A stretch of 61,462 nt of DNA from Candidatus Zixiibacteriota bacterium (lineage in GTDB: Bacteria; Zixibacteria; MSB-5A5; GN15; PGXB01), in contig LS998015.1 of NCBI GenBank assembly GCA_900498245.1, forward strand, positions 3,027,224 to 3,088,685, in the 5' to 3' direction. The translations under genes were made by a program, and so were the position numbers. Shown here piece after piece: positions 1 to 61,462 of the stretch. The number at the start of each line of letters is the position of its first letter. Position 1 is the first letter of the stretch. The notes beneath the pieces were generated by a model. That model made no database searches, had not been told where the DNA came from, and saw nothing but the letters and a program-made list of their open reading frames with translations.

Positions 1-1
1 C

Positions 2-208
2 CGACCAATATGTGACGCCTATGTGCAAGGGAGATACCCGTCGCGAACGACGGCCACGGATTCAGTAGGATACTATTTCTACTACGGCGTGAACGGGTGC
101 CAGATCCTGGTGGCGAGTAAGTACGGGCATTATCCCGATACGGGTTCTGTTTGCGTGGAATCGGGGCAGGCGGTGGCACACGATTTTTATTTGACGGAGA
201 AAGAGTAG
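2..208 (+). CDS. C-terminal piece of a carboxypeptidase-regulatory-like domain protein (5' end off the window)
   Basis: The frame is open from base 2 to the TAG at 206-208, so only the last 68 residues are seen. The GTG at 23 is in frame but has no ribosome site and is probably internal. The pattern TTATDSVGYYFY, LVASKYGHYPDT, then a hydrophobic/polar beta stretch ending DFYLTEKE fits the last strands of a CarboxypepD_reg (Ig-like transthyretin) domain, usually found in secreted or surface proteins. The next gene starts 10 bases later behind AGGAGG and has the same fold, so the two are likely co-transcribed. Full length and other domains are unknown. Confidence 0.6.
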   Translation, partial: RPICDAYVQGRYPSRTTATDSVGYYFYYGVNGCQILVASKYGHYPDTGSVCVESGQAVAHDFYLTEKE

Positions 209-218
209 GAGGTGTTAA

Positions 219-605
219 ATGTTTCGCTTCATGGTTCTGCTTTTTGTTATAACCAGCATGGAGCCGAACTGCTGGATGCCGACCTCGCATACGGCATATT
301 CGGAGCCTGAGTATCGCGATGTCCCGGCAAATTATCCAACGAGTATTGAAGGCCGGGTTTATGAAGAAACATCGTTGAGGCCGGTTGAAGGGGCGATATT
401 GGCGCTATATCCGCCGGCACAGGGGAACACCGGAACTTCGGCCATAAGCAACAGTAATGGGGATTACTACTTTGATGGACTGGGAAACGGCAATTATATG
501 ATTGTGGCCAATCATAGCGCCTATCTTGCCGAAACGGTGACGGTCCAAACCTATGGCGATTCGACGGTAAACTTGGATATTTATATGACGCCATCCGGAC
601 TGTGA
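219..605 (+). CDS. small secreted carboxypeptidase-regulatory-like domain protein
   Basis: A 128-residue protein starting at an ATG with AGGAGG about 6 bases upstream. Residues 1-16 are hydrophobic and can act as a signal sequence. Cys18 lies after it, but the surrounding residues do not make a convincing lipobox. Residues about 43-125 form one CarboxypepD_reg-like domain: SIEGRVYEETSLRPVEGAILAL, then SNSNGDYYFDGLGNGNYMIVA, then a strand-rich tail. Such domains are structural and sit in surface or extracellular proteins; no catalytic residues are seen. It follows the truncated gene at 2-208, which ends in a similar domain, and the two probably form one transcript. The exact role is unknown. 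Confidence 0.6.
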   Translation: MFRFMVLLFVITSMEPNCWMPTSHTAYSEPEYRDVPANYPTSIEGRVYEETSLRPVEGAILALYPPAQGNTGTSAISNSNGDYYFDGLGNGNYMIVANHSAYLAETVTVQTYGDSTVNLDIYMTPSGL

Positions 606-696
606 AATCTTTTAATGCGCCAGCCTATGGTATCGTAATTAATTATAAAAGGGCGGAAATGCGTTCGAACACGGATCACCCCCGGCGGCAATTATA

Positions 697-1659
697 ATGA
701 AATTTTCGGCTGTGCCTTTGGCTCTTTTCACTCTGGTGGCCTTTGCGGCCAATTCTATCCTTTGCCGGGAGGCCCTCGTGTCCGGTTCAATCGGCCCGGT
801 GGAATTTACTCTGATCAGGCTCGGCGCCGGCACGATGGCCCTTCTGCCCATCATCTTTTTGTCAATCTCCAAACTATTGTCGGGTCCGAATAAATCAATC
901 GGGCGGGCGGACCTGCTGAAATTACGGCTATCGAATTTTGGACCGTCGCTGGCGCTATTCGCCTACGCCATTTTCTTTTCGCTGGCCTATATCCAACTTC
1001 ATGCCGGGACCGGGGCCCTGATACTGTTTGCATCGGTGCAAATGACGATGATAGGGGTATCAATTTTCCTGGGAAACCGGGTGACTTTTCCGGAATGGAT
1101 CGGGCTGGCGGTGGCGTTTTCCGGACTGATTTATCTGGTCTTGCCCGGATTATCGGCGCCGCCGCTTCTGGGGACGCTGTTGATGATGGCTTCGGGGATC
1201 GCCTGGGGAGTCTATTCCCTTCTCGGGAGGCGTCAGGCCGATCCGATATTGTCCACGGCGAGGAATTTCCTTTTCTGTCTGCCCGGATTGGCGCTTCTGG
1301 GCTTGATTGCTCTCTGGCACCTGGTTCACAACGACCGGCCGCCAATGAGTTTGACCGGGATCTTTCTGGCGGTGGTTTCCGGGGCGATTACATCGGGACT
1401 CGGTTACGTATTGTGGTATCTGACCATGCGGCGAATCACAATCACGGCGGCCTCGGTTTCGCAACTCCTGGTACCGATTTTGGCCGCCATGGGCGGGATA
1501 TTATTCTTGAACGAATCATTCAGTTTGCGCCTGATGGTGGCGTCGATGCTGATCGTGGGGGGAATCGTGGTGACAATTCTGAGCAGAAGAGTTCCGGAGG
1601 CGGCGACGGAGAGGCATTATCCCGCATTACAAAAAGAGTCAAGCCGCGAGTCGGCTTGA
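697..1659 (+). CDS. EamA-family (DMT superfamily) permease
   Basis: A 320-residue, very hydrophobic protein with about ten membrane helices arranged as two EamA repeats (roughly residues 4-143 and 156-297), the normal layout and length for a drug/metabolite transporter of the inner membrane. The second repeat ends in the typical PILAAMGGILFLNE segment, and a short charged tail follows from about residue 300. The start is the first ATG after an in-frame stop at 646; no clear Shine-Dalgarno is present. The substrate cannot be read from sequence, since family members move amino acids, nucleosides or drugs. It stands alone, with a minus-strand gene downstream. Confidence 0.82.
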   Translation: MKFSAVPLALFTLVAFAANSILCREALVSGSIGPVEFTLIRLGAGTMALLPIIFLSISKLLSGPNKSIGRADLLKLRLSNFGPSLALFAYAIFFSLAYIQLHAGTGALILFASVQMTMIGVSIFLGNRVTFPEWIGLAVAFSGLIYLVLPGLSAPPLLGTLLMMASGIAWGVYSLLGRRQADPILSTARNFLFCLPGLALLGLIALWHLVHNDRPPMSLTGIFLAVVSGAITSGLGYVLWYLTMRRITITAASVSQLLVPILAAMGGILFLNESFSLRLMVASMLIVGGIVVTILSRRVPEAATERHYPALQKESSRESA

Positions 1660-1739
1660 GATACAGTTATCAGCTTGAAATCGGGTTTCTCATCCGGCAG
1701 AGCCGCAAGACTTCGTCTGGGGTTTGAGCCCTATTATTA

Positions 1740-2153
1740 CTAACGATGCTTTTTTAGTTTAAGTGCCATAATTTTCCCTCTTACAGAGGGAAAAGATCGC
1801 CTTAATTCTTTGGCAAGCCGGGAAGCAGATTTTATTTTGTATCCGGCCCTTAGTTTTTTTATTTCAGCCGCACTCCACTCTTTGGCATTCATTATTCTTT
1901 TTCCCAATTGACGTATTTTTCTATTCCTGCTCACTCCTTGGGACTTGAATCTATTCTCCATATTTGCAATAAAGCTATCCCAAGTTACCTTTTTGCCCCT
2001 GCTACTGCTGGTCTTTCCTTTGCACCATATTAAATGTCTTTGATTAATTACCAAATCCCCCAGATGTCTACCGACCGCATCAGAAATACCAAATTCGATT
2101 CCTTTCTTCTTAATCTGCGGTTGGACACCAAGATTTTTAATTTTGACTCGCAT
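1740..2153 (-). CDS. small basic protein with N-terminal unknown domain and C-terminal Myb/SANT-like HTH
   Basis: A 137-residue basic protein. I choose the ATG at 2153 because GGAGG lies about 5 bases upstream; the frame can be extended four codons to a TTG that overlaps this site. Residues 1-65 form a compact unknown domain (GIEFGISDAVGRHLGDLVI, then LIWCKG). Residues about 91-137 are a helix-turn-helix resembling Myb/SANT-like or GcrA-like DNA-binding segments (W.xxEIKKLR, then LAKELRRS, then SVRGKI.ALKL). This segment is 28/43 identical to residues 17-59 of the protein at 7938-8162. The gene and its upstream region are AT-rich compared with neighbours, so transfer is possible. A DNA-binding role is inferred, with no known target. 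Confidence 0.6.
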   Translation of the reverse strand: MRVKIKNLGVQPQIKKKGIEFGISDAVGRHLGDLVINQRHLIWCKGKTSSSRGKKVTWDSFIANMENRFKSQGVSRNRKIRQLGKRIMNAKEWSAAEIKKLRAGYKIKSASRLAKELRRSFPSVRGKIMALKLKKHR

Positions 2154-2488
2154 TTTTTCCTCCAAGAGTCATTAATTGCAATATGTACACTTGCACTGAT
2201 AATAACGGCTTTTTCAAATTATATCATAAATTTGTAAAATCCAATCTGCAAGTAATATATTTGACGAAAACGGCATTGGTATGTACCGAACAAATATTAT
2301 CGTATCGACGGTAAGAAGTTAAAACCATGGGGGTTTCGACTTATAATGACTTATCTGGGATGGAGTCGGAATTCGGAACCTGACCCACGACGACTACCCG
2401 ATATATACACACAAAATAAAGGGCGGACACATTGGTCCGCCCCTACAAATTGCATGGTGCAATGGACGTATCAGAAAGTTGGAAATGG
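2154..2488. other. intergenic region between the HTH gene and gyrA
   Basis: No convincing coding frame is present. The part next to 2153 is AT-rich and should hold the promoter of the minus-strand HTH gene. The part next to gyrA holds the hairpin at 2421-2442, which is annotated separately. The ORF-like stretch read on the plus strand from 2346 runs into antisense gyrA and is not credible. Confidence 0.5.
2421..2442 (-). terminator. hairpin downstream of gyrA, terminator or dispersed repeat
   Basis: Eight-base-pair perfect stem (GGGCGGAC / GTCCGCCC) with a 6-base loop ACATTG. On the minus strand it is followed by TTTATTTTG, so it can end gyrA transcription. Its wording (GTAGGGGCGGACC..TGTGTCCGCCC on the minus strand) also resembles GC-rich extragenic hairpins that recur in many bacterial genomes. 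Confidence 0.55.
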
Positions 2489-4915
2489 CTATTCCTCTTT
2501 CACCACCCTTGCCACATCGGTGACTTTGTCGTCTTTGTCGAGCGAGATCAGGCGGACGCCCTGCGTGTTGCGGCCGATGACATTAATCGCTTTCACGCTC
2601 TGACGGTTGGTGATACCTTTCTTGGTAATCAGAATCAGTTCGTCATCATCGAGGACCTCTTTGATCGCGACCACTTCGCCGTTGCGGTCGGTGGTCTTGA
2701 TATTGATGACTCCTTTGCCGCCGCGGTTGGTGACCCGGTAATCGTTGATGCTGGTCCGCTTGCCGTGGCCGTTCTCGCAGACTGTCAGAAGCGACGCATC
2801 GCGCTTGACCACGACCATGCCAATGACATAATCTTTGTTTTCCAGAGTGATACCGCGGACGCCGTAAGCACTGCGCCCCATGGCCCGGATTTTTTCCTCG
2901 GGGAAGCGGATCGCCTGTCCCTTGCGGGTGGCGAGGATAATCTCGAAAGAGCTGTCGGTGATGGCGGCCTCGATCAGTTCGTCATCCTCGGGCAGATTGG
3001 CGGCGTTGATGCCGGCCTTGCGGGGATTGGAGAAAGCATCGAGGGAAGTTTTCTTGATCGTCCCCTGTCGAGTCGCCATGACGACGTACTTGTCGGTGTC
3101 GAAGGAGCGAACCCGGCAGAAAGCGGTAATCTTCTCCCCTTCGCCGATTGACACCATATTGACAATCGGTTTGCCTTTGGCGAGCCGTCCGCCGGTCGGA
3201 ATCTCGTGGACTTTGACCCAGTAGCATTGTCCCTTGTTGGAGAAAAAGAGGATATACTCGTGGGTCGAGGCGACAAAGAGGTGCTCGGCGAAATCCTCTT
3301 CTTTCGTTTCGATACCAATAACGCCGCGGCCGCCGCGGTTCTGCTTGCGGTACATCGAGACCGACAGCCGTTTGATATAGCCGGAGTGGGAGATGGTGAT
3401 GACCATGTCCTCTTCGGCGATCAGGTCTTCGACCGTGAATTCTTCGGCTTCATCCTGAATTTCGGTGCGGCGGTCGTCGCCGTACTTCTTTCTCAATTCC
3501 AGCAGTTCTTCTTTGATAATTGCCATACGGCGGGGTTTCGATTCGAGGATCCCTTTCAGTTCAGCGATAAGTTTGATGGTCGCCAGATATTCCTCTTCGA
3601 TTTTCTGCCGTTCCAGTCCGGTGAGCCGGGCGAGGCGCATATCGAGAATGGCGTTGGCCTGTTTTTCGGAGAGTTTGAACCGGATCATCAGGCCTTCGCG
3701 GGCGGTGGGCGTATCTTTGGATTTCTTTATCAACTCGATGACGGCGTCGATATTATCCAGCGCGATTTTGTACCCCTCGAGGATATGGGCCCGCTCCTCG
3801 GCTTTGGCCAGATCGAATTTGGTCCGGCGAACGACCACCTCGTGGCGGTGAATCAGGAACTGCTCCATCATCTCTTTTAAAGTGAGGAACATCGGCACCC
3901 CGCCGACCAGAGTCAGCATCATGATACTGAAGGTGGTCTGCATTTCGGTGTGCTTGAAGAGTTGATTGAGGACGATTTCGGCCTGAGAGTCGCGTTTCAG
4001 TTCCACCACGATCCGCATGCCGTCGCGGTCGGATTCATCGCGCAGGTCGGAAATACCCTCGACATTTTTGTCCCGCACCAGATCGGCGATACGGGTCAGA
4101 AGGTTCGATTTATTTACCTGAAAGGGGATTTCGGTGATGACTATGCAATCCTTGCCGCTTTTCTGATGCTCCACGGAGGCCTTGGCGCGAACCTTGATTC
4201 TCCCCTTGCCGGTGCGGTAGGCCTCGCGGATACCGGCGCGGCCATTGATAATGCCGCCGGTGGGGAAGTCGGGGCCGGGGACCATCTCCATCAATTCATC
4301 ATTGGTGATTTCGGGATTGTCGATAAGGGCGGAAAGCCCGTCAACAGTTTCAGTCAGATTATGCGGAGGGATATTGGAAGCCATACCGACCGCGATACCG
4401 GATGTACCGTTGCAGAGGAGATTGGGGAATTTGCCGGGAAGCACGCGCGGCTCGGTGCGGGTTTCGTCGTAGTTGGGCATCATATCGACTGTATCTTTTT
4501 CCAGATCGGCCAGCATTTCCATCGCGATGGGGGTCAGGCGGGCCTCAGTGTACCGCATCGCCGCGGCCCCGTCACCGTCGATCGACCCGAAATTCCCCTG
4601 CCCGTCGACCAGCGGATAGCGCATGTTGAAATCCTGCGCCATACGCACGAGGGTGGGATAGACGACCTGTTCGCCGTGGGGATGATAATTACCGGAAGTA
4701 TCGCCGGCGATCTTGGCGCATTTACGGTAAGGGCGCCCGGGAGAAAGATTCAGGTCATTCATCGCCACCATGATGCGGCGATTGGAGGGCTTGAGGCCGT
4801 CGCGGACATCGGGCAAAGCGCGGTTGGTGATGACGGACATGGAATAATCGAGGTAGGAGTTTTTCATCTCCTCCTCGAGATAAATAGAGACTATTTTTTC
4901 ACGTTCCAGTGGCAT
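2489..4915 (-). CDS. gyrA: DNA gyrase subunit A
   Basis: An 808-residue type II topoisomerase A subunit, which with GyrB cuts, passes and reseals DNA to introduce negative supercoils. The N-terminal breakage-reunion domain has the catalytic tyrosine at 122 in the context MRYTEAR, exactly as in E. coli numbering. The C-terminal domain carries a GyrA box (QNRGGRG) and a second NRGGKG blade motif, which argues for GyrA rather than ParC. The quinolone-determining region reads [11 protein letters not shown], so residue 83 is Gln and residue 87 is Pro instead of the common Ser and Asp. The start ATG has AAGGA upstream. It is transcribed alone; GyrB is not in the window. Confidence 0.97.
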
Positions 4916-5245
4916 TTTAGATCCTTCTATAGGTCAAAAATATTATCAATTTTTCCGCTCCGGCGCGGTTCTGAAACCTGCATAAATCCACGCTCGGCGC
5001 GCTTTCAGGACCCTCCAACGGTCCATAATTTTAGAGTGTTAAGATAGCGATTTTTATGAAATGACGCAACGATTGAATGGAGAATTTTCATTCTTTTTTG
5101 TCTGATAAGCGGCTGTGACACTTATAATTACAAATATGGACAAATTTCTTCTTTATTAATTAATGCCTATTGAAAAAATATAAGACGCAGAAGCGATTTT
5201 ATAAATTGCCGTTCATTATAATAAATTATTGGCGGCGCAGGAATT
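4916..5245. other. intergenic region upstream of gyrA
   Basis: 330 bases between gyrA (minus) and the end of the ECF-S gene (minus). It must hold the gyrA promoter and leader. On the minus strand the last part reads AATTGATAATATTTTTG then TATAGAAGGATC, so an AT-rich promoter-like segment and the ribosome site are visible, but no clear -35/-10 pair can be fixed. No gene or strong hairpin is seen. Confidence 0.4.
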
Positions 5246-5767
5246 TTAGAATTTGGCGGTTCTTTTGACGGCGGCGACGATGGGAGGGATAATCAATATC
5301 TGCAGAATTATTCCCGGTATCCCGGCGACCACCGCGCCGCCGGCGGCGAAGAACTGAACGGGACCATAGGGGAGTTCAACAAACAATCCCAGAAGCGCCA
5401 GACCGGCGGCAAACGCGAGCCGTCCGAATATCATCGATATCAGCAGCGCCAGATAAATATTGAGATGCAATTTGCGGTAGGTTAATCCGGCAAAAAGACC
5501 GTAGATGGCAAGTTCCATGGTCATCAAGGGAACGGCATAGAGCGGCGGCATGGCGGTCAATAAATGCGACAGGACCGGAGCCAGAAGTCCGACCATGACT
5601 CCGGCCAGCGGCCCGACAATAAAACCGCAGATCAGGACCGGCAGGTGCATCGGCAGAAAAATCCTCCCGGCGATACCGAATTGATGGAAGATGACGGGAA
5701 TGAGTATGGCCAGCGCCAGGTAGAGGGCAGTGTGGGCCACGCGGCGGGGTCCGAGTTCCATTTTCAC
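5246..5767 (-). CDS. ECF transporter substrate-binding (S) component
   Basis: A 173-residue integral membrane protein with about five to six helices, the size of an energy-coupling-factor S component. The stretch RIFLPMHLPVLICGFIVGP, followed by GVMVGLLAPVLSHLLT, matches the conserved early helices of the ECF_trnsprt family. Such proteins bind a vitamin or similar micronutrient and share an EcfA/EcfT energising module. Neither EcfA nor EcfT is in the window, so they must be elsewhere. The gene overlaps the upstream methyltransferase by four bases (ATGA), so the two are translationally coupled. The substrate is unknown; the methyltransferase partner is the only clue. Confidence 0.72.
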   Translation of the reverse strand: MKMELGPRRVAHTALYLALAILIPVIFHQFGIAGRIFLPMHLPVLICGFIVGPLAGVMVGLLAPVLSHLLTAMPPLYAVPLMTMELAIYGLFAGLTYRKLHLNIYLALLISMIFGRLAFAAGLALLGLFVELPYGPVQFFAAGGAVVAGIPGIILQILIIPPIVAAVKRTAKF

Positions 5768-6360
5768 GCTTTTATTCCGCTCGCCAGATATAACCCGGGG
5801 CGATCGGTGATTTTGACATTCAGGAAATGGCTATGGTCGAACAGGCGGATCATGGCGTCCCGGGGCGGCAGATGATCTTTCGCCACCGGTCCACCGGCGT
5901 TATGATGATGGCTGTTCAGTTCCGAACTGCTCAAAAGGTGCAGAATATGGAAACCGCATCCCGGTTTCAGAACCCGGGCGATTTCGTCCATTACTTTAGG
6001 GTGGTCGGCAAAGTGCGGAAAGGAGGCAAAGGAAATGGCGATATCGAACGATTCCGGCCGGATCGGCAGTTGCGCGGCATCGGCATCGACAACAAGGCAA
6101 TTGGCAAAGGGGAAATTCCGGCGGGCTTTTTGCAGCATGCGGGAGGCAAAGTCAATTCCCAAAACCAGCCCCTTTGGTCCCACGGTTCTTCGGAGCAGAT
6201 CGAAAAGGACGCCGGTTCCGCATCCGAGGTCGAGGACTTTCCATCCCGGTTTTACATTGAAGGAATTAATGATATCGGAGAGAATTTCCATATCTTCGGC
6301 GACGAAATTCTTGTCCCAGTCTTCGGCGAACGACTCAAAATAATCGCGACGGCTATCCAT
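5764..6360 (-). CDS. class I SAM-dependent methyltransferase
   Basis: A 198-residue protein with a Rossmann-type SAM site: motif I VLDLGCGTG (about residues 42-50), an acidic end of strand 2 (LGIDFASRM), and the motif IV region FDIAISFASFPHF. A downstream His-rich segment (SHHHNAGGPVAKDHLPP) is unusual and could take part in substrate or metal binding. The product family (Methyltransf_11/25 type) methylates small molecules. Its stop codon overlaps the start of the ECF S component by four bases, which implies a common function, perhaps modifying the imported compound or its precursor. The upstream region, shared with divergent eno, contains a TTGACA-like -35 at 6392-6397 (minus strand). Confidence 0.85.
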   Translation of the reverse strand: MDSRRDYFESFAEDWDKNFVAEDMEILSDIINSFNVKPGWKVLDLGCGTGVLFDLLRRTVGPKGLVLGIDFASRMLQKARRNFPFANCLVVDADAAQLPIRPESFDIAISFASFPHFADHPKVMDEIARVLKPGCGFHILHLLSSSELNSHHHNAGGPVAKDHLPPRDAMIRLFDHSHFLNVKITDRPGLYLASGIKA

Positions 6361-6446
6361 AGCGCCCGCAAAATAATTTTAAGTCGTTTTTTGTCAAGCG
6401 GATAATAGGGGTTAGACCGGGTCGGCCGTTTTTATGTTGCCACGAT

Positions 6447-6474
6447 TTTTGACCCCGTTTAGATTGGGTCAAAA
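6447..6474 (+). promoter_or_regulatory. 5' leader hairpin before eno
   Basis: Nine-base inverted repeat TTTTGACCC / GGGTCAAAA with a 10-base loop, ending 26 bases before the eno start and just ahead of its ribosome site (AAAGGGAA). It could be an operator in the divergent promoter region or a leader structure. It has no U tract after the stem that would suggest termination. Confidence 0.4.
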
Positions 6475-6488
6475 TATCATGGAAATAG

Positions 6489-7796
<1,308 letters not shown>

Positions 7797-7816
7797 AGGT
7801 ATTTATTGAACGATCG

Positions 7817-7841
7817 GGGGAGGCGGCCGCCTCCCCTTTTT
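7817..7841 (+). terminator. rho-independent terminator of eno
   Basis: A 20-base perfect palindrome (7817-7836, GGGGAGGCGG and its complement) followed by five T residues, 20 bases after the eno stop codon. Confidence 0.8.
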
Positions 7842-7854
7842 CATTTGTACCGAA

Positions 7855-7884
7855 TAAAAAAACCCGCCCCGGAACAGGGCGGGT
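7855..7884 (-). terminator. terminator of the small HTH gene
   Basis: Stem ACCCGCCC / GGGCGGGT (7862-7869 and 7877-7884). On the minus strand it is followed by a run of T residues (7855-7861), so it ends the gene at 7938-8162. Confidence 0.75.
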
Positions 7885-7937
7885 CTTCCAAGAGGGATAA
7901 AACTTAATCCCTTCCCTGGGATATCGGGACCGCGTGA

Positions 7938-8162
7938 TTAGCGGCGGCCTCTCTTCTTCCCTGCTTTGGCTTTACGGGAAGGTCCTTTTCTCAGTTTCAG
8001 GGCACTGATTTTGCCGCGTACTGACGCCAGAGAGCGTCTCATTTCCTTGGCGATTTTCGAAGCGGGTCTGGTTTTGTAGGCTTCGCGCAGCTTCTTGATT
8101 TCATCGCTGCGCCAGGCCTTGCCCATCATCTTTTTCGCTTTTGATTTCTTCTTCATAGCCAT
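7938..8162 (-). CDS. small lysine/arginine-rich Myb/SANT-like HTH protein
   Basis: A 74-residue, strongly basic protein with its own AAGGAG ribosome site and its own terminator, so it is a real gene despite its size. Residues 1-15 and 60-74 are basic tails. Residues 17-59 form a helix-turn-helix segment (W.xDEIKKLREAYK, then IAKEMRRS, then SVRGKISALKL) that is 28/43 identical to the C-terminal part of the 137-residue protein at 1740-2153. This suggests a small nucleoid-associated or regulatory DNA-binding protein. It stands alone between eno and uvrA with a long upstream region. The function is inferred from composition and the motif only. Confidence 0.7.
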   Translation of the reverse strand: MAMKKKSKAKKMMGKAWRSDEIKKLREAYKTRPASKIAKEMRRSLASVRGKISALKLRKGPSRKAKAGKKRGRR

Positions 8163-8517
8163 CTTCAGGCTCCTTTCATGGGATGTTGGTTATAAGTTGA
8201 TCTTGTTCTCGTCATCCTTGTTGATGATGCGTGGGGTCATTTTTTTGTACCGAACTTTTTTCCTTTCATGCATCAGTATGCTATCTATATAAAAATATAC
8301 TTCTCCTGCGAAAAGAATAAAGATGTTAAAACATTACTGCAAGAAAAAAAATCGTTGTTTGACAAAAAAATTTGTTGACGCCGACGAATCAGGCGGTTTC
8401 AAGAAACATCATCATAACATGATTCACCGGAACCGGGGATCGAATACCCGGTGCACCGCTGGATGCAACCGGACTTGATTGGTTATCTTTTATCGAAGAA
8501 AATCAGGGGCGGCTGGA
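8163..8517. other. intergenic region between the small HTH gene and uvrA
   Basis: 355 bases without a credible frame. The part near 8163-8340 should carry the promoter of the minus-strand HTH gene; the rest follows the uvrA stop. A 6-bp hairpin lies at 8432-8452, but it has no T tract. A plus-strand TTGACA at 8359 has no gene to serve. Confidence 0.4.
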
Positions 8518-11349
8518 CTATTTACGGCCGTTCAATTCCCGGGCCAGATACTGGCCGGTGTATGACGATTTGATCTTAGCGACTTCTTCGGGAGTCCCCA
8601 GAGCGATAATCCGCCCGCCGTCGTCGCCGCCATCGGGTCCCATGTCGATAATATGATCGGCGGTCTTGATGACATCGAGGTTATGTTCGATAACCAGCAC
8701 GCTGTTCCCCCGCTCCACCAGTTCATTAAGAACGCCGAGAAGCATCCTGATATCCTCGAAATGAAGGCCGGTGGTCGGTTCATCGAGAATATAGAGAGTC
8801 GAACCGGTCGCGGTTTTGGACAGTTCCGCCGAAAGTTTGACCCGCTGGGCCTCACCGCCGGAGAGCGTGGTGGCCTGCTGTCCGAGATGAATATATCCCA
8901 ACCCGACATTTTTAAGGGTGATCAATTTGCGCTTGATACGGGGGATGTGCTCGAAAAAGACAAGGGCTTCGTCGACGGTCATATCGAGCGTATCGGCTAT
9001 CGATTTGCCCTTGAAAGTTATTTCGAGCGTTTCGCGATTGAATCGTTTCCCCTTGCAGACCTCGCAGGGGACGTAAACATCGGGCAAGAAGTGCATTTCG
9101 ATTTTAAGGATACCGTCGCCCTGGCAGGCCTCGCACCGTCCCCCTTTGACATTAAACGAAAACCTTCCGGGCTGGTAGCCGCGCATGCGGGCCTCGGGCA
9201 ACTGGGCGAAGAGGTCGCGGACGAAGGTGAAAACGCCGGTATAAGTGGCCGGGTTGGAACGAGGCGTGCGGCCGATGGGCGATTGATCGATATTGACGAC
9301 TTTATCGATATGCTCCAACCCTTCGATCGATTCATGAGTAAGGGGAACGTCGCGGGAACCGTAAAATTTGCGCGCCAAAATCCGGTACAGGGTTTCATTT
9401 ATCAATGTCGATTTGCCGGAACCGGAGACACCGGTGATGACGGTGAAGACGCCGAGCGGGATATTGGCCGTTATGCTTTTGAGATTATTTCCGGTGGCAC
9501 CTTTGAGGGTCAGGAATTTTCCGTTCGGCCGGCGGCGATTTTCGGGAACGGCGATGGTTTTCTTGTGCGACAGATATTCCCCGGTCAGGGAGTCACGGCA
9601 TTTTTTGATTTGATCGGGCACACCAATGCAGACAATTTTTCCGCCCATATTGCCGGCGCCGGGTCCGAGATCGACGACATAATCGGCGGCCTCGATGGTT
9701 TCGCGGTCATGCTCCACGACAATCACGGTGTTGCCGAGATCGCGCAAATCAACCAGGGTTTTGAGAAGTTTATGATTATCGCGCTGATGGAGGCCGATGG
9801 ACGGTTCATCGAGGATATACATCACCCCGACCAGCCGGGATCCAATTTGAGTGGCCAGGCGGATTCGCTGGGATTCGCCGCCGGAGAGAGATGAAGTGGC
9901 GCGGCCGAGGGTCAGATAATTCAAACCGACATTGTCCATGAACGAGAGCCGTTCTTTAATTTCCTTGAGAATCTGACGGGCGATCAATTCCTGACGCTTG
10001 CTCAATTTCAAATTTTCGAAGAAGCGGCGAGCATCCTTGACCGACATGGCGGTGACGGTATCGATATTCTCGCGGTTGATAATCACCGCCAGGGCCTCCG
10101 GTTTCAAGCGCGAGCCCTGACAATCGGGGCAGGGCGAGACCGACATGTACTGCTCGATCCATTGCCGAACCCCGGCGGAATTGGTCTGGCGGTAGCGCCG
10201 TTCGAGGTGCGGAATGACCCCTTCGAAAGAGCCGGTATATTCGCCCGAACCGCGGCCGTTGGAAAACTCATATTCGAAATGAATCTGTTCTTTTCCGGAA
10301 CCATACAAGACGGTTTTCTGAACTTCCGGCGCCAATTCTTTGAATGGAGTTGAAAACTTGAATTTATAATGATCGGCGACGCCGCGGAGCATATGACGAT
10401 ACCAGTGGGAGAGTTCGGCCCCCCAAGGGTGGATGGCGCCCTGATTGATCGATTTGGTTTTGTCCGGGATGACCAGATTGGGATCGATCTCCATTTTATT
10501 GCCGAGGCCAGAGCAGGTGGGGCAGGCCCCGAAGGGAGAATTGAACGAAAACATGCGGGGCGTGAGTTCTTCGTAACTGATGCCGCACTGAACACAGGCG
10601 GCCTGCTCCGAGAAGAGATGATCCTTCCCGTTAATATTGACGATCACGATGCCGCTGCCGGTTTTCAAGGCGGTTTCGACCGAATCGGCCAGTCGGCGTG
10701 AAGACGACTTCTTCACGACCAGCCGATCGATGACGACTTCGATGGTATGCTTGACGGTCTTGGCCAGTTTGATTTCGGAATCGGTTTCAATAATGTTGCC
10801 GTCGATCCGCAGGCGGACAAATCCTTCCCGGCGGGCGGTATCGATTATTTCCTTATGCTCCCCTTTGCGTCCCTGCACCAACGGCGCCATGACGGTAAGG
10901 CGTGCGCCCTCGTCGAAGGAAAGAACGGAATCGACAATCTGCTCGACTGTTTGGCGGGTAATCGGACGACCGCACTTGACACAGTGCTGAACCCCGATCC
11001 GGGCAAAAAGAAGCCGCAAGTAGTCATAAATTTCGGTGACGGTTCCGACGGTCGAACGGGGATTTTTGGCGGCCCCTTTTTGTTCGATCGATATCGCCGG
11101 CGAGAGACCCTCGATAAAATCGACATCCGGTTTTTCCATCAGGCCGAGGAATTGGCGGGCGTAAGCCGAAAGCGATTCGACATACCGCCTTTGCCCTTCG
11201 GCATAAATGGTATCGAAGGCCAGAGATGATTTGCCGGAGCCGGAGAGCCCGGTTATGACCACTAACTTGTTGCGGGGCAACTTAAGATCGATATTTTTGA
11301 GGTTGTGTTCGCGGGCCCCTTTTATATATATGAACTGGCTTTCGGTCAT
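8518..11349 (-). CDS. uvrA: excinuclease ABC subunit A
   Basis: A 943-residue nucleotide-excision-repair damage sensor, which loads UvrB onto lesions. Two ABC ATPase halves are complete: Walker [10 protein letters not shown] at 34-42 and GVSGSGKST in the second half, signature LSGGESQRI and LSGGEAQRV, each followed by a Walker B ILDEP. Zinc modules are seen as paired CxxC motifs (CVQCG..CPTCSG, and CEACQG..CEVCKG). Length matches UvrA rather than the shorter drug-resistance homologues. The gene is alone; uvrB and uvrC are not present in the window. About 215 bases with no clear signal separate it from the next gene. Confidence 0.97.
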
Positions 11350-11564
11350 ATTTCTCCAAAAAATTCGTAACCTATAATATACTCAATTTCCCCCTCCCGG
11401 GGGAGCGATTTTTCGGAAATTAATTATATATCAATCTCTGGCAACATCACATCTTTCACAAAGTTTCCGCAAAGCCATCACCGATAGGAACCGCAACGCC
11501 GCCACAAACTCCTATCCGGCCGTAATCCAATTGTTTTAAGAATCAAAATATCTTAATTTTTAAC

Positions 11565-12401
11565 ATGGCTCCCAATAAACGGTTGACTCTTTTTAACGAG
11601 GATTGCTTCGCAGGAATGAGGCAAAATCTGGCGAGACAATCGATCAATCTGGTGGTGACATCACCGCCCTATAATATCGGCGTGAAATATGGCCATTATG
11701 ACGACCGGGTTCCCCGGAAAGAATATCTGGACTGGCTCTGGGAATGGGGAAAAGAAATCAAAAGGGTGCTAAAAGATGACGGCTCCCTTTTCCTTAATAT
11801 CGGTTCCAAGCCGACCTCGCCGGAAGTTCCCTTTCAAGTGGTGGAAGTGCTTTCCCGGGAATTCAAATTGCAGAATGTCATTCACTGGATAAAATCGATA
11901 TATATCGAAGCGGACAGTTACGGACAGAAACTCGATATCAATGTCGGCCACTATAAACCGATCAACAGCGACCGGTTCCTTAACGATACTCATGAATATA
12001 TTTTTCATTTGACCAAGAGCGGCCGGGTGCCGATCGATCGCCTGGCGCTGGGGGTTCCTTATAAGGATCAGACCAATGTCGCCCGATGGAAAGCGGGCGG
12101 GAAAAAACTGCGGTGCCGGGGAAATTGCTGGTTTATTCCGTACGATACGATCCAGAATAGAGTTGCGGATCGACCCCATCCGGCCTCGTTCCCACCGCAA
12201 CTGGCGGAAAACTGTATCCGCCTGCATGGCCTGAAGAAGAATCTGACGGTGCTTGATCCATTCATGGGGATCGGCAACACCGGCCTGGCCTGCCGGAGTC
12301 TAGGAGTGCGCTTTATCGGATACGAATTGGACCCGGATTATTATCAGACGGCCCGCGCCCGGCTGGAGATCTCGCCGCCGGTCAGAAGAAGGGGCAAATG
12401 A
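11565..12401 (+). CDS. orphan beta-class DNA methyltransferase, probably N4-cytosine
   Basis: A 278-residue protein with the beta-class order of motifs: catalytic motif IV TSPPYN at 32-37 first, the SAM-binding DPFMGIGNTG at 231-240 last, and the HPASFP motif between them. SPPY rather than DPPY favours N4-methylcytosine over N6-methyladenine, although the distinction is not absolute. The target domain is the central segment (about 85-200). No restriction endonuclease or specificity subunit is adjacent, so it appears to be a solitary methyltransferase with a regulatory or protective role. No Shine-Dalgarno is seen before the ATG. The next gene starts 48 bases downstream on the same strand. Confidence 0.85.
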   Translation: MAPNKRLTLFNEDCFAGMRQNLARQSINLVVTSPPYNIGVKYGHYDDRVPRKEYLDWLWEWGKEIKRVLKDDGSLFLNIGSKPTSPEVPFQVVEVLSREFKLQNVIHWIKSIYIEADSYGQKLDINVGHYKPINSDRFLNDTHEYIFHLTKSGRVPIDRLALGVPYKDQTNVARWKAGGKKLRCRGNCWFIPYDTIQNRVADRPHPASFPPQLAENCIRLHGLKKNLTVLDPFMGIGNTGLACRSLGVRFIGYELDPDYYQTARARLEISPPVRRRGK

Positions 12402-12449
12402 AAAAGTTTTGATAATGAAATGGCAATTCATATATTGAAACTCTAAAAT

Positions 12450-13442
12450 ATGAAATCGTTAAAAGGGAAAAAGGTTCTGGTGACCGGAGGCGGGGGATTT
12501 ATCGGCTCGCATCTGGTCGAATATCTGGCCCGTCATGATGCGGCGCTGACGGTTCTCCTGCGGTACACCTCCACCGGCAAAATCGGGTGGCTGGAGTATT
12601 TTCCGGATGGGATCAAAGCGAAAATAAATTTCGTTTTCGGTGATGTCCGCGACCCTGATGTCTGCCATCGAGCGGTTGACGGCAACGACTATATTTTCCA
12701 TCTGGCGGCCCAGATCGCGATACCGTATTCGTACATCGCGCCGCGTGACTTTTTAGCGGTGAATGCCATGGGGACCGCCAACATGCTGGCATCGGCGCGG
12801 GATGGTGGCGTGAAAAAATTCCTTCAGGTTTCAACCTCGGAAGTTTACGGCACGGCGCAATATGTTCCTATCGATGAAAAACACCCGCAGACCGCCCAGT
12901 CCCCTTATGCGGCCTCCAAAATTGCTTCGGACCGGATGGCGGAATCATTTCATCTGACCTATGACCTGCCGGTGGTGATTGTCAGGCCGTTCAATACGTA
13001 CGGTCCCCGGCAATCGGCGCGGGCGGTCATTCCGACCATTATCCTTCAGGCCCTGCGGGGAACAACGATCCGGCTCGGCAACAAGGATACCCGCCGCGAT
13101 ATGAATTATGTTGAAGATATCGTTGAAGGAATGGCTTCGGCCTGTTTCGATACCAAGACGATCGGGCGAACCATCAATCTGGCCACCGGTCGGGATCATG
13201 GTATCGATGAGATTACGGCGAAAGTAGGAGATATACTGGGGAGGAGATTAATGATTAAAACCGATCGAAGACGGGTGCGTCCGAAGAAATCCGAGGTTTG
13301 GCGTCTTCAGGGCGACGCTTCGCTGGCGCGCAAACTATTCGGCTACCGTCCCGGGCATAATCTTAAAATGGGACTGGAAAAGACGGTGGCTTTTTTCCAG
13401 AAGAATATCGGGATGTACAAAAAAGAGGATTACCAGTTGTGA
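12450..13442 (+). CDS. NAD-dependent nucleotide-sugar 4,6-dehydratase, LegB-like
   Basis: A 330-residue extended SDR enzyme. The Rossmann motif TGGGGFIGS is at 12-20 and the catalytic Tyr153-x3-Lys157 in SPYAASK. The body (FHLAAQIAIPYSY, STSEVYGTAQYVPI, RPFNTYGPRQSARAVIPT) closely follows the LegB group, which converts a GDP-linked N-acetyl-hexosamine to its 4-keto-6-deoxy form in legionaminic acid synthesis. The stop overlaps the GTG start of the downstream nucleotidyltransferase by four bases, a sensible pairing of sugar activation and dehydration. The other leg genes are absent here, so the final product is unknown. Assignment to the family is firm; the substrate is inferred. Confidence 0.82.
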   Translation: MKSLKGKKVLVTGGGGFIGSHLVEYLARHDAALTVLLRYTSTGKIGWLEYFPDGIKAKINFVFGDVRDPDVCHRAVDGNDYIFHLAAQIAIPYSYIAPRDFLAVNAMGTANMLASARDGGVKKFLQVSTSEVYGTAQYVPIDEKHPQTAQSPYAASKIASDRMAESFHLTYDLPVVIVRPFNTYGPRQSARAVIPTIILQALRGTTIRLGNKDTRRDMNYVEDIVEGMASACFDTKTIGRTINLATGRDHGIDEITAKVGDILGRRLMIKTDRRRVRPKKSEVWRLQGDASLARKLFGYRPGHNLKMGLEKTVAFFQKNIGMYKKEDYQL

Positions 13443-14158
13443 GCCGCTCACGGAAGATTACGCAGGCGGTGATTCTGGCCGGAGGGGAAGGGCGAAGATT
13501 ATTGCCGTACACCAAGGTCCTCCCCAAACCGCTCTGGCCGGTGGGGGGACTTCCGATAGTGGAAGTTTTGCTCCGTCAGTTGTCGGCGGCCGGGATTAAA
13601 GAAGTGATCCTGGCGGTAGGGTATCAGGCGGAAATGATAAGAATGATAATCGGCGACGGCCGCCAGTTCGGGTTGAAAGTAAGATACGCCTATGAAGAAA
13701 AACCGCTGGGAACGGCCGGTCCGCTCAAAAAAATCAGAGGGCTCGACTCCGATTTTCTGGTATTGAACGGCGATTTGCTGACCGATCTGCCGTTTAAGAA
13801 ATTCATCGAATCTCATTTCAAATTGGGACGGATGGCGACAGTGGCGGTTTTCAAACGGACGGTAAAGGTCGATTTCGGCGTGGTGGTGGAGAAAAATAGA
13901 AAGATTATCGATTATCGAGAAAAGCCGGTTTTGGGATATTCGGTATCGATGGGGATATATGCTTTTCGGCGCGAGGTATTGAAATATATTCCGGATCGGC
14001 GCTTTGATTTTCCGGATATTGTTCATAAATTGATAAAAGTCGATGAAAATCCGGCGGTTTTCGATTTTGGCGGCCGGTGGCTTGATATCGGACGGCCCGA
14101 CGACTGGGAGAGGGCCGATCGGCTCTTTGAAAAAAAGCCCCAACTTTTTTTGCCATAA
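13439..14158 (+). CDS. sugar-1-phosphate nucleotidyltransferase
   Basis: A 239-residue NTP-transferase fold enzyme with the pyrophosphorylase signature LAGGEGRRL, then LPKPLWPVGG near the N-terminus and the metal aspartate in VLNGDLLTD. It joins a sugar 1-phosphate to an NTP. The GTG start overlaps the previous gene's TGA (GTGA), so the two are co-translated. By analogy with the guanylyltransferase that precedes LegB in legionaminic acid synthesis, it may make a GDP-hexosamine, but mannose-, glucose- or heptose-1-phosphate cannot be excluded. It lacks the extra C-terminal beta-helix of GlmU-type enzymes. Confidence 0.82.
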   Translation: MSRSRKITQAVILAGGEGRRLLPYTKVLPKPLWPVGGLPIVEVLLRQLSAAGIKEVILAVGYQAEMIRMIIGDGRQFGLKVRYAYEEKPLGTAGPLKKIRGLDSDFLVLNGDLLTDLPFKKFIESHFKLGRMATVAVFKRTVKVDFGVVVEKNRKIIDYREKPVLGYSVSMGIYAFRREVLKYIPDRRFDFPDIVHKLIKVDENPAVFDFGGRWLDIGRPDDWERADRLFEKKPQLFLP

Positions 14159-14221
14159 CCGACGTATAATTCAGCAATCAAGCCGATATTAATTTAAAAG
14201 AGTAACAACCGGGGAATATCT

Positions 14222-15190
14222 ATGAAATATCTCATAACGGGCGGGGGCGGGTTTATCGGGAGCAATATCGCCCATGAATTACTTCGCCGGGGCGATAATG
14301 TGCGAGTTCTCGATAACTTCTCCACCGGCCGCAAAATAAATATTACCGATATAAACGACAAAATCGAATTGATGGAAGGGGACATCCGCGACTTCTGGAC
14401 GGTCCGGGAGGCGGTTGACGGGGTCGATTATATTCTTCACCAGGCGGCTCTGCCGTCGGTGCCCCGTTCGGTTAAAAATCCGCTGACTTCCAACAGTGTC
14501 AATATCGACGGCACGCTCAATATCCTCGAAGCGGCCAAGCAGGCCAAAGTGAAACGGGTGGTGATGGCGTCATCGTCGTCGGTTTACGGCGACACGCCGC
14601 AACTTCCCAAGCATGAGAGCATGTTCACCGATCCGCTGTCGCCGTACGCGGTGACCAAACTGGCCGACGAGAAGTACTGCAAGGTCTTTTATGAATTGTA
14701 CGGTCTGGAGACGGTGGCCCTGCGGTATTTTAATATTTTCGGGCCTCGTCAGGATCCCGGCTCGGAATATGCGGCGGTCATCCCCAAATTTATCAATGCT
14801 TTTCTGGCGGGAAAGAAGCCGGTCGTTTATGGCGACGGCGAGCAGTCGCGCGATTTCACTTTTATCGCTAACGCCGTCGAGGCCAACATCCTGGCGACCA
14901 CGGCGCCGAAAGCGGCGGGGAAATTCTATAATATCGCCGCCGGGGGGCAGTATACCCTGAACCAACTGATAAAATCGCTTCAGGAAATCATGGGGGTCGA
15001 TATCGAACCGTCGTATCAAGCGCCGCGGCGCGGTGATATTCTTCATTCCTTCGCCGATATCAAACGGGCGGAGGAGGATTTAGGGTATAGGGTCAAAGTC
15101 GATTTCGAATCCGGCCTGAAAAAAACGGTCGAGTGGTTCGCGGAGAAATTCCAATCCCGGACACCGGTTGGGGGAATTAAGATACAATAG
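14222..15190 (+). CDS. UDP-sugar 4-epimerase (WbpP/TviC-like SDR)
   Basis: A 322-residue extended SDR. TGGGGFIGS is at residues 6-14, catalytic Ser around 119-121 and Tyr143-x3-Lys147 in SPYAVTK. The segment LHQAALPSVPRSV, with Ser-rich MASSSSVYG, is characteristic of UDP-N-acetylglucosamine 4-epimerases of the WbpP/TviC group rather than dTDP-glucose dehydratases. It would supply UDP-GalNAc or UDP-GalNAcA for a surface polysaccharide. The ribosome site is GGGGA. It follows the LegB-like/nucleotidyltransferase pair by 63 bases on the same strand and ends at a terminator, so these three genes form a small nucleotide-sugar unit. No glycosyltransferase is next to it. Confidence 0.82.
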   Translation: MKYLITGGGGFIGSNIAHELLRRGDNVRVLDNFSTGRKINITDINDKIELMEGDIRDFWTVREAVDGVDYILHQAALPSVPRSVKNPLTSNSVNIDGTLNILEAAKQAKVKRVVMASSSSVYGDTPQLPKHESMFTDPLSPYAVTKLADEKYCKVFYELYGLETVALRYFNIFGPRQDPGSEYAAVIPKFINAFLAGKKPVVYGDGEQSRDFTFIANAVEANILATTAPKAAGKFYNIAAGGQYTLNQLIKSLQEIMGVDIEPSYQAPRRGDILHSFADIKRAEEDLGYRVKVDFESGLKKTVEWFAEKFQSRTPVGGIKIQ

Positions 15191-15210
15191 ATGACATTCC
15201 CGAAATAATG

Positions 15211-15241
15211 AAAGGCGGACCGAGAAACAGGCCGCCTTTTT
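15211..15241 (+). terminator. terminator after the nucleotide-sugar genes
   Basis: Stem AAAGGCGG / CCGCCTTT with a 13-base loop followed by TTT, 20 bases after the epimerase stop and between it and the converging minus-strand operon. Confidence 0.7.
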
Positions 15242-15259
15242 CATTTATATTCGATTCGG

Positions 15260-15565
15260 TCAGTCCTTGAACAAATCGTCAAATCTTTTCTTTTTATCCT
15301 CTTTCGAATCGAGCGGGGTCATTTTCTTGTCATGAGAATGAACGGCCAGCCGGGCCTGGAAAAAGTCGCAGAAATTGGCCTTATCTTTCATAGGAATGGG
15401 GGCATCAATCGACTCGCGGCACTGCCAATGGGACATCGGGTCGAAATGGCGGCATCCCCGGCAACACCGCAAATCGGACTGACACTGCGGACAGGCGTCG
15501 GAGCGCATCACTTTCCCTTCAATACCGGTCGCCATACCGCAGTTCCAGCAAATAAGTCCGGCCAT
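15260..15565 (-). CDS. small cysteine-rich zinc-ribbon protein
   Basis: A 101-residue protein. The start at 15565 is preferred because GGAAAGGATGG precedes it; a longer frame to 15640 has no such signal. Cysteine pairs CWNCG, CPQC, CCRGC, then HFDPMSHWQC and NFCDFF suggest one or two zinc-binding knuckles. The order CWNCG..CPxC..CxxCxxFDPxxHxxC..ANFCDxF recalls a widespread uncharacterised bacterial family, which I know only by pattern. The C-terminus is charged. It is the last gene of the minus-strand run that includes the asparagine-synthase-like enzyme, 75 bases downstream of it. The function is unknown. Confidence 0.65.
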   Translation of the reverse strand: MAGLICWNCGMATGIEGKVMRSDACPQCQSDLRCCRGCRHFDPMSHWQCRESIDAPIPMKDKANFCDFFQARLAVHSHDKKMTPLDSKEDKKKRFDDLFKD

Positions 15566-15640
15566 AAAACCATCCTTTCCCCAAATCAGAATGCTATTTT
15601 CAAATATAATAAACGAATATTTACGGGGCAACCGGAACAA

Positions 15641-17470
15641 TTAATAGGAAATCTTCTCCGGGAAACGCCTTTCCAATTCGGCCAGGTAGTGGCAGACGGT
15701 AAGGATTTGATACAATTCCGGTTCCGGCGGCTTCGAGGCCAGATATTTATTCAAAACCGCGGAATCAAACAGACCGGCGACGGTGCGGCTGTGCCGAAAG
15801 GTCAATGATATTTCGGCTATTAAATTTTCATAGTCTTTGTTCACAGAGCGGAATCGGCCGAGCGAACGACGTGTCTTCTTCTGACCGCGATAGACAAGGC
15901 GATTGGTGCGAAGCATATCTCTTAATCCCTGCTTGGCCAGATACTTATTCCTGCTGACGGTTTTATTCAGGCGGACGCTCTGCCCGTAAAGCGAAATTTC
16001 CAGAAGACGGGGATCAAGAGCCATAAGAAAATCGATGAAGAAGGAATAATCAATCATTGAGGGATGGAGTTGGGTCATCTCGAATTCGAAAAGAGACTTC
16101 CCCCTGAGAGGCGGGATGGTCCAGGCAAAGAAACGATGGCGGTTTTCCCCGGCATTGACGAGTCCGTTGTAATATTCGAAATAGAGATGTTTGACTTTGT
16201 CTGAAATTTTCTTCTCCGGATAAAGAGCGATTTCCTCATGAATATCGCGGGTCAAGGCACCGCGATCCAGGCCGAGAAGGGTAGCCGACGAGGCCAGAGG
16301 AATAAAATTAGTGTAGGCGTCGTTATCGATCATTTCCGCCAAATTTTCACAGCCGGACATGGGACGGTACGGGTGACGGATAAATTCACCGCCGAAACCC
16401 ATGAAACGAACCGCAAGCCCCTTCAGATTTTTTTCCCGCTCGATATCGTCCCAATAGCAGGCAGAGGCGGTCTGACAGTTGACGAATCCATCGGTCAGAT
16501 AGGTAATTTCTTTCATGGCTCCAAAATTATCGAAAGGATGCGCGGCTCTGAAAATTCTCAACTCTTTTCCGTAAATCTCGGCCAGTCGTTTTGCGATTTT
16601 GGATTCATCGCCGGTGAACAATATATCAGTGGCGGGGATAAAATCAGTGCCGGTGGTGGCCATTCCGGCCAGAACGGCGCGGGTATCGAAACCACCGCTC
16701 AGGTCGGTAACTATGGTGAGGCCTTTTTCGTCGCAGCGCCGGACCCGGCTTTGAAGCGATTCACGAAAGAGAGTGACACACTCCGCCACCGCCGCCTTTC
16801 TTGCGATGATTTCAGCCGTAGTGGTGAAATCGATCGGGTGAATTTTCTGGAACTCACAAGTAATGCCCTTACTTTCAATCTTCCCCTGAAGCAAAGTGGC
16901 CGGGGAAAGTCGTTTGATCCCTTTAAATATGGTTTTCTCGCCCAGATTGTACTCGAAGGACAGGAATTCGGCCAGGGCAATCGGGTTGAAAGAAATCGTG
17001 TCCGCCCACGACAGGAGAAATTTCATATCGCGCGACAGGGTCAGCCGGGCCGGGGTGAGACTGTAAAAGGTCGGGAGTCGCCCCCAGCGGTCGTTGAATA
17101 TCGCAAATTCGCCTCCGGCTTTGAAATAGATCAATGCCAGGTAGTCGCCATCGCAATCATCCATGAAGCCGGCTATGGCGGAAGGGAATTTCTCTTTGAC
17201 CGGAAAAGCGTCGACCAAGCGATGCAGCGCGGAATCTATTTCCCAGTCTGATTTATTATAAATAAATCCCTCGAGGAGCACCAGAACGTTATTGTCTTCG
17301 AAGGATTGCGACGGGTACCCTTTATATCCGAGAAATCCGATGGATATTTTTTCCGAGGAATGATAGTGGTCGAGAACGAATTTTTCCCGGAATTTCAGGT
17401 CCTGATATGATCGGGAAAGTCGGGAAGGGTCGAGGGGGTTTATATCGGCGACCAGATTTAGGCCCGGCAT
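15641..17470 (-). CDS. asparagine-synthase-like amidotransferase without glutaminase cysteine
   Basis: A 609-residue protein with two domains: an N-terminal class II GATase-like fold (residues 1 to about 200, with NDRWGRLPTFYS resembling the second half) and a C-terminal adenylating asparagine-synthase domain. The synthase PP-loop is SGGFDT at 258-263, where the canonical form is SGGLDS. The catalytic Cys2 of true glutamine amidotransferases is replaced by Pro (the protein begins MPGLN), so it cannot hydrolyse glutamine. Similar losses occur in beta-lactam synthetases and lasso-peptide cyclases. AGGAG precedes the start. It lies 7 bases after a 4Fe-4S gene. An amide- or lactam-forming role is inferred; the substrate is unknown. 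Confidence 0.72.
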   Translation of the reverse strand: MPGLNLVADINPLDPSRLSRSYQDLKFREKFVLDHYHSSEKISIGFLGYKGYPSQSFEDNNVLVLLEGFIYNKSDWEIDSALHRLVDAFPVKEKFPSAIAGFMDDCDGDYLALIYFKAGGEFAIFNDRWGRLPTFYSLTPARLTLSRDMKFLLSWADTISFNPIALAEFLSFEYNLGEKTIFKGIKRLSPATLLQGKIESKGITCEFQKIHPIDFTTTAEIIARKAAVAECVTLFRESLQSRVRRCDEKGLTIVTDLSGGFDTRAVLAGMATTGTDFIPATDILFTGDESKIAKRLAEIYGKELRIFRAAHPFDNFGAMKEITYLTDGFVNCQTASACYWDDIEREKNLKGLAVRFMGFGGEFIRHPYRPMSGCENLAEMIDNDAYTNFIPLASSATLLGLDRGALTRDIHEEIALYPEKKISDKVKHLYFEYYNGLVNAGENRHRFFAWTIPPLRGKSLFEFEMTQLHPSMIDYSFFIDFLMALDPRLLEISLYGQSVRLNKTVSRNKYLAKQGLRDMLRTNRLVYRGQKKTRRSLGRFRSVNKDYENLIAEISLTFRHSRTVAGLFDSAVLNKYLASKPPEPELYQILTVCHYLAELERRFPEKISY

Positions 17471-17477
17471 GACACTC

Positions 17478-18026
17478 CTATAGCCGGCGGATCATCGTGA
17501 TGCAGTTTTCGGGGCAGATATCGACGCAGAGCCCGCACCCGTAACATTTTTCCCGGTCGAGAAGAAGTTTTCCCCCGGCCATTTTGCGGGCGCCGAAATA
17601 GCAGACCTCGGTGCAAACCGCACAATGGGTACAGTCCTCCATGACGGTTTCCTCGATGAGGGGCCCTTTGTCGCATTCTTCGACCGGATTCAGAAAATAA
17701 CCGCAGCAATCGTCGCAGCAAAAACAAATGCCGTCGACCCGCGCCGGATCATTCATGTCGCGAAAGGGGCGGGTCACCAGATGCTTTTCCCCGGCTTCGT
17801 CGAAAATCCGTTCCACATCGACATAAGAGATTTCGTGAAATCCGAAGCCGGTCGGCTCGATATCATCGCGGAACATCAGACAGAGATCGATTCGGGAGCG
17901 GTGGCAGTAGCCGCGGCTCTCGCGGCAACCGCAGTTACTGACCCAGAAGCGGGCATGGCTGTTAATCAATTTCCGGGCCTCGTCATGGGTACAAACATAA
18001 TGCATGCAGAAATCACTCGTGCTCAT
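17478..18026 (-). CDS. 4Fe-4S dicluster protein with cysteine-rich N-terminus
   Basis: A 182-residue protein with 20 cysteines. The C-terminal part is a bacterial two-[4Fe-4S] ferredoxin: Cys132/135/138/142 and Cys161/164/167/171 in CxxCxxCx3C spacing. The first 120 residues carry another set (NCGCRESRGYC, CFCCDDCCGY) that could bind a further cluster or metal. The layout resembles ferredoxin-containing accessory proteins, and a redox role in the cytoplasm is likely. It is in a tight minus-strand run: 15 bases after the GyrI-like gene and 7 before the asparagine-synthase-like gene. Partner and substrate are not visible. Confidence 0.75.
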   Translation of the reverse strand: MSTSDFCMHYVCTHDEARKLINSHARFWVSNCGCRESRGYCHRSRIDLCLMFRDDIEPTGFGFHEISYVDVERIFDEAGEKHLVTRPFRDMNDPARVDGICFCCDDCCGYFLNPVEECDKGPLIEETVMEDCTHCAVCTEVCYFGARKMAGGKLLLDREKCYGCGLCVDICPENCITMIRRL

Positions 18027-18041
18027 CAGTTTTTCCCGCTT

Positions 18042-18656
18042 TCACTTCAAAGGTTGACGAATGACGGTTTTCATTCGTTCCGGGGCCACCCGGCGAAAAT
18101 CGCTCAAATAGATTTCGTGGTGTTTCCCCCGAATATTGTACCCAGATGCCTCGATAAATTGGTGCAATTTGCTCACGGTCGCCGTTTCTCGGGAAAACGG
18201 GCCGACATGCATTATCTGGGCCGCGTTTCCTTCGGCCAGATTCTCGAAGCGGACCATGGAAAGCCGGGCGGGCGCCTTTTTGGCCTCGAGTTGCCCGCGG
18301 GCTTCATCGACTTTTTTTGCCGAGACAAATTCCGGCTGCATAATCATCAGGGTCCATTTCCAATTTTTCTTATTTTCCATCCGGAATTTATCGGTCCGCC
18401 CCTCGACCCACCATAAGCCTTCGAGCGGCATAACGCGATAATCATATCCGCCGCTTTTTTTCAAATTGAATTTGATGGTATAGGAAAGACTGAAGAGCGA
18501 CTCGATCGCGTCCTGAAAATCTTTGGATTTATTGGGGTCCCCTTTGCCGTCGATCATCAGAAAATTCATCTTCGGCACCTGCACGATCGAGGCGGTTTTT
18601 GCCGACGGGCTATAGAGGCGCTTGCAGTCTTTCTTCAGGTCAATAATCTTTGGCAT
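18042..18656 (-). CDS. GyrI-like small-molecule-binding domain protein
   Basis: A 204-residue protein without a DNA-binding domain. The opening (LYSPSAKTASIVQVPKMNFLMIDGKGDPN) and the later FENLAEGNAAQIMHVGPFS followed by a C-terminal KHHEIYLSDFRR fit the standalone GyrI-like family (PF06445), whose members bind hydrophobic small molecules or hydrolyse cyclopropanoid toxins. It is encoded between an SDR enzyme and a ferredoxin-type protein with intergenic gaps of about 15 bases, so it is part of the same operon. A role as binding partner for the pathway's small molecule is a guess. Confidence 0.75.
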   Translation of the reverse strand: MPKIIDLKKDCKRLYSPSAKTASIVQVPKMNFLMIDGKGDPNKSKDFQDAIESLFSLSYTIKFNLKKSGGYDYRVMPLEGLWWVEGRTDKFRMENKKNWKWTLMIMQPEFVSAKKVDEARGQLEAKKAPARLSMVRFENLAEGNAAQIMHVGPFSRETATVSKLHQFIEASGYNIRGKHHEIYLSDFRRVAPERMKTVIRQPLK

Positions 18657-18672
18657 TATTATCGATAGATCC

Positions 18673-19404
18673 TCATCTGTTGATAAGCAGGGGCCGGATA
18701 TCGGCCATCGATGTCCAGGCGTTGCTGTTCTGACGGGCCAGGTATATCACCGCTTCGGCGACTTCATCGACAGTCAGTTTCAGCGAGGCCTTCGACGGCG
18801 AGCGGGATTGTTTCGACATTTGAGACATCAATTTGGTGTCGGTCGAAGCCGGCGACAAAACCGATATCTTGATGCTCTGATTGCGGACCTCCCCGGCGGC
18901 CGATTCGGAGAGAACATTGACAGCCGCCTTGGAGGCGGCATAGACCGCCAGGCCGGGGGAGCCAATGCGGGCCGCGCCGGATGAAATATTGATTATTTGC
19001 CCGCCGCCCTGCCGGCGGAATAAGGGGATCAGTTCCCGGAAACTCAGGAAGATCGCTTTAAGGTTGGTATCCATGATGGTATCGTATTCGGCGACCGTCG
19101 TCTCTTCGACCGGCTTATGTATCCCGACACCGGCGTTATTGACAAAAATATCGATCCGCCCGAATTTTTTGACGGCCGCAGAGACAATTTTCTTTACGGT
19201 GCCGGGATGTGTCAAATCGCCGGCGATAATCAAATAGCGGCTTCTGGGAATATTGTATGGCGCGACATTTTCGGCGAGCCGGGCCCGATTACGTCCGGTG
19301 ACAACCACCCGAGCATTGTGTAATGCAAAGTTACGGGCAATAGCGGCCCCAATGCCCTGACTGGCGCCGGTAATCACCACGACCAAATTGTCGAGCGCGC
19401 GCAT
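18673..19404 (-). CDS. short-chain dehydrogenase/reductase (FabG-like)
   Basis: A 243-residue classical SDR: cofactor motif TGASQGIG at 12-19, NNAG at 89-92, catalytic Ser142, Tyr155 and Lys159 (YAASK). TGRNR after strand 2 with an Arg suggests NADP(H) preference. FabG-type reductases, sepiapterin reductases and similar enzymes share this pattern, so the substrate is open. It is the first gene of the five-gene minus-strand operon ending at 15260; upstream lies a 570-base region with inverted repeats. Genes behind it code for a GyrI-like protein, a 4Fe-4S protein and an asparagine-synthase-like enzyme. Confidence 0.85.
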   Translation of the reverse strand: MRALDNLVVVITGASQGIGAAIARNFALHNARVVVTGRNRARLAENVAPYNIPRSRYLIIAGDLTHPGTVKKIVSAAVKKFGRIDIFVNNAGVGIHKPVEETTVAEYDTIMDTNLKAIFLSFRELIPLFRRQGGGQIINISSGAARIGSPGLAVYAASKAAVNVLSESAAGEVRNQSIKISVLSPASTDTKLMSQMSKQSRSPSKASLKLTVDEVAEAVIYLARQNSNAWTSMADIRPLLINR

Positions 19405-19519
19405 TAGATTCCCCTGCCGTTTTTTAAAGGTATTTTTTAATCTATACGGTTTTCTGAAAAAATAAAGGGCAATAATAAAATTTATGGAGATTTTTGGGGG
19501 ACGATTCGTCTATAAACTT

Positions 19520-19552
19520 GGAAGCCCGCTTCCCCCTCCGAAGCGGGCTTCC
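19520..19552. repeat. strong GC-rich inverted repeat
   Basis: 13-bp perfect stem GGAAGCCCGCTTC / GAAGCGGGCTTCC with a 7-base loop. No T tract follows on either strand, so it is not an ordinary terminator. It could be an extragenic palindromic repeat. Confidence 0.65.
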
Positions 19553-19773
19553 AGCCACGAGAACGAGAAAAGAAGATGGCACCTGTATGCAGGGACAGGT
19601 GAGTCAGCATTCAGAGCGATCGAGAACTTTAATAGAGTTCCATCATCCAGACATATTAAGTAGCAAGCCCGATGCCGGGGAAATTCCGCCGATAATATGT
19701 CATCATTAACATCATATGGGATAATAGCTTAGAAATTTATTCGGGATGATTCCGGAATTTTTGCCAAAATCGT

Positions 19774-19793
19774 ATTCGTAAATTTTTACGAAT
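19774..19793. promoter_or_regulatory. possible operator (TTCGTA inverted repeat)
   Basis: Nine-base arms ATTCGTAAA / TTTACGAAT around TT. A weaker relative (TTCGTA / TACGAA, 6-base centre) lies at 19863-19880. The pair could bind a dimeric regulator of the SDR operon, although the distance to that start (about 370 bases) is large. Confidence 0.35.
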
Positions 19794-19892
19794 GAATTTT
19801 CTGCCGGAGAGAGAGGGTGTTTGAAATCAAGGACTTAGTTATTTATGAAAGAATCCGAGAATTTCGTAAAAGGATACGAATCGTCTCAAAGT

Positions 19893-19921
19893 AAAAGACC
19901 GGATAGGCCATCCGGTCTTTT
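19893..19921 (-). terminator. terminator of the FAD oxidase gene
   Basis: Eleven-base stem AAAAGACCGGA / TCCGGTCTTTT with a 7-base loop and flanking T tracts on both strands. It lies 57 bases after the stop of the minus-strand gene 19978-21396. Confidence 0.75.
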
Positions 19922-19977
19922 ATCATGAGTCAATGTATCGATGTACAAATTCCGATATTCAATCTTCAGGCAAGATA

Positions 19978-21396
19978 CTACTTAGCCGGTTTGATATTCT
20001 GATTCATGCGGAACAGGTTATCGGGATCGTATTTGCGCTTAATCAGTGCCAGGCGGGAGAAGTTGTCGCGATAGGTGGCGGCAATCCGATCCTCGCCCTC
20101 ATCCATCATAAAATTGACATAGGCCCCGCCCGAAGAGTGCGGATGCAGACTCTCCCAATAATCCCGTACCCATTTCATGTTTTTTTCCGTATCGGAGGGA
20201 TTGGGATACATGGCGGCGATGACATGAACGTACTTGGCATCGCGGTAATTGTAAGCGGTCTCCCCTTTGCCGACCCGGTTGGCGGCGCCGCTCACCGGAT
20301 AGATATGCAAGGCGGAGTTGAAAGTGGGAATACCCGGCCCGTACTTGACATGGGCGTCGATGATATCGTCGGTAAGATCGTTGACGAAATCGGCCTTCCA
20401 GTAGTTTTGCAGACCCGACGGCACCAGACCGTCAAACATGCTTTGGACCGCCGGGAACGGCAAGGCTCCAACCATATCGAGAAGGGGCGGGCCGAATTGA
20501 CGGAGCGGTTTGATGGTTTTTTCGGCCTTTTCCAGATCGCCGCTGCAGCAGACCACGACGGCGCAAACAGTTTTGTTTTGGAGATTGGCCGGGAACGGAT
20601 CGCCCGGGGGGACTATCAAATAGGCAAAAAAGGCATTAATATTATCGGGAGCATTATTCATGAAATCCCGGTAAAATTTGAGGGCTTCGCGTCCTTTCTC
20701 AAGAGGATACAAGATCGGGCCGGCTAAAACGGTTCCGACCGGATGGAGGCGAAATTCGAAACTGGTGATGACGCCGAAATTGCCGCCGCCGCCGCGAAGG
20801 GCCCAGTATAAATCGCTGTTTTCCTTGGCGCCGGCCCGGACCAGATGGCCGTCAGCCGTGACAACATCGGCAGAAATGAGGTTATCGATGGAAAGGCCGC
20901 AGCGGCGGGTCAAATGCCCGACCCCGCCGCCCAGAGTCAGACCGCCGACCCCGGTGGTGGAAATAATTCCCCCGGCCGTGGCCAGACCGAAAGCATGCGT
21001 GGCGTGGTCGACATCGCCCCAGGTGCATCCCCCTTCGATATAGGCCACTTGTTCATCGGGATCGATTCGGATCCCTTTCATCGGGGACAAATCGATCACC
21101 AGCCCGCCGTCATTGGTGGCGAAACCGGTGACATTATGTCCCCCGCCCCGGACCGAAAGGGCCAGATCATGTTCCCGGGCGAAATTAACCGACGCCATGA
21201 CGTCGGCGACATTGACACATCGGGCGATGACGGCCGGAAAACGGTCGATCATGCCGTTAAAAACCTTACGGGCCTTTTCATAGCCGGCGTCTCCGCGGAT
21301 AAGGATCTCTCCCCGAATACTGCTTTTGAACGAGGAAATCGCCTTTTGATCCAGAGTCCCTGAGTCCCGAGCGGTAGCGGATGGTCTTGTAGCCAT
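19978..21396 (-). CDS. FAD-linked oxidoreductase of the berberine-bridge-enzyme type
   Basis: A 472-residue protein with a PCMH-type FAD-binding domain (about 52-225) and a C-terminal BBE segment ending in YDPDNLFRMNQNI. His87 in SVRGGGHNVTG is the residue expected to carry FAD covalently. The second, cysteine attachment site of bicovalent members is absent (STTGVGG in that place), so FAD should be held by one bond. Family members oxidise alcohols, sugars or alkaloid-like compounds with oxygen. There is no signal peptide, so a cytoplasmic location is likely. It is monocistronic, with its own terminator. Neighbours give no hint of the substrate. Confidence 0.85.
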   Translation of the reverse strand: MATRPSATARDSGTLDQKAISSFKSSIRGEILIRGDAGYEKARKVFNGMIDRFPAVIARCVNVADVMASVNFAREHDLALSVRGGGHNVTGFATNDGGLVIDLSPMKGIRIDPDEQVAYIEGGCTWGDVDHATHAFGLATAGGIISTTGVGGLTLGGGVGHLTRRCGLSIDNLISADVVTADGHLVRAGAKENSDLYWALRGGGGNFGVITSFEFRLHPVGTVLAGPILYPLEKGREALKFYRDFMNNAPDNINAFFAYLIVPPGDPFPANLQNKTVCAVVVCCSGDLEKAEKTIKPLRQFGPPLLDMVGALPFPAVQSMFDGLVPSGLQNYWKADFVNDLTDDIIDAHVKYGPGIPTFNSALHIYPVSGAANRVGKGETAYNYRDAKYVHVIAAMYPNPSDTEKNMKWVRDYWESLHPHSSGGAYVNFMMDEGEDRIAATYRDNFSRLALIKRKYDPDNLFRMNQNIKPAK

Positions 21397-21661
21397 GCTC
21401 TCCTCTGCAATTGAAGGATTTAAGCGGTTAAATTTAAATCTTCACCAAGAAGTAAATCGTCGTTTATGAAACTAATTACGGAGTTATTAAGTCTATGTTT
21501 GGAATTTGCGGCGGCATTTGTAGGGAATAATACGGCGGCAAAAGCACCGATCGAGCCGTTAACAGCATATCATGGATAAAATAATCGTTGCTTATTCGTC
21601 GCCGCGGCTTATATTATGCTTTGTACCGACCACTTTACACCGCCGGAAGAGGAGACTATTG

Positions 21662-23533
21662 ATGAAAAATCGGCTAATTGTTATCATCTTTGTCGTTTTT
21701 AGCATCCTGATCGGAGCGAACGCTCTGGGCATAGACCTGTCCCGAGGGATCGTGTCCGATGTCCCGGATGAATTTATGAGCCGGACCTTCGGGAAGATTC
21801 CTATTTCCCGACTCACCCATGAAGACAGTGTCGCCATTGCCACCTACCGCTATAACGCCGACACCCTGAAAGTGCTGGCCATTATGGTCGAATGGTTCGA
21901 CCGCCGCGGCACCAATTCCCTCGCCACCATCGACAGTATGCTCTTTTCACGCAATGTCTATCCCGGCGGCTCGGTGGCCGATTATCTGAACGAAGCCTCG
22001 TATGGCAAACTGACAGTGGTGGGGAATGTCATAGACTGGTATAACGCCGGTATGTACTCCAGTTATTACGATTTTGAAAACCTTTTGTATGATCTCGATC
22101 CCTTTATCGATTTCTCACAATACGACGGCAATAATGACGGTGATGTCGATGCCGTAGTCTTTGTCCGGGCCGGCCTCGGGCAGGAAGATTCTCACGATAC
22201 TTATGATATCTGGTCGTACGCGGTGTCGTATGGTCCGCACGGCGGACCGGGTCCATTCGACGGCAAGATGGTGCCGAGCTGGAACACGTCGCCGGAACTG
22301 AGGCCCCTTCACGATTCGCTTAATCCGAGACTTTTCACGGGCGAGGACTCCTTGAACAGTATTCGCGTTTTCGCGCATGAGATGACTCATAATGTCGGCC
22401 TTCCCGATCTATATGACTATGACGCCAAACTCGACACGACCACTTATTTCACGCCGAATGACGCCAACGACCACCCCTTTGTGGACTGGTGCCTGATGGG
22501 ATACGGCGGCTACGGCATATTTTCCATCAAATCGGTGAATCCGTCGCATATTTGCGGATGGAACAAAATGCAGGCCGGATGGATCACCCCTGTCACGCTC
22601 GATGAAGGAAAATACGAAAATCTGGTCATACATAATATCGAAACCACTCCGGATAGTTCCTTATTCAAACTGCCGATAAATCCGGCCCGGGGAGAGTATT
22701 TCCTGCTGGAGTACCGCAATCCGCAATCGGCCGCGCAATACGATAAATTCGATTCCGATTTCAGCGTCTATTTCTGGCCCCTTTTGAAGTATGGGTGTGA
22801 TCCCCTGGACCGGGGGCTCTTGATTACCCATGTGCATGATTCCCTGGGGGCCAATTTCCACCGAATCAATTACGGCTGGCCGATGTATCCCCATTATACG
22901 GTGGCGGTCGAGGATGCCGGATACGATCCAGCGCGGAACAGGTATTATAACGCCGGGGGGAACCTGAGCGATTCGGCGCAGTGGTGGTATCCCTATGAAA
23001 CCAGAAAGGGAGCGCTATTTTCCAATGATGTTCCCGGCCAGGAGACTTTCGGACCGGCGACTGTTCCCAGCAGTGAGGGCTATTTCGGCCCGACCGGCAT
23101 TACGGTGCGGGTTGACTCTATGGTCGGTGATAAACTATACGCCTACGTGATATACGATCTCGACGGCGACGGGGTGCCGAATAACAGCGACAACTGCTCC
23201 GGCTTGAGCAATCCCGAGCAGACCGATGCCGACGCCGACGGTCTCGGGGATGCCTGTGATAATTGTCCCGAGGTATATAATCCGGATCAACTGGACGCCA
23301 ATCATAACGGTATCGGGGATGTTTGCGATTATACCTGCGGTGATGTCAACGGCAATGGAGCGGTCAATATTCTTGATGTCTCTTATATTATTACTTTTCT
23401 GTATAAAGGCGGGCCGGCGCCGGTATCGATGATCGCCGCCAATGTCAACGGGGACGGGAATGTGAATATACTCGATGTCAGTTATTTGATTAATTTCCTC
23501 TACCGTTCCGGACCGGGCCTCAATTGCCAATGA
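21662..23533 (+). CDS. secreted M6-family metalloprotease with TSP3 and dockerin-like repeats
   Basis: I start it at 21662, where a GAGGAG site precedes an ATG that opens a clear signal peptide; the open frame extends upstream to 21572 without such signals. The 623-residue protein has an immune-inhibitor-A-like M6 domain with zinc site HEMTHNVGLPD (His239, Glu240, His243, Asp249). After it come two thrombospondin type 3 calcium repeats (about 493-560) and a C-terminal double dockerin-like module (DVNGNGAVNILDVSYIITFL, then DGNVNILDVSYLINFL). It should be an extracellular, calcium-dependent protease; the terminal repeats probably serve anchoring or stability. A terminator follows directly. Confidence 0.88.
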   Translation: MKNRLIVIIFVVFSILIGANALGIDLSRGIVSDVPDEFMSRTFGKIPISRLTHEDSVAIATYRYNADTLKVLAIMVEWFDRRGTNSLATIDSMLFSRNVYPGGSVADYLNEASYGKLTVVGNVIDWYNAGMYSSYYDFENLLYDLDPFIDFSQYDGNNDGDVDAVVFVRAGLGQEDSHDTYDIWSYAVSYGPHGGPGPFDGKMVPSWNTSPELRPLHDSLNPRLFTGEDSLNSIRVFAHEMTHNVGLPDLYDYDAKLDTTTYFTPNDANDHPFVDWCLMGYGGYGIFSIKSVNPSHICGWNKMQAGWITPVTLDEGKYENLVIHNIETTPDSSLFKLPINPARGEYFLLEYRNPQSAAQYDKFDSDFSVYFWPLLKYGCDPLDRGLLITHVHDSLGANFHRINYGWPMYPHYTVAVEDAGYDPARNRYYNAGGNLSDSAQWWYPYETRKGALFSNDVPGQETFGPATVPSSEGYFGPTGITVRVDSMVGDKLYAYVIYDLDGDGVPNNSDNCSGLSNPEQTDADADGLGDACDNCPEVYNPDQLDANHNGIGDVCDYTCGDVNGNGAVNILDVSYIITFLYKGGPAPVSMIAANVNGDGNVNILDVSYLINFLYRSGPGLNCQ

Positions 23534-23559
23534 TTTAAATTCGCCCCATCGATTAATTT

Positions 23560-23592
23560 CCGCCCCGAAAATCGGAATTTCGGGGCGGTTTT
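23560..23592 (+). terminator. terminator of the M6 protease gene
   Basis: Eleven-base stem CCGCCCCGAAA / TTTCGGGGCGG, 7-base loop, then TTTT, 27 bases after the stop. Confidence 0.85.
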
Positions 23593-23784
23593 ATTTGGTC
23601 GGAAAAACCGCCGCCGATGCCGGGCGAGATAAACTTAGAAATTGATGAGGGCGAAACCTTTTTACTTTTATCCTTGCTTTTTGGCGTATAAACTGGTAAA
23701 ATTGGGCGGTATTGATGGATGCGGGTATCAATTCGGTTATCCGGTAATAAGATAGAAAGTTATTAATAGACAGGGAGATATAAG

Positions 23785-24123
23785 ATGAAAATTGTCGACG
23801 AAATCAAGAATGATGTAGTCATTATCAAACTCGAAGGTAAAGTCATGGGGGGGCCGGACGCCACCATTTTCTACGGCAAACTGCATGAATATGTCGATGC
23901 CGGCAAGAAAAAGGTGATTATCGATCTTTCCGGAGTGGAGTGGATGAGTTCGGTCGGACTGGGAATGCTTATTTCAGCCCTGACGACGATGAAAAACAAG
24001 GGCGGCGAACTGAAATTAACCGGTGTAACTAAGACCATTCAGTCTTTGCTGACAATTACCCGGCTCATGACCATTTTCGAATCACACGATTCGATCGATG
24101 ATGCCATAAAGACCTTCAAATGA
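23785..24123 (+). CDS. STAS-domain anti-sigma-factor antagonist
   Basis: A 112-residue single STAS domain of the SpoIIAA/RsbV type. The regulatory loop IDLSGVEWMSSVGLGML (about 46-62) contains the Ser55-Ser56 pair where a partner kinase would phosphorylate; the usual DSSG reads SSVG here. Such proteins release a sigma factor by binding an RsbW-like anti-sigma kinase when dephosphorylated. No kinase, phosphatase or sigma gene lies nearby, so its partner is encoded elsewhere. The start is supported by AGGGAG about 8 bases upstream. It is monocistronic and ends at a bidirectional terminator. Confidence 0.9.
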   Translation: MKIVDEIKNDVVIIKLEGKVMGGPDATIFYGKLHEYVDAGKKKVIIDLSGVEWMSSVGLGMLISALTTMKNKGGELKLTGVTKTIQSLLTITRLMTIFESHDSIDDAIKTFK

Positions 24124-24162
24124 TATTATCTTTTCGGCTATAACGATAGAAAAGAGATATGC

Positions 24163-24195
24163 GGCGGTCCGCCGACAAAGGCGGATCGCCTTTTT
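24163..24195. terminator. bidirectional terminator between converging genes
   Basis: Eleven-base stem GGCGGTCCGCC / GGCGGATCGCC with one wobble pair and a 6-base loop, followed by TTTTT on the plus strand. It serves the STAS gene; the end of the converging minus-strand gene overlaps its T tract. Confidence 0.75.
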
Positions 24196-25996
24196 ATTTG
24201 AAGCGGTTGGCGATCTCGGCGCTTTTGCTGTAATACGCCGCCTTTTGAAGATCCCCTTCCCCCTGATAAATCTGCGCCAGCATCAGGGCCGCCTGAACCG
24301 AATACCCTTTCGATAGGGCGAAGGCCTTCAGCAAAATATCCTTCGCATCCCCCGGTCTTCCCTGAGCCATCCGCACTTCACCCATGAAATTGAAAACCAT
24401 GTAGAAGTCATTCGGCGCCAGTTGTTCCGATTCCTGCGCCAGCACAATCGCGGAATCGAAATTCTGACTCAAGTACTGATTGATGGCATCGACATAGAGG
24501 TTCACGAAACGGGGATCGGTTTCGTAGCGGTCGTCGCCGAAAAATCCGGCCTTGAGTTTATAAATATGCAAGCGCGGTTTGGTCATGAGGACAGGGTAAT
24601 AGGCTTCGCGGAATTTTGATGACAGAAACAGGGCCCGTTCGGCGGGGGCCGAGGGCTTGAGCGAAGTGGAAAATAAAATAAAATCGGGCTGAAGTTTCAT
24701 CAGATAAGGGATATTATACTGGCGTTCTTTCCAGGTTGACTCGATGCCGGGGATTTCGGTTTGGGGGCTCTTGGCGATGGTGCGATCGGTCAGGCCGAGC
24801 ATATCAATGATTTTCGCATGGCTATAATAACTGACGGCGCCGATGGTTGTGGTGGCGAGAGAATAGGGCCAATCGATTTCACGATTCAGAATTTCGGCGG
24901 CAGTTCGCATTTTATTTATAAGGGCAATCTCGGCTTCCCGGGTGGCCATGAGCCGGGACCAAGGCAGGATGAAGGTGGCAACCGCCCCCAGGGATAGAAC
25001 CACGGCAAACGAAATCCCCACTAGCCGGGTTCTCCTATGGAATAGCCGCTTGAGAAGTACGACTGTCGAATATGCGAAGACCAAATACAGTGACGCCAGT
25101 ATCGGGACAAAAAAACGATGCTCATGAAGGACGTCGCCCCCGACAATGATAATATAGGCGATATAGATGATATTGACTGAAAACAGAAGGCGCATTTCAT
25201 GTGAAAGCAGTTTGAAAGCCGTTATCGGAACAATGAGGATCAGGCCATAGAAGCCATACTCTTTAGAGAACAGCGCGCCGTATTTGACGCCGGCGGTAAG
25301 ATATTCGAGGGAAAGCCCGGTTTTGGCGTAGAACGGGTTGGGCAGTATGTCATGATAATAAAAGAGGCGAAAGAGAACCTGCGGCGCAATGAGCATGGCG
25401 TAGATGAATAAATAGAACGAGACTTTCTTCAAAGTGTTGATTCTCGCCGCCAGGTAATAGGCCAGAATCAAAAGGAAAACGAGTCCCCCTTCGGGGCGGG
25501 TCAATGTGGCCAGGGCAAGCAGCGGTATGAACAGGATATTATTCCGGGCGGCCAGATATAGACCGGAGAATATCAAGGCCGAGAAAAGAACGGTTTCCAG
25601 GCCGGAAATCGACCAATAGGCAAAAACGCCATTCGCGGCCAAAAGAAGAGGCACTGATAGAGCCCCGAATTCTCCTAATTCTGTTTGCCGTCCCCAAAAA
25701 TAGGACAACCCGATAAGAAAAAGACCGGAAACAATTCCGACAATTTTGGAGAATAGAATATAATCGAGGCCCAGTTTTCCGAAGAGTGTCATCAAAATGA
25801 CAAAAAGGAAATTGGTGTAACCCTCGACTCTCTCCCCCGGATTGAAAACCAGCCCTTTGCCATCGAGGAAATTTTTCACATAACGATAAGAGATAAAAGC
25901 GTCATCCTGCGTAAACGAAAGCGACACCGCGTGGACAACAAAAGCGGCCGCCAACAGGACCAGAATAGCAGCAACCAAAATATTCTTATGCGTCAT
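24194..25996 (-). CDS. GT-C-fold membrane glycosyltransferase with C-terminal TPRs
   Basis: A 600-residue protein. Residues 1 to about 350 hold ten or more membrane helices. In the first periplasmic loop lie Asp31-Asp32 in the context FTQDDAFISYRYV, followed by GLVFNPGERVEGYTNFL, a pattern typical of GT-C enzymes of the GT39/arabinosyltransferase-like groups that use lipid-linked sugars. The soluble part has a periplasmic domain and then about three tetratricopeptide repeats (from about 490). It is probably an inner-membrane sugar transferase acting on an envelope polymer or protein. Substrate and acceptor are unknown. It is transcribed divergently from pcrA. Confidence 0.72.
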   Translation of the reverse strand: MTHKNILVAAILVLLAAAFVVHAVSLSFTQDDAFISYRYVKNFLDGKGLVFNPGERVEGYTNFLFVILMTLFGKLGLDYILFSKIVGIVSGLFLIGLSYFWGRQTELGEFGALSVPLLLAANGVFAYWSISGLETVLFSALIFSGLYLAARNNILFIPLLALATLTRPEGGLVFLLILAYYLAARINTLKKVSFYLFIYAMLIAPQVLFRLFYYHDILPNPFYAKTGLSLEYLTAGVKYGALFSKEYGFYGLILIVPITAFKLLSHEMRLLFSVNIIYIAYIIIVGGDVLHEHRFFVPILASLYLVFAYSTVVLLKRLFHRRTRLVGISFAVVLSLGAVATFILPWSRLMATREAEIALINKMRTAAEILNREIDWPYSLATTTIGAVSYYSHAKIIDMLGLTDRTIAKSPQTEIPGIESTWKERQYNIPYLMKLQPDFILFSTSLKPSAPAERALFLSSKFREAYYPVLMTKPRLHIYKLKAGFFGDDRYETDPRFVNLYVDAINQYLSQNFDSAIVLAQESEQLAPNDFYMVFNFMGEVRMAQGRPGDAKDILLKAFALSKGYSVQAALMLAQIYQGEGDLQKAAYYSKSAEIANRFK

Positions 25997-26050
25997 ATTG
26001 CCTTATGATATAGTTTTTTCGGGAATATTTCAAGGCGGGCGTATTCATGA

Positions 26051-26078
26051 TTGCCAAACCGGATATTATATGTATATT
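26051..26078 (+). promoter_or_regulatory. candidate promoter of pcrA
   Basis: TTGCCA (26051-26056), 16-base spacer, TATATT (26073-26078). Transcription from here would begin only about ten bases before the ATG at 26096, which also lacks a Shine-Dalgarno, so translation may be nearly leaderless. Confidence 0.4.
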
Positions 26079-26095
26079 CCTTTCCCTCTGACATT

Positions 26096-28291
26096 ATGAG
26101 CATGGAATATATTTTAAAAGATCTCAACCCGGTCCAGAAGGAGGCGGTCACGACGACCGAGGGGCCCCTTCTCATTATCGCCGGGGCCGGTTCGGGCAAA
26201 ACCCGGGTCCTGACGCGCCGGGTGGCCTATATTCTGGGACAGAGATTGGCCGCGCCGCAGAATCTTCTGGCAGTGACATTCACGAACAAGGCCGCCGGGG
26301 AAATGAAAGATAGAATCAACGCTCTTCTGGGGCAGAATATATTTTCTCTGACGGTGGCCACTTTTCATTCTTTCTGCGCCCGTCTCCTTCGCCAGGAAGC
26401 CGAGCAGATCGGCTACTCCAAAAATTATGTCATTTTCGATGAGGACGACGCCCTGGCGATGGTCCGCAACTGCGTGGATCAGGTGGGGCTCTCCCGCAAC
26501 CAGTTCACGCCGGCATCGCTCCGAAGAAAAATATCGGGGCTGAAAAATAAGATGATCGATGCTGAAACGTACGCCGCGAAGGCCTCCGGCTATTTCGACA
26601 CGAGAACGGCGCAAGTCTATACTATGTACGAACGGCGGCTGAAAGAATGCCAGGCGATGGATTTCGATGACTTGATTTACCGGGCGGTGCAACTTCTGGA
26701 AGGAAGCGAACCGGTCCGCGCCAAGTATCAGGAGCGGTTCAAATATATCCTGGTCGATGAGTATCAGGATACCAATCACAGTCAGTACCGGCTCCTGCGT
26801 CACCTGGTGGGACCGCATATGAATATCTGCGTGGTGGGCGACGAGGATCAGTCGATTTACGGCTGGCGCGGCGCCGATATCACCAATATCCTTAATTTCG
26901 AGCATGATTTCCCCGGCGCCCGCATAATAAAGATGGAGCAGAATTACCGCTCGACGCAGAATATTCTCGAGGCGGCCTCGGCGGTTATCGCCAATAATAT
27001 CGACCGCAAGGGGAAAACGCTCTGGACCGAAGCGGAGAGTGGTGACCGGTTGAGACTTCTGATTACGGGAACGGCGCTCGATGAAAGCAATACCGTCATC
27101 GATGAAATTCAGAGGCGCCTGGCCGAATGTCCCCTGAAGGAAACGGTCATATTGTACCGCACGAACGCACAATCGCGCGCTTTTGAAGATGTTCTGAGGC
27201 GACGAATCGTGCCGTATCAGATAATCGGAGGGGTTTCATTTTACCAGCGAAAGGAAATCAAGGACCTGGTGGCCTATTTGAAACTTCTGGCCAATCCGAA
27301 AGACGATATTTCATTCCAGAGAATCATAAATTATCCCCGGCGAGGATTGGGTGATAGTTCCATCGAAAAATTATTCGCGCTCGCACAGGCGACGGGGAAA
27401 TCATTGTATGAAGTCGGCGCCGAGGCCGGGGCGATTCCCGAATTGACCTCGCGGGCCAATAAGACCATAGCGAAGTTTGTCGAAATGATGCAGGCGTTCA
27501 GAGTAAAAAAAGAGACCTTGAATATCGCCGATCTGACCCAGCAGTTAATCGATGAACTGAATCTGGTCAATCATCTTCTTGAGGAAGACCCTCTGACGGG
27601 AGAGAGCCGGGTGGAGAATATCGAGGAGTTCGTGGCGGCGGCGCGGGAATTTGTGGCGGCCAGCCCGGAGCCGAATCTGGAAAATTTCCTGGCCGAAATT
27701 TCACTCTACACCGATATCGACAATTTCAAGGAAACCGAAGATAAATTGACCCTGATGACGCTTCATTCGGCCAAAGGACTGGAATTCGATACCGTATTCC
27801 TGGTCGGCCTCGAGGAAGGGTTGTTCCCTCTCGGCCGGGCGATTGAACAGCCGAAGGAACTGGAAGAGGAACGGCGGCTCTTTTATGTCGGGGCGACGCG
27901 CGCCCGGAAGCATCTGTATCTCTCGATGGCCGATGAGAGGAACCGTTTCGGCGAAGGGAGTTCGATTCCATCGCGATTCTTGAAAGAACTCCCGCCGGCG
28001 CTGGTAGAAGTGATGGACACCCGCCGCTATGGGCGAAATGGAACAGCGGCTATTGACCAAGGTGGCTTGGGGAAGGCCGAAGCCCATAAGGAAGACGGCG
28101 GGCCGCATTATGAATATGAAGACGAAGAGGCCATCCGTCCGGGAAGAATCGTGGCCCACCCGACCTTCGGGCGCGGTAAGGTTATGAAAGCGGAGGGTTC
28201 CGGCGAGAATCTTCGTCTCGAGATCTATTTTACCGGCGTGGGGCTCAAGAAAGTCATGGCCAAGTTCGCCAAACTCAAAGTGGTGGGCTAA
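26096..28291 (+). CDS. pcrA: UvrD/PcrA-type superfamily 1A DNA helicase
   Basis: A 731-residue 3'-5' helicase for repair and removal of recombination intermediates. Motifs in order: Q motif LNPVQKEAV, Walker A AGAGSGKT (29-36), FTNKAAGEM, motif II DEYQDTN, motif III GDEDQSIYGWRG, QNYRSTQNIL, and motif VI VGATRARKHLYLS. The C-terminus (from about 675, GRIVAHPTFGRGKV) is the PcrA-type Tudor-like domain that binds RNA polymerase. I prefer the ATG at 26096 over the frame start at 26051 because the extra 15 residues are not family-like and overlap the probable promoter. An ATG two codons on (26102) is also possible. Confidence 0.93.
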   Translation: MSMEYILKDLNPVQKEAVTTTEGPLLIIAGAGSGKTRVLTRRVAYILGQRLAAPQNLLAVTFTNKAAGEMKDRINALLGQNIFSLTVATFHSFCARLLRQEAEQIGYSKNYVIFDEDDALAMVRNCVDQVGLSRNQFTPASLRRKISGLKNKMIDAETYAAKASGYFDTRTAQVYTMYERRLKECQAMDFDDLIYRAVQLLEGSEPVRAKYQERFKYILVDEYQDTNHSQYRLLRHLVGPHMNICVVGDEDQSIYGWRGADITNILNFEHDFPGARIIKMEQNYRSTQNILEAASAVIANNIDRKGKTLWTEAESGDRLRLLITGTALDESNTVIDEIQRRLAECPLKETVILYRTNAQSRAFEDVLRRRIVPYQIIGGVSFYQRKEIKDLVAYLKLLANPKDDISFQRIINYPRRGLGDSSIEKLFALAQATGKSLYEVGAEAGAIPELTSRANKTIAKFVEMMQAFRVKKETLNIADLTQQLIDELNLVNHLLEEDPLTGESRVENIEEFVAAAREFVAASPEPNLENFLAEISLYTDIDNFKETEDKLTLMTLHSAKGLEFDTVFLVGLEEGLFPLGRAIEQPKELEEERRLFYVGATRARKHLYLSMADERNRFGEGSSIPSRFLKELPPALVEVMDTRRYGRNGTAAIDQGGLGKAEAHKEDGGPHYEYEDEEAIRPGRIVAHPTFGRGKVMKAEGSGENLRLEIYFTGVGLKKVMAKFAKLKVVG

Positions 28292-28405
28292 GTTGGATAT
28301 TTTTATCGTACGCCGATATTAAATTCCATTATTCGCCTTTTCCCCTAATCCAAACCGGCCATTTTCCGATACTACTACTACTAATTTGACAGGAAAGGAA
28401 TATTG

Positions 28406-29407
28406 ATGAATTCTCCCTGCCCGAAAAATATCGTGGAAAAAGTGACCGAAGTCGGGAGTCTTCCCCAAACCCTGGCGGCGGTTCTCAAAGTCATAAATAA
28501 TCCCAATTCGGCCGCCGATGAGATTGCCGATACGATTTCCCGTGATGTTTCCCTGACCACCCGGGTTCTGCGTATGGTCAACTCCGCCCAATTCGGGCGG
28601 AAGCGGAAGGTGACCAAAGTCTCGGAAGCGGTCATTATCATGGGGATAAACAGCATTAAGGTCCTTACGCTGAGCAGTTCCGTATTCGGGATGGTCACCG
28701 ACGGCGAGTTTTTCAAAAAATGTAATATCAAGAGGATATGGCGGCACCTTATTGAAACGGCCAGCAACGCCCGGGCGATCGCGGAAGAAATCGGTTACAA
28801 GGAACCGGAAGAAGCCTTTGTGGCGGGAATCATTCATGATCTCGGCATCATCCTGATGCTGCTTTACTACCGTGAGGAGTATCTCGAGGTGGTGCCGAAG
28901 ATGGGAACCGATAAAGAAGGGATCGAGTCGGCAGAGCGGAGTATTTTCGGATTGACTCATGGCGAGGTCGGTTCGGCGATGACCTCCGCCTGGAAATTAC
29001 CGTCGAATCTGACCTTTGTCGTGGAAAATCACCATAAACTGGCGGCCGACATTATAGCGGAGGAGAGCGCCCTGAATAATATTGTCGCCCTGGCGGATCG
29101 GCTGACAATCGGGCCATTTGAAAATTATGCCCCCGATATTGAAAAGAATATAGAATTTGTCCAGAGCGCGTGCGGGGCACTGAAATTAAGTAGTGAGGCG
29201 GTCAATCGAATCCGTAAGGAATCGATTCTGGAATCAATAAAATTAGCCGAATATCTCGATCTCGACATCGGCGACATTCTCGATATTCTGACCGAAGCGA
29301 ACGAGAAGTTGGCGGAACTGTATTTTTCGCTCGAAAAGATATATGTCGAAAAGCGCAATCTTCAGAAACGTTTTCGAGAGACGGCCACCGAACCGGTGCA
29401 TCATTAA
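28406..29407 (+). CDS. HDOD-domain signalling protein
   Basis: A 333-residue protein with an HDOD domain (about residues 12-205): SLPQTLAAVLKVINNP, then VSLTTRVLRMVNSAQFG, then AVIIMGINSIKVLTLSS, and FVAGIIHDLGIIL near 150. HDOD proteins are HD-superfamily relatives that usually lack phosphodiesterase activity and act in signalling, motility or stress. The C-terminal third (about 240-325) is helical and charged and may be a coiled coil. The start is the ATG at 28406, behind AGGAAAGGA; a TTG directly before it is less likely. It sits between pcrA and lon on the same strand, but with gaps of over 100 bases on both sides. Confidence 0.85.
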   Translation: MNSPCPKNIVEKVTEVGSLPQTLAAVLKVINNPNSAADEIADTISRDVSLTTRVLRMVNSAQFGRKRKVTKVSEAVIIMGINSIKVLTLSSSVFGMVTDGEFFKKCNIKRIWRHLIETASNARAIAEEIGYKEPEEAFVAGIIHDLGIILMLLYYREEYLEVVPKMGTDKEGIESAERSIFGLTHGEVGSAMTSAWKLPSNLTFVVENHHKLAADIIAEESALNNIVALADRLTIGPFENYAPDIEKNIEFVQSACGALKLSSEAVNRIRKESILESIKLAEYLDLDIGDILDILTEANEKLAELYFSLEKIYVEKRNLQKRFRETATEPVHH

Positions 29408-29578
29408 AATCTCCTGAATATCGAAGGGGTCAAACCCATGGCCCCAATATTATTAATCTCGAAACAAAGATTGACAGTCTGATCGCGTCCAGAGGCGTAT
29501 TTTGGCGTACCACTTGCCCTGACGGGGGAAATGTAGTAAATTGGTATTTTCGGGCGATATTGGGAAAGTTGAGCACGG

Positions 29579-31975
29579 ATGGAAAAGATGAAATTAGAGT
29601 TTGGCGAAGAGAAAGTTGATATAAAATCACGACTGCCGGTTTTGCCGCTTCGTGATGTGGTAATTTTTCCTCATATGATTTATCCGCTTCTGGTGGGGCG
29701 GCAATCGACCATTTCGGCCCTGCAGGAAGCGATGGTGCTGGATAAGCAGATGTTCCTCTGCGCCCAGAAATCGCCGGAAATCGATGTCCCCGACCAGAAG
29801 GATCTTTATCAGGTCGGGGTGGTGGCCCGCATTCTGCAGGTAATGAAACTCCCCAACGGGACTATCAAGGTTCTGGTGGAAGGTCTTATCCGGGCGAAGG
29901 TCAAGACGATGCATCGCACCGGTTCGTTTTATACCGCCCGGCTGCAAATTATCACCCCGGATCAGGTGAAAGATCGCGAAACCGAGGCCTTTAGCCGCAG
30001 TGTGGTCGAGTTATTTTCGGAATATGTCCGTCTCAACCGGCGGATACCGGAAGAGGTGCTTCTCTCGATTTCCAATATCGATGATTCCCAGCGTCTGGCC
30101 GATACGGTCGCCGCCCATATTCTCATAAAACTGGAGACCAAACAGCAGATACTGCAGATAGAAGCGGTCAAAGAGCAGATGGTGATGATTTCGGATATTC
30201 TCCGTTCGGAAATCGAGATTCTCAAAATTGAACAGAAGATTGATAATTCGGTGCGCGACTCCATGGCCCAGAACCAGCGCGAATTTTATCTCCAGGAGCA
30301 GTTGAAGGCGATCAAAGAGGAACTGGGTCAGGCCGATGAACTCGGCAACGAGGTCGATGACCTAATAAAGAAACTGGAAGGTTTGAAGGCCCCGAAGGAA
30401 GTCAAGGAACGGGCCAACGAAGAGATAAAGCGCCTGTCCAAAATGCACCCTTATTCGGCGGAATCGGCCGTCATACGGAGTTATATCGAGTGGATTGTCG
30501 CCCTGCCGTGGGGCAAATACACGACCGACCGGAGCAATTTCAGGGAAGTCAAAGATATTCTGGACAAAGATCATTACGGGCTGGAAAAACCGAAGAAAAG
30601 AATTTTGGAGCATCTGGCGGTCCTGAAAATCGCACAAAAGGTCAAAGGGCCGATCTTGTGCCTGGTCGGGCCTCCCGGGGTGGGAAAGACATCGATAGGC
30701 AAATCGATCGCCCGGGCGCTGGACAGAAAGTTTGTCCGGATGTCTCTGGGCGGGATTCATGATGAAGCCGAAATACGGGGCCATCGCCGGACCTATATCG
30801 GCTCTCTCCCCGGCCGGATAATCCAATCGATAAAGAAGGCCGGTTCGGCCAATCCGGTCTTTTTGCTGGACGAAGTCGATAAAATCGGCATCGATTTCCG
30901 GGGCGATCCGGCGGCGGCGCTTCTGGAGGTACTCGATCCGGAGCAGAATATCGCCTTCTCAGATAATTATCTGGAACTCGATTTCGATCTGTCGCAGGTG
31001 CTTTTTATAACGACGGCCAATTCCCTTTCCGGTATTCCGCCGGCGCTTCTGGACCGGATGGAGATAATTCGTCTCCCCGGCTATCTGGAGCATGAAAAAA
31101 TCGGAATTATTGAGGGGTATCTTATTCCGAAACTTCAGAAAGAGCTGGGGCTGGAGAAATATGCTCTGGATTTCACCGTAGCGGCTTTGAAACAACTTCT
31201 GCGATTCTATACGAGAGAGGCCGGGGTCCGCGAAGCGGAACGTCAACTGGCCGCCATCATGAGAAAAATCACCCAGCAATTGGCCGAAGGTTCAAAAAAG
31301 AAATCGTTTCAGATCGGCGAAAAACAAATCTCCCAAATGCTGGGTGTGGCGCCGTACGTCTCGACCGATATCAATCCCCATCCCGGACCGGGATATGCGG
31401 TCGGCCTGGCCTGGACCGAATTCGGAGGCGAGGTGCTTCCGATCGAAGTCACTCTCATGAAAGGGCAGTCGAAACTGACGCTGACCGGAAAAATCGGCAC
31501 GGTGATGCAGGAATCGGTTTCGGCCGGGCTTTCTTATATCAGGAGCCATGCTGTGCGATTCGGTCTGGAGCCGGATTTCTATGACAAAATGGAGATTCAT
31601 GTTCATGCCCCGGAGGGGGCAGTACCGAAAGACGGGCCATCGGCCGGAATCACGATCCTGGTGGCGATTGTCTCGGCCCTGACCAAGACGCCAATCCGCT
31701 CCACGCTGGCGCTGACCGGCGAAGTGACCTTAAGCGGCGATATTCTGCCTATTGGCGGTTTGAACGAAAAACTTCTCGCCGCCCGGCGGAATGGGATAAA
31801 GGATGTGATTTATCCGTTCCGCAACAAGAAGGATCTTCCGGATCTTCCCAAGGAACTCATTGAAGGCATTAACTTGTTGGCGGTTAAGAAAATAGATGAT
31901 GCCATAAAGATCGTCTTCGACTCCGGTTTCCGGCCGGCGGCAAAGCCGTCCAGAGCCGGAAAAAAGAAAAAATAA
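29579..31975 (+). CDS. lon: ATP-dependent protease Lon
   Basis: A 798-residue cytoplasmic AAA+ serine protease that degrades damaged and regulatory proteins. The N-terminal substrate domain begins at LPVLPLRDVVIFPHMIYP (about 20), the Walker A GPPGVGKTS lies near 364, and Walker B reads FLLDEVDK. The proteolytic Ser-Lys dyad is Ser688 (KDGPSAGIT) and Lys731 (NEKLLAARRNG), 43 residues apart as in E. coli. The basic tail ends GKKKK. The ATG at 29579 has no strong Shine-Dalgarno. engB follows 55 bases later, the lon-engB order found in many bacteria. Confidence 0.97.
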   Translation: MEKMKLEFGEEKVDIKSRLPVLPLRDVVIFPHMIYPLLVGRQSTISALQEAMVLDKQMFLCAQKSPEIDVPDQKDLYQVGVVARILQVMKLPNGTIKVLVEGLIRAKVKTMHRTGSFYTARLQIITPDQVKDRETEAFSRSVVELFSEYVRLNRRIPEEVLLSISNIDDSQRLADTVAAHILIKLETKQQILQIEAVKEQMVMISDILRSEIEILKIEQKIDNSVRDSMAQNQREFYLQEQLKAIKEELGQADELGNEVDDLIKKLEGLKAPKEVKERANEEIKRLSKMHPYSAESAVIRSYIEWIVALPWGKYTTDRSNFREVKDILDKDHYGLEKPKKRILEHLAVLKIAQKVKGPILCLVGPPGVGKTSIGKSIARALDRKFVRMSLGGIHDEAEIRGHRRTYIGSLPGRIIQSIKKAGSANPVFLLDEVDKIGIDFRGDPAAALLEVLDPEQNIAFSDNYLELDFDLSQVLFITTANSLSGIPPALLDRMEIIRLPGYLEHEKIGIIEGYLIPKLQKELGLEKYALDFTVAALKQLLRFYTREAGVREAERQLAAIMRKITQQLAEGSKKKSFQIGEKQISQMLGVAPYVSTDINPHPGPGYAVGLAWTEFGGEVLPIEVTLMKGQSKLTLTGKIGTVMQESVSAGLSYIRSHAVRFGLEPDFYDKMEIHVHAPEGAVPKDGPSAGITILVAIVSALTKTPIRSTLALTGEVTLSGDILPIGGLNEKLLAARRNGIKDVIYPFRNKKDLPDLPKELIEGINLLAVKKIDDAIKIVFDSGFRPAAKPSRAGKKKK

Positions 31976-32030
31976 GGCTTCACAACGGATTCAAAAAAAT
32001 ATATACTCCGATGGTTCTAAAAATACGCCA

Positions 32031-33922
<1,892 letters not shown>

Positions 33923-33984
33923 ACAATTCGCCTCTTCCATCATATATTAGAGAATGTATATACAAATGTCTTCTGGAGGACGTT

Positions 33985-35013
33985 ATGATCAGGCAAATTT
34001 TGTCTCTTTTAGTGCTCTCAATCATTGCGGTACTTTTATTCATATCCGGATGCGGGAAAGATAACCCGGCGAAACCTCAAACACCGGAGACTGTCAATAG
34101 GTGGCTCCTGAGGAGTAACTGGACATATTCATCCTTCCCGGCTGTAATCGATACGACTCATAAACGGGGCTATTTAATCTGGTACAATCCCTACAATCTT
34201 ATTCCTACCGACAGTATCTGGGAAGACTCTCAGGACCAGACACAATCAAAGACAAGGGCACTATGGCTGAATTTCACGCCCTCGAAGGTTGACCGGCGAC
34301 TGGGTGAGGTTGCCCCGGAATTCGAAATTAGCGATCCGACCATATCCTGGGGCGGGATAATGTGCTATTTGGAGGACGATGAGATCGCGACGATAATGAT
34401 TGCCGAAGAATTGGAACTGAGAATAAAGGGGGATCAGGGGATTGTCCATCTTGATTTCGGATATCTATCCGAAGATATGAATAGGAATATATTTGATGAC
34501 GAAGAAGATATTCTGCGGGGCGGCTACCGCAACCATATTTATGACCCGGGCGAGGATATCGGATTAGACATGTTTCCGGACACCAATGAGCCCGGCTATG
34601 ATCCTGTCCTTAATCCCGATCCCAACGGGGACGACTGGTCTTATGATAATGTTGATGATTATTCGCATATAAACGGCACCGAGGGCAATCTGATGGATGC
34701 TAACGGCAACGTCAGACCGGACGGTGAGGATTTGAACAACAGCGGCATGATAGAAAGAATTAACAACTACTTGTCATACAAAATTGATCTTTCACGAAGT
34801 GATCCCGATTCGCCTTTTCTTCTGCCCGGCGAGAATTTTAACGGCTGGCGGACATTTTTGATCCCCCTGGGAGATTATCGGGCAATAGATACGACATACG
34901 CGGACCAGGATAGAATCTGGTGGCGGCCGCGTTATGCAAGAATTTGGATAGAATCGCCTGACGGGGATGCCGTTACGGTTGGATTCGCGGAATTTAATTT
35001 TGTAAGATATTAA
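33985..35013 (+). CDS. lipoprotein with a SprA-like module
   Basis: A 342-residue protein with a type II signal peptide: hydrophobic residues 7-20, lipobox FISGC, lipidated Cys23. After the linker, residues about 150-260 are rich in Asp, Asn, Gly and Pro (DTNEPGYDPVLNPDPNGDDW, DDYSHINGTEGNLMDANG) and are followed by a beta-rich end. This wording resembles the calcium-binding-looking modules repeated within the very large SprA protein of gliding motility and type 9 secretion. Here it is one module on a lipid anchor. TGGAGG precedes the start. It sits alone after purA. The function is unknown; an envelope role is inferred. Confidence 0.6.
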   Translation: MIRQILSLLVLSIIAVLLFISGCGKDNPAKPQTPETVNRWLLRSNWTYSSFPAVIDTTHKRGYLIWYNPYNLIPTDSIWEDSQDQTQSKTRALWLNFTPSKVDRRLGEVAPEFEISDPTISWGGIMCYLEDDEIATIMIAEELELRIKGDQGIVHLDFGYLSEDMNRNIFDDEEDILRGGYRNHIYDPGEDIGLDMFPDTNEPGYDPVLNPDPNGDDWSYDNVDDYSHINGTEGNLMDANGNVRPDGEDLNNSGMIERINNYLSYKIDLSRSDPDSPFLLPGENFNGWRTFLIPLGDYRAIDTTYADQDRIWWRPRYARIWIESPDGDAVTVGFAEFNFVRY

Positions 35014-35137
35014 GATTATTAGGCATCTATCATCTAATTGACACCGGATTAGTTGATCTTTTTCTTTTCTCCGGCGTTCGGAAAATTCCAATTTATTTGC
35101 CGGGTGGATTCTCCTAAAACACAGACAAAATTATTCA

Positions 35138-35157
35138 AATGCTAAATATTTAGCATT
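35138..35157. promoter_or_regulatory. upstream operator, perfect 20-bp palindrome
   Basis: AATGCTAAATATTTAGCATT is an exact palindrome just upstream of the -35 box. It shares the core GCTAAAT..TTAGC with the second repeat at 35180-35201 and is a likely binding site for the BlaI-type repressor encoded next. Confidence 0.65.
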
Positions 35158-35163
35158 ATTTTC

Positions 35164-35191
35164 TTGACAGGATAAGATTATCTGCTAAATT
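35164..35191 (+). promoter_or_regulatory. promoter of the BlaI/M56 operon
   Basis: TTGACA (35164-35169), 16-base spacer, TAAATT (35186-35191), about 60 bases before the repressor start. The -10 box lies inside the downstream operator. Confidence 0.6.
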
Positions 35192-35201
35192 ATTAGCAGA
35201 T
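35180..35201. promoter_or_regulatory. downstream operator overlapping the -10 box
   Basis: Nine-base arms ATCTGCTAA / TTAGCAGAT around ATTA. A dimeric repressor bound here would block RNA polymerase directly. Its centre is about 43 bases, or four helical turns, from that of the first palindrome. Confidence 0.65.
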
Positions 35202-35251
35202 TAAATGAAACGAATTCAAAATTTAATCGTCGATGGGGTGAGGGAGAATTT

Positions 35252-35650
35252 ATGAAGAAAAAGCTTTTCGAGCGGCTGAGCCGGCGGGAAAGGCAGATAA
35301 TCGAGATAATTTACCGGATCGGCGAGGCCACCGTGGCGCAGGTCCAGGAAGGACTTTCCGATCCGCCGAGTTATTCCTCGGTTCGGGCCCTTCTGGGGAT
35401 ACTTGTCAAAAAGGGATTTGTAAAATTCGAGAAACGGGGAAAAACCTATGTTTATCTTCCGACGGTCAGCCGCGAGAAGGCCCGTCACTCGGCGCTGAGC
35501 AATATCGTCCAGACCTATTTTGACGGCTCGGTGGAGGGGGTGGTGACGACTCTGATTGATATTTCGGCGACGGAACTGACCGACCGGGAACTGGAAAAAC
35601 TGGAAGAAATAATCCGCGAAAGGCGCCGGAAAGAGGGGGCCCATGAGTGA
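35252..35650 (+). CDS. BlaI/MecI/CopY-family transcriptional repressor
   Basis: A 132-residue protein with an N-terminal winged helix (about 8-75: SRRERQIIEIIYR, then EATVAQVQEGL, then YSSVRALLGILVKKGF, then KTYVYLPTVSRE) and a helical dimerisation end, as in BlaI, MecI and related repressors. AGGGAG lies about 8 bases before the ATG. Two palindromes in its own promoter indicate autorepression. The end overlaps the M56 gene by eight bases, the normal BlaI-BlaR1 arrangement in which the membrane protease inactivates the repressor on sensing a signal. No beta-lactamase gene is nearby, so the signal need not be a beta-lactam. Confidence 0.9.
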   Translation: MKKKLFERLSRRERQIIEIIYRIGEATVAQVQEGLSDPPSYSSVRALLGILVKKGFVKFEKRGKTYVYLPTVSREKARHSALSNIVQTYFDGSVEGVVTTLIDISATELTDRELEKLEEIIRERRRKEGAHE

Positions 35651-37145
35651 ATTAATCGCAATTTTGAAAGGAAATCTGATTGGCTCCGGAACCACCGGGT
35701 TCGTTATTATGACCATTATCAAATCCGGCATAATTATGTCGGCGGCGTGCCTAGCGGGGGTTCTGATGTACAAAATGCCGGCCGCCGGCAGAAGTGTTGT
35801 TTTTCGTCTGGCTCTCGCGGCGATACTGCTGATTCCGATATTTTCATTGATTACACCCTCAATCTATATCGCCATTGCCGCGCCGGCAGCTTCGCCTCAG
35901 CCGGTGACATCATCCTCGCAAGGAAACCATGAAGTCGCAAATCAGGCCGTCCAGCCGCGACCGCCGTTTCTATCGTGGGAGAGCGGGGTGATCGGGATCT
36001 GGCTTCTGGGCGTTTTTATAATCATCGGCCGGGCGATATTCGGCTACGCGCTGACGCGAAAAATAATAAAGAAGGCGCGGCCGGTTGAGAGTACAATTTT
36101 GAATGAACTGAAAGAAAAAATATCGAGCGAGATCGGGATAAAAAAGCAGGTTCGGCTGGTCGGGTCATCATCCGCTACCATCCCTTTCGCATTCGGAACC
36201 GTGCGCCCGGTCATTGTCCTGCCGGAGGGCCTTCAGGAGTGGCCGGAAGGCGCTCTGCGGATGGTCCTCGTGCATGAACTGGCGCATATTCGCCGCCGCG
36301 ATCTTTTATGGCTTCATATAAGTACACTGGCGCTGGCCCTCTATTGGTTCAATCCACTGGTCTGGGCAGTGCGGAAAAAAATGATTATGGAATCGGATAA
36401 GACCTGCGATGATTTTGTTCTCTGCGCCGGGGCCGAGGAATCGATATATGCGGAGCGGCTGGTCATGCTGGCGCGCATTGTCAAGCGGGGTCCGCTGGTC
36501 ATCAATCATGGCACCGGTATGGCGCGCCAATCACAATTGGAGGAAAGAATTATGTCAATTCTTGGCAGACAGAAAAGAGTGACGGGGATGCGTAAATTAT
36601 CTCATGTAATCCTTATCGCAGCGGCCGCCCTGCTGATAGTTCCGATGGCCGCAATGCAGTTGCGGGCGGTTGAGCCGGATATTATATCGGCCCAGCCGGA
36701 ACCGCCGCAGAGTGAACCGGCTGAAATACCGGCGATTGATGAATCGGCGCCGGTCGAGCCGGTGTCCGCGGTGACGGAATTGGCGCAGACGGTTCCTTCT
36801 GAAACCGAACCAGAGAAACTTCCTGCGTTCGATGAATTCATTCCGGTTGATTCTACACCGGTGATGATAAAAATGGCCCAGCCGATATACCCGGATTCGG
36901 CAAAAGAAACCGGAGTTGAGGGTGGGGTCTATGTCAATGTCCTGGTTGACAGTAAAGGCCAAATCAGAGACGCCCGTATTTCAAAATCCTCGGGAAGCGC
37001 GATGCTCGATAAGGCCGCCCTGAACGCGGCGCGTCAGTGCGAATGGAAACCGGCCATCAAGGACGGCAAACCGATCGCGGTCTGGGTGTCATACAAAATC
37101 ATTTTCCAGATGGCGGAGAAAAGCGAGAGTCCATCAAAGAAATAA
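35643..37145 (+). CDS. BlaR1-like M56 membrane metallopeptidase with C-terminal TonB domain
   Basis: A 500-residue protein. Three N-terminal membrane helices (about 18-35, 45-70, 115-135) are followed by a cytoplasmic M56 zinc peptidase with HELAH at 211-215, then a fourth helix near 322-340. A Pro/Glu-rich linker (about 345-395) leads to a TonB C-terminal domain (YPDSAKETGVEGGVYVNVLV, then DKAALNAARQCEWKPA). BlaR1 has a penicillin-binding sensor at this place; here it is replaced by TonB, so the protein probably senses or touches a periplasmic or outer-membrane partner. It overlaps the repressor gene by eight bases and should cleave that repressor. Confidence 0.85.
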   Translation: MSELIAILKGNLIGSGTTGFVIMTIIKSGIIMSAACLAGVLMYKMPAAGRSVVFRLALAAILLIPIFSLITPSIYIAIAAPAASPQPVTSSSQGNHEVANQAVQPRPPFLSWESGVIGIWLLGVFIIIGRAIFGYALTRKIIKKARPVESTILNELKEKISSEIGIKKQVRLVGSSSATIPFAFGTVRPVIVLPEGLQEWPEGALRMVLVHELAHIRRRDLLWLHISTLALALYWFNPLVWAVRKKMIMESDKTCDDFVLCAGAEESIYAERLVMLARIVKRGPLVINHGTGMARQSQLEERIMSILGRQKRVTGMRKLSHVILIAAAALLIVPMAAMQLRAVEPDIISAQPEPPQSEPAEIPAIDESAPVEPVSAVTELAQTVPSETEPEKLPAFDEFIPVDSTPVMIKMAQPIYPDSAKETGVEGGVYVNVLVDSKGQIRDARISKSSGSAMLDKAALNAARQCEWKPAIKDGKPIAVWVSYKIIFQMAEKSESPSKK

Positions 37146-37183
37146 GCCGATCATTGCAGCAAATTATTTTCAAACAGACAAAG

Positions 37184-37213
37184 AAGCCGGAATCGGATGA
37201 ATCCGGCTTTTCT
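37184..37213. terminator. terminator between the M56 gene and the converging NUDIX gene
   Basis: Stem AAGCCGGA / TCCGGCTT with a 10-base loop, followed by TTCTT on the plus strand and TTCTTTG on the minus strand. Confidence 0.6.
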
Positions 37214-37635
37214 TATTTGTGCGATACCCTTTTCAGCCAGTCTTCAAGAATATTCTTATGATCGAAAGCCAGTGGATTCTTGAATAAGTCTGCGGTTTTG
37301 ATGACCTCGGCGGCATCGGTGTCGGCGTTCATGTTACCGCCGACGGGGATGGCATGATAGACGATGGATACGGTATGACCGCGGGGGTCGCGGCCCGGGT
37401 CGGAATAGACGCCGACCAGACCGGTTAATTTTATATCGAGCCCGGTTTCTTCTTTGGCTTCGCGGACTGCCGCCTGCTCGACGGTCTCGCCTATTTCGAC
37501 GCCTCCGCCGGGTATGGCCCAATCTCCTTTGAACGGTTCGACGCCCCTTTTAATCAGGACGATTTCATGATCGGGGAATTCGATGATGATATCGGCGGCG
37601 AGGCGGGGGCTTTTTCCCATAAAGAATTCAATCAA
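37213..37635 (-). CDS. NUDIX hydrolase, ADP-ribose-pyrophosphatase-like
   Basis: A 140-residue enzyme with a complete Nudix box (G44-x5-E50-x7-R58-E59-x2-E62-E63-x-G65) that holds the catalytic metal ions. The N-terminal strands (AADIIIEFPDHEIVLIKR) and ESD..H-type ends resemble the ADP-ribose or nucleotide-sugar pyrophosphatase group, but the substrate cannot be fixed. An alternative start at residue 6 (MGKSPRL) is possible. It is the last gene in the minus-strand run, 14 bases after the S4-domain gene. Function there is probably housekeeping. Confidence 0.85.
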   Translation of the reverse strand: MIEFFMGKSPRLAADIIIEFPDHEIVLIKRGVEPFKGDWAIPGGGVEIGETVEQAAVREAKEETGLDIKLTGLVGVYSDPGRDPRGHTVSIVYHAIPVGGNMNADTDAAEVIKTADLFKNPLAFDHKNILEDWLKRVSHK

Positions 37636-37649
37636 AATAGAGCGTCGTT

Positions 37650-37889
37650 CTAAACAATTTTAAAATAACTGCTACGGGCTTCCTTGCTGACATTTCCGGT
37701 CGGAACGGCGGTGATTTCCACTGTGACCGGATGGGAGCCGGAGATAGAAATAATATCCCCTACTTTGACATCATGGGCCGGCTTGGCGCGATTGTTGTTG
37801 ATTTTTATCAGCCCGCCCAGAGCCATCTCTTTGGCCACGGTGCGGCGCTTTATCAGGCCGACCGTAGAGAGAAAATCATCGAGCCTCAT
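37650..37889 (-). CDS. small S4-domain RNA-binding protein (Hsp15-like)
   Basis: A 79-residue protein starting at 37889, where AAGAGGG lies a few bases upstream; the longer frame to 37970 overlaps the previous coding sequence and lacks a site. An S4 RNA-binding fold covers residues 1-60: MRLDDFLSTVGLIKRRTVAK, then LGGLIKINNNRAKPAHDVKVGD. Members of this group, such as Hsp15 and YlmH-type proteins, bind rRNA or tRNA on stalled ribosomes. It sits 17 bases after a SurA-like gene and 14 before the NUDIX gene, so it is within an operon. The role beyond RNA binding is unknown. Confidence 0.8.
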   Translation of the reverse strand: MRLDDFLSTVGLIKRRTVAKEMALGGLIKINNNRAKPAHDVKVGDIISISGSHPVTVEITAVPTGNVSKEARSSYFKIV

Positions 37890-37906
37890 ATCCCTCTTAT
37901 GCGAAT

Positions 37907-39229
37907 TTATTTGGCCGGACCGAGAGGCCGGACTTCCACATAGGTTCTTTCTTTGGCCTCCGCCACCCATTTATTGACATATTCCCCGGTTTTGGCGTTG
38001 CGGGCCATTTCTTTGACCCGGTCATAGTCGCTGTCGAATGAAAATTTGCGGGCATCCTGATGTTCCAGCAATTTCAAGATGTGCAGGCCGTACTGGGATT
38101 TTACCGGGCCGTAGATGTCGCCGATGTTTTTCATGCTGTCCAGCGCGGCCTGAAATTCCGCCGGCAGGTCGGAGACCGCGAACCAGCCCAGTTCTCCCCC
38201 CTGCTTGCGGGTGTCATCGTCGGCCGAATAGACTTTGGCGATTTCCCGGAAATCGGCCCCTTTCACAATTTCATTCTTGAGTGAATCGACCAGATGATAG
38301 GTCAGTTGGGAATCGGCCGCGGTCGGGAGAACCTCGAAAAGAATCTGGCGGAGATGGGCCTTATCCCCGGCGACTTCTTCGCACTTGATGATATGATATC
38401 CGAACTGAGTCCGCACCACGCCGGAAATCTGACCCGGCGCCAGGTTGAAAGCGGCGCGGGAAAATTCCGGGACGGCATCATCACGGGAGATGAATCCGAG
38501 ATCGCCGCCGTTGATACCGTTCTGGCCGGAGGAATAGGTCGCCGCCAACGTTGCGAAATCGGCTCCGGCGGCGGCGTTCTTGCGCACCGATTCGGCCAGG
38601 GCCTTGACCGAATCCTCGGTTTTTTTCGACGGCTGGAAAGTTATCAGGATATGGGCCAGCCGCACCGCCTCGGGCTGGTCGGGGATGGAATCTTTGTACT
38701 TATTATAAAACTCCATCACTTCCTGCCGCGAAATCGAAATATCGGCCAATTTTTTGGAAATCAATTTCTGTTTCAAAAGTTCATTTTCGACTTCGGGGCG
38801 AAGCCGTTTCTTGAAGGTCCTCAGATTGAGGCCTTCTTTGGACAGTTCCGCCAGGAATTGATCTTCCGAAGGGAATTGGGAGGAGATGGTCCGGATATGG
38901 TCCTCCAGAGCCTTATCAACTTCATCCGGAGTGGTTTTGATCGAGGTATCCTTTTTGGCCTCGGCCAGAAACAATTTTTCCGATATCATCTGGTCGAGCA
39001 CTTCCTTTTGCAGTTTCTCCACTTCCTGCTGGTTTTGGGGACGGATATTCCTCTGGATGGCCGCCATCTGAATCTGAGCGGCCAGTTCGGAACTCAAGAT
39101 AGGATCATTGCCGACAATGGCGACAATTCGATCCAGAGGTTCCATCGCGGCAAAAGCCGCCGAAAAAAGGACTGTCGCTCCGAATAATATCAGGAGGCCG
39201 CGCGTGACGGCCATGGCTGATTTGGTCAC
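37907..39229 (-). CDS. SurA-like periplasmic peptidyl-prolyl isomerase/chaperone
   Basis: A 440-residue protein with a signal peptide (residues 1-27, ending SAAFA), an N-terminal SurA chaperone domain (IVAIVGNDPILSSEL, about 35-180) and two parvulin domains. The first covers about 190-285 (VRLAHILITFQ, then GGDLGFISRD, then FGYHIIKC) and the second about 290-390 (HLRQILFEVL, then GGELGWFA, then YGLHILKLLEH). It should escort outer-membrane proteins across the periplasm. It follows a lipoprotein parvulin gene by two bases, so the two are tightly coupled. The domain order is that of SurA. Confidence 0.88.
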   Translation of the reverse strand: MTKSAMAVTRGLLILFGATVLFSAAFAAMEPLDRIVAIVGNDPILSSELAAQIQMAAIQRNIRPQNQQEVEKLQKEVLDQMISEKLFLAEAKKDTSIKTTPDEVDKALEDHIRTISSQFPSEDQFLAELSKEGLNLRTFKKRLRPEVENELLKQKLISKKLADISISRQEVMEFYNKYKDSIPDQPEAVRLAHILITFQPSKKTEDSVKALAESVRKNAAAGADFATLAATYSSGQNGINGGDLGFISRDDAVPEFSRAAFNLAPGQISGVVRTQFGYHIIKCEEVAGDKAHLRQILFEVLPTAADSQLTYHLVDSLKNEIVKGADFREIAKVYSADDDTRKQGGELGWFAVSDLPAEFQAALDSMKNIGDIYGPVKSQYGLHILKLLEHQDARKFSFDSDYDRVKEMARNAKTGEYVNKWVAEAKERTYVEVRPLGPAK

Positions 39230-39231
39230 GA

Positions 39232-40959
39232 TTACCCTCGGGTCGAATCGGCGTCACTGTACTTCGACGGATCGATCGTGGCGCGCAGGTTGTTTTCGAA
39301 TATCTTGACCGAGATGTCTTTCTTCTGCTGATCCACCCAGTCACTGAAAGACTTCTGCTTCAGCTCCCTTTCCATCTTGTCCTGAATTTCCTTCTTGACG
39401 GTCAGGAAATCTCTGGCTTCCGACGGCTTCTTCTCGGCGACATATATGAGCGAATACTTTCCCGAGACCGCGATCGGTCCCACGATCTGGTCGCTTTCGG
39501 CCTGAGAGGCGGCCCGGTAAATCTCAGGATAATATCCCTGTTCGATAAAGCCCAAATCGCCGCCCGATGTCCGTTTGCCCGGACGTTCAGTCATGGTCGA
39601 AGCCACTTCCTTGAAACGGGCGAGGCTGTTAATTTTCGTTTTGTAACTTTCCGCCTCCGACTGCGTCGGGAACATGATTTCATACACGTGGATCATGGCC
39701 GGAACCGAAAATTCCTCCGGGTGCTGATCGTAATATTGCCGCAGTTGGCCTTCATCGGGGACCGGCGGAACCGGCAAGGAATCATTCTGCATGATATCGG
39801 CCATGGCCAGTTCTTTGAACTGCTTGACCTTCCGCTTGTATTCCGCATCCTGTTCCAGCCCGGAGCGGCGGGCCTCGGCGGCCAGAATATTCTGCAGGTT
39901 CAATTGGAAAATGAATTCGCTTAAACCCTGATAGTTATCGAAATTCGGCTTCTGCACCCCCCGTAATTCCCGGATCCGGGTCAGGTACTGTCCCAGGGTC
40001 ATCTGTCCGCCATCCCAGGTCGCCAGCACCAGTTCTTTCTCATCCCGATCCAACTGGGAGAGATCGAAATCGTTCTGAGGCAGGGTGGCCAGAACCTGGG
40101 GCGGGTAAAGACCGTTGCGCCGATGAATCAGGTACTGACAGGTGGCGGTGTCGATTTTTACCGGGAATTTGTCTTGAAGCGTCTGCGTATACTGCTGAAT
40201 CAGTTCCTGCGTTTTCATGGCGGTTAACGTGCGCCGGATATCCGGTTCCATTCTTTCCAGACTCTGGCGCAACTCGTTCGGGGCGCGGTCGGTCATTTTG
40301 ACGATATGCCAGCCAAAACGGGTCTTGAACGGCGTGGACATCTCGCCCGGATTGAGTTTAAAAACCTGCTCCTGGAAACTGGGATCCATCTGTCCCCAGA
40401 CGAAATATCCGAGATCCCCCTGATTGGTCTTGGCGGTCCGGTCGACCGAGTATTTGACGGCCATATTTTCAAAACTGGACCCGGCCTTGAGACTATCCAT
40501 GATCATATTGGCGGTATCTTCGCTCTGCACCAAAATGTGCGAGGCCCGGACCTTATTTTCCAGTTTATCGTAAAAATCTTTAATGTCGGCGTCGCTTACT
40601 TTTATCTTATCCAGAATTTCCCTCTGATACAGGATATCGAGCAGAAAGCGGTCGGTGGAGGCCAGGACAATCCGATTGACTTCTTCGGAGGCATCAATAT
40701 GCTTCTTATAGGCTTCCTGCACCAAAAGCCTCTGAATGATAAGACTATCGAGAATGGCGCGGCGGTTATTGAGTTCATCCTGATATGATGCGAACGAAGC
40801 GCGGCTGCGGTCGAATATATCGGAAAGGTCCTGGGTGGTGATTTTGTCGTTACCCACCTCGGCCAGGACTTCTTTGTTACTCTTGCTGCAGGCCGCAACG
40901 AATATCACCAGTAATGATGCTGTCAGCAGACCCGCAAGTAGGGACTTAAATTTTCGCAT
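39232..40959 (-). CDS. lipoprotein parvulin-type peptidyl-prolyl isomerase
   Basis: A 575-residue protein starting at 40959 with AGAGGA upstream (the open frame begins 9 codons earlier). The type II signal peptide has lipobox VAAC, so Cys24 is lipidated and the protein is membrane-anchored. A SurA_N-like region (LAEVGNDKITTQDL) precedes a first parvulin domain (about 126-215: RASHILVQSEDTA, then QGDLGYFVWGQMDPSFQ, then FGWHIVKM). A second, more divergent PpiC-like domain lies near 425-525 (MIHVYEIMFPTQSEA, then SGGDLGFIEQGYYP). Together with the SurA-like gene downstream it forms an outer-membrane-protein folding pair. Confidence 0.85.
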   Translation of the reverse strand: MRKFKSLLAGLLTASLLVIFVAACSKSNKEVLAEVGNDKITTQDLSDIFDRSRASFASYQDELNNRRAILDSLIIQRLLVQEAYKKHIDASEEVNRIVLASTDRFLLDILYQREILDKIKVSDADIKDFYDKLENKVRASHILVQSEDTANMIMDSLKAGSSFENMAVKYSVDRTAKTNQGDLGYFVWGQMDPSFQEQVFKLNPGEMSTPFKTRFGWHIVKMTDRAPNELRQSLERMEPDIRRTLTAMKTQELIQQYTQTLQDKFPVKIDTATCQYLIHRRNGLYPPQVLATLPQNDFDLSQLDRDEKELVLATWDGGQMTLGQYLTRIRELRGVQKPNFDNYQGLSEFIFQLNLQNILAAEARRSGLEQDAEYKRKVKQFKELAMADIMQNDSLPVPPVPDEGQLRQYYDQHPEEFSVPAMIHVYEIMFPTQSEAESYKTKINSLARFKEVASTMTERPGKRTSGGDLGFIEQGYYPEIYRAASQAESDQIVGPIAVSGKYSLIYVAEKKPSEARDFLTVKKEIQDKMERELKQKSFSDWVDQQKKDISVKIFENNLRATIDPSKYSDADSTRG

Positions 40960-41173
40960 AAACTCGGGTTCCTCTTTTAATTTCAATCAGTTATACTATC
41001 CGCTCTCCGAATCGTTCCGGGGGCAAATGAATAGATAGGATACATTGCCGTCCTCTTTTTCGCAAGGATTTTTCCGGGAATCCCGGTTCTCACCGGCAGC
41101 ATAATCGGCTTGCCTGAGCGGATTCAAATAGTTAACTTGCCGTAAGTTGGCAGGAGGCAAATCGGAACTTAAA

Positions 41174-42523
41174 ATGACGCACTTCAATAACACGAAATAT
41201 ATAAAATTTTTGGTCGCGGCGTTCTTTCTCCTGATTGTTCTGCCGGCCGATCTTATGGCCGCCGGCGGACCGGAAGAAACCAAAGAATTGCCTCTTATCC
41301 TCTGGGGCCTGATTATAATCCTCCTGGTGGCGAAATTGGGCGGACACTTCATGGAAAGACTCCGTCAGCCGGCGGTCCTGGGCGAATTGATTTTCGGTAT
41401 CATCATCGGCAATCTATATCTTCTGGGCGTCACTTTCATTGAACCCCTTAAAAGCGACAAGACCATCGAAGTCCTGGCGGAATTGGGCGTAATAATTCTT
41501 CTGTTCGAAGTCGGGCTGGAGACATCGGTTAATGAAATGCGTAAAGTCGGCGTGACCTCGACGCTGGTGGCCCTGTTCGGCATAATCGCCCCTTTCTTTC
41601 TCGGCTGGGGGGTCAGTTCTTTATTCATGCCGGAGGCCTCAATTTATGTCCATATTTTCATCGGGGCGACGCTGACCGCGACCTCGGTCGGAATCACGGC
41701 CCGGGTTCTGAAGGATATCGGACGGTTACAGGCGAGGGAATCGAAAATTATTCTGGGGGCGGCGGTAATCGATGATATTCTGGGTCTAATAATTCTGGCG
41801 GTGGTGGTCGGCATAATCGATTCGGCCAATATGGGAGGCGGCGGGACCGGTCTTGTCGACATTTTGATTATCCTGGGGAAAGCCCTCGGCTTTATTACAG
41901 GGGCGCTTTTAATTGGCAACTATGTAATACCCCGCGTATTTACCGTCACTTCCCGACTCCGGGGATCGGGAATACTCCTGACAACGGCCCTTCTGGTTTG
42001 CTTCCTTTTGGCATTTCTGGCCGAGGAAATCGGTCTGGCCGCGATTGTCGGCGCTTTCGCGGCCGGTTTGATTCTGGATAAATTGCACTATCGGACCTTC
42101 ACCGACCGCGGCGAGCATTATATCGAGGAATCGGTCGCCCCGATCGGGACATTTTTGACGCCGATATTTTTCGTAAAAATGGGGATGATGGTCGACCTGC
42201 GGACGTTTGCCAATGTCGATATTTTATTTTTCGCGGGCATCATAACCGTGGCGGCGATAATCGGCAAGCAGGCCTGTTCTCTGGCGATATGGGACAAACA
42301 GACCAACCGTCTGGCGGTCGGATTGGGAATGATTCCGCGGGGCGAAGTCGGTCTAATTTTCGCGGGGATCGGGGCCAAACTGGCGATCGGCGGTATCCCG
42401 GTCGTTTCGGCCGGGGCCTTTTCGGCGGTCGTCATTATGGTGATTATTACGACCCTGGTGACGCCTCCGGCGCTCAAGTATTCCATGGTACGGGAAAGAA
42501 AATCGAAGAAAGAGGACGATTGA
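41174..42523 (+). CDS. CPA2-family cation:proton antiporter
   Basis: A 449-residue inner-membrane protein with about twelve to thirteen helices, the Na_H_Exchanger fold of the KefB/NapA type. Motifs are RQPAVLGELIFGIIIGN early, LLFEVGLETS, and the ion-site region AAVIDDILGLIILAVVV (Asp-Asp) near the middle. There is no C-terminal TrkA-N domain, unlike KefB/C, so a Na+/H+ role is more likely than glutathione-gated K+ efflux. The ATG at 41174 is used; a TTG at 41147 is less likely, though AGGAGG lies about 18 bases from the ATG. The gene ends 15 bases before a converging antiporter gene. Confidence 0.85.
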   Translation: MTHFNNTKYIKFLVAAFFLLIVLPADLMAAGGPEETKELPLILWGLIIILLVAKLGGHFMERLRQPAVLGELIFGIIIGNLYLLGVTFIEPLKSDKTIEVLAELGVIILLFEVGLETSVNEMRKVGVTSTLVALFGIIAPFFLGWGVSSLFMPEASIYVHIFIGATLTATSVGITARVLKDIGRLQARESKIILGAAVIDDILGLIILAVVVGIIDSANMGGGGTGLVDILIILGKALGFITGALLIGNYVIPRVFTVTSRLRGSGILLTTALLVCFLLAFLAEEIGLAAIVGAFAAGLILDKLHYRTFTDRGEHYIEESVAPIGTFLTPIFFVKMGMMVDLRTFANVDILFFAGIITVAAIIGKQACSLAIWDKQTNRLAVGLGMIPRGEVGLIFAGIGAKLAIGGIPVVSAGAFSAVVIMVIITTLVTPPALKYSMVRERKSKKEDD

Positions 42524-42538
42524 TTCCTCCGGCCCGAC

Positions 42539-43804
42539 TCATCGGAAGAAGACAACCGTCACCAAGAGAAAAATCGGCATCAGAATCAAAAGCGAATACC
42601 CCATAAATCCGAAGAAATGAGGCACCCTGACCTTCTGCTCTTCGGCGATGGCCTTCACCATAAAATTGGGGCCGTTGCCGATGTAGGTATTTGCACCCAT
42701 AAAAACCGCTCCGCAACTGATGGCGCGAAGCAAATCGGCGCTCACTCCGGCCACCACCGCCCCGCTTGAACCGGCGGTCGCTTTAGTCACCCCTTCCGCC
42801 AGCGAGAACAGGGTCACGTAGGTGGGGGTGTTGTCCAGAAACGAACTGAGCCCTCCGGTGCACCAGAAAAATTGCCAAGGCCGGGAAAGACCGAATTCCG
42901 CCCCCTGACTGCGGAGAAGAATCAAGAGCGGCACCATCGTAATAAAAATTCCGGCAAAAAGGATGGCGACCTCGGCAATCGGGCCGAACGTGAAATGATT
43001 TTGACGGCGCACCTTTCGGCCGCCGGAAATCATCGATAAGACTGCCATCATAATCATGATTATTTCACGGTACGGAGCGGGGGTCTGAAGGGCCACGGCC
43101 AGAACCACCCCGAGAAGAAACAAAATATTTATCTTGCCGGAGATACCGAGGGGGGTGGCGCGGACAATATCCCGCCGAATATCGAGAGGGCTTTCCTTTC
43201 GGTAACTGCGGCTATCCCAAATAAAAAATACCAGGGTTATCACAATCAGGGTAAAAAGCCAGATGGGAAAAAGCCCCAAAGTCCAGAGAAACGGAACCCC
43301 TTTGAGATAGCCGAGAAACAGGGGCGGGTCGCCTAAAGGGGTCAGGGCGCCGCCGATATTGGAGACAATGAATATGAAAAAGACCGGTATGTGGCCGGTA
43401 TGTTTCCGCTCGCTGTTGGTCCGTAAAAGGGGGCGAATCAGAAGCATGCTGGCGCCGGTAGTCCCGATAAAATTGGCCAGGATCGCTCCGATGGTCAAAA
43501 AGGCGGTGTTGACGGCCGGGGTGGCTTTCAGATCGCCGGTAAGCAGAATTCCGCCGGAGATGATATAAAGAGAACCGAGGAGAATTATGAATGAAAGATA
43601 ATCCCGGATTGAGAGCAATAATTCATGGCGAATATTCAGCACGAGAAAAACAAGGATGGGAAGAGTGACGACAGCCGTTATGACGGCCTTATTGCGATTT
43701 CTTTCCCAGAATTTGGGAAAGGCCAGAGGCATCACGGCGATTAAAAGAAGCAACAGGGCAAAAGGAACCCAGGCCAAAGTCGGGATAGTCTCCGGAGAGT
43801 TCAT
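42539..43804 (-). CDS. sodium:proton antiporter of the NhaD/ion-transporter superfamily
   Basis: A 421-residue inner-membrane protein with about twelve helices. The conserved loops FIGTTGASMLLIRPLL, SNIGGALTPLGDPPLFLGY and SSFLDNTPTYVTLF, with GANTYIGNGPNFM near the end, are the features of NhaD-like transporters in the citrate/ion-transporter superfamily. It should exchange Na+ (or Li+) for protons. It converges with the CPA2 antiporter gene; the two stops are only 15 bases apart, with no space for an independent terminator. Both may help sodium or pH homeostasis. Confidence 0.88.
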   Translation of the reverse strand: MNSPETIPTLAWVPFALLLLLIAVMPLAFPKFWERNRNKAVITAVVTLPILVFLVLNIRHELLLSIRDYLSFIILLGSLYIISGGILLTGDLKATPAVNTAFLTIGAILANFIGTTGASMLLIRPLLRTNSERKHTGHIPVFFIFIVSNIGGALTPLGDPPLFLGYLKGVPFLWTLGLFPIWLFTLIVITLVFFIWDSRSYRKESPLDIRRDIVRATPLGISGKINILFLLGVVLAVALQTPAPYREIIMIMMAVLSMISGGRKVRRQNHFTFGPIAEVAILFAGIFITMVPLLILLRSQGAEFGLSRPWQFFWCTGGLSSFLDNTPTYVTLFSLAEGVTKATAGSSGAVVAGVSADLLRAISCGAVFMGANTYIGNGPNFMVKAIAEEQKVRVPHFFGFMGYSLLILMPIFLLVTVVFFR

Positions 43805-43819
43805 ATCAAAGTAAAGTCG

Positions 43820-46003
43820 CTATTTCCACTTTTCCAGCTCCGGAATGACGCCGTTTTCTATATCAACGCCGACCCCGAAATTGTTGTTTCCGTATGTCGA
43901 ATCTCCATTGGCGGGAGCGTACCAGAGGCGGCCGTTGCCGGCCCGCGGATGGTCGGTCTCGGAAGAATCGGTGAAGGAGAAATATTTGTCATTGCCGCCG
44001 ATATCGATAAATGCCCCGAGGGAATTACAGTATGTATGGTACGGAGTCAATTTGGACGGTTTGCCGTAATCATCACGCGGAGTGGCTTCGCCCAGGCCCG
44101 GTGTATTTCCTCCCAGGCGATAGGTATCATCCCCGCCGATATCGATCAGAAAAGCATTGGAACGGATTTGGGCCAATCCCATTGAAATCATCTTGGCTTT
44201 GTAGGAATCATTACCGCCGATATTGATAAGAAAGGCGTTGGTAAAATCCCAGCCGAATCCCAGGGCCGCACCCGCGGTCTCGAATAACTCGTGCCTGTCG
44301 TTACCCCCTTCGTCGATTAATATGCCATTGCAGTAGTGTGCTCCGGATCCTTGCGTGAAATAGCACGATTCATAAAAATCATCGCCGGAACCGTCGTAGG
44401 CGATCCCGGTGGCAAACCAGTAGGCGCATCCCAGCGACCAGTTTCCGGAAAGATAGTGGTCATTGCCCGAAATATCGATAATCGCCCCCAATCCTCCCGC
44501 CCAGGCGTGCCCATCGGTGCCGTCGCCGCGCCGACCAAACCCGACCCCCTGAGCGCCGTTGCCGTTGATCACCATGTTGGAGTGATAGTCACCACGGTTA
44601 AAGACTTTGGCATAGGGCTCGGCTTTATAGAAATCGTTGCCCGAATAGTCGGCCAGGACACCGACACCGCCACCGACACTGCCGAACCCCTGCCCGTCGC
44701 CATAAAGATAATAGTTGTCATCGCCGGCACCGTCAAGGCAAAGGCCGATGCCGAAATAGCCGCATCCTTGTGAAGATAATTTGGCACCGTATTTGTCGTC
44801 ACCGCTCAAATCCGCAAGGATGCCGACGCCGAACAGACCGCTACCCTGACTGAAATCATCTCCCCAATATTGATCCTTGCCGGCGCAATCATAGAGGATC
44901 CCGATGCCCAGCAGTCCGGCACCCTGAGAGAGAGTATTCAGGTTAGGAGGGGAATAAATATCATCACCGCCGAGATCAATAAACAAGGATACGGGATTGG
45001 CAAGACTGGAAGTGGCCCCGCAGGCGCCGGAAAACTGCATGCTGTTTCCCAAATCGATAACGAGCAGAGTATTATGGCAATCCCGAAAACCGTGGTTACG
45101 GTCTGTCAATGTAGATTGGCGTATATCGGGAGCGATATAATATCCCTTGGCAAATAGGAGAATTCTGCCAAAGGGGGTGAGCAAATCAAAAGATACGTTT
45201 TCGGGGATGCCGCCATAATGGGCGAGCGAGTCGGCGGTCAGTTCGACCAGGGCCGCCGCCTTGAGAGCGGCATAATGGAGCGAGGGCCAGTCGATGGTGC
45301 GGGCGATATCATCGAGTTCGGGGTGATAGACGGTGCCGTCGCCCTGAGTCGAAGCCAGATCGCGCAGGTTGAACACGGCTTGCATCGCCTGCGGGGGGCA
45401 GTTGCGGAAGGCGAGGTTGCGCCAGCGGATTATATCGGTGATATTGATTATCGCCTGCGCCAGTATTCTCTCGGCGGGGGCCGATATTTTGGATGTGAGT
45501 TCTTTCACTTTGGTATGATATTCCGGCCAGTCCGATTTACTTCCGAAAGCATAATACGACGGTTGTTCGCCGGCCAGAAGAAACAATCGTTCCATGGCCC
45601 TATCCAGAGGGTGAATAGAATCGGTGACCGGAATCAGATTGGCCGAATAGTTGCGGAAACCGCCCAATTTGCGGTCGACACCAAGGGAATAAGTCAAATT
45701 ATAGAGCGAAACCGAAGTTGTATCGAGGAATTTCGGGTCCAGGTAGCGCTCGACGGCGTTGGCCATGGTCTTGCTGTAATCGTATAATTTCAACGGCTCC
45801 GAAAAGAGGGCGTCGAAGGATGTCAATTTATAAGGAATATCGAGAGGGAATCGGTTCCAATATCCAGTCGGGCGGTATCCCAGATCGGCCCGAGTAAAGC
45901 CGATCGAGTCGAGCACCATTCCGAGAATGTCGGCTCCATTTTGCGCCATCGAAGGTGCCGCCTCAAATATCAGCACCGCCATAATCAGGAATAGGGATTT
46001 CAT
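43820..46003 (-). CDS. secreted protein with eleven DxxGxDxY tandem repeats
   Basis: The signal-peptide start at 46003 (MKSLFLIMAVLIFEAAP) is preferred over the frame start at 46027; neither has a strong ribosome site. The 727-residue protein has a helical N-terminal half of unknown type. Between about residues 325 and 700 come eleven repeats with core D-x-(S/G/A)-G-x-D-x-Y preceded by hydrophobic-Gly-hydrophobic residues and often followed by QG.G, for example LADLSGDDKY, FLIDIGGDDTY, FIDIGGNDKY. Spacing is about 20-45 residues. A repeated beta-strand solenoid with Asp-lined turns, possibly calcium-binding, is a reasonable model. I do not know a named family. It probably resides in the periplasm or outside. 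Confidence 0.7.
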   Translation of the reverse strand: MKSLFLIMAVLIFEAAPSMAQNGADILGMVLDSIGFTRADLGYRPTGYWNRFPLDIPYKLTSFDALFSEPLKLYDYSKTMANAVERYLDPKFLDTTSVSLYNLTYSLGVDRKLGGFRNYSANLIPVTDSIHPLDRAMERLFLLAGEQPSYYAFGSKSDWPEYHTKVKELTSKISAPAERILAQAIINITDIIRWRNLAFRNCPPQAMQAVFNLRDLASTQGDGTVYHPELDDIARTIDWPSLHYAALKAAALVELTADSLAHYGGIPENVSFDLLTPFGRILLFAKGYYIAPDIRQSTLTDRNHGFRDCHNTLLVIDLGNSMQFSGACGATSSLANPVSLFIDLGGDDIYSPPNLNTLSQGAGLLGIGILYDCAGKDQYWGDDFSQGSGLFGVGILADLSGDDKYGAKLSSQGCGYFGIGLCLDGAGDDNYYLYGDGQGFGSVGGGVGVLADYSGNDFYKAEPYAKVFNRGDYHSNMVINGNGAQGVGFGRRGDGTDGHAWAGGLGAIIDISGNDHYLSGNWSLGCAYWFATGIAYDGSGDDFYESCYFTQGSGAHYCNGILIDEGGNDRHELFETAGAALGFGWDFTNAFLINIGGNDSYKAKMISMGLAQIRSNAFLIDIGGDDTYRLGGNTPGLGEATPRDDYGKPSKLTPYHTYCNSLGAFIDIGGNDKYFSFTDSSETDHPRAGNGRLWYAPANGDSTYGNNNFGVGVDIENGVIPELEKWK

Positions 46004-46098
46004 AATCTTATTTTGGGGCCGAATCATCCGGCAATGATAAGAATTTACGATCGGAAGTAAAAGCTTTTAATTGACTGAGACCTATAAAATAGATAAAA

Positions 46099-46131
46099 AA
46101 ACTCCCCCCGCTTCAGTGGGGGGGGGAGTTT
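46099..46131 (-). terminator. terminator of the outer-membrane barrel gene
   Basis: Perfect 11-bp stem AAACTCCCCCC / GGGGGGAGTTT with an 11-base loop, followed by T residues on the minus strand. It lies 25 bases past the stop of the gene at 46156-47403. Confidence 0.85.
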
Positions 46132-46155
46132 CATAGAGGTCATCCAAGTGGAATT

Positions 46156-47403
46156 TTAGAACATCTTATACTTGAGAGAAACCTGATAGGACCAATCGGT
46201 GCTATTGCCCGACAGGAAATAAGGGCCATCGGTGATCAGCATAGGATCGACATAGAGATCGGCAAAGAAATTACCCCAGTGAAGACCGGCGCCGAGATAG
46301 GTTTCGTTATATACATAGCTTTGCTTATACTTGGTGGTATAAGGATTGTGGCGGGTGTAATCGGTCTGGTTTTTGTAATTTTCCCAGTACGACGTGGCAC
46401 CGGCGCGGAGATCAACCCATTTCAGCACGGTGGCATCTATACCGACGCGGAAATACGGGATGGTGGTATAGTCATATTTCTGTTCGGTAATCCGTTGGGT
46501 CGTATCCAGAACCGGGGTAGACAGGTAATGCGAATTGTCGAACATGATGCCCACATCGCCTATGGCCAAAACTCCGGCGGCAGGGGAATAATTAAGGCCG
46601 ACACCTATCACGGCGGTCGTGTATTTGACGCTGTATTTGGCGTAAATAGTGTCAGTAAAGGGTCCCGCTTCACTATCCAAGAAATATTTGGCACCGACTT
46701 TTTCGTACATCAGACCGGCATATGGCACCCAGGTAATCTTCTGATTGACTTCATGAAAATAACGGGCGAGGAAATTAACGTTGAGATTGCCGTCGGGCTT
46801 GCTTTCATCTTTGCCCCAGCGATCCTGCTGAGTCCAGGACAGGAAACTGATTCCGGCGGCAAGGTCCAATTTTCCGTTATTCGGGGTTAGACCAAATTCA
46901 AAAGCATAGTTATTTATGCCTTCTTTCCTTTTATCCAAATTCGGCCAATTCGTGGTGCTGTCGGTTTCATACTTGGTGTTCCCGTGGATGTAATTGAGGT
47001 GGAAACCGAACTTGTGGTTGCCGATCATTCTGGAATAGAACAGATCCATGCGATTGTTGGGCATGACGTCAAAGTTCCAATCCACCGGACCGCCGGGAAT
47101 TTCATACGGCTGATTCTTGGTGAAATAGAGACCGAGAACAAAAGGCTTCTTTTCCCCGAATTTATAGTGAACTCCGAAGTCCGTGAATTCACTATTATTA
47201 TATTCGCCGTAGTAGCTCTCATAGAATTCGCCCACCACGATATCGGGATAGTCATAGAGAGTCTGGGGGAAAAACCAGATGTTGGCTTCGTCGTGGACGA
47301 TACCGTTGGCGTCGCCCATGGTCAGGACTCTGGTCATCGTGGCGAAACTGCCCGTAAACGCCAGAAGAAAAATTGCGATACTAAGAATTATCAAACGTTT
47401 CAT
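46156..47403 (-). CDS. outer-membrane beta-barrel protein
   Basis: A 415-residue protein with an N-terminal signal peptide (residues 1-21, ending GSFA), AGAGGATC upstream of the ATG, and alternating polar/hydrophobic strands throughout. It ends in ...QVSLKYKMF, the terminal Phe used by the BAM insertion machine. The start of the mature part (TMTRVLTMGDANGIVHDEANIWFFP) resembles small porin-like proteins of the FCB group that carry an early segment on missing or 'null' data. About 14-16 strands are expected. The substrate is unknown. It is monocistronic. Confidence 0.75.
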   Translation of the reverse strand: MKRLIILSIAIFLLAFTGSFATMTRVLTMGDANGIVHDEANIWFFPQTLYDYPDIVVGEFYESYYGEYNNSEFTDFGVHYKFGEKKPFVLGLYFTKNQPYEIPGGPVDWNFDVMPNNRMDLFYSRMIGNHKFGFHLNYIHGNTKYETDSTTNWPNLDKRKEGINNYAFEFGLTPNNGKLDLAAGISFLSWTQQDRWGKDESKPDGNLNVNFLARYFHEVNQKITWVPYAGLMYEKVGAKYFLDSEAGPFTDTIYAKYSVKYTTAVIGVGLNYSPAAGVLAIGDVGIMFDNSHYLSTPVLDTTQRITEQKYDYTTIPYFRVGIDATVLKWVDLRAGATSYWENYKNQTDYTRHNPYTTKYKQSYVYNETYLGAGLHWGNFFADLYVDPMLITDGPYFLSGNSTDWSYQVSLKYKMF

Positions 47404-47746
47404 TGTGATCCTCTTTAAAAGTTCGAAAGGTTAGTTTAACAATCAGCAATCTTAAAATAATGACTGATTATTTTGGATTGTTTTTCGACCTCCTTCCCTG
47501 AGTCACGAGAGAGCTTTCTCTTCTTGAATTAGCGATTTACTTTTTTATTCACTCCAATAAAATTCACATAAAAAAACAACGACACAGATATATCCATGCC
47601 GAAAACAACAGGTAGTCCTTTGTTGTCGAGATTTATACGGAAGAAAGGAAATGTTGTCAACAATAAAATTTTAAAAAATATGATAAAAAAAGCCCGGCCT
47701 CCATCCTGGCGCCCGGGCTCAAATCAATACCAATCAATCGGTTAGA
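47404..47746. other. intergenic region between the barrel gene and the H1-like gene
   Basis: 343 bases without a credible frame. It holds the promoter and leader of the minus-strand barrel gene next to 47404 and the terminator of the H1-like gene at 47691-47719. The middle is AT-rich and shows no clear element. Confidence 0.4.
47691..47719 (-). terminator. terminator of the histone-H1-like gene
   Basis: Stem AGCCCGG / CCGGGCT followed on the minus strand by TTTTTTTATCAT, about 28 bases past the stop. Confidence 0.75.
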
Positions 47747-48136
47747 CTACCATCTTTTGCGGCGATAGGTGGTCTTCCGAGGGGTAGCTGAATAGCGGCG
47801 GGAGTTTCTCTTGCCGTATGCTTTCCTTGTCTTCGGCTGTTCGAAATTCCAGGTGGTCCGTTTTTTGGATTTCGCCCAACGGCTCTTCTTGGTCCGAGTG
47901 GTCGGAGCAACGGAGTATTTCTTCGCGGTTGTCTTCTTCGTCGTCCAGCGGGTTTTCTTGGTGCGGGTAGTCGGAGCGGCCGAGTATTTCTTCGCGGTCG
48001 ACTTTCTGGTTGTCTTCTTGGTCGTCCAGCGTTTCCGAGGAGCAGCCTTCCAGGTGGTCTTGCGAGCAGTGCTCTTTCTGGTGGTCTTGCGGGCCTTAGC
48101 GGTGCGTCCTTTAGTAGTACGTTTCCGGTATGGCAT
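47747..48136 (-). CDS. histone-H1/HC2-like basic protein
   Basis: A 129-residue protein made largely of Lys, Arg, Thr, Ala and Ser. I start it at the ATG at 48136, where GGGAGGAAAGGAA lies upstream; the longer frame to 48259 is not supported. Two imperfect internal repeats of about 23-27 residues (36-62 and 64-86) share RWTTKKTT, AKKYS.APTTRTKK. Such composition is known in HC2-type and H1-like proteins that condense DNA in bacteria. It should be a nucleoid-associated protein, although RNA or polyanion binding is also possible. It has its own promoter region and terminator. Confidence 0.8.
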   Translation of the reverse strand: MPYRKRTTKGRTAKARKTTRKSTARKTTWKAAPRKRWTTKKTTRKSTAKKYSAAPTTRTKKTRWTTKKTTAKKYSVAPTTRTKKSRWAKSKKRTTWNFEQPKTRKAYGKRNSRRYSATPRKTTYRRKRW

Positions 48137-48277
48137 TTCCTTTCCTCCCTTAATAATCAGGGTAAATATTATCAAACCAGAAAGTTTGGTTTGGTTAATT
48201 ATTTTCTTTATCGGCAAACGGTTCCAAAGGTTTAGCGGTACTTGAATGGGGAGCGCCAAGTTAATGGCCGGACGGAT

Positions 48278-48307
48278 CGGCCGCTGTTCAGCCGGTGAAC
48301 ACGGCCG
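48278..48307. repeat. long GC-rich hairpin
   Basis: Twelve base pairs (CGGCCG and TGTTCA with TGAACA and CGGCCG), one bulged base at 48284 and a 5-base loop. No T tract follows, so it is not a simple terminator. Confidence 0.6.
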
Positions 48308-48475
48308 CGAATGATTACGAACAGGTCGCCTTGCATTTCTGTGAATTTGCCTTCACAAATATTACCCCATTGTATCTTCCCAAATGCCATTCACCTTATC
48401 CCTGAAATTGACAAAACATTCCGCGAATCCTGCCGGCACCGCGATAATTCATACGTCCGCAATCGCTTACAAAAC

Positions 48476-48497
48476 CGGCCGCGAGAGGATGCGGCCG
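48476..48497. repeat. short GC-rich hairpin
   Basis: Seven-base perfect stem CGGCCGC / GCGGCCG with an 8-base loop, followed by CTTCTCCTC. It lies about 90 bases before the downstream plus-strand start. Confidence 0.45.
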
Positions 48498-48585
48498 CTT
48501 CTCCTCAAGATTCAAAAGGAATCGGGTTAAGGCATATCCTTTGCTCAAAGGGGATATGGAAGAACAGCAAACACAAGGAGAGCAA

Positions 48586-49206
48586 ATGTTAGATGGCAAG
48601 TTTCAGCGCGGATTCACCCTGGAAAGACTTCGCAGTACAGCCGAACCGAAGGTCCATCACGATTCCGGCGGCTATTACATTAATACCCTCTCCGAAAACG
48701 TGAAAGTCTATTTCGACGATTATTATCTTTTTCTTGAAAAAGTCTATAACCGCTGCCAGAGTGAACTGGCCGAACTGGAATCCAAACTGAATGCCACCGC
48801 CTCGTCCTGCGCCGAGACCGTATCATACTACCGGGCCCGGATGATCATTCTCGATGTCACCATGAAGACCGCCCGTAATTTTTATATCGACGGGACCAAT
48901 TTCGGAGTGATTATGACCCCCTGGTGTTTCGGCACCGTCGTCCTCGAGAAGATCGAGATTTATCGGGATCGTCTGGCCCGGGGTGAGGTCAACGACAATC
49001 TGGCCCCGGAATATCCTTACTATGTCATCAAGTATATGGACGAAATATACAAAAAGACCCTTCTGGACCTGTTCGATTTTCCCGATGAGGCGTTCAAGAT
49101 GCGCTGGCAATACAGCGAACTTTTGAAGCGGTACTCCAAGGTATTGACCAACATCACACAATCGCTCAATTCGGTCCTTTTGATGGTCAAAAATTATGGG
49201 GCCTGA
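48586..49206 (+). CDS. uncharacterised alpha-helical protein
   Basis: A 206-residue protein. The ATG at 48586 is chosen for its ideal AAGGAG at 48575-48580; an earlier ATG at 48556 with AAAGGGGA is possible. No family was recognised. Residues about 28-85 are long amphipathic helices with regular Leu/Tyr (YFDDYYLFLEKVYNRC, LAELESKL), as are 140-206, so a helical bundle or coiled coil is likely. There is no signal peptide or membrane helix. A strong terminator follows, so it is monocistronic. The next gene is an HD-GYP protein on the same strand, but a direct link is not shown. Confidence 0.6.
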   Translation: MLDGKFQRGFTLERLRSTAEPKVHHDSGGYYINTLSENVKVYFDDYYLFLEKVYNRCQSELAELESKLNATASSCAETVSYYRARMIILDVTMKTARNFYIDGTNFGVIMTPWCFGTVVLEKIEIYRDRLARGEVNDNLAPEYPYYVIKYMDEIYKKTLLDLFDFPDEAFKMRWQYSELLKRYSKVLTNITQSLNSVLLMVKNYGA

Positions 49207-49241
49207 TTGACCTGCCAGGCCCATTCCTCCCTCCTATAGGC

Positions 49242-49278
49242 GCCCCCGGAAATCCTCCCTTCCGGGGGCTTTTTTTTT
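49242..49278 (+). terminator. strong rho-independent terminator
   Basis: Ten-base stem GCCCCCGGAA / TTCCGGGGGC with an 8-base loop, followed by T residues, after the uncharacterised gene. Confidence 0.9.
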
Positions 49279-49343
49279 ATAATGAAATCCCCCTTTCCCG
49301 CCGATATAGAATAGGAAAAGAGAAAACTGGATAAACGGCGCCG

Positions 49344-50327
49344 ATGTCACTTTTAATACCAAAAGCACGTACCGACACCAAATACCTCCCGATCTATCTG
49401 GAATCGCTCCGGATCGATACGATTCTAAGTTTCGACCTGTTCATCAAGATCAGCGGCGAAATGGTTCTTTACCGCTCCGCCGATCTGCCGTTCACGGAAA
49501 AAACCAAAGAGAAACTTCTGGCCAACAAGGTCACCCGGCTTTATGTCAATTCCAAGGCCAAGGCCAAGTATCAGAAATATATCGAGCAGAATCTGGACAA
49601 AATTTTGACCGACCAGCAGATTCAGGAAGAGAAAAAAGCCGGGATCCTGTATGAAACTTCCAAGGCCCTGATGAAGGATGTGCTGGAAAATCCGTCCTAC
49701 GGCGAGAATATTCAGCGCTCCAAGAGACTGGTGGAAAATCAGGTCAGTTTCATTTTGAAGGGGCAGGAAGCATTCCATAATCTTCTCAAAATAAGTTCTT
49801 TCGATTATTACACGTTCACCCATTCGGTCAATGTTTGCACCTTTGCGATTGCCCTGGCCCAGCAGATCGGGCGCAAGGACGAGCAGTACCTTCACGACCT
49901 CGGGATCGGGGCGCTTTTGCACGATGTCGGGAAATCAAAAATATCGGAGCGGATTTTAAATAAGCGGACCGCCCTCTCGCCGATGGAATTCGAATTGATG
50001 AAGAAGCATCCCAAGTGGGGGGTGGAAATTCTGACGACGACCGATATGATCGAGGCGGCCTCGTACTACCCGGTACTCCAGCACCACGAGCGCGGCACCA
50101 AGACCGGCTATCCCAACGGGCTGGGGCTCGACGAGATGCACGAATTCAGCCGGATCGTGGCGGTGGTCGATACCTTCGACGCCATGACCACGCAGAGGGT
50201 GTATCAGGGGGCGATGGATACGTTCCCGGCACTGAAGGTGATGTTTACCCTAAAGGGCGATTACGATTACGAATTATTGAAGGCGTTCGCCGAACTGATG
50301 GGCCCGACGGGGCTGGCGAATATTTAA
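49344..50327 (+). CDS. HD-GYP domain phosphodiesterase-like protein
   Basis: A 327-residue protein with an N-terminal region of about 150 residues (no known domain, DUF3391-like position) and a C-terminal HD-GYP domain that usually breaks down cyclic di-GMP. The metal site is HDVGK at 193-197 with His160 ahead of it; HHE at 247-249 is present. The GYP loop reads ERGTKTGYPNG, where the commoner form is ERxDGSGYPxG, so the Asp is replaced by Thr and the Gly by Lys, but the GYP itself is kept. Activity is likely but unproved. No receiver or membrane domain is seen. It is monocistronic, between a terminator and a RAYT gene. Confidence 0.82.
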   Translation: MSLLIPKARTDTKYLPIYLESLRIDTILSFDLFIKISGEMVLYRSADLPFTEKTKEKLLANKVTRLYVNSKAKAKYQKYIEQNLDKILTDQQIQEEKKAGILYETSKALMKDVLENPSYGENIQRSKRLVENQVSFILKGQEAFHNLLKISSFDYYTFTHSVNVCTFAIALAQQIGRKDEQYLHDLGIGALLHDVGKSKISERILNKRTALSPMEFELMKKHPKWGVEILTTTDMIEAASYYPVLQHHERGTKTGYPNGLGLDEMHEFSRIVAVVDTFDAMTTQRVYQGAMDTFPALKVMFTLKGDYDYELLKAFAELMGPTGLANI

Positions 50328-50425
50328 TTCCAATCGACATTATTAGTAAAATAATGTCAGGCTCCAAGAAGATCTCTGACCTGCCATTTCTTTTTCCAAG
50401 ACAACCAGAAGATAATTTCAGGGGT

Positions 50426-50452
50426 GCCACCCCCAAACTTGTTTTGGGGGTG
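50426..50452 (-). repeat. REP-like palindrome A
   Basis: Hairpin with arms CACCCCCAAA / TTTGGGGGTG and a 5-base loop. Read on the minus strand it continues GTGGCACCCC, the same flank as copies B and C, so it is inverted relative to them. It abuts the stop of the transposase gene. Confidence 0.8.
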
Positions 50453-50453
50453 T

Positions 50454-51020
50454 TCATATAGCGGGAAAACTATCTCTATTAATAGGAATAGGACCACCGC
50501 CGAATCCCGACCAATCAATGGCACTTGACCACTTCCAATCCTCCGGCCTGGCACTTAAGCCACGTCTCACAGGATTATTATGAATATAATGAACTGAACT
50601 AATGATGGCTTTTGAATAGACAAAATTACGGTCATATCCTCCCCCATCCATCCAGAGTCTATAGGGAGTATCCTTAAAACCGGTCGCCAGAAATTTCAGT
50701 CCGTCTGGATTTTTCTTGCGTAGATGGATTATGGCCTTTCTTGAGGATGACTGCTTTATTGATAACATTATGTTTGAAATGGAATAGATTTCCCTTTTCG
50801 GCCAGATCAAAATGTGTACATGGTTCGGCATGAATACGTACGCCCAGATATCAAATTGATGTAAAGATTGTGCCCTTATTATGGACTCGATAAGAAAATG
50901 GCAAACAATATCCTTCGATAAAAACGGTCTTTTCTTCAAGCAACAAAATGTGAGCTCATGAGCCTGAAATGGAATATTAAATCGACGACACAGCTTTATA
51001 TTCGAGGTTTTATCAATCAT
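50454..51020 (-). CDS. REP-associated tyrosine transposase (RAYT, Y1/HUH superfamily)
   Basis: A 188-residue protein from the ATG at 51020. A frame start at 51065 would place the first 15 residues inside a REP hairpin and is rejected. The HUH histidines are in MPNHVHILIW, and the catalytic Tyr is in HYIHNNPVRRGL, as in the RAYT branch related to IS200/IS605 TnpA. The end ARPEDWKWSS is also typical. Such enzymes cut and join single-stranded REP hairpins, and REP copies flank this gene on both sides. The gene is AT-rich compared with the neighbours. No TnpB is present, so it should act on REPs only. Confidence 0.88.
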   Translation of the reverse strand: MIDKTSNIKLCRRFNIPFQAHELTFCCLKKRPFLSKDIVCHFLIESIIRAQSLHQFDIWAYVFMPNHVHILIWPKREIYSISNIMLSIKQSSSRKAIIHLRKKNPDGLKFLATGFKDTPYRLWMDGGGYDRNFVYSKAIISSVHYIHNNPVRRGLSARPEDWKWSSAIDWSGFGGGPIPINRDSFPAI

Positions 51021-51032
51021 AGTCTTATAGGT

Positions 51033-51068
51033 GATGCACCCCCAAAGCAAGTTTGGGGGTGGCACCCA
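51033..51068 (+). repeat. REP-like palindrome B
   Basis: Hairpin with arms CACCCCCAAA / TTTGGGGGTG (loop GCAAG) followed by GCACCCAGAA. It lies just upstream of the transposase start and is inverted relative to copy A. Confidence 0.8.
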
Positions 51069-51147
51069 GAATTGCGATATTTCTCCAAATGGTTCTTAAT
51101 TCTGTCTCTGAATATTCAATATCCTATTAATAACGGTGCAGGTATGC

Positions 51148-51180
51148 CTCACCCCCAAACAAGTTTGGGGGTGGCACCCA
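51148..51180 (+). repeat. REP-like palindrome C
   Basis: Arms CACCCCCAAAC / GTTTGGGGGTG with a 2-base loop, followed by GCACCCAGAA exactly as in copy B. It is a direct repeat of B, about 115 bases further on, and lies 25 bases past the recA stop. Confidence 0.8.
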
Positions 51181-51204
51181 GAAAATATTTATAAACTAAA
51201 ATCT

Positions 51205-52236
<1,032 letters not shown>

Positions 52237-52341
52237 ATTAACCTCACCTTTATTTAAAGTTAACTTATTGCCCATATTGCAAATACGGTATTATTGTCAC
52301 AATTTAATGGCTCCTCAATCGAAGCGATATCACATTTTTCA

Positions 52342-52370
52342 TAATTAAGCATAAAACGGGGCGGTGTCAA
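52342..52370 (-). promoter_or_regulatory. candidate recA promoter
   Basis: On the minus strand TTGACA (52365-52370), 17-base spacer, TAATTA (52342-52347), giving a leader of about 100 bases before recA. The -35 is good, the -10 weak. It would allow recA expression separate from the genes upstream. Confidence 0.4.
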
Positions 52371-52417
52371 ATCCTGTCAGTGAAAATGAAATAAAACGAA
52401 AATAACAGGAATCGCGG

Positions 52418-52978
52418 CTATCCTTTGAGCGGGACTTCAAGGAGGCGGTCGTAAATCGGGCCGCGCGGTGTCAGGGTCGATTTGAAGAGAACCAGTGAGG
52501 TGAGCCGGAAGGCCATCGGCGTCAACTGATATGACTTGATATAACTCACCAGATCCCCCAGCCCGTAATTTTCTTTCACCCGTCCCAGCGTGAGATGCGG
52601 CTTGAAACGCTTGTCCTCGCGGGCGAAGCCCAGCGCCGCCATGGCATCTTCGATATCTTTGACAATGCTCTCGACCGTTTGGATATCCCCGGCCATGCCA
52701 GCCCAGATTACTCGCGGGCGAATCAGATCGGGAAAGGCCCCGATATTTTCAATGTTGCCATCGATGACCTCATATTTTGCAGCCGTTTTTTCCACCGCCG
52801 CGCTGATATCATTCACTCCGGCTTCGTCGACCTCGCCGAGGAATTTGACCGTCAGATGAATATTTTTCGGCGCCACCCATTTGATATGCCCCCCCTTTTG
52901 TTTCAGAACAAATATCAATTTCCCCAGACCTTCCTCGATTTCCCGGGGTAAAGGCAGAGCAATAAAGAGTCGCATCAT
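52418..52978 (-). CDS. thpR: RNA 2',3'-cyclic phosphodiesterase (ThpR/LigT)
   Basis: A 186-residue 2H-phosphoesterase. The two HxT motifs are HLTVKFLG (His41) and HLTLGRV (His128), and length and spacing are normal. It hydrolyses 2',3'-cyclic phosphate ends of RNA or tRNA. Its ATG overlaps the cinA stop by four bases (ATGA). In many bacteria thpR sits between cinA and recA, as here. Confidence 0.92.
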   Translation of the reverse strand: MMRLFIALPLPREIEEGLGKLIFVLKQKGGHIKWVAPKNIHLTVKFLGEVDEAGVNDISAAVEKTAAKYEVIDGNIENIGAFPDLIRPRVIWAGMAGDIQTVESIVKDIEDAMAALGFAREDKRFKPHLTLGRVKENYGLGDLVSYIKSYQLTPMAFRLTSLVLFKSTLTPRGPIYDRLLEVPLKG

Positions 52979-54216
52979 TCAATCCCCAAAATAGTGCGGC
53001 GCAACAGTTCCAGCGCAGCATAGACACTGCGGCGGCGGATAAATTCCCGGCCAGTACCATAGTTCATTTTCTTTGATTTGACACCCAAAGGACCGGCGCA
53101 GGCAATAAAGACGGTCCCCACCGGCTTTTCCTCGGTACCGCCATCGGGACCGGCGATGCCCGTGATGGAAAGACCAAAATCGGTATTGGCCCTTTCCCTT
53201 ATCCCGGCCGCCATCGCCTCTGCGGTCTCGGCCGAAACCGCGCCATGTTTATCGATAATTGCCTCCGGGACGCCGAGAAGTTCCACCTTGGCCCGGTTGG
53301 AATAGGTGACAACCCCGCGGTCGAAATAGGCCGAAGAACCGGGGACCGAGGTAATCATTCCCGCCAGGAGGCCGCCGGTGCATGATTCGGCGACGGCCAA
53401 CTTCTGCCCGCGCTCTTTCAGCAATTTTCCGATCATCCCTTCGAGCGTATCATCATTTTCGCCATAGATATATTTACCGACCAACTCCCGCAAATGTTTG
53501 GCCAGAGTTTCGGCGGGAAGGTCGGCTGTTTCGGGGGCTTCACCCGATGACACAATCCGCAAATCGACTCCGCCCGGCCACGGGAGATAAGCCAGATGGG
53601 TGGTTTCCGGGATTTTCACGGCGCCGGTAATCTTTTCGGCGACGGCCGATTCGATGAGACCGGTTGTCCGAAGTTTTATGACCCGCACATATCCCGGTTT
53701 CATCCGCGCCAGGAGAAAAGGGATCAGTTCCTCCTTCACCATGATTTCCATTTCATGGGGGACACCGGGAAGAGAGACGAAAATCTTGCCGTCCTCGACA
53801 ATGGCGATCCCGACGGCCGATCCGGTTTTGTTTGGCAAATAGGTGGCGCCCTGAGGAAGAAGGGCCTGATTTTGATTTATCGCCGGCATCTTGATACCGC
53901 GGGCGGCATATCTTTTTTTAAGGTCCTCCAGAACATCTTCGTTGAAAATCAGATTTCGTCTGAAAATTTTGACTATGGCCCGCTTGGTGATGTCATCATC
54001 GGTCGGCCCCAGCCCGCCGGTGGTGATGACGATATCGGCCCGCTTGAGGGCCTGATAAATGACCTCTTCCATCCGCCTTAAATCATCGCCGACGGCGCTC
54101 TTATAATTCACCCAGAAGCCGTTTTCAATCAGGCGGGCGGCAATAAAGGCGGAATTGGTGTCGAGAGTATGTCCGGATATGATTTCGTCGCCGATGCTAA
54201 TGAGTTCAATTTCCAT
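52975..54216 (-). CDS. cinA: CinA: competence/damage-inducible protein with NMN deamidase domain
   Basis: A 413-residue protein. The N-terminal MoaB/MogA-like domain (residues 1 to about 165: SIGDEIISGHTLDTNS, TTGGLGPTDDD, LPGVPHEM) and the C-terminal PncC-type domain (about 255-413: AESCTGGLLAGMITSVPGSS, ITGIAGPDGGTEEKPVGTVF) are both complete. The C-terminal domain deamidates nicotinamide mononucleotide in pyridine nucleotide salvage. It lies 28 bases after pgpA and overlaps thpR by four bases. Confidence 0.95.
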   Translation of the reverse strand: MEIELISIGDEIISGHTLDTNSAFIAARLIENGFWVNYKSAVGDDLRRMEEVIYQALKRADIVITTGGLGPTDDDITKRAIVKIFRRNLIFNEDVLEDLKKRYAARGIKMPAINQNQALLPQGATYLPNKTGSAVGIAIVEDGKIFVSLPGVPHEMEIMVKEELIPFLLARMKPGYVRVIKLRTTGLIESAVAEKITGAVKIPETTHLAYLPWPGGVDLRIVSSGEAPETADLPAETLAKHLRELVGKYIYGENDDTLEGMIGKLLKERGQKLAVAESCTGGLLAGMITSVPGSSAYFDRGVVTYSNRAKVELLGVPEAIIDKHGAVSAETAEAMAAGIRERANTDFGLSITGIAGPDGGTEEKPVGTVFIACAGPLGVKSKKMNYGTGREFIRRRSVYAALELLRRTILGIE

Positions 54217-54244
54217 ATAGGTTCTCCGGGAAAAATTTATTCAT

Positions 54245-54706
54245 TCAAGCCAGCCGTCCGAGCAAATAGACTATCAATTGGGTCAGGATATTGGCCTGAA
54301 TCCCGGCCACGACATCATCGGCCGTCACCCCCCACCCGCGGGGGAGATTTTCGGCCCGGCCGGCGGGGAAAATCTTGACCGCATCGAATCCCCTGAAAGC
54401 GACAAAAGCAATGATGTAATTTACCAGACTTAAAGGAACCAGAAGGACCGCGATTGCCATTCCGGCCCATTCATCAATAACAATTTTCTTGGAGTCGTGC
54501 CCCAATAAGGGTTCCGCCAGGGATGCCAGAACGACCGAAGCCGCGGTCAAGACAATGGCTCCAATCCAGAGTGTTGTCTGACTGTGACCCAGCCAGAAAT
54601 AAGCCAGGAGCCAGGCCGGGATGGTTCCGGTGGTGCCGGGTATAAAGGGGCTATAGCCGGAGTAGAGTCCGGAGGCGAAAAATTTTATCAGGCCGTTTTT
54701 TATCAT
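54245..54706 (-). CDS. pgpA: phosphatidylglycerophosphatase A
   Basis: A 153-residue inner-membrane enzyme removing phosphate from phosphatidylglycerol phosphate. Family marks are GTTGTIPAWL, KKIVIDEWAGM and FRGFDAVKIFPAGRAENLP followed by GVTADDVVAGI, with acidic residues for the metal ion. Length is typical of PgpA. The start overlaps the pgsA stop by four bases, so substrate maker and phosphatase are translated together. Confidence 0.94.
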   Translation of the reverse strand: MIKNGLIKFFASGLYSGYSPFIPGTTGTIPAWLLAYFWLGHSQTTLWIGAIVLTAASVVLASLAEPLLGHDSKKIVIDEWAGMAIAVLLVPLSLVNYIIAFVAFRGFDAVKIFPAGRAENLPRGWGVTADDVVAGIQANILTQLIVYLLGRLA

Positions 54707-55290
54707 CGCAGGAGGTTCTTTATCATGGAATAATATTTGAAAGTATAGTCGAATCCGGTATAGAGCGTGATGGCCGTAGTGGCCCCCATGGCCAGATCAT
54801 AAACCAACTGGCGATTGAAATGCAGAAGGGCCCGGGCCGGATTGGCTGACTGACTCATCAGGGAATCGGCCGTCACCACCAGCAAAATAAAGGTGATAGT
54901 GCTCATCTGCACCACGGTTTTGGCTTTCGCCCAATAGGACGGCACGATGATGGCGCCTCGATAAGCCGCCAGAGAACGGATCCCGGTTACATAGAACTCC
55001 CGCGCCACAATCAAAACCACCATCCAGGCCCGCACCGGCCCCAGGGCCACCAGCGCGATCAGGGCGCTCGTAACCAGAATTTTGTCGGCCAAGGGATCCA
55101 TAAACTTGCCAAAGCCGGTAATGACGCCATATTTCCGGGCATAGTGACCGTCGATTAAATCGGTAATGGCCGCAAAGCAGTAGATAATAAATCCGGTCAG
55201 GCGCGCCATCGGGTTATCCATCAAAAAGAATATTATAAAAATGGGAGAAAGGATTATTCGGGAGAGGGTTAATTTATTGGGCATATTCAT
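54703..55290 (-). CDS. pgsA: CDP-diacylglycerol-glycerol-3-phosphate 3-phosphatidyltransferase
   Basis: A 195-residue membrane enzyme that makes phosphatidylglycerol phosphate. The CDP-alcohol phosphatidyltransferase signature D-G-x2-A-R-x8/9-G-x3-D-x3-D is present (DGHYARKYG, then GKFMDPLADK). The opening NMPNKLTLSRIILSPI is also typical. It is the first gene of the minus-strand block, followed with overlap by pgpA. Confidence 0.95.
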   Translation of the reverse strand: MNMPNKLTLSRIILSPIFIIFFLMDNPMARLTGFIIYCFAAITDLIDGHYARKYGVITGFGKFMDPLADKILVTSALIALVALGPVRAWMVVLIVAREFYVTGIRSLAAYRGAIIVPSYWAKAKTVVQMSTITFILLVVTADSLMSQSANPARALLHFNRQLVYDLAMGATTAITLYTGFDYTFKYYSMIKNLLR

Positions 55291-55370
55291 ATTAAGCTCT
55301 TAATCTACGAACCTCCGGCGACGGTGTCAATTATAAACGTCGGGCCTTTTTAAGGATATCGGATATAAAA

Positions 55371-55398
55371 AAATCTGCGGCCGTGGGGCCGCAGATTT
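55371..55398 (-). terminator. terminator of the C10 protease gene
   Basis: Perfect 12-bp stem AAATCTGCGGCC / GGCCGCAGATTT with a 4-base loop and T residues on the minus strand, 23 bases past the stop. Confidence 0.88.
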
Positions 55399-55421
55399 CA
55401 AATTCGCTTCGTTGACGGAAC

Positions 55422-57548
55422 TCAAGGGACGGGGCAAATCGGCGCCGTGCCGCCGCGATAAAGGAATGAAATCAGAGTCGAGACATCGAGGATATTGACG
55501 GTTCCGTTGCCGTTGGCGTCGCCGCGTCCGAGCGGAAGGGGCGGGAAGCCCTGATGATACAGATAATTTATAAGGGCGCTGACATCAAGAATATTTATTG
55601 TCTCGTCGTTGTTGGCATCGCCGCATTTATAGATTATGCCGATCAGGCCATCGGTATGCTTGGGAGAAAATTGGACCACCGGCCCGTAGAACATCGGCGC
55701 ATAGGTTCCGAATCCTTCCAGGCCGATATTATTAAATAGATCGGAGGTCGCTCCGGCCGGAATAGTGAAATACAATTTCAATACGGGGCCGTCACCTGCC
55801 GCCAGATCCACGGCGCCGACGCTTGAATTATACAGGGAAAAGGAGGTCAGACAATTTTGTTCATCAAGCATGGTTTGAGATACATGTTCGAAATAATCGG
55901 TTCGGCATCCGGCGGTGGAAAAGGAATCAAGAGTCAGCGCCATGTCGCCCTTGAAACAGATCGGTATTTGAATATGGCTGACAGGGACAGTATTGCGCGC
56001 CGAGATGGTCAAGGCCACCGTCCGGCCGGGATCGCTGTTGAGCCGTCCGCCTTTCAAAGTATCGGCCAGAGCGGTAATATATTTCGTGACCGTATAAGAG
56101 CGAATATCGCTGCCCGACTGAATCTGCACTTTTACGTCATACCGGCCGGGAGTGGTATAGACATGGGTGGGCGATTCCACGAAGGCCGAGTCACCGTCGC
56201 CGAAGGACCAGGTCCACGTATCGACGGTCGGGAAAGAGGTAACGGCCGCAAAATCAACCTGAAGCGGCAGAGTTCCCCAGGTCGTATCGGAAGTGAAATA
56301 GACCCCCCGATCGGGCTCGATATGAGTATACATCGATTCCACCCACGGTGAGCAACCGCTCCAGGGACAGTACAATTGATCAATGGTGTACCAAAAATTA
56401 TTGCTCCCTCCCCAGCCATAATTCATATGGACCTGATAAATGGCATCAACCTGCCGCCAGCCGTCACAGACGATGGCGTGGCTGTAAATGCCGTAGACAA
56501 TGGGACGGTTATTTTCAATCTCGGCTTTGATGGAATCGGACCAATTTTTCAGGCTGGTTCCGGATCGCTCCAGTTCCAGAATATTGTTATTATAACGGAA
56601 ATAATGGGAAAAGACATAGGGGGTGTTATCGAGATAGGCCCCGGAGCCGCAATGGCCGTACATCATGCTGTAGGCAATGCCGACATCGGAACAGAGACGG
56701 GCCATGGCATCCTTCTGGGCCGTCGTGCAGTCGTAACCGCAAGTATTCCGAATATTATCCCAGTCGTAAGCATGATTGAAATCGCCGGTAATCATCATGC
56801 CGGGAGTATGCCCGCCGCAGGAGTTGTCGCCGGACCAATAGTAAGTTCTTACGCCGCTTCCCTGGAGGGGCCATTTATGATAGGCCATCACCTGCGCCGC
56901 CGCTGTAGCCACGCACCCCACCACGCAGCGGCCGCCGTCTCCCTGCGGGCAATACATATTATAAGGGTCGTTCTGGTGCCAGACCGTCGTTACAAGCGGA
57001 CCCAGATCGGCCGTCGGAGTCATTTTCATGGCCGTCATCTGAGATTTAAATTCATTCTCGTCTTTCTGATAGACATACCACTGCTGGCGCTGTTCGCGGG
57101 CCAAAAGCGCCACGCCGGTATCCGGCTGGGCGGCATCGAGCGAGCCGTAAAACATGACAAAGCGGCGGGCCCGGTCGGCCAGGACGTCTTTTAACATAAC
57201 GGGAACGCCATCGGGGTCATCCCAATTGATCCGATTTTCCTCGGAATAGGCCTGTACCACGGGCAGTTCTTTCAGGACAGGGACTATTATATAGCCGTTG
57301 GGGCTGATTTCAAAATACCGGGCCACAACGGTATCGCTAACCCTTATATCCTTAACCGAAGCAATCGTCGGCGCGGTTGACCCGGCCCATGAGCCATTGC
57401 GCAATACCATAGTGGTCAACCAGTTATTGCACACCTGGGACATGTCGTTCAGAGTCGCCGTGGTGGCAAAAAGCGACGATGCCGAGGCAATAAGGAGGAA
57501 AAATATCAACATTGCGCAGACGGATTTGGCGGTTAACGATTTTAACAT
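55422..57548 (-). CDS. secreted C10-family cysteine protease with PKD, cohesin-like and dockerin-like modules
   Basis: The start at 57548 has GAGG upstream and begins a signal peptide (residues 1 to about 27); the open frame extends 13 codons further without one. The 708-residue protein has a Spi-type propeptide (about 30-180), then a streptopain-like C10 peptidase with catalytic Cys212 (GCVATAAAQVMAYHKWP) and His357 (SHAIVCDGW), plus the HMNYGWGG loop. A PKD domain follows near 425-500 (WSFGDG.S, HVYTTPGRYDV), a cohesin-like beta domain near 515-640, and last a double dockerin-like module (NNDETINILDVSALINYL, NGNGTVNILDVSTLISFL). It should be an extracellular protease. It is monocistronic with a strong terminator. 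Confidence 0.88.
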   Translation of the reverse strand: MLKSLTAKSVCAMLIFFLLIASASSLFATTATLNDMSQVCNNWLTTMVLRNGSWAGSTAPTIASVKDIRVSDTVVARYFEISPNGYIIVPVLKELPVVQAYSEENRINWDDPDGVPVMLKDVLADRARRFVMFYGSLDAAQPDTGVALLAREQRQQWYVYQKDENEFKSQMTAMKMTPTADLGPLVTTVWHQNDPYNMYCPQGDGGRCVVGCVATAAAQVMAYHKWPLQGSGVRTYYWSGDNSCGGHTPGMMITGDFNHAYDWDNIRNTCGYDCTTAQKDAMARLCSDVGIAYSMMYGHCGSGAYLDNTPYVFSHYFRYNNNILELERSGTSLKNWSDSIKAEIENNRPIVYGIYSHAIVCDGWRQVDAIYQVHMNYGWGGSNNFWYTIDQLYCPWSGCSPWVESMYTHIEPDRGVYFTSDTTWGTLPLQVDFAAVTSFPTVDTWTWSFGDGDSAFVESPTHVYTTPGRYDVKVQIQSGSDIRSYTVTKYITALADTLKGGRLNSDPGRTVALTISARNTVPVSHIQIPICFKGDMALTLDSFSTAGCRTDYFEHVSQTMLDEQNCLTSFSLYNSSVGAVDLAAGDGPVLKLYFTIPAGATSDLFNNIGLEGFGTYAPMFYGPVVQFSPKHTDGLIGIIYKCGDANNDETINILDVSALINYLYHQGFPPLPLGRGDANGNGTVNILDVSTLISFLYRGGTAPICPVP

Positions 57549-57709
57549 AGGAACCTCATAGGGGCCGAATTGACGGCGATTTTTCAAGGTAGTACATTTT
57601 TTTATAATTTAAGGCTAAACGAATAAATGTCAAGAAAATATATGAAATCAGCCGATCCAAAATGAACGAAAATCCCGATTGGTTAACTCTTAAATTTAAT
57701 ATGCATTAA

Positions 57710-57739
57710 TTGACAATTCGCTAAAAATTGCGCTAATTT
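57710..57739 (+). promoter_or_regulatory. candidate promoter of the peroxidase/cytochrome-porin operon
   Basis: TTGACA (57710-57715), then TAATTT (57734-57739) at 18 bases or CTAATT at 17. The leader would be about 45 bases before the ATG at 57791. Confidence 0.35.
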
Positions 57740-57790
57740 ATTTTGTGTAAAGGGAAATGGCACGGGAAACAATTTTGCCCGGAGGTCTCT

Positions 57791-58867
57791 ATGTATCTGA
57801 GGTTTTTTCTTCTATTAGTTTTAGTGATTTTTATTCCGGCCCTGGTGGTCGCGTCTGACAATACCGCGCCGGCCCCGCCGGTGACAGCCATCAATTTCCA
57901 TCAACTCGGTCCGGAAAGATTGGGCAATCAGCCGGCCGTAATTGCCCCGCTTGACAACCCCCAGACAAGCGCCAAAATTCTTCTGGGGAAGAAACTTTAT
58001 TTTGACACCCGGCTTTCCAAGGACAACACCATCAGTTGCGCCTCATGTCATGATCCGGCCATGGGATGGTCCGATGCCGGGCCGACCAGCACCGGTATCG
58101 ATAATCAAAAAGGGGGACGACGGGCACCGCCGGTGGCCAATTCCGCCTATAATCCGCTTCAATTCTGGGACGGCCGCGCCCCCAGTCTCGAAGAGCAGGC
58201 CAAGGGGCCGGTCGAGAACCCGATCGAAATGGGCAACACCCACGATGTCATGGTCCGGAGTCTCAACGATATACCCGGCTATGTCGAGGAGTTTAAGGCG
58301 GTTTTCGGGTCTTCGCCCATTACGGTCGATCAGGTCGCCCGGGCCATTGCCGCCTATGAACGAACCATTGTCACCACCGATTCTCCGTTTGACAGGTATG
58401 TCAGAGGCGACAACAGCGCCCTGACACCATTGGAAAAAAAGGGGCTGGAGATTTTCAACGGCAAGGGTCATTGCACGGCCTGTCACTGGGGAAGTAATTT
58501 CAGCGACGGTCGGTTTCATAACCTGGGGGTAAAACCGGCCGCCGGACAGAAACCGGATGAGGGACGATATGCCATAACGAAAAATCCCAAGGATATGGGG
58601 GCCTTCAAAACGCCGATTGTGCGCGACGCCGCGGCCCGTCCGCCGTACATGCACAACGGCACCGAAAAGACGCTGGAAGATGTCATGGTGCTGTATAATC
58701 GCGGCGGCGGCGATGACGACGATAATCTCGATCCCCTGATGGTCCCGCTGGGATTGTCCAAGAAAGAGGTGGAAGCGCTGACGGCCTTTGTCAAAAGAGC
58801 CATGACCAGCCTTAATCCATCGGTGGCCAACGAACAGCCGATTCCGAAATCGGAACTGCCGGAATAG
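57791..58867 (+). CDS. di-heme cytochrome c peroxidase (CCP/MauG family)
   Basis: The start at 57791 follows GGAGG and opens a signal peptide (residues 1-21); the open frame runs 16 codons further upstream without a site. The 358-residue periplasmic protein has two c-type heme motifs: CASCH at 83-87 and CTACH at 228-232, with the distal-ligand segment PPYMHNGTEKTLEDV later. The N-terminal KLYFDTRLSKDNTISCASCH and WDGRAPSLEEQA patterns are typical of bacterial di-heme peroxidases. It would reduce hydrogen peroxide, or act as an oxidase like MauG, with electrons from a periplasmic donor. A cytochrome-porin starts ten bases downstream, so the two are one operon. Confidence 0.9.
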   Translation: MYLRFFLLLVLVIFIPALVVASDNTAPAPPVTAINFHQLGPERLGNQPAVIAPLDNPQTSAKILLGKKLYFDTRLSKDNTISCASCHDPAMGWSDAGPTSTGIDNQKGGRRAPPVANSAYNPLQFWDGRAPSLEEQAKGPVENPIEMGNTHDVMVRSLNDIPGYVEEFKAVFGSSPITVDQVARAIAAYERTIVTTDSPFDRYVRGDNSALTPLEKKGLEIFNGKGHCTACHWGSNFSDGRFHNLGVKPAAGQKPDEGRYAITKNPKDMGAFKTPIVRDAAARPPYMHNGTEKTLEDVMVLYNRGGGDDDDNLDPLMVPLGLSKKEVEALTAFVKRAMTSLNPSVANEQPIPKSELPE

Positions 58868-58877
58868 GGGGGATGAA

Positions 58878-60134
58878 ATGAAGAGATTTTTGTTCACACT
58901 ATCCATTCTGGTCGTATTGGTGGCCATGATGCCGCATGACGGCCAAACGATTCCGGCTTTCGCCCGGAAATACGGTTTCAACTGCAACATGTGCCATACG
59001 TCGTTCGTGAAATTGAACGACTTCGGTCAGAGATTCCGCAATAACGGTTATCAGATACCCGGTCAGGAGGGTGGAGAGAAGAATGTTTTTGAAATCGGGA
59101 CTCCGCTTTCCATTCGCACATCGGCCGGAATTGCCCTCAACAAGCAGGAAAAACATTTTACCTCCGGCTTCAATCTTTATGGTTTCGATCTTCTGGCCGC
59201 GGGGGTCATGCATAAGAACATATCGTTTCTGATGATCTATACGCCCCGTATCGATGAACCAGCCGCCGATTATTCCGGACCCGGCGGCGGCAATAACCCG
59301 TCGCAACTGGCGACCCTGGAATCGGCCAATATCGTCTTCAGTAATCTTGTGCAGGATGCTTTGAATGTCCGGGTCGGTCGGTTCGAGCCGGCGTACCACT
59401 TGATAAGTTCCAAACGCTCTTATTATATGATGAGCCCGTACGAAGTATATGGTTACGCCACGCCCAACAATGGATTTATCTTTGATGATAATCAAATGGG
59501 TGTAGAAGCGACCGGGCATTTACAGAACGGTTTCCGCTACGCCGCCGGGCTGGTCAACGGTAACGGCGCCAATCCCGACAATAACAAGTTCAAGGACGGT
59601 TATTTCGCCCTGCAACAGATTTTCGGGCGGGGCGAGGGTCAGAGCGCGGGACAGCAGGTCGGAATTTTCGGTTATCTGGGATGGCAGCCGACAGATATGA
59701 ACGATGTTTATGTTTCTCCAACCGGGGAAGCGACCGGGCACAACAGCAAATCGTTCAGCCGTATCGGCGCCAATTTCTCTATCAATTATACGACTTTCAA
59801 TCTCCGCGCCCTGTATCTTCACGGCGCCGACAATAAGGCTTTCAATACCGATACGACGCAGGACTATAAGTACAACGGCGGTTTCGCCGAACTCGATTAT
59901 GCCGGCCTCATGAACAATCGCCTGCTTCTGTCGGCGATGTACAACTGGGTCAGTCCGCCGTCATATGATGAGAATAACAAGATTCAGGCATTTTCCCTAC
60001 TGGTCAGATACTATCTCGGCGACTGGACCGCCGTCAATGTGGCCCTGCACGGGGAGTATACTCATCGCAAGACCGGCGACGCCAACGCCGTGAAAGACGA
60101 TAATTTTCTCTTCCTGATCGATTTCGACTTTTAA
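58878..60134 (+). CDS. cytochrome-porin fusion, Cyc2-like outer-membrane protein
   Basis: A 418-residue protein with an AGGGGGGA ribosome site and a signal peptide (about residues 1-22). The mature N-terminus has one c-type heme site, Cys36-x2-Cys39-His40, in the context PAFARKYGFNCNMCH, followed by LNDFGQRFRNNGYQ. The rest (about 60-418) alternates as beta strands and ends in a Phe (...LIDFDF), as expected for a 14-16-strand outer-membrane barrel. A single heme near the plug of a porin is the design of Cyc2, the outer-membrane iron oxidase, and of related cytochrome-porins. It follows a di-heme peroxidase gene. Electron transfer across the outer membrane is an inference. Confidence 0.82.
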   Translation: MKRFLFTLSILVVLVAMMPHDGQTIPAFARKYGFNCNMCHTSFVKLNDFGQRFRNNGYQIPGQEGGEKNVFEIGTPLSIRTSAGIALNKQEKHFTSGFNLYGFDLLAAGVMHKNISFLMIYTPRIDEPAADYSGPGGGNNPSQLATLESANIVFSNLVQDALNVRVGRFEPAYHLISSKRSYYMMSPYEVYGYATPNNGFIFDDNQMGVEATGHLQNGFRYAAGLVNGNGANPDNNKFKDGYFALQQIFGRGEGQSAGQQVGIFGYLGWQPTDMNDVYVSPTGEATGHNSKSFSRIGANFSINYTTFNLRALYLHGADNKAFNTDTTQDYKYNGGFAELDYAGLMNNRLLLSAMYNWVSPPSYDENNKIQAFSLLVRYYLGDWTAVNVALHGEYTHRKTGDANAVKDDNFLFLIDFDF

Positions 60135-60151
60135 GCGGTCGCGAAATTAAG

Positions 60152-60182
60152 AAAAAAGGGCGCGGGATTCGCGTCCTTTTTT
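60152..60182. terminator. bidirectional terminator after the cytochrome-porin
   Basis: Stem AAAAAAGGGCGCG / CGCGTCCTTTTTT with one wobble and a 5-base loop. It carries T tracts on both strands and lies between the converging genes. Confidence 0.85.
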
Positions 60183-60220
60183 ATTTGCCGAATATTTTCA
60201 AAGGTATTTCATGAAGGCAA

Positions 60221-61462
60221 TTATTCCGGCTTTGTCAGCCGTTCCATTTTGAATTTTCTGGCTTTTTGAAGGGCCAGCGAATCGCGACCTAGAGCAATAT
60301 ATTTATCTATGAAGGTGGGGGCTCCGGCGTTATCCCCTTCTTCGGCGGCGATCAACCCGCGGTAGTAATAAATTTCCGGGGCGTAGGCGGAATCGGGAAA
60401 GCGGCTCATATAATAGGCGGCCGAATCATATTGGCGGTGTTTAAAATAGTATATCCCCAGGGCCAGATAAAAAGTGGTCTCGGAGGGGTCGCTGGTGATG
60501 CTTCGGGATAGGTACAATTTCTCGCGGGTGCTGTCCTGGAGCATGCGGTAGGCCCGGGCGTAATTAAAATATACATCGGAGCAATACGGGTTGAGAGCAT
60601 CGGCCGTTTTCAATAGTTTCAGGGCTTCTTCCGGCTGATTCAAATCAAGAAGGCGGGCGGCCTTGTCGCAGTACGGCGCAAACCAGCCGGGATCCTGGCG
60701 GATGGCCCGATCCAGCGACTCGATGGCCTTATTTAACTGCCCTCCCAAATATAGGCGAACCGCCTCCTGATACGACGCCATTTCCGGGAACTGGTCGGCA
60801 CAATAGCGGTCGAGGGCCAGCGCCTCGGATCTGTGACCGAGGGCGGCCATCAGATTTCGGAATGCCACAAAACCGGAGCGGCCATGTAGAGGATCAAGTT
60901 TCATCATGGAAATAGTATAATTGAATTGACCGAAGGCGGTATTATTAACCGCCAGCCAGGGAACAAAGACCGACAGCCCCGCTATGGCCAATAAGTACGA
61001 CGCGGGGCGAAAGCGGGTTGTCCGGGATTCCCACTCCATCCAGACATAGACACCCCAGAGTTGCAGCGGGATCAGCATGGTGGACATGAGATCCCAATCG
61101 CGCGCCATGCCCAGTTTCGGCTCCAGTATGAAAGCCGCGATCGCACCGGAAAGGGCGGCCGCAGTCAAAAATATTTTCAATGGAGTCGAGCCTGACCTGC
61201 TTCTTCCTTTTTTGGAGATGAATGTCAGGGGCAATACCAGCAGGGTAACGGGAGCCAGGAGGAAGACCAGATTGGCATAATCGAGAATATGTTTGGGTGC
61301 GAAAAGCGTGTAGCCGTCGAGCGTAAGAGTGTTCGCCAGCGGCGGCAGAAAGGCCAATCTCCAGAAAGGGGGGGCCCAGATTTTAACGAGAAGATACCCG
61401 AGCAGGAAACCGGCGGGAATAATCAGCATGATATATTTTTGCCGGGAAACAATAAATTGCCG
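60221..61462 (-). CDS. TPR-containing membrane protein (N-terminus off the window)
   Basis: The frame is open through base 61462, and the first ATG at 61429 is probably internal since coding continues upstream of it. At least 413 residues are seen. The first 180 have about five membrane helices in a GT-C-like or O-antigen-ligase-like pattern. From about residue 195 a run of five to six tetratricopeptide repeats follows (EALALDRYCADQFP, LNKAIESLDRAIRQDPGW, EEALKLLKTADALNPYCS, and so on). It resembles the layout of the GT-C/TPR protein at 24194-25996. The function is unknown; a cell-envelope role is inferred. Confidence 0.6.
   Translation of the reverse strand, partial: RQFIVSRQKYIMLIIPAGFLLGYLLVKIWAPPFWRLAFLPPLANTLTLDGYTLFAPKHILDYANLVFLLAPVTLLVLPLTFISKKGRSRSGSTPLKIFLTAAALSGAIAAFILEPKLGMARDWDLMSTMLIPLQLWGVYVWMEWESRTTRFRPASYLLAIAGLSVFVPWLAVNNTAFGQFNYTISMMKLDPLHGRSGFVAFRNLMAALGHRSEALALDRYCADQFPEMASYQEAVRLYLGGQLNKAIESLDRAIRQDPGWFAPYCDKAARLLDLNQPEEALKLLKTADALNPYCSDVYFNYARAYRMLQDSTREKLYLSRSITSDPSETTFYLALGIYYFKHRQYDSAAYYMSRFPDSAYAPEIYYYRGLIAAEEGDNAGAPTFIDKYIALGRDSLALQKARKFKMERLTKPE

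Follow-up and report, generated by a model that had tools for sequence, protein, structure and literature searches.

Between an HD-domain gene and recA of a Candidatus Zixiibacteriota bacterium, a gene for a small transposase is surrounded by three hairpins, which raises the question of whether enzyme and hairpins belong together, whether the hairpins are the source of a repeat family in this genome and how such an arrangement is gained or lost. The window, by which we mean the entire stretch of 61,462 nucleotides that was analysed, corresponds to positions 3,027,224-3,088,685 of a genome (G000) consisting of a single contig of 3,508,505 bases. The best explanation of the locus is, in our view, a REPtron, i.e. 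a RAYT (Y1/HUH REP-associated tyrosine transposase) gene along with its cognate REP hairpins. We assign a probability of about 0.7 to this reading, which includes a presumed action of the enzyme on the hairpins as well as a presumed loss of the unit in a congener.

The RAYT gene and its inverted hairpins

The RAYT gene is located on the minus strand (50454..51020) and, read from its ATG, encodes 188 amino acids. The protein matches the Pfam family Y1_Tnp (PF01797) with 33.9 bits (cut-off 23) and narrowly passes the cut-off of the REP_Tyr_transpos model NF047646 (81.2 bits versus 80), and E. coli TnpArep (4er8, E 3.2e-10) ranks first among the four PDB matches obtained with profile A2, which was built from five RAYTs. 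Its HUH motif reads MPNHVH, its W-motif LWMDGGGYDR and its tyrosine motif YIHNNP; judged from its sequence, the protein has a HUH/Y1 core of the RAYT type. A likeness to TnpAY1 subclass 2.4 (NH[IFV]H, WQ, YIxNNP) exists at the level of motifs inasmuch as NHVH and YIHNNP fit the row of this subclass in the table of PMC6006769, whereas W-M replaces W-Q. The open reading frame as originally listed (50454-51065) starts from a GTG upstream of hairpin B and hence runs through this hairpin. The ATG at 51020 is the better start. It lies 16 nt past hairpin B, a spacing likewise found for the RAYT of G009, a genome of the same family, and B could also act on the RAYT's own expression. The ATG-started protein is present in a single copy in G000 (G000:C1:3077680-3078243), the next-best match being 29% identical.

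In the order hairpin A, RAYT, hairpin B, hairpin C, the unit spans 50422..51179 (unstranded) between the HD-domain gene (49344-50327, plus strand) and recA (51205-52275, minus strand). Both neighbours are convergent, with A lying 94 nt from the stop of the HD-domain gene and C 25 nt from recA. Hairpin A (50428-50452; with its flank 50422..50452, plus strand) is located downstream of the RAYT and consists of a GGGTGC guide flank followed by a stem-loop with CACCCCCAAAC and TTTTGGGGGTG as its arms. Hairpin B (51037-51061; with its guide flank 51037..51067, minus strand), directly upstream of the gene, is inverted with respect to A, and hairpin C (51150-51173; with its guide flank 51150..51179, minus strand), the outermost upstream copy, is oriented as B. 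All three share a 10-bp foot together with the flank GGGTGCC/GGCACCC, and their loops comprise 4-5 nt. The sequence TTTGGGGGTGGCACCC occurs three times exactly in the window; with up to three mismatches it is found at five places, whereas 100 shuffles averaged 0.50 and never reached five. Thus, the RAYT gene is flanked by inverted hairpins which carry the guide at their foot and which, on both sides of the gene, point outward with this guide. An earlier note on this DNA had described three hairpins with a common flank, A being inverted relative to B and C, and an HUH transposase between A and B, all of which is present; its assignment of the locus to a RAYT with REP hairpins is borne out by the family matches and by the hairpin anatomy.

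The arrangement resembles the REPtron or TnpAREP-REP systems of E. coli, Stenotrophomonas and Marinomonas, for which PMC8266576 describes an HUH/Y1 protein, a single-copy gene, inverted hairpins, a guide tetranucleotide at the foot and dispersed copies. It differs from them in its guide, which is GTGC here and GT[AG]G there, as well as in the absence of inverted REPIN pairs among the copies considered below.

The guide tetranucleotide and its variation

Read towards the hairpin, copies A, B and C all present GGGTGC followed by CACCCCC, which makes GTGC the guide. The earlier note had stated that the classic GTAG flank is lacking. While this is literally true, the flank at the guide position is GTGC, which departs from the canonical GT[AG]G in one base and is thus a variant of the known GTGG guide. 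Since GTGG-bearing relatives reveal that this position varies within one RAYT clade, we file GTGC, which falls outside GT[AG]G in all three copies, as a variant guide rather than the locus as a canonical GT[AG]G REP. A survey of 110 loci (30 plus 80, that of the window included) yielded 91 with an intact reading frame and motifs and, after removal of one duplicate, 90 RAYT rows, in which a second duplicate pair (L196 and L243, both without guide call) remained. By means of a guide finder which admits GT[AG]N only, so that other guides would escape it, GTGG alone was called in 32 rows, GTGC alone in 12, both in 11 and none in 35. Beside these RAYTs, GTGG or GTGC is found at 26% of hairpin sides (262 hairpins, 90 loci), compared to 1.6% in 20 sampled stretches of G000 (540 hairpins).

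On a tree of the 55 rows with a guide call, the GTGC label needs nine changes, and well-supported branches force at least seven. The label is only weakly clustered (nine changes versus a shuffled mean of 11.0, with 36 of 500 shuffles needing no more than nine), and wrong calls may therefore inflate the number of switches. Within these bounds, the fourth guide base seems to have switched repeatedly in this RAYT clade. A common stem may also go with a different guide, as GTGG precedes CACCCCCAAA in G102 and in record L221. With regard to the residue following the W, methionine or leucine accompanies GTGC in four rows, GTGG in none, a mixed call in one and no call in one, while glutamine is present in 8 GTGC, 31 GTGG, 10 mixed and 33 uncalled rows; glutamate occurs once with GTGG and lysine once without a call. 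The contrast of methionine or leucine with glutamine by guide gives a Fisher p of 0.004, kinship among the rows being ignored. A strict link between guide base and W-motif residue was nevertheless rejected because GTGC also occurs with glutamine, so that the residue change is not needed for GTGC.

According to PMC8266576, one flexible REPtron could cut at CA and CC once GTAG had been changed to GTGG, and at GA and GT with GTAC. Extrapolating this guide rule, GTGC would steer the cut to GC or GA instead of CT or CA. A clade in which the last guide base varies should make the rule which links guide and cleavage site testable with natural enzymes. In a limited literature collection, titles and abstract openings point neither to REPs with a GTGC guide nor to Zixibacteria RAYTs or REP loops that form quadruplexes, and neither PMC6006769 nor PMC3733652 contains the string “gtgc”.

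Dispersed hairpins with an enlarged loop

Exact copies of the short hairpin core are found at three places of the genome, all of them at the RAYT locus. The half-motif GGGGGTGGCACCC, in contrast, is matched exactly at 23 places and, when one mismatch is allowed, at 30 in all, versus two for the reversed pattern. Except for the three beside the RAYT, most of them represent units which share guide and foot with the short hairpins and enclose a G-rich loop of 29-31 nt. R1, a covariance model built from 20 large units, obtained 31 matches in G000, namely 24 large units, the three short hairpins at the RAYT, two truncated units and two antisense overlaps. The large units sit at 17 places, one of them, at 358280, with a decayed foot. 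Judged by guide and foot, these 24 units are dispersed copies of the cognate hairpin, while its exact short form is undispersed. Hence, the suggestion of the earlier note that the locus would be the parent of a REP family stands as far as guide and foot are concerned, yet the family members carry a much larger loop; that no other copies exist, named there as a refuting outcome, holds for the exact short hairpin alone. REPIN pairs, i.e. two close inverted REPs, whose count the note had proposed, were not seen among the R1 matches, in which clusters of large units run head to tail; copies that are close together and inverted exist solely around the RAYT.

As to the enzyme behind the dispersal, the RAYT would bind the single-stranded hairpin by recognising guide and foot, the guide would select the cleavage site, and cleavage with subsequent strand transfer would have spread the enlarged hairpins. 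We infer an action of this particular RAYT on the large form from the shared guide and foot; against it stands the difference between the loops, which comprise 4-5 nt beside the gene and about 30 nt in the dispersed units. G000 harbours 11 Y1 transposases of several kinds. In nine of the ten other Y1 loci (about 1.5 kb on each side), guide plus foot does not occur even with up to two mismatches. In the tenth, that of the Y1 transposase L038, a five-unit array (645839-646184) is located about 1 kb downstream, and large units at 2037587 and 2042397 lie on either side of L042, 1.4 and 2.9 kb off and thus outside the L042 locus. These units within 1-3 kb of other transposases count against the RAYT of the window as their enzyme and slightly lower our confidence. 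Immediate flanks of all ten other Y1 genes lack the hairpin, however; cognate hairpins were thus found directly beside this RAYT alone.

By eye, the flanks of the ten other Y1 transposases contain palindromes of their own, of GTAGGTC, GTGCGC and GGTAACC types. Palindromes like these also directly adjoin several of the large hairpins, giving rise to clusters of mosaic structure. An unsystematic look for an insertion-empty pair of a dispersed unit found none. The direction of genes beside the large units is mixed (17 loci, crude ORF caller). A replication-strand bias of the large units, at which the raw counts of orientation had hinted, was considered and dropped, as a hand count over the 17 places gave 8 versus 3 in one half and 3 versus 3 in the other, the halves being defined from dnaA at 236,555 and a noisy, sampled GC skew.

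The enlarged loop also sets the dispersed units apart from GTAG families, whose loops are tabulated at 2-20 nt in PMC3733652. On the guide strand, it consists of 49% G (21 units). Alignment A1 comprises 20 units with 18 distinct loops, and all of its loop columns conserved to at least 90% are G (11 of 14 G columns versus none of 13 others); as the rows are related to each other, this is suggestive at most. A quadruplex pattern with two-G runs is matched by 20 of 21 loops and the strict three-G pattern by five of 21. Compared to shuffles of their own letters, six of 21 loops have an unusual G4Hunter score (p < 0.05), and a folding program favours a quadruplex in three of 17 sequences. A G-quadruplex in the large loop is possible. 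Quadruplex repeats of Xanthomonas and Nostoc are the subject of PMC4692102. That the loop simply extends the hairpin is unsupported: guide-strand RNA energies of 17 sequences are mostly slightly better than those of loop shuffles but inconsistent (z from -2.55 to +0.90), and in the RNAalifold structure the foot stem gains no more than one T-G pair.

The corresponding locus in relatives and the history of the unit

In the congener G001, exactly at the position of the A-RAYT-B-C unit between HD gene and recA, a single double-footed hairpin is present, in which GGGTGC precedes and GCACCC follows the stem-loop. The alignment of both genomes is 87% identical on the left side (1319/1513) and 85% on the right (1290/1518), and the junction stretch of 3017 bases in G001 contains no N. 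No RAYT ortholog was found in G001, a draft of 390 contigs and 92% completeness in which gene or hairpin copies may be missed. Compared to the 24 large-loop units of G000, G001 has one, with a different, even more G-rich loop. Double-footed hairpins occur neither among 48 distinct regular unit sequences nor among the 262 hairpins beside the 90 RAYTs, scans which irregular ones such as that of G001, located through its foot, escape.

The HD gene is present in 14 genomes of the family, and recA directly adjoins it in nine (G000, G001, G009, G002, G012, G011, G007, G003 and G008), and guide plus foot is found at this locus in the first three only. G009 harbours a single-footed solo hairpin there, spaced differently from the HD gene, while its RAYT (61-63% identical) is located on another contig between copies of the same short hairpin; more copies are present elsewhere in G009. 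The 17-base guide-plus-foot string (up to one mismatch) occurs in eight of 40 genomes, the own one included. Outside the genus, 18 of the 20 copies read are short-loop hairpins, the other two (in G010 and G033) forming no clean hairpin. In 15 family genomes, R1 obtained, at E<=0.001, 27 matches in G000, two in G001, nine in G009, two in G010, one in G011 and none in the other ten.

The likeliest reading of the G001 state is that A collapsed onto C and the unit was lost in this way, since a double-footed hairpin is the form which such a collapse gives directly. A deletion between hairpins A and C would have removed the unit and left behind a double-footed scar along with few orphan hairpins. 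According to PMC6006769, inverted REPs that lose the central part between them could give rise to a double foot; the double foot at our locus, a further likeness to subclass 2.4, differs in that it replaces a whole RAYT gene. That hairpins occur in a relative without the transposase, which the earlier note had regarded as refuting, is thus partly the case, but we read it as gene loss with relics rather than as refutation of REP parentage. The opposite history, in which the unit, itself mobile, inserted into an ancestral solo hairpin, e.g. as a circle recombining at the shared hairpin, would also fit. The solo hairpins of both G001 and G009, the RAYT of G009 with the same hairpins on another contig and the coincidence of the unit's boundaries with hairpins speak for the hairpin having come first and the gene later. 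We nevertheless regard this as unlikely, as the G001 hairpin bears the double foot expected from collapse, the single-footed solo of G009 may, in view of its position, be unrelated, and the large-loop copy kept in G001 suggests that this genome once had the enzyme.

Two further explanations dispense with a REPtron altogether. An IS200/IS605-like insertion sequence moving as a unit with its terminal hairpins would share, according to the papers cited above, Y1 chemistry and subterminal hairpins with the present locus, and presence and absence of the unit are indeed bounded by hairpins. This is very improbable considering that the protein reaches 24.9 bits against a cut-off of 55 with the transpos_IS200 model NF033573 while exceeding that of the REP model, that the gene exists once in G000, and that the hairpins on its two sides are copies of one another in inverted orientation, with relatives dispersed without the gene. 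Even more remote is the idea that terminators or unrelated intergenic palindromes flank the RAYT by chance. Their location between convergent genes would suit it, but guide and foot are found again at 17 other places, the G009 RAYT has the same hairpins around it at another locus, GTGG- or GTGC-tagged hairpins are enriched beside RAYTs, and no Rfam match reached the gathering level in the seven loci scanned.

Returning to the REPtron, we tentatively put forward a joint history, doubtful as a whole. In a RAYT clade common to Zixiibacteriota and Planctomycetota, guide base 4 would have alternated many times between G and C, which would shift cleavage from CC/CA to GC/GA, and the conserved glutamine that follows the W would occasionally have been lost. 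In the present genome, the mobile hairpin would have acquired a loop resembling a G-quadruplex, and a collapse of its own hairpins would be a way in which the RAYT unit can be lost. If loss by collapse is true, double-foot REPs would be fossils of lost REPtrons, and the paired locus, gene unit in one genome and merged hairpin in its congener, hints at how RAYT genes are gained or lost.

Some minor observations may be added. A second HD-domain paralog (45% identical) adjoins another Y1 transposase in G000 (G000:C1:3119320-3120963), and contig C313 of G001 contains a similar pair, its transposase having one internal stop. Within the window, 47747-48259 (minus strand) encodes a small lysine- and arginine-rich repeat protein which resembles a histone-like tail and contains an internal 69-base tandem repeat. 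Finally, 23343-23502 and 55440-55631 are related coding repeats with NILD motifs, which we take to be dockerin-like.
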